Virus record (IMG/VR): IMGVR_UViG_3300033148_008353
Location: 1-39,175 of that record
Length of the DNA stretch: 39,175 nt
Strand: one strand, 5' to 3'
Source of the DNA: a virus
Shown here piece after piece: positions 1 to 39,175 of the stretch. Position numbers and translations under genes: made by a program. Positions within the stretch are counted from its first letter, which is position 1. Each line of letters opens with the position of its first letter. The notes under the pieces were generated by a model. The model had not been told where the DNA came from. It did no database searches and worked only from the letters and a program-made list of their open reading frames with translations.

Positions 1-11
1 TGTTCTTTACC
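1..11. repeat. Terminal direct repeat, left copy
   Basis: The 11 bases TGTTCTTTACC at the left end are identical to the last 11 bases of the window (39165-39175). This is either the overlap of a circular assembly or a filled-in cohesive end. A gpA-type terminase, as found here, makes cohesive ends of about 10-12 bases in lambda. The terminase small subunit begins less than 90 bases from the other copy, as nu1 lies near cos in lambda. The reading frame across the join stays open, so the join is real whichever explanation holds. Confidence 0.85.
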
Positions 12-230
12 CGCACCCCTGAAAAAGGCCCCAGGAGTACCTTTTTTATTTGAGAACCCAGGGTCAGTGAATAGCGACAATGCACCGCTCATGGCCTCAT
101 CAGCGCGCTCTGGGAGGCTCCTAGGAGCTCTGTGCCCATCTGCTGTAGAGATTGCATCAATGACTGAGGGGCAACGCTCCAGCCCCTGACTCTGACAAAT
201 GCTCTGAGATGTTTGATTTGATTGATTCAT
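1..230 (-). CDS. Junction-spanning small protein, N-terminal part
   Basis: An ATG at 230 opens a frame that runs off the left end after 76 codons. It continues at 39164 on the other side of the 11-base terminal overlap and stops at 39083, giving about 103 residues in all. The protein is polar and resembles nothing I recognise; it has no signal peptide or membrane segment. Its stop overlaps the terminase small subunit start by 7 bases (ATGGTAG), the usual coupling pattern of this genome, which supports it as a real gene. It starts about 10 bases after a candidate -10 box (240-245), so its message would have almost no leader. CpG is not depleted here, unlike most of the genome. If the ends are a cos site, the gene is intact only after circularisation. 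Confidence 0.5.
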   Translation of the reverse strand, partial: MNQSNQTSQSICQSQGLERCPSVIDAISTADGHRAPRSLPERADEAMSGALSLFTDPGFSNKKGTPGAFFRGAGKE

Positions 231-239
231 GTCTCTTAT

Positions 240-268
240 ATGATAGAGATTGTCATCTCAACAATCAA
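240..268 (-). promoter_or_regulatory. Candidate late promoter
   Basis: On the minus strand a -35 TTGATT (263-268), a 17-base spacer and a -10 TATCAT (240-245, 5 of 6 consensus) face the terminase and structural genes. Transcription would begin only about 3 bases before the ATG at 230. The position, between the end of the early operon (292) and the start of the late genes, fits a late promoter. An inverted repeat covers the spacer and touches the -35. Confidence 0.45.
248..266. promoter_or_regulatory. Inverted repeat in the late promoter (possible operator)
   Basis: Perfect 6-base arms GATTGT and ACAATC flank a 7-base centre. The repeat overlies the spacer and part of the -35 of the candidate late promoter, where a regulator would block or recruit RNA polymerase. 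No T run follows, so it is not a terminator. The binding protein is unknown; the phage's own LexA-like domain and other HTH proteins are possible partners. Confidence 0.4.
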
Positions 269-291
269 ACTGGGCTTTTGTGTAGTATCGG

Positions 292-432
292 TCATGGACC
301 GTCCTGGACCTGGGTTTTTTGGATGTGGCAGTCATTGAACATCTCTAAATTAGATACATGTCCAACTATAGCAATTGCATAGTATAAGGCAACTATAATC
401 CAGCAGATTGTCTCAATTACTGTTTTAGTCAT
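292..432 (-). CDS. Small single-span membrane protein
   Basis: A 46-residue frame that starts inside the stop region of its upstream neighbour (ATGACTAA, 8-base overlap), so translation is probably coupled. Residues about 7-26 form one hydrophobic helix (ETICWIIVALYYAIAIVGHV), followed by a short polar tail containing one Cys and one His. I see no strong ribosome binding site, which agrees with coupling. It is the last gene of the early operon. The function is unknown. Small membrane proteins in this position can be holin-like, superinfection-exclusion or membrane-stress factors, but nothing here decides between them. Confidence 0.5.
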   Translation of the reverse strand: MTKTVIETICWIIVALYYAIAIVGHVSNLEMFNDCHIQKTQVQDGP

Positions 433-625
433 GTTTTTGCGCTTTGCCAAGTACTACCTCTCTCGTCACTCTGCGTATCATATCCATGGCCATGTTCGCA
501 TCGTTAGCGTCAAACCCATCTATTTTGCATACACACTTTACTTTTTTATTATCATCCCCAGTCAATCCAGTGTCCTTACACATAGAGCATGTATATATAT
601 TCTCGAATTTAGTATTAATAGACAT
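425..625 (-). CDS. Small zinc-ribbon-like protein
   Basis: A protein of 66 residues with a CSMC pair near residue 13 and a CVC pair near residue 31, separated by a Gly/Thr/Asp-rich stretch. This spacing resembles a DnaJ-type or rubredoxin-like zinc knuckle. The C-terminal half is a predicted basic helix. I chose the ATG at 625 because a GGAGAG lies 4 bases upstream and the start overlaps the previous stop by 11 bases; an ATG four codons earlier is also possible. The function is unknown; a small nucleic-acid or protein-binding adaptor is plausible. Confidence 0.6.
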   Translation of the reverse strand: MSINTKFENIYTCSMCKDTGLTGDDNKKVKCVCKIDGFDANDANMAMDMIRRVTREVVLGKAQKHD

Positions 626-1130
626 CAGACTCTCCATGTATCTCAGAGAATGACCTCCAGCCAGTAGATGTCAGGTTTGAGCTGTAGACCTCTCCTCTGG
701 GCAATATTGGAGCCCAGGATGGGTCACAAAACAATCTATGATGCAGTACGTCATGCAGTTTGCCATCTGGAGAGAATGGAGACTCAACCCAGGCTGATTT
801 GTAATGCCTACCAAACAACATGCGCGATAATAGCCCAGAGATTGATTTGTCATTTGGGAGGAGGATTGTCCCATCTGGGGACCTGTATGATGTTGAGAGA
901 TGCATGCAACGCTCATAGTCAGGATTTTTCCACCAGCCTCCCATGTGATGGTTTGAGTCTCTACTGTATAGGATGCCAACTGAGACCTCTGTCAACTTGA
1001 CAACAGTCATGAATTGAGCCAAAAACTCAGGAGATTTTGTCCCTGGGTTGATTGGGCCTGCCATGGCTTTGCGCTTTGCTGCCTTTGCAGCTTTGGTCAA
1101 TCTCTCTCTGTCCAATTGTTTCCAGCTCAC
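615..1130 (-). CDS. Hypothetical early protein
   Basis: A protein of 171 residues starting with GTG, which overlaps the previous stop (GTGA). The N-terminus is basic and Lys/Ala-rich (residues about 7-22). The remainder is rich in Trp, Tyr, His and Ser and looks like a compact globular domain with no membrane segment or catalytic motif I can name. It belongs to the tightly overlapped group of small genes at the end of the early operon, where phages usually keep host-interaction proteins. I do not recognise the family. Confidence 0.7.
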   Translation of the reverse strand: MSWKQLDRERLTKAAKAAKRKAMAGPINPGTKSPEFLAQFMTVVKLTEVSVGILYSRDSNHHMGGWWKNPDYERCMHLSTSYRSPDGTILLPNDKSISGLLSRMLFGRHYKSAWVESPFSPDGKLHDVLHHRLFCDPSWAPILPRGEVYSSNLTSTGWRSFSEIHGESDVY

Positions 1131-1396
1131 TGGGACTCCTTATGGTTGCATACAGCATCCCATGAGTTTTGGTTATCAACAGCCCATCCTGGATTTGCTA
1201 CAGCCCAGGCAATGGGAGAGTTTGCAGCTGACTGATACACAATCATCATGGCCTCCCATGACAAACCCATTGCCTGCCATGGTTTGCCTGGTTTCCTAGC
1301 TCTGATAATTGTTGACATTTGCTCTGTTACCTCAAAACAAACCTCAGAGCCAAAACTGGTTTGGGCAGTATATTTGGAGTTTGGAATGAATATCAT
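1127..1396 (-). CDS. Hypothetical early protein
   Basis: A protein of 89 residues with an ATG that overlaps the upstream stop by 4 bases. It has many Trp and Ala residues in the second half and no clear transmembrane segment, HTH or Cys cluster. It is co-translated with its neighbours. Function unknown. Confidence 0.6.
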   Translation of the reverse strand: MIFIPNSKYTAQTSFGSEVCFEVTEQMSTIIRARKPGKPWQAMGLSWEAMMIVYQSAANSPIAWAVANPGWAVDNQNSWDAVCNHKESQ

Positions 1397-1722
1397 GCCT
1401 CATCCTCCCAGCCATCAACAACTCCACACTCATACACTTTGGCAACAGCGTCCCATTTGACAAAATATGTGTATGACTCATCCCCAGCCAGAGTCCATCC
1501 AATGCATGGCTCATAGTGCTGTATTCTATTGGTTTTATCGAAATACAGCCCCAGAAACGTGCTCACGAATTGACCCAACTCAGAGCCACTCCATCTCCCT
1601 TTGCTCAACTCAATTGCTGCCTCTAGGTCTGGGAGGATGACATCAGGGAATCCATCATGGCTCCTGTCAATATGGATAATCTCATCCCCAGCCTCAAATT
1701 TGATATTTGCTCTAGTGCTCAT
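1393..1722 (-). CDS. Hypothetical early protein opening MSTRANI
   Basis: A protein of 109 residues from an ATG at 1722, which has an AGGAG 6 bases upstream and overlaps the previous stop as ATGA; an upstream in-frame start lacks this support. It opens MSTRANIKFE and then carries HIDRSHDGFP, a pattern I associate with a widespread uncharacterised phage and plasmid protein family. Several conserved-looking aromatic residues follow (FLGLYFD, HYEPCIGW, YTYFVKW). Biochemical role unknown. Its neighbour is an adenine-methyltransferase-like gene. Confidence 0.65.
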   Translation of the reverse strand: MSTRANIKFEAGDEIIHIDRSHDGFPDVILPDLEAAIELSKGRWSGSELGQFVSTFLGLYFDKTNRIQHYEPCIGWTLAGDESYTYFVKWDAVAKVYECGVVDGWEDEA

Positions 1723-2249
1723 GATGCTCTCCTGGGTTGCCTTGGCAGCTCTGCCATGACAATCTGCTTTGGGAGAAACCCTGAGCAAAAATAAGAGGTT
1801 GAGAATGTGATTTTATTCTCTCCAGAGAAATCAATCCTACTATCGAACATCAACAGCTGGAGGTCAGTGTCCATAAATAGTTTTTTAGGGGCTGAGTCAT
1901 TGAGCCATGTGTTTGTCATCATCAGAGCAAATGGTTTGCCAAATGACATAGCTCTCTCAAATATGAGTTTTTTTCCAGTAAATGGAGGATTTGAGATTAT
2001 GATGTCCCAATGGTCCTCCGGCTCATAGTTGAAAAAATCTCCTCCAGCAGGGTCATCTATATGGGAGAAACAAACATCAAATCCAGCATCAGAGATGACC
2101 TCAACAAATTGGCTGTCAACTTTGTCAAATGGACACCAAATGACAGAGCCCTTTGGGATATATTGGAGGATAGGTTTGACAGCAAATGCTGGAGTGTAAT
2201 TCTCATCGTTTTTGCCCTTTGAGTATAGGACTTTTTTGCTGTCAATCAT
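1719..2249 (-). CDS. Phage N6-adenine methyltransferase-like protein
   Basis: A protein of 176 residues carrying NPPF at residues 87-90, the motif IV signature of amino-methyltransferases that modify N6 of adenine or N4 of cytosine. It is preceded by WDIIIS, as expected for the strand entering the active site. VIWCPFDKVDS at residues 36-46 resembles the altered motif I seen in short phage methyltransferase-like proteins, with no glycine-rich FxGxG loop. At 176 residues it is shorter than a typical Dam enzyme (about 270) and has little room for a target-recognition domain. It may modify DNA or be a degenerate relative with another role. Start and stop overlap both neighbours by 4 bases. Confidence 0.7.
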   Translation of the reverse strand: MIDSKKVLYSKGKNDENYTPAFAVKPILQYIPKGSVIWCPFDKVDSQFVEVISDAGFDVCFSHIDDPAGGDFFNYEPEDHWDIIISNPPFTGKKLIFERAMSFGKPFALMMTNTWLNDSAPKKLFMDTDLQLLMFDSRIDFSGENKITFSTSYFCSGFLPKQIVMAELPRQPRRAS

Positions 2250-2458
2250 TTTATCTCCCAGAGTTGAGGCTCTTGGCTATAGTTATCATCATCAATACAA
2301 TCAATGATGCCTCCTCCTCCAAATACTGGGTCCTCATCCTCATCTTTTATCAATGTTGGAGGCTCACGCCATGCCCAGACTCCAGACCAGTCCTGAGTCA
2401 CAAATATTGTCCCTGTTGGATAATCATATTTAGGGAGAGGATTGGATGATAATTTCAT
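2246..2458 (-). CDS. Small acidic hypothetical protein
   Basis: A protein of 70 residues. The ATG at 2458 overlaps the stop of the HD-domain gene (ATGA) and has GGAG 6 bases upstream. A longer frame would start at 2554 but would overlap the previous gene by 100 bases, so I reject it. The protein has an aromatic segment (FVTQDWSGVWAWREPP) and then an acidic tract with repeated Asp/Glu and four Gly. Function unknown. Confidence 0.6.
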   Translation of the reverse strand: MKLSSNPLPKYDYPTGTIFVTQDWSGVWAWREPPTLIKDEDEDPVFGGGGIIDCIDDDNYSQEPQLWEIK

Positions 2459-2967
2459 TGATTGCTCCACAGTTTGAATTGCTCCAGGAATATCCCAGCA
2501 GCTGTTTTGGGATTCCAGGGTTTGATTTTGATGTCCAGAGGCAAATGAGGCCATTGGTCATCATGGACAATGCCTCTCAGCTGTAGCTGCTCAGTGACCA
2601 GAGCTCTGATGTCCATCTCTTTGACTAAACTGTCACACTCCCTAGGTAGTCCAAATTTTAGTCTGACAACAGCTGCAACGTCATCCTCAACCTTTTGATA
2701 GTCAGGGAGTAATAGCTTCAATGGAGCCGTACAGTCCCCAATGTATGCCTCATGAGCATCATGCAACAGCCCCTGGAGTTTCAACTCATCAGGGAGAGCC
2801 TCAGCAACTATGACAGAGTGCTGGGCAACAGAATAGAATTGAGGGACATGGCCAGCATATCTGCATTGATTACTGAGGCTGAGAGCAATGTCCTGGATGT
2901 AAATTGTTGATGCATCTGGATTGTCAAAATCAAACAGATGACCATTGAGTGTCTCAAATGAGCTCAT
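2455..2967 (-). CDS. Nested HD-domain phosphohydrolase (internal start)
   Basis: The C-terminal 170 residues of the HNH-HD fusion can be made alone from an ATG at 2967. AGGAG lies 6 bases before it, among the better ribosome binding sites in the window. The segment starts where stand-alone phage HD hydrolases of the YfbR (5'-deoxynucleotidase) type normally start, with a TLNGHLFDFDNP opening. His194 (QHS), the LLHDAHEAYIGD pair at 213-214 and the later MDIRALVTEQ, numbered in the fusion, are the expected metal ligands. The likely role is nucleotide-pool control, next to ThyX in the same operon. It is either a nested product or a remnant of a formerly separate gene. Confidence 0.6.
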   Translation of the reverse strand: MSSFETLNGHLFDFDNPDASTIYIQDIALSLSNQCRYAGHVPQFYSVAQHSVIVAEALPDELKLQGLLHDAHEAYIGDCTAPLKLLLPDYQKVEDDVAAVVRLKFGLPRECDSLVKEMDIRALVTEQLQLRGIVHDDQWPHLPLDIKIKPWNPKTAAGIFLEQFKLWSNQ

Positions 2968-3399
2968 TGGTTGCTCCTGGTATGGTTGTTTATTATCGGC
3001 ATGTGATGCCCTCCTATAGAATCCCAGAGACTCAGCCTCCAGGATGTTATTTCCCACCCACTCATGACAATTGTGACATGTGCAAATGATATTGTTTTTG
3101 TCAATTGGACTCCCTCCTGGACCTCTGGCAAACCGCTCATGCATCTCAGACCATTTGCCTTGGCATCCAGGAGATTTGATTTCACATGATGGGCCTCTGG
3201 ATAACATCATGAAAATCCTCAGATGTTTCCTAATCATCCAAATCCTCTCCTGTTTTTTCGAGACCTGCCTGATGCGCTTTTTGGTTTTGAGACCTCCAGA
3301 CTGTTTGAGACCTTTGCCCCTGGATATTGGTTTCCCTCTGGACATTGGTTTCCCTGGTTTGAGAGGAGTTTTTCTCTGTAATGGTTTGCCGGGTCTCAC
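2455..3399 (-). CDS. HNH/NinG-like nuclease fused to an HD phosphohydrolase
   Basis: A protein of 314 residues from a GTG start that overlaps the previous stop. Residues 1-50 are a basic Lys/Arg/Gly tail. Residues about 68-130 look like a NinG/HNH-type zinc nuclease: Cys72 and Cys79, HERFARGPGG near 87-96, then a Cys/His cluster at 106-112 and HEW. Residues 145-314 are a complete HD-domain hydrolase with QHS at 193-195, HDAHEAYIGD at 213-222 and a conserved MD at 262-263. NinG-type proteins usually end after the HNH domain and HD hydrolases usually stand alone, so this is an unusual fusion. It couples a possible DNA-cutting domain to a nucleotide-pool enzyme. A strong internal ribosome binding site at the domain boundary may also yield the HD half alone. 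Confidence 0.75.
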   Translation of the reverse strand: MRPGKPLQRKTPLKPGKPMSRGKPISRGKGLKQSGGLKTKKRIRQVSKKQERIWMIRKHLRIFMMLSRGPSCEIKSPGCQGKWSEMHERFARGPGGSPIDKNNIICTCHNCHEWVGNNILEAESLGFYRRASHADNKQPYQEQPMSSFETLNGHLFDFDNPDASTIYIQDIALSLSNQCRYAGHVPQFYSVAQHSVIVAEALPDELKLQGLLHDAHEAYIGDCTAPLKLLLPDYQKVEDDVAAVVRLKFGLPRECDSLVKEMDIRALVTEQLQLRGIVHDDQWPHLPLDIKIKPWNPKTAAGIFLEQFKLWSNQ

Positions 3400-3593
3400 G
3401 CGCTCTCATCATCAGTCAGAGGCTTCATAAATGCTGCCATTGATTCTGCTGGGTTTGGCATTTTTCCAAAAATCTCATCAATTATCGGCTCATCATATTT
3501 GACAGAGTAAAACAAATCAGAGTAACACTCAACTACTGTCCCTGGACCATTGGCAGTATGCTCAACTCTATCTCCTGGACTATACTGAGGCAT
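3396..3593 (-). CDS. Small SH3/KOW-like protein
   Basis: A protein of 65 residues from the ATG at 3593, which overlaps the end of the upstream gene by 14 bases. Residues 6-20 (PGDRVEHTANGPGTV) match the turn-rich opening of small SH3-like beta-barrels such as KOW or CarD-type domains. The C-terminal part is acidic. It is too short to hold an enzyme; a nucleic-acid or RNA polymerase-binding adaptor would fit. The family assignment rests on that motif alone. Confidence 0.55.
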   Translation of the reverse strand: MPQYSPGDRVEHTANGPGTVVECYSDLFYSVKYDEPIIDEIFGKMPNPAESMAAFMKPLTDDESA

Positions 3594-3807
3594 TTTTGCT
3601 CCAGCCAGCCAGTGAGTTTGTAAATTCAAATGCTAACTCAACCAGGATGGATGGACCAGAGCATGTTTTTGGGTTTCCATTGACAAATGTCACAATTGCT
3701 GGAGTCCATCTATTGGATTTTTTGTAAGTTTTGACAGTCACAATCATTCCATTATTTATTGGATGAGAGCTGGTCTCAATGCCTATGTTTTTGATTGATA
3801 TAGCCAT
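3580..3807 (-). CDS. Hypothetical early protein
   Basis: A protein of 75 residues, start overlapping the previous stop by one base (TGATG). The sequence looks beta-rich (GMIVTVKTYKK, WTPAIVTFVNG, SILVELAFEF) with no Cys pairs or membrane helix. Function unknown. Confidence 0.6.
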   Translation of the reverse strand: MAISIKNIGIETSSHPINNGMIVTVKTYKKSNRWTPAIVTFVNGNPKTCSGPSILVELAFEFTNSLAGWSKNASV

Positions 3808-4151
3808 CAGGAGCCCTCAGCTGTCTCAGCGTTAATCATTGCCTCATCAAATGTATCTCCGAGCACACCATTAACAAAATGTTTAAAATGAGCATCCCAG
3901 ACAATCCATTTGCCATCTTTTTTACGTGTAGCACTAACTTTGTTTATACTCTCAGACGCGCGCCGGATGGCCAAACCATTTTGGATGTCCTCAACCATGT
4001 CTGTCCAATGGACTGAGTTGATTGTGTTGACATGTTCAATGGCAGATAATATACAATCGTTTTTGTGGTCAATCACAGACCATCCTGGAGAGTTTGGGAC
4101 AGGTCCTCTGTCACAATATGGGCAGGGAGGCAGTTTGGTTGCATTGCTCAT
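3807..4151 (-). CDS. Lar-like zinc-finger protein
   Basis: A protein of 114 residues. The opening LPPCPYCDRGPVP near residues 7-19 is the CPxC knuckle typical of the short Lar/restriction-alleviation-like proteins carried by many phages; an H and C at 29-33 (HKNDC) could complete the metal site. The C-terminal half has KWIVWDAHFKHF, a small beta-rich segment. Lar of the Rac prophage relieves type I restriction, but many relatives are uncharacterised, so anti-restriction is only a suggestion. It overlaps its upstream neighbour by 4 bases. Confidence 0.55.
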   Translation of the reverse strand: MSNATKLPPCPYCDRGPVPNSPGWSVIDHKNDCILSAIEHVNTINSVHWTDMVEDIQNGLAIRRASESINKVSATRKKDGKWIVWDAHFKHFVNGVLGDTFDEAMINAETAEGS

Positions 4152-4438
4152 ACTTTATTCCTGTCATGCTCTGCCAGGAGGTCAATCCATCCTTTAGCAG
4201 TGTTATCAATCCTGGCCAACAATTCTCCAGCCTCTCCCATTGGATAATCCTCATTTGATGGGTTTGCCTGGGCAATGAATTTTTCTAATTGTCTCCTAAG
4301 GTCCCTGTATTTGAACTCAACATTATCCAAACGCTTTGTCATAAATATATTGATGGAGATTTCATTCTCCAACTGGACTGAGAGTTTGCCAATGATAGTC
4401 TCTGGAGAGATTTGCTCTGGTTTCGTATTATTTGACAT
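4148..4438 (-). CDS. Coiled-coil hypothetical protein
   Basis: A protein of 96 residues made mostly of charged helix. Residues about 15-57 show heptad-like hydrophobic spacing (KLSVQLENEISINIFMTKRL and the following segment), so a coiled coil is likely. It has no Cys, no catalytic motif and no membrane segment. It lies between the ASCH-domain gene and the Lar-like gene and overlaps both. Function unknown. Confidence 0.6.
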   Translation of the reverse strand: MSNNTKPEQISPETIIGKLSVQLENEISINIFMTKRLDNVEFKYRDLRRQLEKFIAQANPSNEDYPMGEAGELLARIDNTAKGWIDLLAEHDRNKV

Positions 4439-4757
4439 TCTGAGCCTCCATTGATTCTGTGCTCCTATCTAATACAATTGATATACACATGGCCTCAGCA
4501 ATATCTGGACCAAATATCTCAACAAAATCAGGTCTGGTTGCCTCTGTTGCTGAAACCAATGTCCCAACGATTTTGCCAGAGAGTCTCCTCTGTTTGCCAT
4601 AGCCATAGGACAGGACAACTGGCCTCCCTATATAGCATGTTTTGTGATTCCATCTGGGGCCAAACACTCTACGCTCAACGCTTTTGGTCCCATTCTCAAA
4701 TGCCTCAAAATGTTTGCCATTCAATGGTATAAATAGCGGTTTTATTTGTCCAGTCAA
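4428..4757 (-). CDS. ASCH-domain protein
   Basis: A protein of 109 residues. It starts at TTG, supported by a perfect AGGAGG 5 bases upstream; no ATG is placed as well. PLFIPLNGKHFEAFENGTKS at residues 8-27 followed by ERRVFGPRWN and GRPVVLSYGYGKQRR is the layout of phage ASCH (PUA-like beta-barrel) proteins, with the GxKxxExR signature seen here as GTKSVERR. ASCH domains are proposed to bind RNA or modified nucleotides. It may sense nucleotides or RNA while ThyX and the HD hydrolase, in the same operon, alter pools. Confidence 0.65.
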   Translation of the reverse strand: MTGQIKPLFIPLNGKHFEAFENGTKSVERRVFGPRWNHKTCYIGRPVVLSYGYGKQRRLSGKIVGTLVSATEATRPDFVEIFGPDIAEAMCISIVLDRSTESMEAQNVK

Positions 4758-4788
4758 TTGCGCCTCCTGGATGTTAGGTGTTAGCCTT

Positions 4789-5511
4789 TTATGCTGATGT
4801 ATCTATTGCGGGAAATTGCCATTTTTGGAATGCTGCCCACGCTGCTGGGACTACTGGCTCAACCAGTTTGGCCATTGCATTTGCATATAGCTGCATCTCT
4901 CCCTGAGCATGTGAGTCCATTCTGAGCCTTAGAAAATTAAACAGATTATGCATGTTTATTTTCCAGTACCATTCAGTGTAGCTAGATAGAGGCAATACAA
5001 CTCTGGCCAATTCTCGGCTAACACCCATGGACAATAAATGTTGATAACTTTCCCATGATGATTTGAATGAGTCAGCCATAATTTGCTGAGCCAGTGATGC
5101 ATCCTCTATTTTTATGCCATCGCTGGCCTGCTTATTTGTTGAGTCCTGACCCTGTATTCTCTGCAATGGTGGGAGGTACATGTCCTCTGGCATCTCAGAA
5201 TATCTACCAGAATACTCATTGATGCTGGCTGTTCTATGTCTGACCCATTGACGAGCGACAAAAATTGGCATCCTACATACAAATTTAAACTCAACCATCT
5301 CAAATGGGGTTGTGTGTCTATTTTTATATAGATAATCAATCAGCTTTGAGTCCTCTGTTTTTGTTTTTGTGCCTTTGCCGTATGATACGCGCGCTGCCTG
5401 GACAATTGAATTGTCATCCCCCATGACATCCACTAGAGATACAAATCCATGGTCCAGGACTCTGATTGCCCCCTCTGGGACATCTACTATCAATGATTGT
5501 TGTGTTTCCAT
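4789..5511 (-). CDS. thyX: Flavin-dependent thymidylate synthase
   Basis: A protein of 240 residues that methylates dUMP to dTMP using methylenetetrahydrofolate, NADPH and FAD. The diagnostic ThyX motif RHRTASINEYSGRYS is at residues 91-105, fitting the RHRxxSxNxxSxRY pattern. AARVSYG at 39-45 and RHTTPFEM at 65-72 are also family features. The ATG at 5511 is preferred: GAGGAG lies 9 bases upstream and the previous stop ends 2 bases before it; an in-frame ATG at 5544 would run 33 bases into that gene. It supplies dTMP for phage DNA. Neighbouring DUF3310 and HD-domain genes fit a nucleotide module. Confidence 0.95.
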   Translation of the reverse strand: METQQSLIVDVPEGAIRVLDHGFVSLVDVMGDDNSIVQAARVSYGKGTKTKTEDSKLIDYLYKNRHTTPFEMVEFKFVCRMPIFVARQWVRHRTASINEYSGRYSEMPEDMYLPPLQRIQGQDSTNKQASDGIKIEDASLAQQIMADSFKSSWESYQHLLSMGVSRELARVVLPLSSYTEWYWKINMHNLFNFLRLRMDSHAQGEMQLYANAMAKLVEPVVPAAWAAFQKWQFPAIDTSA

Positions 5512-5512
5512 G

Positions 5513-5773
5513 CTATTGCGCTCCTCGTGGATGATTGGTCTCAATTGAATTGATTAAATATGTTAGGTATTGTCTAGCCTTTTTTAGGTCCTTGACAGTC
5601 TCCTCTCCTGATTTCTTGCCAGCTCTCTCAATATATTTGTCAACATTGCCTAGACAGAATCCGGGCCCCCAGCCTTTGGCGAAAATGACATCAATTTCCT
5701 GCTCACAATTCATGGGCTCTGCCAGTGAATAATGGCTGGGATTTTCAATTTGTGTATCTTTATTACTACTCAC
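5513..5773 (-). CDS. DUF3310 family phage protein
   Basis: A protein of 86 residues from a GTG start. The pattern NPSHYSL, a Cys-Glu before EIDVI, then GNVDKYIERAGKK and DLKKARQYLTYL is the signature of DUF3310, a small helical family common in lytic phages and often beside nucleotide-metabolism genes. The biochemical role is not established. The gene follows a 31-base AT-rich gap, one of few gaps in the operon, and ends 1 base before the thyX start. Confidence 0.85.
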   Translation of the reverse strand: MSSNKDTQIENPSHYSLAEPMNCEQEIDVIFAKGWGPGFCLGNVDKYIERAGKKSGEETVKDLKKARQYLTYLINSIETNHPRGAQ

Positions 5774-5804
5774 AATATCTCACTTTTTTTATAGTTATAA
5801 ATAA
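5774..5804 (-). promoter_or_regulatory. AT-rich gap, weak promoter-like sequence
   Basis: This short gap upstream of the DUF3310-thyX pair contains TATAAA on the minus strand. The nearest -35-like hexamer (TTGCAA, within the end of the VRR-NUC gene) is only 15 bases away. The spacing is short, so this is a weak candidate for an internal promoter. Confidence 0.2.
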
Positions 5805-6236
5805 TCATTTGCAATATCCCCAGGCAATCAATTTGGCAATCCCTGCCTCAACAGAATCAACAACAGCAACCCTCCTCCCTAATCCATGGAGGATGTCCAA
5901 CTGGTCATGCTGTGCCTGTGAGATTCTGCCTGATGAGGATTTGACCTCTAGATGGGCTCCTGTTGACTCTGGATAGTTGGGAGGGACCTTTGGGAGGTCA
6001 ATGTCTGGCCAGCCTGTTACAGTGCCCAGCTGTTTGTTTCTGCCTGCATACCTGACAGCAATGGCATGAGCCAATTGCCTGCCCTTAGCCTCTCCCAGTG
6101 CTCCAATGAGATGCTGTCTCACAACTCCCATCAACTGCAACTCATTGGGAGAGTGATGATGAGGGATTCTATTCCATGTCATGTATTCAATCAGAGCCAA
6201 ATGGACCTGGGTTTCTGTTTCTTTTTTGACAACCAT
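5805..6236 (-). CDS. VRR-NUC domain nuclease
   Basis: A protein of 143 residues, the usual size of stand-alone phage VRR-NUC proteins. The PD-(D/E)XK core is visible: GWPDIDL at 75-81 with Asp78, then HLEVKSSSGRISQAQ at 95-109 with Glu97 and Lys99. The Ser-Gly-Gln segment after the catalytic Lys is typical of this family, as is the final helix ending in a small beta strand. It likely cuts branched or structured DNA during replication, recombination or packaging. The start overlaps the previous stop (TGATG). Confidence 0.88.
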   Translation of the reverse strand: MVVKKETETQVHLALIEYMTWNRIPHHHSPNELQLMGVVRQHLIGALGEAKGRQLAHAIAVRYAGRNKQLGTVTGWPDIDLPKVPPNYPESTGAHLEVKSSSGRISQAQHDQLDILHGLGRRVAVVDSVEAGIAKLIAWGYCK

Positions 6237-6424
6237 CAGGACTGTTTCTCCAGAGCATCTCTCTCAAATATGGCCAGGATTTCTGCTCCCTCATAACGGA
6301 GCCATGACAGTTTGGCTGGGTCATCAATACCACAACTCTCTAGATGGGCATGGACATTGCCTAGAGCAACATATTTGACACACAACCAAAACCTAACCCA
6401 GGGACTCATATTTTCCCATGCCAT
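6236..6424 (-). CDS. Hypothetical early protein
   Basis: A protein of 62 residues rich in Trp, Ala and Leu (VRFWLCVKYVALG near 10-22), with an acidic C-terminus. It overlaps its upstream neighbour by 19 bases if the ATG at 6424 is used; an ATG at 6409 would shorten the overlap. No motif. Function unknown. Confidence 0.5.
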   Translation of the reverse strand: MAWENMSPWVRFWLCVKYVALGNVHAHLESCGIDDPAKLSWLRYEGAEILAIFERDALEKQS

Positions 6425-6594
6425 TTTCTATCTATAAATATTCTCAATTCTATTCCAAAAAAATGGACACTATATCTCAACCGCTCTATGTCATGCCATT
6501 CTTTACTGATGCCAATATATACCCAACTATCATTGGGAAATTCTTTGGTCCATCGGTTATACAGCATGATTCTCCTCAATCGTTTTTTATACAT
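6406..6594 (-). CDS. Small basic aromatic protein
   Basis: A protein of 62 residues, strongly basic (YKKRLRR at the start) and rich in Trp, Tyr, Phe and Ile. I prefer the ATG at 6594 because AAAGGG lies 8 bases upstream; the ATG at 6600 has the same sequence only 2 bases away. The gene is more A+T-rich than most neighbours. Function unknown; a small nucleic-acid-binding protein is possible. Confidence 0.5.
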   Translation of the reverse strand: MYKKRLRRIMLYNRWTKEFPNDSWVYIGISKEWHDIERLRYSVHFFGIELRIFIDRKWHGKI

Positions 6595-6817
6595 CCACAT
6601 TACCCTTTGGCAACCTCAGCCCCCTGGCTCTCCCAGCTTTGACAATTAGGTCTCCATTGGCAACCAGTTTGTCTATATGCAAATTGACTGACTGGACAGA
6701 TTTAAACCCCAGATGGAGTTGGATTTCTCTGTAGGAGGGAGGGTCTCCGGCTTTGAGACGTTTTTTGACATAGCTCAAAACCTTTGCCCTGGATTGTCCT
6801 AGCTTACTAAATGCCAT
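6587..6817 (-). CDS. LexA-type winged-helix DNA-binding domain, no peptidase
   Basis: A protein of 76 residues that aligns by eye with the N-terminal domain of LexA: a first helix ending in VLSYVKKRLKAG, then PPSYREIQLHLGFKSVQSVNLHIDKLVANG and a terminal strand pair with ARGLRLP. In LexA the SREI...GF.S helix reads the operator. The C-terminal self-cleaving domain that normally dimerises LexA is absent. It may act as a monomer, dimerise differently or interfere with host LexA. A promoter with an overlapping inverted repeat (7667-7681) lies just upstream of its operon partner, making autoregulation worth considering. Confidence 0.8.
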   Translation of the reverse strand: MAFSKLGQSRAKVLSYVKKRLKAGDPPSYREIQLHLGFKSVQSVNLHIDKLVANGDLIVKAGRARGLRLPKGNVDV

Positions 6818-7541
6818 TATTCTGACTTTGAATTTGAGTGGCAGGCATTGTCAATACAGTCCCATTGCTAAATTTCATTTTAATTGCTCTCAGATTTGAG
6901 TTGTCAACAACCTCAATCATTTTCCCAGCATGGAATTTTCTAACCCCTGGACCATCAGAGATGATTTTAACCATATCTCCATTGTTTGGTCTGGGAGGCT
7001 CAACTATATCTCCAAACTTTTTGACGAATTTTTTCCAGTAATTTGGGGGCATATAGTCAACAAACAATGTCCCGTTTAAATGGTCAATTTCATGCAGTAT
7101 GACAGCAGCTCCCATACCATTTGTCTCATGAGTGCAATCATTCCCAGCTGGGTCCTGGTATTTGACAACAATCCTCCTGGCTCTGGTTGTTTTGAATTTC
7201 CATCCTGGGATGCTGAGGCATCCATCATCAATGACCTGTAATCCATCAACAGCAACAACCCTGGGATTGACAAAAACCTCTGGGAGTTTGATTGTCTCTG
7301 CACTCTGATTGGTTATAAACATGCTATAGTCCAAACCACACTGGACAGAGGCAATGCCTAGCCAGCCCGTATTTGACATCATTGCTGTATTACTTGCAAT
7401 AGTCCTCATCCCATGAGCCCAGCTCATGATTGTGTCCTCAGTCTGATTGGTCATCTTAGTACTGGGGACTCTCAGCATTGGGTCTGGATATGTAACTATT
7501 TTCAGTGTCTGTGATGGTAATGTATTTGTCAATAATGACAT
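6807..7541 (-). CDS. def: Peptide deformylase with C-terminal extension
   Basis: A protein of 244 residues that removes the formyl group from nascent peptides at the ribosome. All three motifs are present: motif I as LGIASVQ (normally GxGLAAxQ), motif II as DDGCLSIPG (normally EGCLS) with the metal-binding Cys, and HEIDHLNGTLF (HExxH). The catalytic core ends near residue 175; bacterial enzymes are about 170 residues and many phage ones are shorter. The remaining 70 residues form an added beta-rich domain (GDMVKIISDGPG, FHAGKMIEVVDN, SNGTVLTMP) of unknown job. AGGAGAG sits 5 bases before the ATG. The gene follows its own promoter and overlaps the LexA-like gene. In phages deformylase is thought to favour processing of phage or photosystem proteins; its target here is unknown. 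Confidence 0.93.
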   Translation of the reverse strand: MSLLTNTLPSQTLKIVTYPDPMLRVPSTKMTNQTEDTIMSWAHGMRTIASNTAMMSNTGWLGIASVQCGLDYSMFITNQSAETIKLPEVFVNPRVVAVDGLQVIDDGCLSIPGWKFKTTRARRIVVKYQDPAGNDCTHETNGMGAAVILHEIDHLNGTLFVDYMPPNYWKKFVKKFGDIVEPPRPNNGDMVKIISDGPGVRKFHAGKMIEVVDNSNLRAIKMKFSNGTVLTMPATQIQSQNNGI

Positions 7542-7636
7542 TTGCTCTCCTGTTGGATGCGCTCCAGCTTTGTCAATAAATGCCCAACCATGTGTGTTTC
7601 ATATATATGACAATGAGGTTTGGTGGAGTCACACAT
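7529..7636 (-). CDS. Possible leader peptide upstream of peptide deformylase
   Basis: A 35-residue frame between the promoter and the deformylase gene, overlapping the deformylase start by 13 bases. It is rich in His and Cys (KPHCHIYETH) and has no good ribosome binding site. Its ATG is about 11 bases downstream of the predicted transcription start. It could be a coupled leader peptide or chance. Low confidence. Confidence 0.25.
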   Translation of the reverse strand: MCDSTKPHCHIYETHMVGHLLTKLERIQQESKCHY

Positions 7637-7653
7637 GCTGGGCTTGGACTTTG

Positions 7654-7682
7654 ATTGTATACAGATTGACAGTATATGTCAA
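7654..7682 (-). promoter_or_regulatory. Sigma70-like promoter for the deformylase operon
   Basis: On the minus strand a perfect -35 TTGACA (7677-7682), a 17-base spacer and a -10 TACAAT (7654-7659, 5 of 6 consensus) lie in the only sizeable gap of the early operon (7542-7683). Transcription would begin near 7647, about 105 bases before the deformylase ATG. This is the best consensus promoter in the window. Confidence 0.7.
7667..7681. promoter_or_regulatory. Inverted repeat overlapping the deformylase promoter (possible operator)
   Basis: TGACA and TGTCA arms separated by 5 bases overlap the -35 box and the start of the spacer, the usual place for a repressor site. TATAC-containing stretches flank it on both sides. 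A LexA-type DNA-binding domain is encoded just downstream (6587-6817), so a feedback loop is possible; this is inference. Confidence 0.45.
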
Positions 7683-7683
7683 A

Positions 7684-8046
7684 CTATATATTTGTATACC
7701 TTGGACGTATGCTGTCCACTCTATGGAGAAACTTAGTCAAAGGACTATTATTGACTCCAGTGATGACTGTTTTGAGGACTCCGGCATCAATGCTCACAGT
7801 GAATAAGAAATCCCATCCCAGGAGGAGTTTGAGCTTTTGCCAGAGGGTCAGATGATGAGCCTGGACAATGTAATATTTTAGACCAGGCATGTCCCTCATA
7901 AATTCAATACTGCCAGGACTCTGGTCAATGAGAGGAGTTTCTCCCAGATTTGATTTTTTTGTATTGTGAAACCATTCCAGAGAGCCCTGGGCTTTTTGAG
8001 TTGTCCAATCTGGATGAGGTTTGACTCTGGCTGACTGTGCTCTCAT
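7684..8046 (-). CDS. Hypothetical early protein with hydrophobic segment
   Basis: A protein of 120 residues from the ATG at 8046, which overlaps the upstream stop as TAATG. A hydrophobic stretch near residues 66-84 (LTLWQKLKLLLGWDFLFTV) could be a membrane-associated or amphipathic helix. The rest is basic and polar. It ends just before the deformylase promoter, whose -35 abuts its stop codon. No family recognised. Confidence 0.55.
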   Translation of the reverse strand: MRAQSARVKPHPDWTTQKAQGSLEWFHNTKKSNLGETPLIDQSPGSIEFMRDMPGLKYYIVQAHHLTLWQKLKLLLGWDFLFTVSIDAGVLKTVITGVNNSPLTKFLHRVDSIRPRYTNI

Positions 8047-8312
8047 TAGACTGAATTCCCTATTGAGAATGCTGCCCACAAATACTCCTGGCCTTTTTTG
8101 GTCAGTGTATAGTCATGGCCAGGATAATCATTTATAAGCCCATGCTCAATAGCTATCTGGCAGGATGTATGTCCCTGATGGAAACCAGCTGCACATTTGA
8201 GGACAGCCTGGTCAACAACGTCCCTTTTTTTCATGGGTCCAAAACTGGCATAAGCATGGACCTCCTCAATTTGCTCATCTGTAATCATTGTTTTTGGATT
8301 GTATCTAGGCAT
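8046..8312 (-). CDS. Hypothetical early protein
   Basis: A protein of 88 residues from the ATG at 8312, chosen because AAGGAGA lies 8 bases upstream and the start overlaps the previous stop (ATGCCTAG); an ATG at 8348 is preceded by an AGGAG buried in the palindrome AGGAGCCTCCT. The order of helices (TDEQIEEVHAYA, KRDVVDQAVLKCA, SCQIAIEHGL) followed by YTLTKKGQEYLW resembles a winged helix ending in the wing strand, so DNA binding is plausible. Confidence 0.55.
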   Translation of the reverse strand: MPRYNPKTMITDEQIEEVHAYASFGPMKKRDVVDQAVLKCAAGFHQGHTSCQIAIEHGLINDYPGHDYTLTKKGQEYLWAAFSIGNSV

Positions 8313-8556
8313 TGAATAAATCTCCTTGTAATAAGTAATTTTTGACATCCAACAGGAGGCTCCTGACCTCCACTGGAGTCAATGATTGGCCAAACGTGAC
8401 TGTCCCACATTTGCAGTTGCACTGGAGAGCATAGCCCCCAGGAGCTGTTGATTTTTTGCTGTGACGTTTGCCACACTTTCGACAGGGAGGCTCAATGGCA
8501 GCAATAGCATCATTGACAGTCTCCAGGAGGTCCTCCTTTGAGATACTATTTGCCAT
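8305..8556 (-). CDS. Zinc-ribbon hypothetical protein
   Basis: A protein of 83 residues with CRKCGKRH near 25-32 and CNCKCG near 46-51, a four-Cys zinc-ribbon arrangement. A short helix precedes it and a Leu-rich helix follows (VRSLLLDVKNYLL). Likely a small structural zinc domain that binds nucleic acid or protein. Overlaps both neighbours. Confidence 0.6.
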   Translation of the reverse strand: MANSISKEDLLETVNDAIAAIEPPCRKCGKRHSKKSTAPGGYALQCNCKCGTVTFGQSLTPVEVRSLLLDVKNYLLQGDLFNA

Positions 8557-8941
8557 CAGTCAACTCATCCTGGATTTTGTCCCACTCTGGCAGATAATAT
8601 ATTGATTTTCCAACATCCAAATATTTGCTCCAAAACCATTTTGTAACATCATTCCAGGGTTTTGTGATGCTGGTACCATAGGAGAATGTTGGAGACTGGT
8701 TGCCTCTACAAAACACCCCCATCAAATGAGCTCCACACCAAATAGACTGGGCATCCCTTAGACCTATGTAATAAATCCCAGATTTTGGACACTGGAAAAT
8801 ATTTGTATAAACTTTTTTTCTCCAGGTCAGAAACCTCCAGAGATTTGGAGAGAATTTTGGGTCATTTTTGGGATTGATGAGAGCATTGATTCCCCACGCT
8901 GGCTGATCTCCTCCAACAATAATGTCTGGCAAATCAATCAT
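8546..8941 (-). CDS. Hypothetical early protein
   Basis: A protein of 131 residues, rich in Trp, Tyr, Phe and Gly, overlapping the previous stop by 4 bases (ATGA). Segments such as WRFLTWRKKVYTNIFQCP and SGIYYIGLRDA suggest a beta-rich globular fold without membrane helices. One of only two GATC tetramers in the window (8905-8908) lies here. No family recognised. Confidence 0.55.
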   Translation of the reverse strand: MIDLPDIIVGGDQPAWGINALINPKNDPKFSPNLWRFLTWRKKVYTNIFQCPKSGIYYIGLRDAQSIWCGAHLMGVFCRGNQSPTFSYGTSITKPWNDVTKWFWSKYLDVGKSIYYLPEWDKIQDELTDGK

Positions 8942-9462
8942 GACTGGACCTCAATTCCAAATGGTTTGCAAGTCTCCTCAGCAATCTCTGCCATTGACAA
9001 CTCAACAGCATCCTCAAAATTCACAATGGAGAATCTCCTCAGCTCCTGACAGCCATCCTTTTTGATTCTATACTGAGCAGGTCCTCTCTCATAGATTCCA
9101 GCAATGACTCCAGTCCAATTCCTGGATGCTGGTCCATATTTGACGCGCGCTCCGTCTGGGAGGGTCCTCTGAATGTTGTTGACCTTTGCCCATTGCCTCT
9201 GGGCATCATCTAGCAGGTCATCAACAATGTCATCCATCTGGTCCAAATCATCCAGGTCATGCATCTTACAACTATAACCAATATCCTCCAGCTTTTTTGC
9301 TAAATCATAGCCTGAGTCCCTCCTGTAATATTGGGAGGCAATGTCCTCAGCCAGAGTCTCTCCAAATCCAGTCATGTCCTCAGCTGTTTTTGCAGCTGCC
9401 TGGACAATCATTGACCTCTCAACCTTTGGCCTGGGCATCCCAGGCAACTCTGTCTGGGTCAT
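8938..9462 (-). CDS. Hypothetical early protein with acidic middle
   Basis: A protein of 174 residues. The ATG at 9462 overlaps the upstream stop as ATGA and is preferred over an in-frame ATG at 9492. The order is an N-terminal PGMPRPKV segment, an Ala-rich helix, a strongly acidic stretch near 68-85 (repeated Asp and Leu), then a beta-rich C-terminal part with DGARVKYGP that resembles a small SH3-like barrel. Possibly a DNA mimic or polymerase adaptor by charge pattern, but this is speculation. Confidence 0.55.
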   Translation of the reverse strand: MTQTELPGMPRPKVERSMIVQAAAKTAEDMTGFGETLAEDIASQYYRRDSGYDLAKKLEDIGYSCKMHDLDDLDQMDDIVDDLLDDAQRQWAKVNNIQRTLPDGARVKYGPASRNWTGVIAGIYERGPAQYRIKKDGCQELRRFSIVNFEDAVELSMAEIAEETCKPFGIEVQS

Positions 9463-9995
9463 GATGTTGCCTTTATTATCATAAATCCCCATCCACTCTC
9501 CTCAATGTATTTTGTCAATTGAGCATATTCAATAACAGATGAAATACATGGATGGTTTACATTGTGCTCAAAATATGCCTTACTAAATCCAATGGCTGTC
9601 CTGTACCTCTCCTCCTTTATTGCTGTTTGACGTATTTTGCAATATGGGGATTGGACTGCCTGACTGCCATCAGTTAGAGTTGTATGACACAAAAACTCCT
9701 CCTTATATTTTCCAGCTGTTTCCTGGTCAATACCAATCATGCAATATTGACATTTTTTGAGATGATGATTTGTAGAGACAATGTGAAACTCACACTCTCC
9801 ATGACAATGGGACATCTCCTCATCTGGAGCACCTGAGTTGCAGGTTTCTTTTTTGCCCAAAATACAATCATCAGGAGACTCTCCACACGGAGCCAAATCA
9901 TCCCAGAGGCATGCACATTCTCCACTGGGAGCATGCAGTCCATCAAACCCATTATTTTTAGCCAACTGTATATGGCCTAATTCTTTATATTTCAC
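9459..9995 (-). CDS. Cysteine-rich early protein
   Basis: A protein of 178 residues from a GTG start with AAAGGCGG just upstream, overlapping the previous stop (GTGA). The N-terminal half has a dense Cys/His cluster: CAC near 27-29, then single Cys residues to about 52, then CHGECEFH and CQYC near 64-86. This is enough for two metal sites. The C-terminal part is helical with aromatic residues. It lies directly after the cytosine methyltransferase pair. No catalytic motif seen; a zinc-structured DNA or protein binder is likely. Confidence 0.6.
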   Translation of the reverse strand: MKYKELGHIQLAKNNGFDGLHAPSGECACLWDDLAPCGESPDDCILGKKETCNSGAPDEEMSHCHGECEFHIVSTNHHLKKCQYCMIGIDQETAGKYKEEFLCHTTLTDGSQAVQSPYCKIRQTAIKEERYRTAIGFSKAYFEHNVNHPCISSVIEYAQLTKYIEESGWGFMIIKATS

Positions 9996-10288
9996 TTTGC
10001 CGCCTTTACGTGTTTGTATGTTTTGCGCTTGACAATAAAATTGATTGTGGGAGGAGTTGTGTCATATTTGACAGCCAACTCTCTCTGAGTCCATAGTTTT
10101 TTGGCATAGTCTCTGAGGATGAGAGATGCTGTGACATCCCCCAGGTTTGGAGATTTGTTGAGTTGCTGCATGGAATGTTTTGAGATGGCTTTGGAGTTTC
10201 TCCTCACTGGCCTGGATTTTTTTGGCAACTCTGTTCTTGACAGAGCTCTCTGGGCCCTCAAAAAATTATCAATACTATTCTGAGTCAT
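9992..10288 (-). CDS. HTH DNA-binding protein
   Basis: A protein of 98 residues. Residues about 66-95 (WTQRELAVKYDTTPPTINFI, then basic residues) form a clear helix-turn-helix, with a second helix starting TPPTINFI. The N-terminal 45 residues are basic and probably flexible. It starts at ATGA overlapping the methyltransferase stop. Such small HTH proteins often act as transcription regulators or as the DNA-binding part of a nuclease; no nuclease motif is present. Confidence 0.65.
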   Translation of the reverse strand: MTQNSIDNFLRAQRALSRTELPKKSRPVRRNSKAISKHSMQQLNKSPNLGDVTASLILRDYAKKLWTQRELAVKYDTTPPTINFIVKRKTYKHVKAAK

Positions 10289-11037
10289 TCGGTTTCTCCA
10301 CTGAGGAGTTTAAATGCAATTTCCATTGATTGTGGACATTGACCATTTCCAGCGGCTTTAAGTCTGTCCATCCTATTGGCCAACCCATCAGCCACTCCGC
10401 AATAGCTGGTCTCAGTCTGTGGTTTTTCTGACCACACTGGCAACGTCTGCCTACGAACTGAGGCAACGTGTCCTGTGTGCCCTTTGTTATTGGTTTGTTT
10501 GCATAATAATTTGTTATTACGCTCCTTTTCCAATCTGTAGCTGTCGGAGTAGGCCAACACCCAACACCTTTTCCTTTGGTGTGGGGAATTTGCGTCATCT
10601 GCTCCAACAATACCCCATCTAGAAGCATACCCCATTTTGGCAAGGTCACTAATGACCAATGCAAGTCCTCTTGAAATAAGCATTGGTGAGTTTTCCACCC
10701 AAACGAATTTGGGTCTAACTTCACCCACGATTCTCGCCATTTCACTCCATAGCCCAGACCTTTCTCCATCAATTCCGGCTCCTTTACCGGCTGCGCTGAT
10801 GTCCTGACACGGGAATCCTCCAGAAACAACATCAACAATTCCTCTCCATGGGTTTCCGTCAAAGGTGCAAACGTCTGACCATATCGGGAATGTTTCCAAT
10901 GAGCCGTCATTTTGTCTAGCTGCAAGTATGCTAGCGGCTGATTGCTCCCATTCAACTGCACAGACTGTTCTCCATCCAAGCAGTCTCCCTCCAAGTATTC
11001 CACCACCAGCGCCCGCGAATAAAGCCAACTCATTCAT
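10285..11037 (-). CDS. C5-cytosine DNA methyltransferase
   Basis: A protein of 250 residues that transfers a methyl group from S-adenosylmethionine to C5 of cytosine. Motif I is ALFAGAGG at 5-12, motif IV is GGFPCQ at 73-78 with catalytic Cys77, motif VI is WVENSP at 113-118 (normally ENV), motif VIII is QRKRCW at 154-159 and motif X is AAGNGQCPQ near the C-terminus. The enzyme is short (typical 300-400), leaving only about 55 residues for target recognition, so the site is probably short. The gene is not CpG-depleted (22 CpG in 660 bases), unlike the rest of the phage, which suggests recent acquisition. It overlaps both neighbours by 4 bases. Confidence 0.93.
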   Translation of the reverse strand: MNELALFAGAGGGILGGRLLGWRTVCAVEWEQSAASILAARQNDGSLETFPIWSDVCTFDGNPWRGIVDVVSGGFPCQDISAAGKGAGIDGERSGLWSEMARIVGEVRPKFVWVENSPMLISRGLALVISDLAKMGYASRWGIVGADDANSPHQRKRCWVLAYSDSYRLEKERNNKLLCKQTNNKGHTGHVASVRRQTLPVWSEKPQTETSYCGVADGLANRMDRLKAAGNGQCPQSMEIAFKLLSGETE

Positions 11038-11333
11038 AACTCCTCTTTTGTCATTGTTATTGCAATAGGCTCATAGCCTAATAATATTGATAAAACAGCA
11101 TCAGCTTGGTCTACCATTATTGGTTGTTTTTTAGATACAAATCTAAAACCAACACTCCTGGCCTCCTCAACACTTACTGGGAGGTTTATTTTAAGACCCA
11201 TACTCCTAGACATTGCATGTATTCTTTGAGCTTCTCGTGTGGTAGTTGTAATAATATAACCTCCAGAGACATGGGCCTTTTTGATTAGGTCAGTTGTTTT
11301 GCCTGAGCCTTTGGGTCTGACATCAATGTCCAT
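11034..11333 (-). CDS. Minimal P-loop NTPase-like protein
   Basis: A protein of 99 residues. The ATG at 11333 has GGAGGAGG 7 bases upstream. Residues 7-14 (PKGSGKTT) are a Walker A loop and IMVDQAD at 72-78 looks like a Walker B strand. GGYIITTTTREAQRI at 24-38 fits the strand after the P-loop in helicase-like ATPases. It is far too short for a full helicase or RecA fold, so it has only a half core. Similar short ATPase-like proteins occur beside phage replication genes. It may bind nucleotide without motor activity or pair with a host helicase; unproven. Confidence 0.7.
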   Translation of the reverse strand: MDIDVRPKGSGKTTDLIKKAHVSGGYIITTTTREAQRIHAMSRSMGLKINLPVSVEEARSVGFRFVSKKQPIMVDQADAVLSILLGYEPIAITMTKEEL

Positions 11334-11592
11334 TGTGAACCTCCTCCATTGCATCAACTCTCCTCATTGCAACATCCATCTGGACATCCTTTGAGACCAT
11401 GATGATTGCTCCTCTCAGTTTCTGGGATAAATTGTGACTCTCAAACTCCAGAAAATCCTCATCTGTCAGGACTGCATGGATTGAGTCTCCTGGTTTGAAA
11501 ATTTCAAAACTGGCTGAGCCATTCTCTGCATCCATCCTAACAATGAATCCCTCTGGGATGGTCCCAGCTATAAAATTAAATATACAATCCAT
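11323..11592 (-). CDS. Hypothetical early protein
   Basis: A protein of 89 residues. The ATG at 11592 overlaps the upstream stop (TGATG) and has AGGAG 8 bases before it; a start at 11655 would run 64 bases into the DnaA-like gene. The protein is a mix of beta strands and an acidic middle (LTDEDFLEFESH), ending in a helix. No motif recognised; by position it belongs to the replication group. Confidence 0.55.
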   Translation of the reverse strand: MDCIFNFIAGTIPEGFIVRMDAENGSASFEIFKPGDSIHAVLTDEDFLEFESHNLSQKLRGAIIMVSKDVQMDVAMRRVDAMEEVHNGH

Positions 11593-12002
11593 CAGTTTGC
11601 TCCTGGGTTGATGCTTGGGATGAGAGCTGCTGCTCCATGAAATTTGGCCATCCAACTCAGGTTTTGAGACTTGACAGCTGTGCCAACAGAGGCAACCAGA
11701 TTGGCCAGCTCTGGCTCCTGGTCAATCATCTCCTGGGCTTTTTTGAGACCATGGTCAATTGTTTTATGGTCCCTCCCTCCAAAACTGTTGCCAATATCAA
11801 CCAGGGTCATCCCCAGCTCTCTGCAAAGGAGAATGGCAATCCATCTAGCATGGCAATGATTTTGAGCGCGTGATGGCCCTCTCAGGTCTGCTGATTTGAG
11901 ACCCCAGCATCTGGCAATAATAACCTGGATGAGAGCAACTCTAGAATCAATGAAAAATCCAGACATATTAACCCCAAACCAGTTTGTGTTTGACATGGAC
12001 AT
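11592..12002 (-). CDS. Stand-alone DnaA domain IV (DnaA-box binding) protein
   Basis: A protein of 136 residues that matches the C-terminal DNA-binding domain of bacterial DnaA: SRAQNHCHARWIAILLCREL near 44-63, then DIGNSFGGRDHKTIDHGLKK at 69-88. The GGRDHxT signature is the helix that contacts the DnaA box. The AAA+ ATPase and the helicase-loading domains of DnaA are absent. It could mark the phage origin, sequester host DnaA boxes or load host DnaA/DnaB. A second in-frame ATG at 11966 lies just after the upstream stop and is an equally good start. It sits directly after the initiator-like gene. Confidence 0.85.
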   Translation of the reverse strand: MSMSNTNWFGVNMSGFFIDSRVALIQVIIARCWGLKSADLRGPSRAQNHCHARWIAILLCRELGMTLVDIGNSFGGRDHKTIDHGLKKAQEMIDQEPELANLVASVGTAVKSQNLSWMAKFHGAAALIPSINPGAN

Positions 12003-12297
12003 TTGCTGGAGTGACTCTATACCTCCAGAGACCAGTGGACCCTAGAGTTTTTTCTGAGTCAACCTGGTTGCTCCCATGCTCTGCTCTCCTAAAACATCTG
12101 ATGGCAGCTGAGATGGATGTTTCCATTGCATTGACACCAACAGCATCCAGAGCTGATTTGATGCCTGGGAGAGTGTGCCATTGGCCATCTGACATGACCT
12201 GATAGACAGCTCGCGCAACTTTTCCCAGACGTTTGATGTCCTGAGTGTTTCTATTGTCCCCCAGAGGGAGACCCATTTGAGTGTTTTTGATATTCAT
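11968..12297 (-). CDS. Winged-helix-like protein of the replication group
   Basis: A protein of 109 residues. Residues about 25-75 (VARAVYQVMSDGQWHTLPGI through the Ala-rich helix with AIRCFRRA) look like a winged helix: helix, short strand WHT, then two helices. GLWRYRV supplies a final strand. It lies between the initiator-like protein and the DnaA domain protein, overlapping both, and may bind DNA or act as a helicase-loading partner. The fold call is by pattern only. Confidence 0.6.
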   Translation of the reverse strand: MNIKNTQMGLPLGDNRNTQDIKRLGKVARAVYQVMSDGQWHTLPGIKSALDAVGVNAMETSISAAIRCFRRAEHGSNQVDSEKTLGSTGLWRYRVTPANVHVKHKLVWG

Positions 12298-13346
12298 GAA
12301 ATTGACTCCATTTGATTGTTTTGTTTGTGGACCTCAATTGCTGTATCAATTGACTCCCTGCCTCCAACTCTCCTCCAATCATGCTGGACTGGATAGCGGT
12401 TGATTTTTTTGAGAGTGTAAATGACAAAACCCTCTGGGCTGTTTGAGATTCCTTTTTTGCTTACTGCATTATGCCATAGACAATAGCCATGGTCTGGATG
12501 GCCTGGGAGCTTGCAATTGGTGCCAAATCCACAACGGACTGGAGCCTCTTTGCTGGAGATATGAGTTGAGATTGTATTCTCCCAACGACATTCCCCCCAA
12601 AACCTTTTGGCATAAGGCCACGCAGCGACAAAGGCTCCATGGCTATTTGCTTTTTTATCAGCTATTGTTTTGTCTTTTAACCATCTGATGATTTGGTCCA
12701 GCTCTTCCTGATTCTTTGACTTTACATTAACTAACCATTCCAGAGACTCCTCAACTGGACCAGGGTCTCCATTGGATGTCCTGCATCCTTTGGCATAGAT
12801 TGGCCAAAATGTCTCAGAGTGCCAGTCTGTGAGTTGTTGTTTATTCAAAAAATCAGAGAGAGGTTTTGGCCATTGGGTTTCCTCTATCAGGTTTCCACAA
12901 TCAGGATTCAGGTTTCCGCAATCAGCAATCAGCGCGGTTGGCTCTGGAATTTCCTGGTCTTGTTCAGAACTTTCATGGGATGGACCCATGCTAAGTCTGT
13001 CCTGTTGGTTTGTCTGGCTAGAATATCTCACAAATTTTGATGGTTTCTCCTTTTCTTTTTTATGAGGAGATTGATGGGTTGAAAATGTTGGCAGATACAG
13101 GAGAGCTTGGTCTCCTCCTGTATAAGGGATGACAAACCCCTGGGCAATCAACTCATCAATCAGAGGCTTTGTGTCTATATTCTCAAATGGAAATAGCTGG
13201 CCTTTGATTTTCCTGGGTCTATTCTCTAGGGTCCCAGTCCAGTCAGCAATCCCCCATAATCCTATAAACAACAATCTGGCATAAGCACTGCACTCAGACA
13301 ATTCTGGATTTTCAAAAAAACCAGGTTTGATGTTTCGAGCTCTCAT
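12294..13346 (-). CDS. Phage replication initiator-like protein
   Basis: A protein of 350 residues. Residues 1-90 match the winged-helix opening of phage replisome organisers (RNIKPGFFENPELSE, ARLLFIGLWGIADW and RPRKIKGQLFPF). A disordered Lys/Ser/Gln-rich linker follows at 91-165. Inside it DCGNL is repeated at 142-146 and 149-153, encoded by two DNA direct repeats. The C-terminal part has helix-rich residues 165-255 and a likely zinc site, Cys272, Cys278, Cys289 and His292. I see no Walker motifs. It probably marks the origin and recruits host helicase, as lambda O/P do. Overlaps its neighbours by 4 bases. Confidence 0.7.
   Translation of the reverse strand: MRARNIKPGFFENPELSECSAYARLLFIGLWGIADWTGTLENRPRKIKGQLFPFENIDTKPLIDELIAQGFVIPYTGGDQALLYLPTFSTHQSPHKKEKEKPSKFVRYSSQTNQQDRLSMGPSHESSEQDQEIPEPTALIADCGNLNPDCGNLIEETQWPKPLSDFLNKQQLTDWHSETFWPIYAKGCRTSNGDPGPVEESLEWLVNVKSKNQEELDQIIRWLKDKTIADKKANSHGAFVAAWPYAKRFWGECRWENTISTHISSKEAPVRCGFGTNCKLPGHPDHGYCLWHNAVSKKGISNSPEGFVIYTLKKINRYPVQHDWRRVGGRESIDTAIEVHKQNNQMESIS
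12887..12925. repeat. Pair of 21-base direct repeats inside the initiator gene
   Basis: The sequence TCAGGTTTCCRCAATCAG occurs at 12887 and again at 12908, exactly 21 bases apart and differing at one base (A or G). A partial third AATCAG follows. In lambda the origin is a set of about 19-base iterons inside gene O, so these could be initiator-binding iterons. They also explain the repeated DCGNL in the protein linker. Confidence 0.5.
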
Positions 13347-13801
13347 TTATTGTCAACCTCCAGAACTTTCCCTCTGTGGAATGAGAATGGCAACCGTCTT
13401 AACTCTGGGAGGACCCATAGAACCCTGACCAATTTTGTTGAGACCTCATCTATTTCAGGAGGGAAAATCTCAACAGCCTCCCTACGTGGGCCTACAGTTT
13501 CATTTTTGATGCGCTGGAGATGCTCCCAGGAGATGTCAATTTTTTTGTCTAATCTTTGGATAAATAGAACATCTGAAATCATTGGAGGTTGTTGCAGAGT
13601 GTCTGCTCTGTACTCTCCAGCCCATTTAAACATATTGATGGTATAGACACGGTTTTTCCATGCCTGCTGGATTGGCCATAGAGAGATGGCTTGGTTTTGT
13701 TTTTTGACGAGCTCCAAATGAGCTCCTGATAAAGTCTGTAATTGACCCCCGAAAATAATACCCTTTGCCATAATATTTGCCGCCTTTGCACTGTTAGACA
13801 T
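13343..13801 (-). CDS. First early protein, hypothetical
   Basis: A protein of 152 residues. The ATG at 13801 is chosen because the longer TTG frame from 13837 would overlap the promoter -10. Segments QLQTLSGAHLELVKKQNQ, INMFKWAGEYRAD and a Pro/Arg-rich C-terminus are visible, but no known motif. It is the first gene after the early promoter and directly precedes the initiator-like gene, so a replication or host-takeover role is likely by position only. Confidence 0.6.
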   Translation of the reverse strand: MSNSAKAANIMAKGIIFGGQLQTLSGAHLELVKKQNQAISLWPIQQAWKNRVYTINMFKWAGEYRADTLQQPPMISDVLFIQRLDKKIDISWEHLQRIKNETVGPRREAVEIFPPEIDEVSTKLVRVLWVLPELRRLPFSFHRGKVLEVDNK

Positions 13802-13824
13802 TTGTCTGTTATTGGATGGGAATA

Positions 13825-13854
13825 ATATTACACACAATGGGGACAGGTTGTCAA
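13825..13854 (-). promoter_or_regulatory. Early promoter
   Basis: On the minus strand a perfect -35 TTGACA (13849-13854), an 18-base spacer and a -10 TAATAT (13825-13830, 4 of 6 consensus) precede the early operon. Transcription would start near 13818, about 17 bases before the ATG at 13801. It would drive the run of overlapping genes down to 292. Confidence 0.6.
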
Positions 13855-13856
13855 GT

Positions 13857-13991
13857 CTAGTCCATAAGCTCCAGGAATGACTTGAGCAACGCGCACATAA
13901 AAAAGGCAGCAGCTATCAACAATGATGGAGGGAATACAAATCCAATGCATAAAAAAACAACTCCGAAAAATAAGCAATTGATTGAGGTCAT
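13857..13991 (-). CDS. Small hydrophobic protein between the late terminator and early promoter
   Basis: A 44-residue frame with two hydrophobic stretches (LFFGVVFLCIGFVF and LLIAAAFFMCALL) separated by a Pro-Pro-Ser turn, suggesting a membrane hairpin. Its ATG lies only 6 bases downstream of a consensus -10 box (TATAAT at 13998-14003), so the message may be leaderless. It is the only gene in the gap 13802-14084. Function unknown; an early membrane protein such as a superinfection-exclusion factor is one option. Confidence 0.45.
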   Translation of the reverse strand: MTSINCLFFGVVFLCIGFVFPPSLLIAAAFFMCALLKSFLELMD

Positions 13992-13997
13992 ACAATC

Positions 13998-14003
13998 ATT
14001 ATA
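13998..14003 (-). promoter_or_regulatory. Consensus -10 box, possible leaderless promoter
   Basis: A perfect TATAAT on the minus strand lies 6 bases before the ATG of the small hydrophobic protein, placing the transcription start at or next to that ATG. No good -35 is visible at 16-18 bases upstream, where the T run of the terminator lies, so an activator or extended contacts would be needed. Confidence 0.35.
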
Positions 14004-14013
14004 CTATGGGCAC

Positions 14014-14045
14014 AAAAAAACCCAGGAGAGAAAACTCATCCTAGG
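14014..14045 (-). terminator. Candidate intrinsic terminator of the late operon
   Basis: On the minus strand CCTAGG (14040-14045) can pair with CCTGGG (14021-14026) across a 13-base loop, with one G-U pair, and is followed at once by seven T (14014-14020). It lies 40 bases after the stop of the last late gene. The stem is short, so efficiency may be modest. Confidence 0.5.
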
Positions 14046-14084
14046 CTAAAACAACCAATGGGCGCAATCACTGGCTATTTTGAA

Positions 14085-14597
14085 TTAATCAAATAATTTA
14101 GTGACCCAGTTTTTAGCCCATTCCAAACCTTTGTCAAATAGGTCCTCAGCCTCATCCTCAATCAAATCATAGACAGTTTCAACCTGGTCCATAACAGATT
14201 CCAGGATGATGTCCTCAGCCCAGTCAGGGATGTCAATCCCTTTGGCCTCTAGTTTGTCAATGAGGTCCTGGCATGCTTCTGAGCACAATGCCATAAATGG
14301 ACCCTGGAGGAGGTCTCCTAGCTCCTGGTCAAATTCTGGCTGGTCAACATCAGCAACCGATTTGGCAACAGCCTCAGCAATTACATCTGGAGCTGAGTCC
14401 AGGAGAGTTTTAATGGAGCCCTTTGGGGTTGCATCAATGCTGTCAGATACCATCTCCAGCAATCCCTGCTGAGGACCGGGGATATTTGAAACAACAGAGA
14501 AAATCCCCTTAAATATTTTCTTTCGTTTTGTGCGTCTTTTGGCCATTACATCAGCCCCAAATTTTTTGTCTCTACGTGCTTTGATTCTTTCAAACAT
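14085..14597 (-). CDS. Last late gene, hypothetical acidic helical protein
   Basis: A protein of 170 residues. Residues 1-30 are very basic (RRDKKFG, AKRRTKRKK); the rest is acidic and helical with repeated Asp-Leu, Asp-Val and Ile-Glu-Asp segments and one Cys pair (ALCSEACQD). AAGGA lies 6 bases before the ATG. It follows the putative lysis genes and precedes the terminator. The charge split suggests a structural or membrane-associated role, but no family is recognised. Confidence 0.6.
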   Translation of the reverse strand: MFERIKARRDKKFGADVMAKRRTKRKKIFKGIFSVVSNIPGPQQGLLEMVSDSIDATPKGSIKTLLDSAPDVIAEAVAKSVADVDQPEFDQELGDLLQGPFMALCSEACQDLIDKLEAKGIDIPDWAEDIILESVMDQVETVYDLIEDEAEDLFDKGLEWAKNWVTKLFD

Positions 14598-14622
14598 TCT
14601 GAGTCCTTTTTTTATGTATTTT

Positions 14623-15279
14623 TTATTTTGCGCCTGAGTATGGTTTTAAATCTGATTTGAGCATGAGAGTATATGAGAATTTGTCCCCCCAGTTTTTGCC
14701 TGCATCAGTGATGAGACCCCATGCTAGATTCCAGTGAATGTTTCGAGCTAGTACCTGGCATGCCAGACTCCAGTTGTCAACAAATTTGCTCTCTGTTGTG
14801 TAGCTGGCATGATGGAAATTGCATCCAATAAATGCATCATCCTGGTCAACAGCTCCTGATAATTTGAGAGAGCCATCTTTGTCATTGTCTCTCCAGAAAT
14901 CCATTGGACCAATCTGTCTCAATGCCGGATATTTGTTTTGATGCATTCCAATACCCCAGCATGATTTGTAGTGTCCAGGGACTAGGATAGCCAGACCAGC
15001 TGAGTTGCTAGGTTTGAGCCTGCCCTTTGTGCCAGGGTCAGTAGTGCCTGGGAAAATCCAGCAATCAGTCCTGTCTGGAGTTGATGGGTCAAAAATGATG
15101 ATGTCATCATTGAATCTGTTGGAATCCTCCTGACCTGGGTCATCATTCCTGATGCCCACAATTGTCAGGTCATGAGCTCTGAATTTTCCATGACGGTCAA
15201 ATCCTGTAAATAGGGGATGACCTTTGGCCTTTACAGCCTGAGCAATCTGCTCTGGGGAATATTGATTTAATTGTCTCAA
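14623..15279 (-). CDS. Putative lysis protein with a YkuD-like H...S..C signature
   Basis: A protein of 218 residues from a TTG start, supported by AGGAGG 6 bases upstream; no ATG competes. Conserved-looking features are FRAHDLTIVGIRN near 33-45, the pair GTTDPGTKG and AILVPGHYK near 78-104, and FHHASYTT near 155-162 followed by WSLACQV at 170-176. The H-x14-S-x2-C arrangement recalls the active site of YkuD-type L,D-transpeptidase folds, and related proteins with SAGCQV endings occur near phage lysis genes. It follows two membrane proteins, so I favour an endolysin-like role on peptidoglycan. No signal peptide is seen. Activity is inferred, not shown. Confidence 0.5.
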   Translation of the reverse strand: MRQLNQYSPEQIAQAVKAKGHPLFTGFDRHGKFRAHDLTIVGIRNDDPGQEDSNRFNDDIIIFDPSTPDRTDCWIFPGTTDPGTKGRLKPSNSAGLAILVPGHYKSCWGIGMHQNKYPALRQIGPMDFWRDNDKDGSLKLSGAVDQDDAFIGCNFHHASYTTESKFVDNWSLACQVLARNIHWNLAWGLITDAGKNWGDKFSYTLMLKSDLKPYSGAK

Positions 15280-15297
15280 CGCGCGCCTCCTGGTTTG

Positions 15298-15705
15298 CTA
15301 GTTATCGGTATTTGATGGAGATGGACCATGCTCAGAGTCAAACAGCTCCTGAGCCTCTGCCTCTGCCTCTGTGCCAACTCTTGTGCAATACTGAGCCTCA
15401 TTGTCCGGCTGGCTCATCATCTGTTGTCTCAGGCAGTTTCTCTCTGCCTTAGCCCCAGCAAATTTGATGCCCTGTTCTGACAATGCCTCAGACACTGCAC
15501 TTTTAATGTATGGCTTAGCTAGTCCGACAATGAGAGCCTCCCACAATCCAACAGCTTTGCCAACTCCTCCAAATGTAGAGATTGCAATCAAAGCAACCAG
15601 AGCAATCCCCAGAGGAGATTTCCAAAAAGCTTTTTTGGCAGTGTCAATGGCATCCTCTGCAACGTCCTCAATTCTATCTGAGAGGGACTCCTGGTCATCA
15701 GTCAT
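15298..15705 (-). CDS. Membrane protein, holin or spanin candidate
   Basis: A protein of 135 residues. A charged N-terminus leads to one strongly hydrophobic segment (about 32-48, LGIALVALIAISTFGGVG) and a weaker one (about 52-63), followed by a polar acidic tail with two Cys. It lies between the other single-span protein and the putative endolysin, overlapping the former by 4 bases. This order suggests a holin or inner-membrane spanin subunit. Confidence 0.5.
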   Translation of the reverse strand: MTDDQESLSDRIEDVAEDAIDTAKKAFWKSPLGIALVALIAISTFGGVGKAVGLWEALIVGLAKPYIKSAVSEALSEQGIKFAGAKAERNCLRQQMMSQPDNEAQYCTRVGTEAEAEAQELFDSEHGPSPSNTDN

Positions 15706-16061
15706 TTTAGAGCCTTGATTATAATTCCCAGCTGTCCATTGACAGTCCCCAGAGCTGACTGAGTTTTATTAAAATGCTCAGCCTCCAGCTTTGAGTTTGA
15801 TTTGACATCCTCACTGAGGGCCTCCATTGCTTTGGTCATGCGCGCCTCTGACTCAGTGATTTTGGCCTCCATTCTGACATCAGCCTGTTTGAGGTTTTTG
15901 ACCTCAACTAGAGTCTCAGCCAATACAACTCTAAATGTGACAACAGCTGCCAGGACTCCAAACAATATGGCAAAAAATGGGATGGTTAATTTTTCTCTCC
16001 AGACCAAGGATGCTGTTGCATGTCCTGATTTGTCAAACTCAATCTCCAACTCATCAGTCAT
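15702..16061 (-). CDS. Single-span membrane protein with coiled coil
   Basis: A protein of 119 residues. The ATG at 16061 opens MTDELEIEFDK and overlaps the previous stop by 8 bases; an upstream in-frame ATG at 16103 would overlap far more. One hydrophobic helix at about 26-46 (TIPFFAILFGVLAAVVTFRV) is followed by a long helix with heptad spacing (to about 105). This resembles inner-membrane spanins or phage holin-associated proteins. It is the first of the likely lysis block. Confidence 0.55.
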   Translation of the reverse strand: MTDELEIEFDKSGHATASLVWREKLTIPFFAILFGVLAAVVTFRVVLAETLVEVKNLKQADVRMEAKITESEARMTKAMEALSEDVKSNSKLEAEHFNKTQSALGTVNGQLGIIIKALK

Positions 16062-16281
16062 CAGGATTAACCAAGTATTTTGCATCCAACATAATTGCAT
16101 CATGGATTGATTGGGAGCTGTTGACTGTACAACGACAAACCCCAGGAGATGGATTGTCCATCTGTGGGAATGTTACTGAGTCCAAATTGTAATCCTCCAT
16201 GACCATTGGAGTTCTCAAATTATCAGCCAGGGGGATTAACCCAGAGTTTGTTTTTATAGGGCCATCAACTGTATACTCCAT
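16054..16281 (-). CDS. Small hypothetical late protein
   Basis: A protein of 75 residues with AGAGG 6 bases before the ATG. It is acidic, with a Pro-Gly-Val-Cys-Arg-Cys segment near 46-51 and no membrane segment. It lies between the fibre-type protein and the lysis block. Function unknown. Confidence 0.55.
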   Translation of the reverse strand: MEYTVDGPIKTNSGLIPLADNLRTPMVMEDYNLDSVTFPQMDNPSPGVCRCTVNSSQSIHDAIMLDAKYLVNPDD

Positions 16282-16292
16282 AAATACCTCTT

Positions 16293-17276
16293 CTATACTG
16301 GGACAATTGTTGCAGCAGGGCTGACAACTAAATTATCCAGATTATTATTTGCCTTAATTGGCCCGGAGGGAGACCCTCCTGATGATGCAATTGCAAACTT
16401 TGGAAAATCAACAACTCCAGTTAAGTTGACTGGAGACCAGGCAAAATCAATAGTTGTAGCCCCTAATTCCAACCTCACTCCTCCCTCTTGAGATGCCTGA
16501 TCCAGTGCAAATGTTATCTGTAAATTACCAGACAATAATGATGTAGCTGGCATCGTGAAATTACCCAAAAATGATGGAGTCAATGATGCAAATTCAATAA
16601 CCCTGCCAGATAACGTCTGAGGATTTGGCTCTCCATCAATAACTAATAGGAAAAAATCAAAAGTAGTAAAATCACCAATGACGATAGCTAGATTGAACCC
16701 ATCATCATTTGGTATGTCTGCATTAATTTCATAATCAATTTTTGCCTCAAAGCTGCCAGCACTATGGCCAGATATATCAATTATATTTGCCAACTGTGAC
16801 ACCTCAATTGAGAATAGTGTACCTGTTGCTGATGCTGGAGTCCCAGGGTTTCCTGTGTCATATTTGAATGATGTTGACAATGGAGTTGCTGTAATAGTAT
16901 GCACTCCTAAATAATCAAATTCATTGCCACCCCAAACACAAACATCATCTCCAATAGAATATCCATGAGCACCATTTGTATTTGCTGTGACTATTCCAGC
17001 GGTTGCTGTAGCTGATAATATTGATATAGAAATACCTGTCTTGGAGTCTAATGGTAGAGATTCTGAAACAATTTGTAGTGTTTTAGAGGTAGGTTCAAAT
17101 AGATTGAATAGAGCCCAAGCTCCTCCTCCTGGATTCTCCTCTGGCTCTGTACCAGTTAGAGGTCCATTGGACCTATTGAATGAGTCAATGAGTTTGACAA
17201 CAGATTCTAAACCATCAATTATGGAGCTTCTGACTATGCTGCCAGAAATAGCGCCAGATGCGTCAGTAATGCTCAT
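16293..17276 (-). CDS. Tail appendage protein with lectin-like sandwich
   Basis: A protein of 327 residues with no Cys-rich or catalytic motif. Residues about 30-55 read DSFNRSNGPLTGTEPEENPG, the opening typical of phage concanavalin/LamG-like jelly-roll domains; the remainder alternates short beta strands with Gly/Ser turns. HGYSIGDDVCVWG near 105 looks like an inserted Ig- or hub-like strand pair. It starts inside the previous stop (ATGA-type overlap) and lies downstream of the fibre genes, so it probably decorates the tail and binds a cell-surface sugar. The gene is more A+T-rich than its neighbours. It contains one of only two GATC sites (16499). Confidence 0.6.
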   Translation of the reverse strand: MSITDASGAISGSIVRSSIIDGLESVVKLIDSFNRSNGPLTGTEPEENPGGGAWALFNLFEPTSKTLQIVSESLPLDSKTGISISILSATATAGIVTANTNGAHGYSIGDDVCVWGGNEFDYLGVHTITATPLSTSFKYDTGNPGTPASATGTLFSIEVSQLANIIDISGHSAGSFEAKIDYEINADIPNDDGFNLAIVIGDFTTFDFFLLVIDGEPNPQTLSGRVIEFASLTPSFLGNFTMPATSLLSGNLQITFALDQASQEGGVRLELGATTIDFAWSPVNLTGVVDFPKFAIASSGGSPSGPIKANNNLDNLVVSPAATIVPV

Positions 17277-17560
17277 GCTGTACCAACTGCATACTCCTCA
17301 GTCACAACTGGAGAGCCAGCTGCAGATTCAATGAGAATCCACTTAACAATACCAGTGATTGTTTCGGTTCCCTCTCCTAGAGGAGATGACTGGTCTAGCT
17401 GCATTGCAGCAGCTGATGCAGGCTTTACCTCTGCATTTGATACATATAAATTAACCGTCCCGCCTTTGATAATAAGAGAGCCTTTCTCAGTTGTCCTGCC
17501 ATGACGCTTAGCAAAAGCATTATATGTCTCGTATGTTGTATCTAGTGTCAATTGTTGCAT
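17273..17560 (-). CDS. Small tail-region protein
   Basis: A protein of 95 residues. AAAGGA lies 7 bases before the ATG. The sequence is beta-rich (GSLIIKGGTVNLYVSNAEVK, GIVKWILIES) with no Cys. It lies between the DUF1353 gene and the lectin-like gene and overlaps the latter by 4 bases. It may cap or link an appendage; no family recognised. Confidence 0.55.
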   Translation of the reverse strand: MQQLTLDTTYETYNAFAKRHGRTTEKGSLIIKGGTVNLYVSNAEVKPASAAAMQLDQSSPLGEGTETITGIVKWILIESAAGSPVVTEEYAVGTA

Positions 17561-17564
17561 GGTT

Positions 17565-17948
17565 TTATCCTTTCCAGTAATGCCTAGGACCGCCGATTCT
17601 GACAGCCCAAAAAATGAGTTTTTGTTTAAATTTGCTTACGCCTAGTTTTTCAATTGAGAGGAGGTCAGCAAATATCAAATCACACTCCCTCCTATTATAT
17701 ACTCGCGCCTGGGTTTTGTATAACCAGTCATGCACAACAGCTGCCTGGTTGCCATCTCCATTGGCTGGGATGAGCCATCTGCACCATGATGGGACAGAGA
17801 AAAAATCAGTGACAAACCCAGTTGGGACTGTATGAGATATTGTGCCTCTATAAGTTAAGACATCAGACCAGAATGGGAGCTGTCTCTCTAGAGCCCAGTT
17901 TGGTCCTGAGATATAACGCACAATTAGCTCATCAGTGAATCCACTCAT
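17565..17948 (-). CDS. DUF1353 family protein
   Basis: A protein of 127 residues. The conserved core VPTGFVTDFFSVPSWCRWLI near 42-61 followed by AAVVHDWLYKTQ near 69-80 is the DUF1353 signature, with a His-Asp pair that could bind metal. NRRECDLIFADLL and the basic end also fit. The family is found in many phage tail and lysis regions; its reaction is unknown, though a peptidoglycan or fibre-processing role has been suggested by position. Starts 2 bases after the upstream stop. Confidence 0.8.
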   Translation of the reverse strand: MSGFTDELIVRYISGPNWALERQLPFWSDVLTYRGTISHTVPTGFVTDFFSVPSWCRWLIPANGDGNQAAVVHDWLYKTQARVYNRRECDLIFADLLSIEKLGVSKFKQKLIFWAVRIGGPRHYWKG

Positions 17949-17950
17949 GA

Positions 17951-18649
17951 TTAACTAGGGATGACCATGTTTGCATTTGGGAGGAGATTATCATCAAAAT
18001 CAAGGATGATTGCATCAACAGCAGCAACAGCCTCAACAATATTATGATGAGGGCCGTTTGTTGCATCAATAACAACAGCAGCAATTGAGTCTTTTATTGG
18101 AGCTCTGAAATCCTCCAGGTCCCCAATCCAATCAATCTGAGAGTTGCTCAATGGCTTAATCACTCCAGCCATCTGGACATCAGTGACGCCTCTCCTGATT
18201 TTTTCCTTGTCCATGACTCTGTGCTCCTTACCTCCTCCAGGCTTTGGACGGTATGACTTTGGCCATGACTCAACAGTTGGAATCTCATCATCATCCATGA
18301 TGTCCATTGCCTCAAACCCTTTGAACATATGAGCAACAAAAACATACAACACCGCAAAAATTGAGGCTCCAGATTGAGTCAGCTGGCCAAAGAATTTGGC
18401 GCCAACTTGGTTGTCTACATAGACACATTTGCTCAGCTTGTATGCTTGCAAATCATTTGGGATGCCAGCTGTGTCATGAGAGTCCAGGACTGTTTGGATT
18501 TGCTCATCAGTCAAATTCTCAATAGTTTTGATGATGATATATTTGCCAAATGTTGAGACAACTGCATCAGCAGCAATGGCAGACAAATCTGTTTTAAATA
18601 TGTTTAAATCAACCCCAGTGACTGGGATTTTTATTGAATAACTATTCAT
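17951..18649 (-). CDS. Hypothetical late protein
   Basis: A protein of 232 residues. GAGG lies 6 bases before the ATG. The N-terminal 75 residues are mixed alpha/beta (KIPVTGVDLNIFKTDL, KYIIIKTIENLTDEQ). A hydrophobic stretch follows at about 93-108 (GASIFAVLYVFVAHMF), long enough for a membrane or buried helix. The C-terminal part has Asp/Pro-rich loops and two Ala/Val helices. It lies between the propeller fibre and the DUF1353 protein. It could be a fibre chaperone, but I recognise no family. Confidence 0.6.
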   Translation of the reverse strand: MNSYSIKIPVTGVDLNIFKTDLSAIAADAVVSTFGKYIIIKTIENLTDEQIQTVLDSHDTAGIPNDLQAYKLSKCVYVDNQVGAKFFGQLTQSGASIFAVLYVFVAHMFKGFEAMDIMDDDEIPTVESWPKSYRPKPGGGKEHRVMDKEKIRRGVTDVQMAGVIKPLSNSQIDWIGDLEDFRAPIKDSIAAVVIDATNGPHHNIVEAVAAVDAIILDFDDNLLPNANMVIPS

Positions 18650-18656
18650 GTGTACC

Positions 18657-20060
18657 TCACATTGAGACTAAAAGTAAATCATCCAGCCATGACCCAGCAA
18701 TCCATCTGAGTAGCTGAGGGCTCCAAACAATATCATCCCATAGAGTTGCATCAGCAGCGCCTCCATGACCTAACCAATTTTTTCCATCTTTACTGGACAT
18801 GACTCTATTAACTCCAGAACTAGCAACAGCTATCAATTGCCCAATCTCTGGACACCATTCAATAGCCCCCCAGCCATTTGGGTCTGAGACTGTTTGCAAA
18901 TCCCACGCTGTACCATTTGAGCTGGTCATTACCCCAGCTCCTCCAGCATCAACAGCAACAAATAATGATAACTCCTGAGCCCAGACTATATCTGACCAGA
19001 GTGCAACTATTGGAGGAGTTTGCAAAACCCAGGACAGCCCATCTGTACTCGTCATGATTCTGTCTCCAGCTCCAGAGAATGCAACAGCAACAAACATCCC
19101 CAACTTTGGAGACCATGTGATTGCCTCCCAGCCAATGATGCTGGCTGGAGTGCCAGACACAAATGTCATCCCATCAGTACTGGTTGCAACCTGGCCATCA
19201 TCAGAAACGACTACAGCCAAACCTAGCTCTGGAGACCAGGTAACAGCTCTCCAGTCTGCATTTGCAGCTGGCATGGATGCCTGTGTCCAATTCTGCCCAT
19301 CTGAGCTGTATGCTCCATGCCCAGCTCCTCCTGGTCCTCCTCCTGCATCAGCTGAGACAAAAAATAAACTTAACTCAGGAATCCAAATAACATCTGATGC
19401 CCTTATTGAGGAGGCTGGTCCAACTCCAGTCTGCCAATTTTTACCGTCTTTGCTATATTGCATTCTATTTGGCCCATTATGAGCACATGCAACAAACAGC
19501 ATCAGCTCTGGAGACCATGCAACAGACCAATTTGCGCTGGACCCAAATGCTGCATCAACAGAGTAATTTCTTACAGCAGACAGAGAAACCAAATCCCTTG
19601 TCCCAGCATCGTCTGACCTAAACAATGGACGGAGGTCTGTGATGTTTGCTGCCAGTATTTCTGTTTGTCCATTTTGGAGGATGACTCTGCAAATTGGGAG
19701 GTCTCTCTCAACCAGAGCAATGTCAGGCACAACAGCTGGAGCAACAGAGGCAACTCCCTCAATGATTTGGATATTGCCTATCAAATCACAAACAACTAAA
19801 TCAACACGCTCCTCTCCAACAGGAATGGAGCTGGGGTCAAATAGAGGGTCCTGGTCAGCTGAGATGATTTGTTGGTCTCTATATAGAAACCTCCCAGCCT
19901 CGACATTGATTGTCAGGTCTGGGATTGCTTGCTCAGCCTGGGCAAATCCAAACAGATTGACTGTTGACCCAACAGCATTGAGCCATTGAGCTGGGATTTG
20001 AGTTGGAGGAGCTCCAGCTTTTGCGTCCCCGTTTGTGAATACTGTATCTAAAATTCCCAT
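18657..20060 (-). CDS. Tail fibre with seven-repeat beta-propeller
   Basis: A protein of 467 residues. Residues 1-165 form the attachment part (VFTNGDAKAGAPPTQIPAQW and an ADIT-type end common in phage fibre N-termini). Residues about 170-467 contain seven copies of a 38-50-residue unit with consensus W..V.WSPEL..FVAV....G....TS.DG..W, the last one incomplete. The period and Trp/Asp-Gly positions match a beta-propeller. Such repeats can bind sugars or proteins on the host surface. It follows the gp48-like baseplate gene directly, as expected for the receptor-binding fibre. No chaperone domain is seen at the C-terminus. Confidence 0.82.
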   Translation of the reverse strand: MGILDTVFTNGDAKAGAPPTQIPAQWLNAVGSTVNLFGFAQAEQAIPDLTINVEAGRFLYRDQQIISADQDPLFDPSSIPVGEERVDLVVCDLIGNIQIIEGVASVAPAVVPDIALVERDLPICRVILQNGQTEILAANITDLRPLFRSDDAGTRDLVSLSAVRNYSVDAAFGSSANWSVAWSPELMLFVACAHNGPNRMQYSKDGKNWQTGVGPASSIRASDVIWIPELSLFFVSADAGGGPGGAGHGAYSSDGQNWTQASMPAANADWRAVTWSPELGLAVVVSDDGQVATSTDGMTFVSGTPASIIGWEAITWSPKLGMFVAVAFSGAGDRIMTSTDGLSWVLQTPPIVALWSDIVWAQELSLFVAVDAGGAGVMTSSNGTAWDLQTVSDPNGWGAIEWCPEIGQLIAVASSGVNRVMSSKDGKNWLGHGGAADATLWDDIVWSPQLLRWIAGSWLDDLLLVSM

Positions 20061-20069
20061 GTATTTTCC

Positions 20070-21410
20070 CTATGGTAACGGCAATATTATTGGTCTAGTC
20101 AATAATACATTATCTATATAAATTGCATCAACTGCATTTGGGATTGATGTCCCCAGTTGCCCAGCTGTGATTGCTGGAGGATATTGGTCCCCAAATAGAG
20201 CTGGCTGGGTCTCTGTCACTGTTAAATAAATATTGAGACCAGAGCCATCATCCCAGGCAACAGTGACAACATTGTCAGCTCCTGAGTTTCTGATGGAAAT
20301 CATCAAACGGAATGAGTCATCAATCAAATCAATAAATGGGAATGCTCTGGAATCCAGAACAGTCTCAACTGTTGCAACTATTCTGAATAACTCAACAACG
20401 CGCGCTCCGGCAAAAAAATCAATATTGCATCTGAGCCCATAGCATGTCCCAAAATCATCCTGGCACTTTGACAGCAACTGGACCTGTTGCTCTGAGTCTC
20501 CATCTCCCTCAATTTTAAACCATCCAGAAACCTCCTGGCCAGGTCCTCCTGGCATCAGGTCAATCTGGTCCTGATATGTTGAGAGCCTCTGTCTGTGGTT
20601 TGTGCCTGCTGGCAAATTGGCTGAGTCAATCCAGAGCATTGAGCTCTGAGTCTGTCCTGGCAGAGTCTCTGGGAGCCCATCAAGACTGCCATCAACTTTG
20701 CCAAATACTACTGGACCAGATGGAGCTGCATCAATTGTCCAGTTGCCTTTGATGAGACCCCCTGCCTCAAACAAATATGGAGCTGGGTCAACTGGGACCA
20801 GGAGCCATGAGTTGTCCTCAAATCCCTCAAACCCTGGGAGCTCCAAAAAATTATGTTGAACGCGAGAAAATGCATACACAACAGAATCAAACAGGCATGT
20901 GATTGCCTCAGCATCAACAGTCCCAGCAACTATGTCCAGATAATAATGATTTAAAGCATACTGCCATGGAGTGTTGTTGACTAGGTTGCCAGCAAACCCC
21001 CCCCAGAGCTCTGCTGGTTGTGCGTTATTAATTACATTTTTTCTGATTCTGTAATTGCTGGAGCCTGATGCCTCAATGAGACTCTCAAAATAGGGGATTG
21101 ATTGTCCTCCAACAGCATTGAGTTTGGCAACAACAGCAGTCCTCCTCTCATCAACAGTCTGAGCCTGAGTGACACATGGGTCAGGTAGTCCCAGAGCTGA
21201 CTCCCACTCATCCAGGAGCTCTGTTGTTTTTGTTGGGAGTTTCTCAACCTCCAAATCTGCAACGCGCGCACAAAATCTGGCAATCTCAATGGCCTCAGTA
21301 TTTGCTAGATTGAAAATCTCAGAGCCCTCAGGAGCATGCCATGCTTTGCCTGGAGGATAGAGATTCAAAAACATGCCTGTGATTTTTGGCCTGTCTAGTG
21401 TTACACCCAT
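20070..21410 (-). CDS. Mu gp48-like baseplate protein with lectin-like extension
   Basis: A protein of 446 residues. The first about 185 residues match the Mu gp48 / DUF2313 baseplate family (LDRPKITGMFLNLYPPGKAW, LPDPCVTQAQTVDERRTAVV, YFESLIEASG). In Mu this protein is about 190 residues and links baseplate to fibre. Here about 260 further residues follow with a jelly-roll look (GWFKIEGDGDS, VELFRIVATVET, RLMISIRNSG, DAIYIDNVLLTRP), likely a carbohydrate-binding domain fused to the baseplate arm. It overlaps the gp47-like gene by 10 bases. Confidence 0.85.
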   Translation of the reverse strand: MGVTLDRPKITGMFLNLYPPGKAWHAPEGSEIFNLANTEAIEIARFCARVADLEVEKLPTKTTELLDEWESALGLPDPCVTQAQTVDERRTAVVAKLNAVGGQSIPYFESLIEASGSSNYRIRKNVINNAQPAELWGGFAGNLVNNTPWQYALNHYYLDIVAGTVDAEAITCLFDSVVYAFSRVQHNFLELPGFEGFEDNSWLLVPVDPAPYLFEAGGLIKGNWTIDAAPSGPVVFGKVDGSLDGLPETLPGQTQSSMLWIDSANLPAGTNHRQRLSTYQDQIDLMPGGPGQEVSGWFKIEGDGDSEQQVQLLSKCQDDFGTCYGLRCNIDFFAGARVVELFRIVATVETVLDSRAFPFIDLIDDSFRLMISIRNSGADNVVTVAWDDGSGLNIYLTVTETQPALFGDQYPPAITAGQLGTSIPNAVDAIYIDNVLLTRPIILPLP

Positions 21411-22444
21411 GTAATTGTCCCCAGGATAAAGATTGCCCCAGCTGATGATGTGACATCCCCTGGAGGATTTGAGACTGTGAAATTGTCAACTCCAGCAGCT
21501 GTGCCAACTGCTGTGTTAATGTCTCCAATCTGTATTGTCCCACCTGGGCTGGATTGTGTATCAATCAAATCAAATAAGTTAGCTGTTACATTTGCTCTAG
21601 TTGTTGCATTGTCAGGACTGATAGTAATTGTGAAATCTAGGTCCTCCTCAGCCGGAGCAAACACCAAATTTGTTGCAATGCCAGGAGCCTGCAAATCAAC
21701 ATAGTCATGGACCTCCTGGATTTTCAGTGCTGATGGGATTTGACTCCCTCCAACAACTGTAAAAAATATTGTTACAGCTCCCAGGTCAGGAGTGTTTGAC
21801 TCAACCCAGACATTTTTGATGCCTCCAGTTTCTCTGACCCAATTGGCATAATCAGAATCTGTCCCACCCTGAGGAGTCTCAGCCAGAAACGCAAAAAATC
21901 GAACACGCAACTCATCAACAGTCTCCTCATCTGCTCCCCCATTGATGTCATTCTGGAGAGTCCCATTTGGGTCAATCCCAGCAACAGGAGAGACCAGTGT
22001 CAGAGTTGCCGGAGCAACTAGGTTGCCAGCAACTCCAGCAACAGTGTCAATGATGTCAACATCAAAAACTCCTCCAGCAATGACTCCAGCAATTGTTGCC
22101 TCATAAATTCTATTTGTGTCAGCATTTTTGACCTGAGTCAATGCTGGGACTGCTGAGGTATCAACTCCAGTAAATCTATATAGTCCAGAGCCCTTTGTTG
22201 CTGGGAGTTGTGAGAATCCCCAAACGCTGGCCCATTCCAAAAATTTGTCATCATCATCAGCTCTAGGAGTTGACTGTCTAGAATTCCATTCTAAATGCCC
22301 ATGGAGCTCATGTGATTGTCCAGAGAGAGCCTCAGCTGTTGCATCAACAAAATTATGTTTGAGCCTTGTGTCAGGCATCTCTGTATCAAAATCACTGATG
22401 ACTCTATTTTCTATCTCTGTTAATGTTGGTCTGTCAAATGCCAT
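21401..22444 (-). CDS. Baseplate J/Mu gp47-like protein
   Basis: A protein of 347 residues, the usual size of Mu gp47/P2 gpJ. Recognisable features: RPTLTEIENRVISDFDTEMP at the start, an Arg-Ala-Asp-Asp-Asp loop, LYRFTGVDTSAVPALTQVKN near 85-105, the region of ETVDELRVRFFAFLAETPQGG with DSDYANWVRETGGIKNVWV near 180-215, and VTIFFTVVGG. It forms the baseplate wedge and initiates sheath contraction. It ends in a GTITWV strand typical of the family. Confidence 0.93.
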   Translation of the reverse strand: MAFDRPTLTEIENRVISDFDTEMPDTRLKHNFVDATAEALSGQSHELHGHLEWNSRQSTPRADDDDKFLEWASVWGFSQLPATKGSGLYRFTGVDTSAVPALTQVKNADTNRIYEATIAGVIAGGVFDVDIIDTVAGVAGNLVAPATLTLVSPVAGIDPNGTLQNDINGGADEETVDELRVRFFAFLAETPQGGTDSDYANWVRETGGIKNVWVESNTPDLGAVTIFFTVVGGSQIPSALKIQEVHDYVDLQAPGIATNLVFAPAEEDLDFTITISPDNATTRANVTANLFDLIDTQSSPGGTIQIGDINTAVGTAAGVDNFTVSNPPGDVTSSAGAIFILGTITWV

Positions 22445-22445
22445 T

Positions 22446-22838
22446 TCAACCTATCGCCTCATCCCACTGCTTTTGGAATATTGTCTCATTGTTTTTTATT
22501 AGACTAACAGAATAAATGACCCCTGATTTTGATGCATCTGACCTGACTGGGATGGGGACAATGACCTCATCTGCAATCTCATCATCAATCATCCACTGGA
22601 GGCTGTCCTCTAAATAGTCTTTAATCGCGTTTAATGTTGCCTGAGTTATTTTGGACCTGTCTAGGAGCCAGAGCTTTGAGCCCCAATCCCCCCTGGCCCA
22701 ATAGCCTCTCCTGATTTTGGACCCATCTGGGAGCTCATCATCTTTGTCAGCTAGTTTGTCAGTATAGATGGAGGCAACAACACTGGCCTCCAACTCATCT
22801 CCAATTGCAACAATATCTGTTAATTCTGTAAATGCCAT
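22446..22838 (-). CDS. Mu gp46-like baseplate wedge protein
   Basis: A protein of 130 residues matching the GP46 family (Mu gp46, 143 residues). ADKDDELPDGSKIRRGYWAR and GDWGSKLWLLDRSK carry the family motif GDxGSKLWLL, followed by an Asp-Tyr-Leu-Glu helix. The C-terminus is the EVIVPIPVRSD and YSVSLI strand pair. It is a gp25-like wedge protein. It starts in the last base of the gp45-like stop and ends 1 base before the gp47-like gene. Confidence 0.92.
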   Translation of the reverse strand: MAFTELTDIVAIGDELEASVVASIYTDKLADKDDELPDGSKIRRGYWARGDWGSKLWLLDRSKITQATLNAIKDYLEDSLQWMIDDEIADEVIVPIPVRSDASKSGVIYSVSLIKNNETIFQKQWDEAIG

Positions 22839-23362
22839 TAGCTGGGTCCTGATGTTGGTCCTGTAGGACCTCCATGGATTGGGGTTGTATAGTCATGAGT
22901 ATGGTCAGAGACTTTGACTCCATTGGCTGTCAGCTCTCCAGTGACCTCAACCTCTCCATCAATTGTCATGGTCCCATTGGTTGTAATCTCAATCCCATTC
23001 TCTGTCAATTTGATTATATTGCCATGGGCATCAAACAAACAAGAGTCTCCTTCAGCCAAATCTTTTGGTCTATGCTCTGCATTATTGGAGGCAACAATGA
23101 TGGGATGGTCCTGGTTTGAACTTACGAACAAAACAACAACCTCTGACTCCTTTGGAGGATTGGACGAGAATCCAAACTCCTGGAATCTCTCAGCATTTGC
23201 CAACTGCTTTGCCATCAATTTGACCTGGACATTTTGGACACCCTCAGCATCATCAACAATGTCAACCAGTCCCCTCAAAATCATGCCAGTGACTCTCCTC
23301 CTCAGAGGTCTGACAACTGTGTTGATTTTCTCAACCAATGCATCTCTGGTTAAGCTGGCCAA
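22838..23362 (-). CDS. Mu gp45-like baseplate spike
   Basis: A protein of 174 residues from a TTG start with GAGGGG 8 bases upstream. The N-terminal half is an OB-fold (RRRVTGMILRGLVDIVDDA, VVVLFVSSNQDHPIIVASNN), as in P2 gpV and Mu gp45. The C-terminal half is a triple-stranded beta-helix pattern (GNIIKLTENGIEITTNG and repeats). A HTHDY at 154-158 near the tip forms the iron-binding needle typical of these membrane-piercing spikes. Residues 162-174 are a Gly/Pro/Thr tail. It is the central tail spike. Confidence 0.92.
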   Translation of the reverse strand: MASLTRDALVEKINTVVRPLRRRVTGMILRGLVDIVDDAEGVQNVQVKLMAKQLANAERFQEFGFSSNPPKESEVVVLFVSSNQDHPIIVASNNAEHRPKDLAEGDSCLFDAHGNIIKLTENGIEITTNGTMTIDGEVEVTGELTANGVKVSDHTHDYTTPIHGGPTGPTSGPS

Positions 23363-24372
23363 ATGTCAAACCCCTCTGGAGCTGAAATTCCATCAATTGG
23401 ATTCTGGGCAAATGTGAGACTGGTCTCAGTGCCTCCTCCGTTTGCATAGCTTTGGGAAACATCTGTCAACAACATCATCCTATTGATGGAGGCTGTTGGG
23501 TCAATGATTCTGATGTTTGTGTTTGGAGTCCAGATGTCTGTCCCATTCCATGTCCAGTCCTGGACATTGTAGGACCTGCCAATTGACTGGGCTCTCCTTT
23601 GCTGGAGCTCCCACTCCGCGCGCAATTTTGCCTGGGCTCCATCAGCTGACTCCTCAGAGACAATCAAAAACGGTCTAAATCTAGGGACAGTTGAGTCAAA
23701 AACAATAGCCTCAATCTCTGTGGTCAATCCAGGGAATTGTGATTTACAAACATATTTGTTAAACCTGCCACTGATGGCAATTGCTCCAGAGCCGGATTTG
23801 ATGTTTTCGCCATATTCCAAAACAAGGTCTGGGAGTTTCTCTGTTGAGATTTCAGTGATGACTAGGTTGCCATCAGCATTGGTCTGGAGGATGAGCTTAT
23901 TGGTTGTGACCAGTTTGCTCAATGTCTCGTAAGGAGATGCCCCCTCCTCAAATGCAAATTTTTTGATTTTGGGATTGGTTGCAGATTCCATGACAACATC
24001 AATGCCAAATGGTTTGCAGAGTTTGTCAGCAATCTCCTGGACTGTCAAATTGTTGAAACTGCCAGAGTTGTCAACAATTGCACAATCAACCAGGTCAGAT
24101 GTTTTGGACCTGCCAGAGTATGCAATGACATTGGATTCAGCCTCAAATGATGGGTCCATTGAATCAATGTAGCCTGTTGTTACTTTTTGGCCTCCAACTA
24201 AAATCTCACACTCAGAGCCTGGGAGGATTTTCCTGTTGGCAGGGTCATCAGTCCATTTGTTGATGGCAGTAAAATTGAAACTATGAGACAGAGCATTCAT
24301 GCTCCTGGTCACTGTTGCAGATTCAAAACCTCCAAACTGTTTGCCCTCAACTTTGATTGTGATTTCTGTCAT
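23350..24372 (-). CDS. Mu gpP-like baseplate hub
   Basis: A protein of 340 residues with the P2 gpD/Mu gpP hub pattern. Recognisable features: TRSMNALSHSFNFTA near 22-36, a strand with VTTGYIDS, YSGRSKTSDLVDCAIVDNSG, then CKPFGIDV and FEEGASPYETLSKL, and LVTTNKLILQTNADGNLVI. It forms the trimeric hub that holds the spike. The 12-base overlap with the spike gene and 4-base overlap with the gpN-like gene keep Mu gene order. Confidence 0.9.
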   Translation of the reverse strand: MTEITIKVEGKQFGGFESATVTRSMNALSHSFNFTAINKWTDDPANRKILPGSECEILVGGQKVTTGYIDSMDPSFEAESNVIAYSGRSKTSDLVDCAIVDNSGSFNNLTVQEIADKLCKPFGIDVVMESATNPKIKKFAFEEGASPYETLSKLVTTNKLILQTNADGNLVITEISTEKLPDLVLEYGENIKSGSGAIAISGRFNKYVCKSQFPGLTTEIEAIVFDSTVPRFRPFLIVSEESADGAQAKLRAEWELQQRRAQSIGRSYNVQDWTWNGTDIWTPNTNIRIIDPTASINRMMLLTDVSQSYANGGGTETSLTFAQNPIDGISAPEGFDIWPA

Positions 24373-25601
24373 GGCCTGATGACTTTGATGTCAGAGTTGC
24401 CTGGGACATAAAATGAGTTTGGGAAATCGTTAACTGAGACTAGCTCATCATAACGCTCAATTGACCCATATTGGTTTTGTGTATGGACCAGCCCGGGCAA
24501 TGGTCCAGATGATTTCTCAATTGTCACTCTAGCTAGGTCTCTTGACTCAAAATCTTTCTGTAGTGCTGATTTCATATTGTTTAAGGCAATATAAAGCTCA
24601 TCAGGAGCCTCTCTCTCCAGTTTCTTTGTCTGAGTAGCTATCTGATTAAATACGCGCGCTGCGTCCTCATCTGTCCTGTATGTCCTATGGGATGCGATTG
24701 AGACAGCTGCTGATAATGCCTGACTCTGTATAAATTGAGTTATTTGAGCCTGATTGTTTGCCTCCTGGACCCTGTTTGCTGTCACTGGGTCTGGAGGAGT
24801 TGTGTCATCATTGAACTCATTGAAACTGGCCATGCCCAAATAATAGTCCAGGAGCCTCCCAGTTGATTCAATGGAGCTCCTGATTGTCCTAGCAGCATCT
24901 GAAAATGAGCCATAAATACTGGAGAAACTGGAGGCTAGTTGGGATGGAGTGCTTAGCAATGAGCCCAGCTCATCCCCCAGCGCATTGACATCATCTGCAA
25001 AATCAGCAGCAGCTGCCTGAGTTGTATCAATAATTCCATTGACAGCCCTCAACTGACTGACTGCATTGTCCAACTGCTCCTGGGCATTCTCTGCCACAAA
25101 CTGAGCAGTGTCAGCAATAGAGAAACCCTCAGCAAAAACATCATTTGATGCAATCGCGCATGCAGCTGATGCAGCCTGGGAGAGTGTTGGAAAATCATCA
25201 ATCTCAGATGGGAATGTTTTTTCTCCCTCCAGAATGAATGTGATTGAAAAACGAGCAAACCCGCCCTCTGCTGCTGATTCTGTTGGTCCAGTAAAATTCT
25301 GGACTATGACCTTTTTTCTGCCCAGGTATCTGTGGACCAGTATTCCAGGTCCATCAGCGTCCAATGCTTTTTGGAGTGCATCTCTCTGGACAGTATAGTC
25401 AAACCCATTGAACCCAGTTGCCAGGACATAGCCCTCAACTGAGAATGGTTTTTGTTTCCTGCCAAGGTCCTCAACCCAGCCAAGGTTTTTGCCTGGAAAT
25501 TCATGGAGCGCGCTCCTCCTCCCTCCAGATGGAGAGTGGGAATCTGCTGAGAATGCAATGTCTCTGAATGACCATGGCTCTAGTGTATCTCTCCAGCTCA
25601 T
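24369..25601 (-). CDS. Mu gpN-like DNA circularisation protein
   Basis: A protein of 410 residues matching the phage gpN family (Mu gpN is about 490). Its N-terminus reads RDTLEPWSFRDIAFSADSHS with GRRSALHEFPGKN, the diagnostic end of this family. The long middle is helical and Ala/Ser-rich, followed by an extended C-terminal segment. In Mu gpN is a baseplate/tail-tip component, also named for protecting and circularising incoming DNA. It precedes the tape measure gene in transcription order by position only; the start overlaps the tape measure stop by 4 bases. Confidence 0.88.
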   Translation of the reverse strand: MSWRDTLEPWSFRDIAFSADSHSPSGGRRSALHEFPGKNLGWVEDLGRKQKPFSVEGYVLATGFNGFDYTVQRDALQKALDADGPGILVHRYLGRKKVIVQNFTGPTESAAEGGFARFSITFILEGEKTFPSEIDDFPTLSQAASAACAIASNDVFAEGFSIADTAQFVAENAQEQLDNAVSQLRAVNGIIDTTQAAAADFADDVNALGDELGSLLSTPSQLASSFSSIYGSFSDAARTIRSSIESTGRLLDYYLGMASFNEFNDDTTPPDPVTANRVQEANNQAQITQFIQSQALSAAVSIASHRTYRTDEDAARVFNQIATQTKKLEREAPDELYIALNNMKSALQKDFESRDLARVTIEKSSGPLPGLVHTQNQYGSIERYDELVSVNDFPNSFYVPGNSDIKVIRP

Positions 25602-27499
25602 TGTGTAACCGCCATGAGTCCAGTGTCAACCTCAATATCCATGAGACCCTTTTTGACTATGCTTTTGATTTTGACCGGGACATCAGCAACCAACTCTATT
25701 TTGAGTCTATTGATTGTCCCAGCGATTGACCCAGCTCCAGATGATTGAGCAACAGCCGGAGACAAACTAGCAACAGAAACCTTTGGGACTGCTGATGCCT
25801 GAGCAACAACTGACTTTGGGACTCCTGTTTTGAGGAGTGTTTTTGTTTTTTCTGAGGCAACCAATCCAACATCATTGAGCTGCTTTTTTTCCTGGGGACT
25901 GGGTTTGTTTTTTCTACGTCTATTAAATTTCTCAATGTTGGTCTCAGATGTATCTGGGATTAAATCTCCAGTGACCAGTTTTTTGATTGCAGTCCCAATG
26001 TTTCCAGAGGACACCAAATCAAAAAAGTTGCCCATCCCAACAGTTAGCTCAGCAACCTCTCTGGCAGTCTCCTCAACCAAATGGAAAATCCATCCAAAAA
26101 CATCAGCGACTCCATAGCCTACAGTGAGAAACCCATCAATCACATTGGCCATCCTCTCAGCTATTCTGTCCAGGCTCCCATTTTGCTCCATCTCATCAAT
26201 GCTCCCTAGGATGCCAGAGAGTCTATTTTTCATTGTGTCAAATACACCTTTTGACATGACTTTGTTTTGGAATCTGGTCCACTGGTCAGAGACATTGGAT
26301 GTCATCCCACTCCAGGTTTTGGATTGGAGCTCCATGGCCCCTTTGTACTTTTGATTCCAAATAGCCTCCAGAGTGCTCTGGATTTGTTTCCTGTTTGCTT
26401 TGTCAACAGATTTAAACCTCTGCTCTCCAGCTGCATCAGTAAATGAAAAAATAGCCTTTTTGCCCTCAGTGCTGGCTTTGATTCCAAATTCTTTTAACCG
26501 CTCAAACTCTCCAGTTGTCGCATCAGCAACAGCCTCAACAGCCTGCTCCAATGGTTTGCCCATGGCGCTGGCTGTATTGCCCAGAGTTTCCAGGAGTCCC
26601 TCCGTGGGCTCCAAACCAAATGCTCTCATCTTGACAAATGCATCTGTGACAGCTGTCAACTCAAATGGAGTTTTTGCAGCAAAATCAGAAACCCAATCCA
26701 TGGACTTTTTTGCTTTTTCTGAGCTGCCCTCAACTGTTGTAAGGATTGCCTCAAACCGCTCAAAACTAGCAGCAGTATCAACAAATGTCCTCTTAAACAA
26801 TGCCCCAGTTGCAACACCAACTCCAGCTATCGCTGTTGTTGCCTTTATTGCAAACTTGGCTGCTCTTGCGCTAGTTTTGCCAATTTTGCCTAATATTTTG
26901 AAACCGTCTATTTTTCTTTTTTGTTTGTCAATAGCCCCAGAGGTTGAGTCCATTTGACTCTCCAAACGTTTCTCCTCATCAGCTAGATTGTTAACATTGA
27001 CACCTAAATCATTAAGCCCAGTTTTTAGAGACCTCGCCTTAACATTCGCCTGGTTAAATGCACTCCTTAATCTTTTAGATTTAATTGTCCCAGACTCTGG
27101 TAGCTTATCAATGCTAATACCTAATTTTTTAAGGTCATCAGTAAGAGCCTCAACCTGAGCTCCTGATTGCATAAATGATTTTTTTAGACGTTTTGAGCCC
27201 TCAGCCCCATTGTTTGTTTTTGTCCTAAGCTCCTCTAATTTTTTGTTAGCCTTTTTAAATCCCGCAACTTTCGACATTGTGGTATCAAGAGCATCTGATT
27301 CATTGCGTAAACTCTCTAAATTGCTTTCAGCTTTTTTATATGCTGATATTTTCTTAAGGGTCCCATCAAGAGACTTTTTAGAGTCTTTTAATTTTTCTAA
27401 TTTTTGAGCTGCCCTAAAACTGGCTGATGTAATAGTCTTTAATTTTTTGGAGATTCTGTCAGCAATGCCAATCTCAATCTCAACTTTTTTATTTGCCAT
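25598..27499 (-). CDS. Tape measure protein
   Basis: A protein of 633 residues that sets tail length and leaves with the DNA. Residues 1-200 are highly charged coiled coil (KKVEIEIGIADRISKKLK, many Lys/Leu/Glu heptads). Residues about 205-245 and 470-500 have hydrophobic stretches (KATTAIAGVGVATGALF, YGVADVFGWIFHLVEE), as in most tape measures. The central part contains VDTAASFERFEAILTTVEGS and FAAKTPFEL, a motif seen in Mu-type and P2-type tape measures. The first third of the gene is richer in A+T and TpA than the rest. At 633 residues it suggests a contractile tail of roughly 95 nm by the common 0.15 nm per residue rule. Confidence 0.93.
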   Translation of the reverse strand: MANKKVEIEIGIADRISKKLKTITSASFRAAQKLEKLKDSKKSLDGTLKKISAYKKAESNLESLRNESDALDTTMSKVAGFKKANKKLEELRTKTNNGAEGSKRLKKSFMQSGAQVEALTDDLKKLGISIDKLPESGTIKSKRLRSAFNQANVKARSLKTGLNDLGVNVNNLADEEKRLESQMDSTSGAIDKQKRKIDGFKILGKIGKTSARAAKFAIKATTAIAGVGVATGALFKRTFVDTAASFERFEAILTTVEGSSEKAKKSMDWVSDFAAKTPFELTAVTDAFVKMRAFGLEPTEGLLETLGNTASAMGKPLEQAVEAVADATTGEFERLKEFGIKASTEGKKAIFSFTDAAGEQRFKSVDKANRKQIQSTLEAIWNQKYKGAMELQSKTWSGMTSNVSDQWTRFQNKVMSKGVFDTMKNRLSGILGSIDEMEQNGSLDRIAERMANVIDGFLTVGYGVADVFGWIFHLVEETAREVAELTVGMGNFFDLVSSGNIGTAIKKLVTGDLIPDTSETNIEKFNRRRKNKPSPQEKKQLNDVGLVASEKTKTLLKTGVPKSVVAQASAVPKVSVASLSPAVAQSSGAGSIAGTINRLKIELVADVPVKIKSIVKKGLMDIEVDTGLMAVTQ

Positions 27500-27501
27500 T
27501 A

Positions 27502-27971
27502 TCAGCTGGCTCCAGGTATTTTGTTAATCTCATCAATGGCAATCTGTAACATCTCAACTAACCTCCCAACTGGCATCTCCTCAGAGTGAGCTGGAGACAA
27601 TTTTAAATAAACAGAACATTTACCAATCAGGCTCCAGATTTCTCCTGATTGGATTGGGGCTCCCCCATTATACTGTCAGCAAAATTCAGAACCTCATCCA
27701 GGTCCTCCTCAGACAACTCTGAGAGGTAATCCATATCAGTCCCAGTCTCAGCAGAAACTAGCGCCAACATGGACCTGAGTTTCCCTCCTGGGCACTCCTC
27801 AAACGCCATGAGCCCTTTGGCTCTAATCTTTGGGCTGAGAAATACAATCTGGGTCAACTCTGTTGCTCCTGGGATAGGTACTCTCAACTTAATTGTATAT
27901 GGGAATACTACAACAGGGACATCTTTTTTTGTTTCTGTTTCTGTTTCTGGTTCTGGGATTTGATTTGTCAT
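27502..27971 (-). CDS. Tail assembly chaperone, -1 frameshift product (gp41-gp42 type)
   Basis: Slipping by -1 on the G run at 27662-27666 joins the gp41-like protein to a second frame that stays open for about 55 codons and stops at 27502. The joined product is about 156 residues. The added part reads GGAPIQSGEIWSLIGKCSVY and ends NKIPGAS, the usual composition of the T-extension that recruits tape measure to tube. GGGGGAGC resembles the GGGGGCG slip site reported for Mu, though Mu shifts by -2 and this frame needs -1. No other gene fills 27500-27626. Frameshifted tail chaperones are nearly universal upstream of tape measures. Confidence 0.75.
27627..27971 (-). CDS. Mu gp41-like tail assembly chaperone (unshifted product)
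   Basis: A protein of 114 residues with an N-terminal Glu/Thr/Lys tail (PEPETETETKKDVP), then a domain with LRVPIPGATELTQIVFLSPK and PGGKLRSMLALVSAETG, and a Leu-Asp-Glu C-terminus. The layout matches the Mu gp41 (G-type) chaperone family. It coats the tape measure before tube assembly. The slippery G run lies at codons 12-15 before its stop, so most ribosomes would make this shorter form. Confidence 0.85.
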   Translation of the reverse strand: MTNQIPEPETETETKKDVPVVVFPYTIKLRVPIPGATELTQIVFLSPKIRAKGLMAFEECPGGKLRSMLALVSAETGTDMDYLSELSEEDLDEVLNFADSIMGEPQSNQEKSGA

Positions 27972-27989
27972 GATTTGCGCCTCTTGACC

Positions 27990-28349
27990 TTATGCCGGGT
28001 TAACTTGTTTGCCCATGAATGTCAGTGATATTTCTCCAGATTCTCCATTGAGCTCAGCTGGCTCAGAGAGCCAACATTCCTGGAGCTTATATGTGACCCC
28101 AGTGTCAGTTTCAAATTGGAGAGTGTCATCAACAATGTTGTTGAGTGCAATGACATCCAGACCAGCAACATGCGAGATGCTGCAACTGACCTGAGGAGCT
28201 ATGATTGTTTCGTTGTAACCATCAACCCCAGCATCTGAAACAACAGCTGAGCGAGTGACCCCACCAAAATTGATTGTGGCGCCAGGTCTGGACCTAAGTT
28301 TCCCAAACCCTGCAACATTTATAAATACTCTGCCCGTAACTTTTGACAT
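27990..28349 (-). CDS. Mu gpM-like tail tube protein
   Basis: A protein of 119 residues, the same size as the Mu tube protein (118). It opens KVTGRVFINVAGFGKLRSRP and carries VDGYNETIIAPQVSCSISH and QFETDTGVTYKLQECWL, the phage tail tube (gpM) signature. AGAGGAGA lies 7 bases before the ATG. Hexamers stack to form the DNA channel inside the sheath. Confidence 0.93.
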   Translation of the reverse strand: MSKVTGRVFINVAGFGKLRSRPGATINFGGVTRSAVVSDAGVDGYNETIIAPQVSCSISHVAGLDVIALNNIVDDTLQFETDTGVTYKLQECWLSEPAELNGESGEISLTFMGKQVNPA

Positions 28350-28361
28350 GCTAAATCTCCT

Positions 28362-29837
28362 CTAGACTCTGAATTGGGTTTTTTGTGCCCCAACTCTAAA
28401 CTGGTTAATTAGGTTTGGAGAATCCTGGACATTGATTCGATTTTTATCAGTTCCATCTCTCTCAACAATCAAGGTCTCTAGATAGCCATCATAGTCCTCA
28501 GCCCAGGCTAGGTCCTCAATAAAATTGGTATACATTGCCAACAGCTCAGTCTTAATGATTTGAGGAGTCACAACTGGCTGGCCAGCAGCAAAATTAGTCC
28601 CATCATCTGCCAGCTTATGCCTGCCAAATTTAGTGGCAATTGTCGCGCGCTGGATGTCTCTGATTCTATCCAATGTCTCTGCTGTTTGTATATCCAAATA
28701 GGCAGCATCAGGGAAACCCTGGTCATTGATTTGAAAGTTTGTAATTTGACGCTCAATAAATGACCGCCCATCCCTGGATGATTTCTGGGTTGCAATGCCA
28801 TCAAACAGGAGAGTGTTTCTCTCTGCCTGGTCCCATTGGACATCAGCCTTTGCTGGAATGAATCCATTGAGCTGCAATGATTGCAATGGCCGCGCTGGGT
28901 CATTCAATAATGATGCCCCTGCAACAGCTGTGTTAATTGCTGCCAGAATAAATGGAGGAGTGGGACTGATGTTTGAGCCCATTGTTGTTATATGAGGAGA
29001 ATTGTTGAGAGCTCCAAATCCGGCTGTTGCTGCCAGGTTGCCACGGAATGCATTGAATGCGCGTCCTCCGATTGAAACCATTGGGCCAAATCGTCTGAGC
29101 AACTCTGCCTCCAGGAGGTCAATGTTGCCTGAGTCTGTATAAGGCATTGCAATCCAGTTGTATTTGTCATCAGCCATGGTTGCAATAACCTCTGTGATGT
29201 CAGGATTGCCAGCTCCAGCTGTGCCAGTCCCCATTGCATTGATTGTCAAACCAACTCCATCAGGGAGGACCTCATCAAATAAATTGGCAGAGATGTCAAT
29301 CTGGTTGCCATTCTCTCCATCATTTTTTGCTGTGATTGTGACAGTGCCCAATGCATTGACAGCAGTAACCATCATGCGAGCGTCAGCTGTTATAGCTGCA
29401 ACCAGGGAATCTCCAATTATTGTTGGAGTGTCTCCAGAGGCAACTGCTGCCTGGATTTTTCTGCCTCCAAAATAAATTGTGAGAATACCATCTCCAGTTG
29501 CTGGGTCAGTTATAACCAGAGAGCCAACTGATGGCACTCCAGCAAGTAGGTCAATCTGTGGGATGACATACATTGTCAGAAACTTTGCAGATGGGACAGC
29601 TTTAAATGCGTATACCATCTCAGATAAATGGGAGCCCACTCCAAATAGATTGGCCCCCTCATCTCCATCAGACACCAAAACCAACTCATCTGGAGTTGCT
29701 GTGCCAGTTGGCAACATTTGTCCTGTTATAAGGACTGTAAATTCTGTACTCAATGCCCCTGCCAGGGATGAGTCAAACTCTATAAAATAGCCAGGAGTCC
29801 TGAGATTTCCTGGGATTTGGTCAAATGAAATACTCAT
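28362..29837 (-). CDS. Mu gpL-like contractile tail sheath
   Basis: A protein of 491 residues (Mu gpL is 495). It opens ISFDQIPGNLRTPGYFIEFD, a sheath signature, and has the conserved SPTPPFILAAINTAVAGASL, then ADVQWDQAERNTLLFDGIAT and VERDGTDKNRINV near the C-terminus that extends an arm to the next subunit. Surface-loop strands are inserted in the middle. Contraction drives DNA injection. It overlaps the DUF2635-like gene by 4 bases. Confidence 0.95.
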   Translation of the reverse strand: MSISFDQIPGNLRTPGYFIEFDSSLAGALSTEFTVLITGQMLPTGTATPDELVLVSDGDEGANLFGVGSHLSEMVYAFKAVPSAKFLTMYVIPQIDLLAGVPSVGSLVITDPATGDGILTIYFGGRKIQAAVASGDTPTIIGDSLVAAITADARMMVTAVNALGTVTITAKNDGENGNQIDISANLFDEVLPDGVGLTINAMGTGTAGAGNPDITEVIATMADDKYNWIAMPYTDSGNIDLLEAELLRRFGPMVSIGGRAFNAFRGNLAATAGFGALNNSPHITTMGSNISPTPPFILAAINTAVAGASLLNDPARPLQSLQLNGFIPAKADVQWDQAERNTLLFDGIATQKSSRDGRSFIERQITNFQINDQGFPDAAYLDIQTAETLDRIRDIQRATIATKFGRHKLADDGTNFAAGQPVVTPQIIKTELLAMYTNFIEDLAWAEDYDGYLETLIVERDGTDKNRINVQDSPNLINQFRVGAQKTQFRV

Positions 29838-30121
29838 GATTTGTCATCCTCTTTAGGTTTTTTGGGCTCAACAGCCAAAACAACTGACTCATCTCTCAAA
29901 CGTCTGACCCAGTATGTGTTGTGTGGTTTGCTCTCTCCATCTGATTTGAGAGGGACTCCAGATTTTGGGTCTCTGACAATCGTGCCAGCTGTTTTGGCTG
30001 GCTTAATGAATATGCGTTTAATGTTTGGTTGCTTTTTGTGCTCAGGAGCAACGCGCGCCTTATGAGTGACAGGTTTTGACTCAATCACTTCTTTCTTTTT
30101 TGTTTCAGTTTTATCAGCCAT
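29834..30121 (-). CDS. DUF2635/Mu gp38-like protein
   Basis: A protein of 95 residues with an unusually long Lys/Thr/Glu-rich N-terminus (about 30 residues). The core IVRDPKSGVPLKSDG followed by NTYWVRRLRDESVVL is the DUF2635 signature found in Mu gp38 and its relatives immediately before the sheath gene. The usual family length is about 60 residues. It may assist sheath or head-tail assembly; the biochemical role is unknown. Confidence 0.85.
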   Translation of the reverse strand: MADKTETKKKEVIESKPVTHKARVAPEHKKQPNIKRIFIKPAKTAGTIVRDPKSGVPLKSDGESKPHNTYWVRRLRDESVVLAVEPKKPKEDDKS

Positions 30122-30704
30122 CAGAACCCTCCAGGGTCATATTATCAATTGCATTCTCTAGTGTATCACCAATTCTATGCTCTGCATTATAGAGCTCAAA
30201 TTCTCCAACATCTCCCTCCTTAGGGAGCAGTAACCTATCAACAGTTATTGTCTGATGCCATGAGACTACCCATGAATCATAACCAGTACCGCCTTTTTTT
30301 GCACTATCTCCCATGTCCACAAATTTGCCGGGACCAATATGGAACCTCTCCGGCCTACTGACAAAATCAAAACCAAGGTCATTGCCATATATTATACGGC
30401 CTACAGCTAGACCAAAAATCCTCAGCTGGAGCTCCAGGTCTTGATTGGATATTCTGGTTTGGATTCCTAAAACACAATGAGCATTCATAAAACAATCAAC
30501 AGCAATTTGATTCTCATCATCCTCATCAAATGTCATCTCGTCTAGTTCTATAATTACAACAGGAGTCTTTGGAAAATCGTGTCTATACTCGTCCTTATAG
30601 ACTTCTACATTTGTAACCTCTCCAGGATTTTGGTTTGGTATTGCATCAAATATACAGTCATGCAAGGACCACATATAGACAAATAATTCTGTGTTTGGAG
30701 TCAT
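30114..30704 (-). CDS. Tail terminator-type protein
   Basis: A protein of 196 residues between the gpZ-like protein and the sheath-proximal genes. Its mixed alpha/beta order with an early Asp-Glu-Tyr region (VYKDEYRHDFPKTPVVIIEL), a central helix (QDLELQLRIFGLAVGRI) and a WVVSWHQTITVDRLLL strand is that of Mu gp37/lambda gpU-type terminators, which cap the tail before head joining. The assignment uses position and general pattern; sequence similarity is not obvious. It is more A+T-rich than neighbours and overlaps both. Confidence 0.55.
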   Translation of the reverse strand: MTPNTELFVYMWSLHDCIFDAIPNQNPGEVTNVEVYKDEYRHDFPKTPVVIIELDEMTFDEDDENQIAVDCFMNAHCVLGIQTRISNQDLELQLRIFGLAVGRIIYGNDLGFDFVSRPERFHIGPGKFVDMGDSAKKGGTGYDSWVVSWHQTITVDRLLLPKEGDVGEFELYNAEHRIGDTLENAIDNMTLEGSDG

Positions 30705-31252
30705 ATTCTAATCTGTTTGAATTGTCTGGAGAGCTCATCTCTAAATTTGGTCTCTGCCATTTTTGAGAATTTGTTTGCAATCTCCATCTCTCTCCCAGAT
30801 AATGGGATGAGTTGCTTGTTAACTGGAAATCTTTGGGACCCAGTACGCTTATAAACGCGAACAGATGAGCCCTGTCTGATTGATGCCATAAATGCTCCAG
30901 CAAAAAAATGGTCTCCAGAGAGGACCCCGGATTCTGTCTCAACAACTTTTTTTGCGGCCATTGCATCAATGGGATTTAATCCCAGCCAGATTTTTGCTAT
31001 TCGTTTTGATTTGACTTTATTGGTTGAAACAAAAACTCTCTGCCTAACTGCTTTGAGTTTTAGTCCAAACTCAATAGACATCTCTCTGACAACTCTGGTT
31101 TTAATCCAGCGAGCAGTTGAGATTAATGCCCTGCTGACTGCTTTGTCAACTTGTTTGACTGTTGCATTAAGCGCCTCTGGAATCTGAGCCAGCTCATCAT
31201 CCAGGCTAAATGCTGCAAAACTATCTCCAGCGACTTGTCCCACCGCTGGCAA
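30701..31252 (-). CDS. gpZ-like minor tail/head-tail completion protein
   Basis: A protein of 183 residues. Segments KAVSRALISTARWIKTRVVREM, IWLGLNPIDA, and SGDHFFAGAFMASIRQGSSVRVYKRTG with a conserved RVY/F-x-R-x-G motif match the prophage minor tail protein Z family (lambda gpZ, 192 residues). The first codon is TTG; a GTG at 31243 with AGAGG 9 bases upstream is an equally good start and would remove three residues. It lies between FII-like and terminator-like genes, matching lambda order. Confidence 0.75.
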   Translation of the reverse strand: MPAVGQVAGDSFAAFSLDDELAQIPEALNATVKQVDKAVSRALISTARWIKTRVVREMSIEFGLKLKAVRQRVFVSTNKVKSKRIAKIWLGLNPIDAMAAKKVVETESGVLSGDHFFAGAFMASIRQGSSVRVYKRTGSQRFPVNKQLIPLSGREMEIANKFSKMAETKFRDELSRQFKQIRI

Positions 31253-31592
31253 CCTCTGACTGATTCTCAGTTAACTCAACTAAAATCAGTCCATCTCTGT
31301 CATTGTATGGCTCAATCATATAATAGAGGATGCCATCATTGGTCAGAGTGTAACCCTGAGCAACATTGTCAGCATCTGCCAACTTACAACAGAAAATGGG
31401 ATTTGTGGACCTGCTGACAACCTTTGCATCTGATGAGGAGCCTGACTGTCTACTGAGCTCAATGTCAGTGTCAGGGTTGTCAATAATACCAAAAACAGTC
31501 ACTGGCCCACCAACGGGACCAGTGACTGTGAAATCATCTCCTAAGGCATCAATGATGTCAGCTGTTGCTGATATAAACAGAGACCTGGACAA
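31221..31592 (-). CDS. gpFII-like head-tail joining protein
   Basis: A protein of 123 residues (lambda FII is 117) from a TTG start. The order of early TVTGPVGG, then VFGIIDNPDTDIELS, SSSDAKVVSRST and a Tyr/Glu strand near the end (LYYMIEPYNDRDGLILVELT) resembles FII and related head-completion proteins with the GxxDxP motif. Two Cys are adjacent (FCCKL). It lies between the capsid region and the gpZ-like gene, as in lambda. Confidence 0.6.
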   Translation of the reverse strand: MSRSLFISATADIIDALGDDFTVTGPVGGPVTVFGIIDNPDTDIELSRQSGSSSDAKVVSRSTNPIFCCKLADADNVAQGYTLTNDGILYYMIEPYNDRDGLILVELTENQSEVASGGTSRWR

Positions 31593-31599
31593 TGAGTGC

Positions 31600-31818
31600 C
31601 TACTCTAAATCCTGAGCCTGTTTAGGGGCCTCTGGAGGAGTGTAGACCTCAATTGATTCTCTGTCAATCAGGAACTTAATGAGCTCCTTGTCTTTTGTAG
31701 AATCAAGGTTAAAAGTCTCTCCGGCATTGATGATGACATTTTCTCCAGATTTGCCATCTTGTTTTTCCTTTCGACCCATCTGGATTTGTTTCTTTGCTAT
31801 ATATTGTTTTTTAGGCAT
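31600..31818 (-). CDS. Small head-region protein
   Basis: A protein of 72 residues. Residues 1-24 are basic (KKQYIAKKQIQMGRKEKQ); a strand pair with NVIINAGETFNLDS and a Leu-Ile helix follow, then an acidic Pro tail. It occupies the position of lambda FI, between the capsid and FII-like genes, and may assist packaging or head completion. The match is positional. Confidence 0.55.
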   Translation of the reverse strand: MPKKQYIAKKQIQMGRKEKQDGKSGENVIINAGETFNLDSTKDKELIKFLIDRESIEVYTPPEAPKQAQDLE

Positions 31819-31837
31819 TATGCGCTCCTAAGTGCTA

Positions 31838-32860
31838 TTAATAAACTGTTACGCCAGCAGATGCATTGGGTCTAGCAGGGACCATCAATGGAGCTGATTG
31901 GCTCATTACATATTCAACAGATGGGTCATTTTCAACCCATGTTTTTGGCCAGACCTGAGTGGCCATGAGAGCCTCAACATCCAGAATTGCTCCAAATGCT
32001 CGAATCCCCTCAACTGCCGCTGAGCCCAGAATTATCTCATTATCTGGGACATACATTTGTTTTGTGCCTGCTGGTTGCTCATAATAGCCAGTATAGACCC
32101 AACAGCGAATGTTGCCGCCTAAAGTGCCCACCATGCGAACAACAGAGCCATTGCCTGGAGCTATTTCCAATGCAGACTCAGAGCCACGTAGGTCAGTGTT
32201 AATTGATTCTTTGACCTCATCAAATGATTTAAACCTATTCCATGCACCACGACCAAAAACGATGTCAGAAATTGGAGCCTCCATCAACTCTCCCCAGTCA
32301 TCAATGTCCTGGAGTGGGGTTGCAGTTGACTGGTCCCATCTAGCAGCTCCAGCCAGAGCAATTGTGAGATTTGGGTCTCTCTGGAAATCAACCTCAACTG
32401 TTGGATAATTGTCCCCAGCAACTGTGACCTTACCAGCGCGCATTGCCTGCACTGCCATCCATTCCCAGCGTCTGCGGATTTGTTTGGCCTGTTGGACAAT
32501 GATTTCCATGACAGTCATCTCTCTACGCTCAACTAAACTCAGAGGAGCATTGAGAGCCTCTCCTGCTTTGCGTTTGAGTAGTTTGCCAGGTTGTACCGCG
32601 CTTTTAGGTTTGACATAAGCCGGAGTAAACTTTTTGGCTGATTGTCCCTGATGTTTGTGGACTTGACCCTGCACAACAGGAGACACAAATGGAGCCAGCG
32701 TTAAATCAGTGCTCAGCTCATCAATGACAATCTCCTCTGTTTCAAACTCAGCAATATCTGGAAAAAATAAGCTAAGGATGAGAGGCTCAAATTGTAGGTT
32801 TTTGTCTAGCTCTGTAACCGATGCTACGAGCTCCGAAGTTGTGAATGTTTCTGTAGCCAT
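31838..32860 (-). CDS. Major capsid protein, lambda gpE family
   Basis: A protein of 340 residues, the same size as lambda gpE (341), in the HK97 fold. It matches gpE in order: FEPLILSLFFPDIAEFETE (lambda FDPLFLRLFF), the E-loop region with HQGQSAKKFTPAYVKPK and GKLLKRKAGEAL, then a Trp-rich helix, PTVEVDFQRDP (lambda PVEVDMGR), and the final strand QSAPLMVPARPN. AAAGGG lies 8 bases before the ATG. No N-terminal scaffold segment is seen, so scaffolding comes from the nested product of the protease gene. Confidence 0.96.
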   Translation of the reverse strand: MATETFTTSELVASVTELDKNLQFEPLILSLFFPDIAEFETEEIVIDELSTDLTLAPFVSPVVQGQVHKHQGQSAKKFTPAYVKPKSAVQPGKLLKRKAGEALNAPLSLVERREMTVMEIIVQQAKQIRRRWEWMAVQAMRAGKVTVAGDNYPTVEVDFQRDPNLTIALAGAARWDQSTATPLQDIDDWGELMEAPISDIVFGRGAWNRFKSFDEVKESINTDLRGSESALEIAPGNGSVVRMVGTLGGNIRCWVYTGYYEQPAGTKQMYVPDNEIILGSAAVEGIRAFGAILDVEALMATQVWPKTWVENDPSVEYVMSQSAPLMVPARPNASAGVTVY

Positions 32861-32872
32861 AATAGTTACCCT

Positions 32873-33250
32873 TTAAACCGCTGTAACGGTTTTGACATCA
32901 ATGGGAGTCCCATCAAATATTTGTTTTTTGAGGTCATCTGTTGTTAATGCTGCATCAAAAACAACCAAATCAATTGCAAACTGACCCCCTGAATAATACG
33001 GCCCATCAACATCTCCAGCAGATGCATCAATTGCACATGCTAGAATGCCCATGGCAACCTCTGACCCATCAACAGCAGCTGGGTCATGAGCAATCAATTT
33101 GTCTGATGCTGTGACTCTGCCAATGACAGTGAGCTCAGCCAAATTCTGGCCTGAGAGGATTGTCCCGGTTTGTGTTGTATGTGACCCTCCAATGAGGGCT
33201 CCGTTTGTATCATATGTCTCTACACTAGATGACGCTATTGGTCCTGACAT
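32873..33250 (-). CDS. Head decoration protein, lambda gpD family
   Basis: A protein of 125 residues (lambda gpD is 110). AGGAGAG lies 4 bases before the ATG. The core VDGSEVAMGILACAIDA and AAL...KKQIFDGTPIDVK match head decoration proteins that bind at capsid three-fold axes after expansion. It lies between the protease/scaffold and capsid genes as in lambda (C, nu3, D, E). Confidence 0.88.
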   Translation of the reverse strand: MSGPIASSSVETYDTNGALIGGSHTTQTGTILSGQNLAELTVIGRVTASDKLIAHDPAAVDGSEVAMGILACAIDASAGDVDGPYYSGGQFAIDLVVFDAALTTDDLKKQIFDGTPIDVKTVTAV

Positions 33251-33282
33251 TTTTCTCTCCTACTTTATAAAATAGTTAATTG

Positions 33283-33741
33283 TTAGTTGACCGTATGGCC
33301 ATGGGATTCTAGATACTTAACAGCAGCTGTTGTCCCTCTGTTGACTGACCTAGGCTCTCCACTAGCAGAGCCATCTGGAGCAATTCCATTGCCTCCAACG
33401 TTACCCATTGCAGCATCCAGCAACTCTTTTGGAGCTGCTGCCTCAGCAGCTGCCTCAATCTTTGTTGATGCTGACAAAATCGCAACTGATGCCTCAACAG
33501 AATTATCTGTCTCAAATGCCAAATGATTGGCCAGAGCAGACCTGCCATCAGCCTCAGCATGGGTCAATATTGATTTAATGCGTTGTTTCTCATCTGACAA
33601 CTCTGGGGCTGTACTCGCTTGAGTATCATCTCCAGCAGCTGTTTCCTGGGAGGTCTCAGCTGTGACAGTTGCCTCTGTTTCTGGGGTTGCATCATCATCA
33701 GTCGTTGCTGATGCTGTGGCCCCTGGTTTTGTCTCACTCAT
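33283..33741 (-). CDS. Nested scaffold protein (Nu3-like) from an internal start
   Basis: An in-frame ATG at 33741 inside the protease gene has AGGAGGGA only 5 bases away (33747-33754), one of the strongest ribosome binding sites in the window. The 152-residue product begins MSETKPGATASATTDDD and is acidic, Ala/Thr/Glu-rich and helical, as expected of a scaffold. Lambda C and Nu3 have the same nested layout. The shared C-terminal tail would direct the protease into the procapsid. Confidence 0.88.
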   Translation of the reverse strand: MSETKPGATASATTDDDATPETEATVTAETSQETAAGDDTQASTAPELSDEKQRIKSILTHAEADGRSALANHLAFETDNSVEASVAILSASTKIEAAAEAAAPKELLDAAMGNVGGNGIAPDGSASGEPRSVNRGTTAAVKYLESHGHTVN

Positions 33742-34677
33742 TCTGGTCCCTCCTGGATTTGTTATGAGTCTATTTTTCACAGAGACAGAATCTCTGAGTG
33801 TTTCAAATGTTTCCTGGAATGTGCCAACTCTGTCAGCAAATCCAATGTCAACAGCAGTCTGTCCCATGAAAACTTTTGCCTCAGTTGCTAAAACTGAGGC
33901 ATCAGCCATGTTTCTATTTCGGGCTATTGTTAACGAGAATAAAGCTCGCAACTCATCAATCCCCTGCTGAAACTCAGCTCTTACTGAGTCCGGCAATGGT
34001 GTATATGGATTGCCATCTGCTTTGTGTGCCCCTGCAAAAATTAGAGACACATCAACTCCAGCGCCCTCAATTTGTTTGCTGAAATCTACATGAGCCATAA
34101 TAACTCCAACAGAGCCAGCTCTCCCAGTCCTGGGGATGACAATCTCATCAGCAGCTGATGCTATTGCAAAGGCAGCTGATGCAGCTGTCTCATTGATAAA
34201 TGCTGTGATTGGCTTTGGTCCTCTTGATTCAAACAGGAAATCTGCAAAATCAAATAAACCAGCAACCTCTCCTCCTGGACTATCAATGTCCAATAATATA
34301 GCTTTAACCATGGGATTTTCTAACGCCATGATAATTCTATTTTGTAAACCATTGAGACCAGTCATTCCAGAGTAAGGTCTGATTGACCCCTGTCTCTGGA
34401 CAATTGTCCCCCTGACATCAATTATTGCTACTCCATCCACAATATTAATAAATCGTGAATGGTCAGCCATTGGGAAACTCTCCTGTAGAGAGCCCATTAT
34501 TTCTGTTGGAGAATAATCCTGACCATCAACATCAGTAATTGAGTTGATTTTCAATTTGTCAGAAAGCACACTCAGCAATATTTTTGCCTTTGATGGGTCT
34601 AGCAATAACGGCGTATTGAATGCCCTTGCTGCTAAATACTCATAAGGAGCGCGCATGCTTTTTGTAGAATTGGTCAT
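33283..34677 (-). CDS. S49 head maturation protease/scaffold, lambda gpC family
   Basis: A protein of 464 residues (lambda gpC is 439). It has the SppA/ClpP-like fold. AILLDIDSPGGEV at 126-138 is the oxyanion strand, NETAASAAFAIASAADEI at 162-179 carries the nucleophile Ser167, and AGAHKADGNPY at 216-225 carries the general base Lys219. From residue 313 the chain becomes the acidic scaffold. It processes portal and scaffold during head maturation. It overlaps the portal stop by 4 bases. Confidence 0.95.
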   Translation of the reverse strand: MTNSTKSMRAPYEYLAARAFNTPLLLDPSKAKILLSVLSDKLKINSITDVDGQDYSPTEIMGSLQESFPMADHSRFINIVDGVAIIDVRGTIVQRQGSIRPYSGMTGLNGLQNRIIMALENPMVKAILLDIDSPGGEVAGLFDFADFLFESRGPKPITAFINETAASAAFAIASAADEIVIPRTGRAGSVGVIMAHVDFSKQIEGAGVDVSLIFAGAHKADGNPYTPLPDSVRAEFQQGIDELRALFSLTIARNRNMADASVLATEAKVFMGQTAVDIGFADRVGTFQETFETLRDSVSVKNRLITNPGGTRMSETKPGATASATTDDDATPETEATVTAETSQETAAGDDTQASTAPELSDEKQRIKSILTHAEADGRSALANHLAFETDNSVEASVAILSASTKIEAAAEAAAPKELLDAAMGNVGGNGIAPDGSASGEPRSVNRGTTAAVKYLESHGHTVN

Positions 34678-36341
34678 GTGTTATTTGTATCAACTCCAGG
34701 AGATTCTTGCTCAGGGGCCTCTGGAGGCTCTGAGAGAATCCTGTCAGCTAACCCCAAAAATGGAGCTGGCAATCCCAGACTGGTCAGGATTTTTCTCTCC
34801 CTGGCAATCTGCTCAATGACCTCTGTCCAGTCTCTGCCTAATTGAGCACATGCCTCCTCTAATGAGATGAGACCAGTGTCTAATTGCAGGACAATTGTTT
34901 TGGTTTCTTTGAGTCCATCAATTTGAGGCTGGCCAGTTGCAATCCAGCTGGCATTAATCCATGCTTCCTTAGCATCCCAAAAACCAGGGACTCCTTTGGG
35001 GACCTTTATTTCTCCAGAGTCCAGAGCCTCCTCCAGCCATAATGAGTAAATTTTGGAGGCCAGGGGAATTGCTACGATGTTACGCATGCCCATGAAATAT
35101 CTCCAGGACTGCATCATTGCAGCTCTAGCTGAGCTAAAATTTGTTTTTGTAAAATCTCTGGAGAACTCCTCATAGGACATATTAAATCCAGCTGCCATCC
35201 TACGGACAAACGACTGCTCAAATGGAGAAAAATCAGCAGTTACTGAGGCTCTATTTAAATTGAGCTTATTGTTGGGAGGCAGATGGACAATTTTGGCTCC
35301 ATCAAATTTGAGATTATTTTGGTTTGTGTACCAGTCCTGGAATTGCATATACTGACCCAGGTTGCTGGTCTCTAAATCATCTTTATTTGTTACACCTATT
35401 GCATCAAATATTGTCTGGCTGTCCATGTTAGATTCAACAGTCACAGCATACATTGCATTTAAAATAGCATTCTGGAGATGGGAGTCAGAGAATTTCTCCA
35501 ACATTTTGACTGATTTTAAAACAGAGACCAGTCTGTTGATGCCTCTGGTCTGTCCGGCTCTCAATGGCTCAAACACATGGAGCATTAATTCCCTGCCCCA
35601 GGGAGCTCTCCTGGGGACATCAGTCCATGTGTGAGTTTCAGACCCAGCCAGGGACCTCTCCGATTTGTGAGAATTTCTGACCCAAAAACTGCTGGCCTCT
35701 CCCATAGCATTCATTTGGACCCCAGCTCTGAGGCTGTTTGTGTCCTGTCTGTCATGAGGGTTGCTGATTCTATCTGGGTCAATCAATCTGATTGCTGTCT
35801 TATATTTGCCTCTATTTGGAATCCACTCAGCAGATGCAAAAATCTCTCCAGATGTGACAGCTGTCCTGACACCCTCTCTGATGATTCCTGTAAATGTCCT
35901 GCGTCCCTCAGCATCAATCCAGTAATCACATGACTCAGCCCAGAGAGAAAATTTAGCCTCAATTTCCATGGAGAGCTCAGCAGCTTGCTCCTGGTCTAGA
36001 CCCAACATTTTTGCATTTGGTTTGGCTGAGAGTTTGAATGATTTCCCAACAACAGCATCCACATGTGTCTGGATTCCTGATGAGATTAATGAGTCATTCC
36101 TGGCCAGGTCCTGGGACCTGTTTGTCAGTTTTTCTCTGTTTGGCAAATAGGCAGCATCTGCTGATTGTTGTCTGGGATTCCATCTGGCCAGCTCTCTGCT
36201 AACAGCTGAGCCAGAATAGCTTTGGTTTGGCCCACCAGTCATTGATGCTGCTGGTTCCCCATTGGGAGCCAGGATGACAGATGTTTCTGGGATATTATTT
36301 GCACTCACCAAATCACTCCACCTGGTCTCTGATTGCTGCAT
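34674..36341 (-). CDS. Portal protein, lambda gpB family
   Basis: A protein of 555 residues (lambda gpB is 533). Early residues ARNDSLISSGIQTHVDAVVG, then SGEIFASAEWIP with RLIDPDRISNP, HVFEPLRAGQTRGINRL and DFSPFEQSFVRRMAAGFNMSY with DFTKTNFSSARAAM are portal signatures of this family. It forms the dodecameric DNA entry ring. The start overlaps the gpW-like gene by 37 bases; the shorter ATG choices would lose conserved residues little, so the exact start is open. The last about 45 residues are Pro/Glu-rich. Confidence 0.95.
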   Translation of the reverse strand: MQQSETRWSDLVSANNIPETSVILAPNGEPAASMTGGPNQSYSGSAVSRELARWNPRQQSADAAYLPNREKLTNRSQDLARNDSLISSGIQTHVDAVVGKSFKLSAKPNAKMLGLDQEQAAELSMEIEAKFSLWAESCDYWIDAEGRRTFTGIIREGVRTAVTSGEIFASAEWIPNRGKYKTAIRLIDPDRISNPHDRQDTNSLRAGVQMNAMGEASSFWVRNSHKSERSLAGSETHTWTDVPRRAPWGRELMLHVFEPLRAGQTRGINRLVSVLKSVKMLEKFSDSHLQNAILNAMYAVTVESNMDSQTIFDAIGVTNKDDLETSNLGQYMQFQDWYTNQNNLKFDGAKIVHLPPNNKLNLNRASVTADFSPFEQSFVRRMAAGFNMSYEEFSRDFTKTNFSSARAAMMQSWRYFMGMRNIVAIPLASKIYSLWLEEALDSGEIKVPKGVPGFWDAKEAWINASWIATGQPQIDGLKETKTIVLQLDTGLISLEEACAQLGRDWTEVIEQIARERKILTSLGLPAPFLGLADRILSEPPEAPEQESPGVDTNNT

Positions 36342-36520
36342 TTAAATTCAAGCTCAGAAATACGCTCATTTAATAATGCTAATTTGGGACCAGTCATGTT
36401 TGTATATTTAATGCTACGGCCTTTGATGTCAGCCTCTGCAACTAGACTACCAGTCATTATTTTAAACTTAGCTGCTTTGAGTGCTGCCAACTCATCAATC
36501 TCATCCTGTGTAGCTGCCAT
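36305..36520 (-). CDS. gpW-like head-tail connector
   Basis: A protein of 71 residues (lambda gpW is 68). It has an N-terminal helix (TQDEIDELAALKAAKFKIMT), a beta hairpin (VAEADIKGRSIKYTN) and a second helix with ALLNERISELEF, the alpha-beta-beta-alpha order of gpW. It plugs the portal after packaging. It begins 3 bases after the terminase large subunit stop. Confidence 0.88.
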   Translation of the reverse strand: MAATQDEIDELAALKAAKFKIMTGSLVAEADIKGRSIKYTNMTGPKLALLNERISELEFKCSNQRPGGVIW

Positions 36521-36523
36521 CAG

Positions 36524-38443
36524 TTAACCTCCCAGCAATGATTTCATGTTATCAGTCATAGTAGCTCCAGCCTCATTGTCCCCTCTATTGGCAGATTTTG
36601 CAAGACTCTCCAATCTCACTCTGAAAATTCTCATGGCTATTTTCAATGCTGCGTAGCTATAAACACGGCAATCTGTAGCCTCATTCCTGACACCCGGTTT
36701 GCAAACATATTTGTCAACACGTTTGCCGCCTGGATATGTTGGGACCTTTTTTTCAGCTGTCAACATTTTATAGAATACCTCATCATAACCAGTTGACTCA
36801 TCAATTGGAAAATGACAAAATCCTGGTCCAGATTCAAACATCCTGAGCCTGGGGAAAATAATGTCCTTGATTGTATCGGTCCCCAGGGATGTTAAATAAA
36901 CTTTTTTATCTGATTTCTTTTGAGGGAAACTCTCAATGGGTTTGCCTGCAATGCTGGCTCCTTTGATTGGGATGGCCCATTTGAGTCCATTCTCCTTTGA
37001 AAAATCATAGACAGAATCTGGTTTGTAACCAGAGTCAATGGCAGCAATTGAGACCCTGATTTCTGTCCCATCTTTTTTGTGGAATGCTTTTTTTAATTCT
37101 GCTGCGAATTTCTTACGGTCTTTTAATTGAGTAATGTCTCCATGTAGGACTCCATATTCAATGCCCCAGGATTCCTCTCCCAGACCCCAGCCAACAACCT
37201 CCCACTCAAACCTATCAGCTTGAATGTCAGCTCCAACTGTTAAATAAACAACCTCATCAGGGACCTGGGCAATGTATGGCTCAGCCTTGTTTTGTATAGT
37301 TTCCCAGTCTAATTTTTCTCCCTGGTCATCATCCCAACACTCTCCCAAAACGGTGTTAACAAAAACCTGGAGAGTCAATGGGTCTCCTTTAGAATCCAAA
37401 AACTCCTGGACCAAATTGCTCCAGGATGCATTTGGGAATGAGCTGTACAAAGTAGAAACATGAAATCCAGCATGTCCATTGAATGGTTTTGTAGCAACCC
37501 ATTCCCCATTGTCAGTCATCCATGATTTTGAGCTCTCCTCAATTTTGCCATGACAATGTTTGCAAATATAATGAGCTGTTAATGGGAGATGATTTCCCTG
37601 GGCATCTCTGTCCCAGGAGATTCCATGAGTTGCTTTTTTTTGTTTTGGTTTGCTGTCATCTTTTTTGGAGGACCTAAATTCCCCCCAGATTAACCGCTGA
37701 GTTTTTTTGCAATGAGGACATGGAACCATAAAAAATCGCTGGTCAGATTTCTCAAATAGACCCTCAATTCTGCTCTGTCCTTTGATTGTTGGAGTGCTCC
37801 CATAAATAAATTTTGAATGAGGAGAGGACAGAGCCCGTTTCTCTCCCAATTTGAGTTGGTCTCCCTCAGCCCCTGCTCCGATTATATAGCCATCGCACTC
37901 ATCAAAAACAACAGTGTCAACTGTTATCCTCCTAAAACTCCTGGGAGTATGGGCTCCAACAATGTTGAGAGTCACTCCTGGAGCCTGTTTTTTTAACATT
38001 GTATTTGATGAGGTTGATTTTTTTACATCAGAAACCAAACCATTTAAGACTGGGACATCTCTGAGCATTGGAGCAATCTCATCTTTTGAGAAACCTTTGG
38101 CATCATCATCTGTAGGCTGTACGATGAGCATGGACCGCTTTGCTGTATGGATTGACCTGCCAACATAACTGCAAATCATTTTTGTGTAACCAGTCCTAGA
38201 TGATTTCATCATGGTTACTTTGGGGATTTCATCATCAGACATTGCATCCATGATGCCTATCTGATAGCCAAATGATTCCCATTTTCCTGGCTCTGATGAT
38301 GACTCTGCACTGAGATACATAAACTCATCAGCCCACTCCGACAAACTCAGAGGAGGGTCAGTCCTCAGAGCTCTGCTGGCTGAGTCAATCGCTCTGATTA
38401 AGGATGGATGGAATGACATCAGATGAGGCTGAGTTGCATGCAT
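36524..38443 (-). CDS. Terminase large subunit, lambda gpA family
   Basis: A protein of 639 residues (lambda gpA is 641). KSSRTGYTK at 80-88 is the Walker A-like loop (lambda KSARVGYSK) and VVFDECD at 178-184 is Walker B. A zinc ribbon is formed by CPHC at 240-243 and CKHC at 292-295. The nuclease part has VGADIQADRFEWEVVGWG at 401-418 with Asp404, and AAIDSGY at 465-471. It pumps DNA and cuts at cos-type sites. It overlaps the small subunit by 59 bases; an in-frame ATG at 38419 would shorten it by 8 residues, and neither start has a good ribosome binding site. Confidence 0.96.
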   Translation of the reverse strand: MHATQPHLMSFHPSLIRAIDSASRALRTDPPLSLSEWADEFMYLSAESSSEPGKWESFGYQIGIMDAMSDDEIPKVTMMKSSRTGYTKMICSYVGRSIHTAKRSMLIVQPTDDDAKGFSKDEIAPMLRDVPVLNGLVSDVKKSTSSNTMLKKQAPGVTLNIVGAHTPRSFRRITVDTVVFDECDGYIIGAGAEGDQLKLGEKRALSSPHSKFIYGSTPTIKGQSRIEGLFEKSDQRFFMVPCPHCKKTQRLIWGEFRSSKKDDSKPKQKKATHGISWDRDAQGNHLPLTAHYICKHCHGKIEESSKSWMTDNGEWVATKPFNGHAGFHVSTLYSSFPNASWSNLVQEFLDSKGDPLTLQVFVNTVLGECWDDDQGEKLDWETIQNKAEPYIAQVPDEVVYLTVGADIQADRFEWEVVGWGLGEESWGIEYGVLHGDITQLKDRKKFAAELKKAFHKKDGTEIRVSIAAIDSGYKPDSVYDFSKENGLKWAIPIKGASIAGKPIESFPQKKSDKKVYLTSLGTDTIKDIIFPRLRMFESGPGFCHFPIDESTGYDEVFYKMLTAEKKVPTYPGGKRVDKYVCKPGVRNEATDCRVYSYAALKIAMRIFRVRLESLAKSANRGDNEAGATMTDNMKSLLGG

Positions 38444-39089
38444 CAGCTACTAGTTTTTGAATCCATTGAGCATCCCTGGCTGATATGTTTGGGAGTCTGG
38501 ACTTGATTTTAATTGGGAGGATTGAAAAATGATTTTTGAGCTCAGAAAAAATAGCAGTCAGTACCATCTCAACCTGGTCAGATGAGACCAACTCAGCTCT
38601 CATTTTTTCAACAGTGAGCTGTTTCTCATCTGCCTGATATTTTGTGAGTCTGGATTTTTCAACCTGATAGCTGATTTTCTCTGGAGACATAGTTGCTCCA
38701 GTTGCAGATGCTCTGAGCCATCTGATGTAGGTCATTCTGGCTCTGTCCAAATCGTATTTAATAGCACGACCTGACCCGCTGACACAACTGTCAAAAACAT
38801 TCTCAGAGTTTAATGCTCTGATTCTCCTGGTTGTTAAATCCAAATGCTCTGCCAGTTGACCCTGATTGACCAAATTCACAACAGATTTTTTTGCTATTGT
38901 TGCTGTAGATTTAGGAACTGTTTTTTTTGATGGAGGAGATTTCCCCGGAGCAACTTTTTTGCCCGGAGCTTTTTTGGTTGCAGATTTGGACGGTTTTTTT
39001 TTGGCAACAACTTTGGGAGCTGTTGCTTTTTTTTGACCAGGTTTTGTTGGAGATTTCCTGGGTTGCCTAGCCTTTTTGGGAGCTACCAT
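38385..39089 (-). CDS. Terminase small subunit (Nu1-like) with a histone H1-like tail
   Basis: A protein of 234 residues. I prefer the ATG at 39089 (opening MVAPKKARQP): AGGA lies 8 bases upstream and it overlaps the junction ORF stop; a TTG at 39113 is weaker. Residues 1-75 are a low-complexity Lys/Ala/Pro tail resembling histone H1. Residues about 78-125 are the Nu1-type winged helix (NQGQLAEHLDLTTRRIRALN, then YDLDRARMTYIRWLR). The C-terminal helix region with VEKMRAELVSSDQVEMV is the gpA-binding part. It recognises the packaging site. Typical Nu1 is 181 residues without the tail. Confidence 0.9.
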   Translation of the reverse strand: MVAPKKARQPRKSPTKPGQKKATAPKVVAKKKPSKSATKKAPGKKVAPGKSPPSKKTVPKSTATIAKKSVVNLVNQGQLAEHLDLTTRRIRALNSENVFDSCVSGSGRAIKYDLDRARMTYIRWLRASATGATMSPEKISYQVEKSRLTKYQADEKQLTVEKMRAELVSSDQVEMVLTAIFSELKNHFSILPIKIKSRLPNISARDAQWIQKLVADACNSASSDVIPSILNQSD

Positions 39090-39175
39090 TTGCCAAATCC
39101 TGGGATAGTACAAGCGGAACCGGAAACCATTCTCAAAATAATTGGTAAGTAGTGATTTTTCGCGTGTTCTTTACC
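39083..39175 (-). CDS. Junction-spanning small protein, C-terminal part
   Basis: This is the continuation of the frame that starts at 230. After the terminal overlap it encodes the last residues (HAKNHYLPIILRM, ending PGFGKW) and stops with TAG at 39083-39085. It overlaps the terminase small subunit start. See the first part for discussion. Confidence 0.5.
   Translation of the reverse strand, partial: GKEHAKNHYLPIILRMVSGSACTIPGFGKW
39165..39175. repeat. Terminal direct repeat, right copy
   Basis: Identical to bases 1-11. It lies 76 bases from the terminase small subunit ATG (39089), on the side where lambda has its cohesive site. Confidence 0.85.

Follow-up and report, generated by a model that had tools for sequence, protein, structure and literature searches.

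An HNH endonuclease and an HD phosphohydrolase are read as one continuous frame in the window, the whole 39,175-base stretch of DNA analysed here (IMG/VR virus record IMGVR_UViG_3300033148_008353, positions 1 to 39,175), and we consider it likely that this frame represents two ordinary genes, the first of which lacks a stop codon, owing either to a recent, real stop loss or to an error in the consensus. The two domains share one frame because the HNH gene has no stop codon. In the arrangement that we favor, a small free-standing HNH endonuclease and a YfdR-type HD phosphohydrolase would have evolved separately and would lie in a tightly packed operon; in this single contig, the HNH frame would meet no stop at its natural end and would continue in frame through the HD gene. 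Translation of the HD protein would start from its own Shine-Dalgarno (SD) sequence and the ATG at 2967, aided by coupling to translation of the HNH gene, and the read-through form would either be a minor side product, if the stop was lost recently, or not exist, if the consensus has a one-base error near the joint.

A preliminary description of this DNA, which did not give the strand, had claimed that an HNH and an HD protein are joined in frame, and this was borne out. The feature lies on the minus strand, its frame of 314 amino acids is uninterrupted, with zero in-frame stops between its start and its terminal TGA, and profiles match both domains, the HD part covering residues 145–314. The frame shares bases with its neighbours at both ends: its GTG start and the stop of the preceding gene form GTGA, and its TGA stop forms ATGA with the ATG at 2458, where a further gene may begin; four-base overlaps of this kind are common at the junctions of this phage, including both outer ends of the fused frame. 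Pfam gave only sub-threshold HD matches and no HNH match for the window protein, and NCBIfam gave zero matches for the fused protein. Also on the minus strand, at 1719–2249, is a DNA methyltransferase-like protein that matches positions 201–373 of the 458 in phrog_799 and is shorter than the family profile.

Table 1 Features of the fused frame and of the joint between its two parts.
Feature	Position	Strand	Basis
Fused open frame, 314 aa	2455..3399	minus	GTG start 3399, TGA stop 2457-2455
HNH gene part, residues 1-144	2968..3399	minus	phrog_15522/phrog_740, conserved residues, model
Conserved HNH core, residues 46-130	3010..3264	minus	relatives' alignments and model
Tandem TAATAA, -1 frame, shortly 5' of the SD	2990..2995	minus	sequence
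Shine-Dalgarno AGGAG of the HD gene	2974..2978	minus	sequence, predicted anti-SD pairing
HD gene ATG start	2965..2967	minus	relatives' start and SD
TGA, +1 frame, overlapping the HD start as ATGA	2964..2966	minus	sequence
HD gene, 170 aa plus stop, YfdR / Atu1052-like	2455..2967	minus	phrog_318, alignment A2, model, 2gz4

Judged from its sequence, the HNH part is a small endonuclease. It matches the phage HNH endonuclease profiles phrog_15522 (E 1e-15) and phrog_740 (E 8e-7); the Pfam cut-offs for HNH (PF01844) and HNH_2 (PF13391) were not reached by the window protein, and its relatives match these families weakly. A basic tail (residues 1–45), a folded core (about 46–130) and a low-confidence tail (131–144) can be distinguished. 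In one alignment of HNH proteins (A1), C72, C79, H87, C108, C111, H112, W114 and G126 are invariant, and in another (A4) the same residues are invariant except C79; compared with the relatives, the zinc cysteines, the catalytic H87 and the CHxW motif are all retained. The small HNH endonucleases of Arthrobacter phages Salgado and Kovu and of Pseudanabaena phage Pan5 (phrog_15522) share these features with the window protein, as well as a C-terminal "A...LG" end, but they are free-standing, reach a stop a few residues past that end, carry no HD domain and have other neighbours.

An alignment combining HNH and HD sequences, intended for a model of the entire fusion, placed the HNH proteins wrongly, and therefore the two parts were folded apart. 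The HNH model has a pLDDT of about 94 in the core and 45–59 in the tail, with the confidence dropping from residue 131, and among solved structures the core had its best matches in CBASS Cap5 and in HNH DNases of the colicin/pyocin type, all of them weak (E 0.13 and above). The HNH gene possibly starts at the ATG at 3345, which has a better SD, instead of the GTG at 3399; the N-terminal tail encoded in this interval (3345–3399, minus strand) is basic, repeat-rich and of low confidence in the model.

The HD part matches phrog_318 over HD-part residues 1–165 (E 1e-65), a family whose label, "deoxyribonucleoside 5' monophosphate phosphatase", is an annotation. Its identity to YfdR-type HD phosphohydrolases of this family (SfV, SfII, ST64B, cdtI and E. 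coli yfdR) is about 43–48%, and these phage and prophage proteins have the same catalytic HD set and the same start position; in the records examined they are always encoded by a separate gene without an HNH domain, whereas the HD of the window is fused. The metal residues H50, H69, D70 and D119 are invariant in the 19 sequences of the HD alignment (A2), as are the supporting residues R36, E73 and D78. The model of the HD part has a pLDDT of 92.5 and matches the solved structure of Atu1052 (PDB 2gz4), an HD protein of unknown function with which it shares the fold over its whole length (TM 0.88, 27% identity) and which, unlike the HD of the window, is a free-standing bacterial protein. The gathering cut-off of the Pfam YfbR-like family (PF12917) was not reached by the HD part (14.0 against 25.9 bits); the 5'-deoxynucleotidase YfbR has HD catalytic residues in common with it, but belongs to a different branch and gave a low structure match (2par, E 0.49). 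Both domains look intact in these alignments and predicted models, and a free HD protein is most likely, by prediction, a metal-dependent nucleotide phosphohydrolase. For E. coli YfdR, nucleotide affinities much lower than those of YfbR and an elusive function are described in a passage of PMC4776307 that refers to Zimmerman 2008.

The join falls at the position expected of a gene boundary. In 19 HNH relatives, all separate proteins, the stop lies 5–30 residues (median 8) past the conserved G126, and in the fused frame the HD methionine lies 18 residues past it. Because the relatives end within this range and the model confidence falls from residue 131, we regard the join as the point at which two complete genes would adjoin. 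Both other frames contain stops at the natural gene-end positions, namely the TAATAA before the SD and the TGA over the HD start, and 8 of the 17 codons preceding residue 145 are one substitution away from a stop; a single substitution or a one-base change in length would therefore suffice to make two genes of the frame. Codon statistics at the joint (0.8, −5.3 and 1.9 for the frames) come from a short stretch and single out no frame.

The stops in the other two frames are what an error in the consensus or assembly would leave behind if two separate genes had lost or gained one base near the joint, and the overlap of TGA with the ATG resembles many junctions of this phage. The ATGA context is common anyway, however, being found at 17 of the 44 assumed starts of the window, and the rest of the 39-kb sequence tiles cleanly with intact genes and has no other evident frameshift, so an error is not specially likely; we see it as a real possibility that falls somewhat short of an even chance. 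A real and recent stop loss, after which the fusion would be translated by read-through, would be selectively neutral and would leave the HD protein supplied from 2967, fits the clean contig, the near-stop linker codons and the retention of the SD and start. It is a comparably strong candidate, again below an even chance, but from the sequence alone it looks the same as a consensus error. The odds between the two are about equal.

The preliminary description had also noted an AGGAG and ATG at 2967, and these were confirmed with good spacing. The sequence there reads AACCATACCAGGAGCAACCA-ATG, with 6 nt between AGGAG and ATG, and the predicted anti-SD pairing is −6.6 kcal/mol, compared with a median of −5.8 over the 44 assumed gene starts of the same window; only 5.4% of 148 internal in-frame ATGs reach this strength. 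The strength of the SD supports but cannot prove a start at 2967, because another ATG in the same frame, at 3237, has a stronger pairing (−7.4). Homologous HD proteins begin at the residue equivalent to the ATG at 2967 (alignment A2), and this is stronger evidence than the SD. Given the start of the HD relatives and a start signal typical for the phage, we consider it very probable that the HD gene truly starts at the ATG at 2967, and we infer that translation begins there. Homology, the SD site and the gene boundary thus lend good support to the suggestion that a free HD protein is made; production of both a fusion and a free HD protein is possible if the sequence is exact.

The same join was found in no other sequence that we searched. 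By tblastn, 289 of 50,697 phage records and 141 of 72,556 plasmid records had a match, and in neither set did any record cover 80% of the query in one place. No relative emerged from viral_contigs when the whole protein was used; scans with the HD part and the HD alignment gave 73 and at least 80 loci, respectively, and a scan with the HNH alignment gave at least 80 loci; in genome_contigs the sole relative was a 41-residue HD-only match. When HMMs for both domains were applied to the loci listed, 159 other HD loci and 86 other HNH loci, none had both domains in the same frame or in the locus and its flanks, and only the window had HD and HNH together. The scans use peptide patterns and the loci are among those listed, so rare distant fusions could be missed. 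A PF01844 HNH was present in 7 of 39 HD records, in another open frame and kilobases from the HD gene by contig position, and the collections searched contained no near relative that could show separate genes in this lineage.

Two sets of seeming HNH-HD alignments were rejected. The Rhizobium NLR16a and Xanthomonas pLM159.1 plasmids appeared to span both parts in a single tblastn piece, but in both the HD gene is separate, the overlap lies within unrelated genes and HNH was undetected. Alignments of phage Eeyore and a Vibrio phage starting from residues 119–133 were chance extensions into the upstream gene.

That the two protein types are normally separate, as the preliminary description had stated, is thus true in every relative examined; that description had itself named consistently separate genes in relatives as grounds for refutation, and this check counts against a functional fusion. 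The lack of any relative with the join makes a recent stop loss or a one-base consensus error the probable explanation, and we infer a recent or artefactual origin. An established HNH-HD fusion family would have the join in at least one independent relative, and the phage, plasmid and contig searches gave none.

It was nevertheless considered whether the frame could encode a functional two-domain HNH-HD enzyme, accompanied by free HD and used together with it in nucleotide or DNA metabolism. The open frame, a plausible linker and two intact active-site sets are consistent with such an enzyme, as are two nearby genes, whose products belong to a thymidylate synthase family and a "nucleotide kinase" family. 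Yet no relative has the join, the loci examined do not place HNH and HD genes next to each other, a fusion would have no need of a strong SD at the joint, and some free HNH proteins have natural tails at least as long as the linker; we regard this explanation as unlikely. More doubtful still is a bifunctional enzyme whose internal start adds free HD, so that one gene would supply a DNA-cutting nucleotidase and its free partner. The proposal that the protein degrades host DNA and filters the nucleotide products was not supported, the join being unique to this contig and the genes not being neighbours elsewhere in the loci examined; it is further weakened by the putative nature of the substrate and activity of this HD branch and by the low affinities of YfdR given in the passage of PMC4776307. 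Cooperation between the HNH and HD proteins likewise finds no support.

A fusion that is real and maintained would unite two domains in a new pairing, with DNA cleavage coupled to nucleotide turnover and two products arising through an internal start. As matters stand, the case serves as a caution: when a fused frame is known from one metagenomic contig, has no relatives and carries a complete start signal at its seam, the best interpretation is two genes.

Several other genes of the window were identified on the minus strand. A peptide deformylase is encoded at 6807–7541 (PF01327, E 6e-33), and a protein at 5805–6236 has a weak match to the VRR-NUC nuclease (PF08774, below the cut-off) and a match to phrog_824. 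At 10275–11037, two long frames overlap almost completely: a C5 cytosine methyltransferase at 10285–11037 (PF00145, E 3e-32; phrog_363, E 5e-62) and, in the +1 frame at 10275–11033, a second protein of 252 amino acids that matches phrog_1008 (E 2e-19). The second frame is found in other phages at about 28–43% identity (48 records matched, 21 of them with 80% coverage or more). In Manatee Spring phage MW202462, this frame runs without a stop across almost the entire methyltransferase gene. In synonymous resampling, the second frame stayed open in 0.005% of trials, and the overlap looks like true dual coding.
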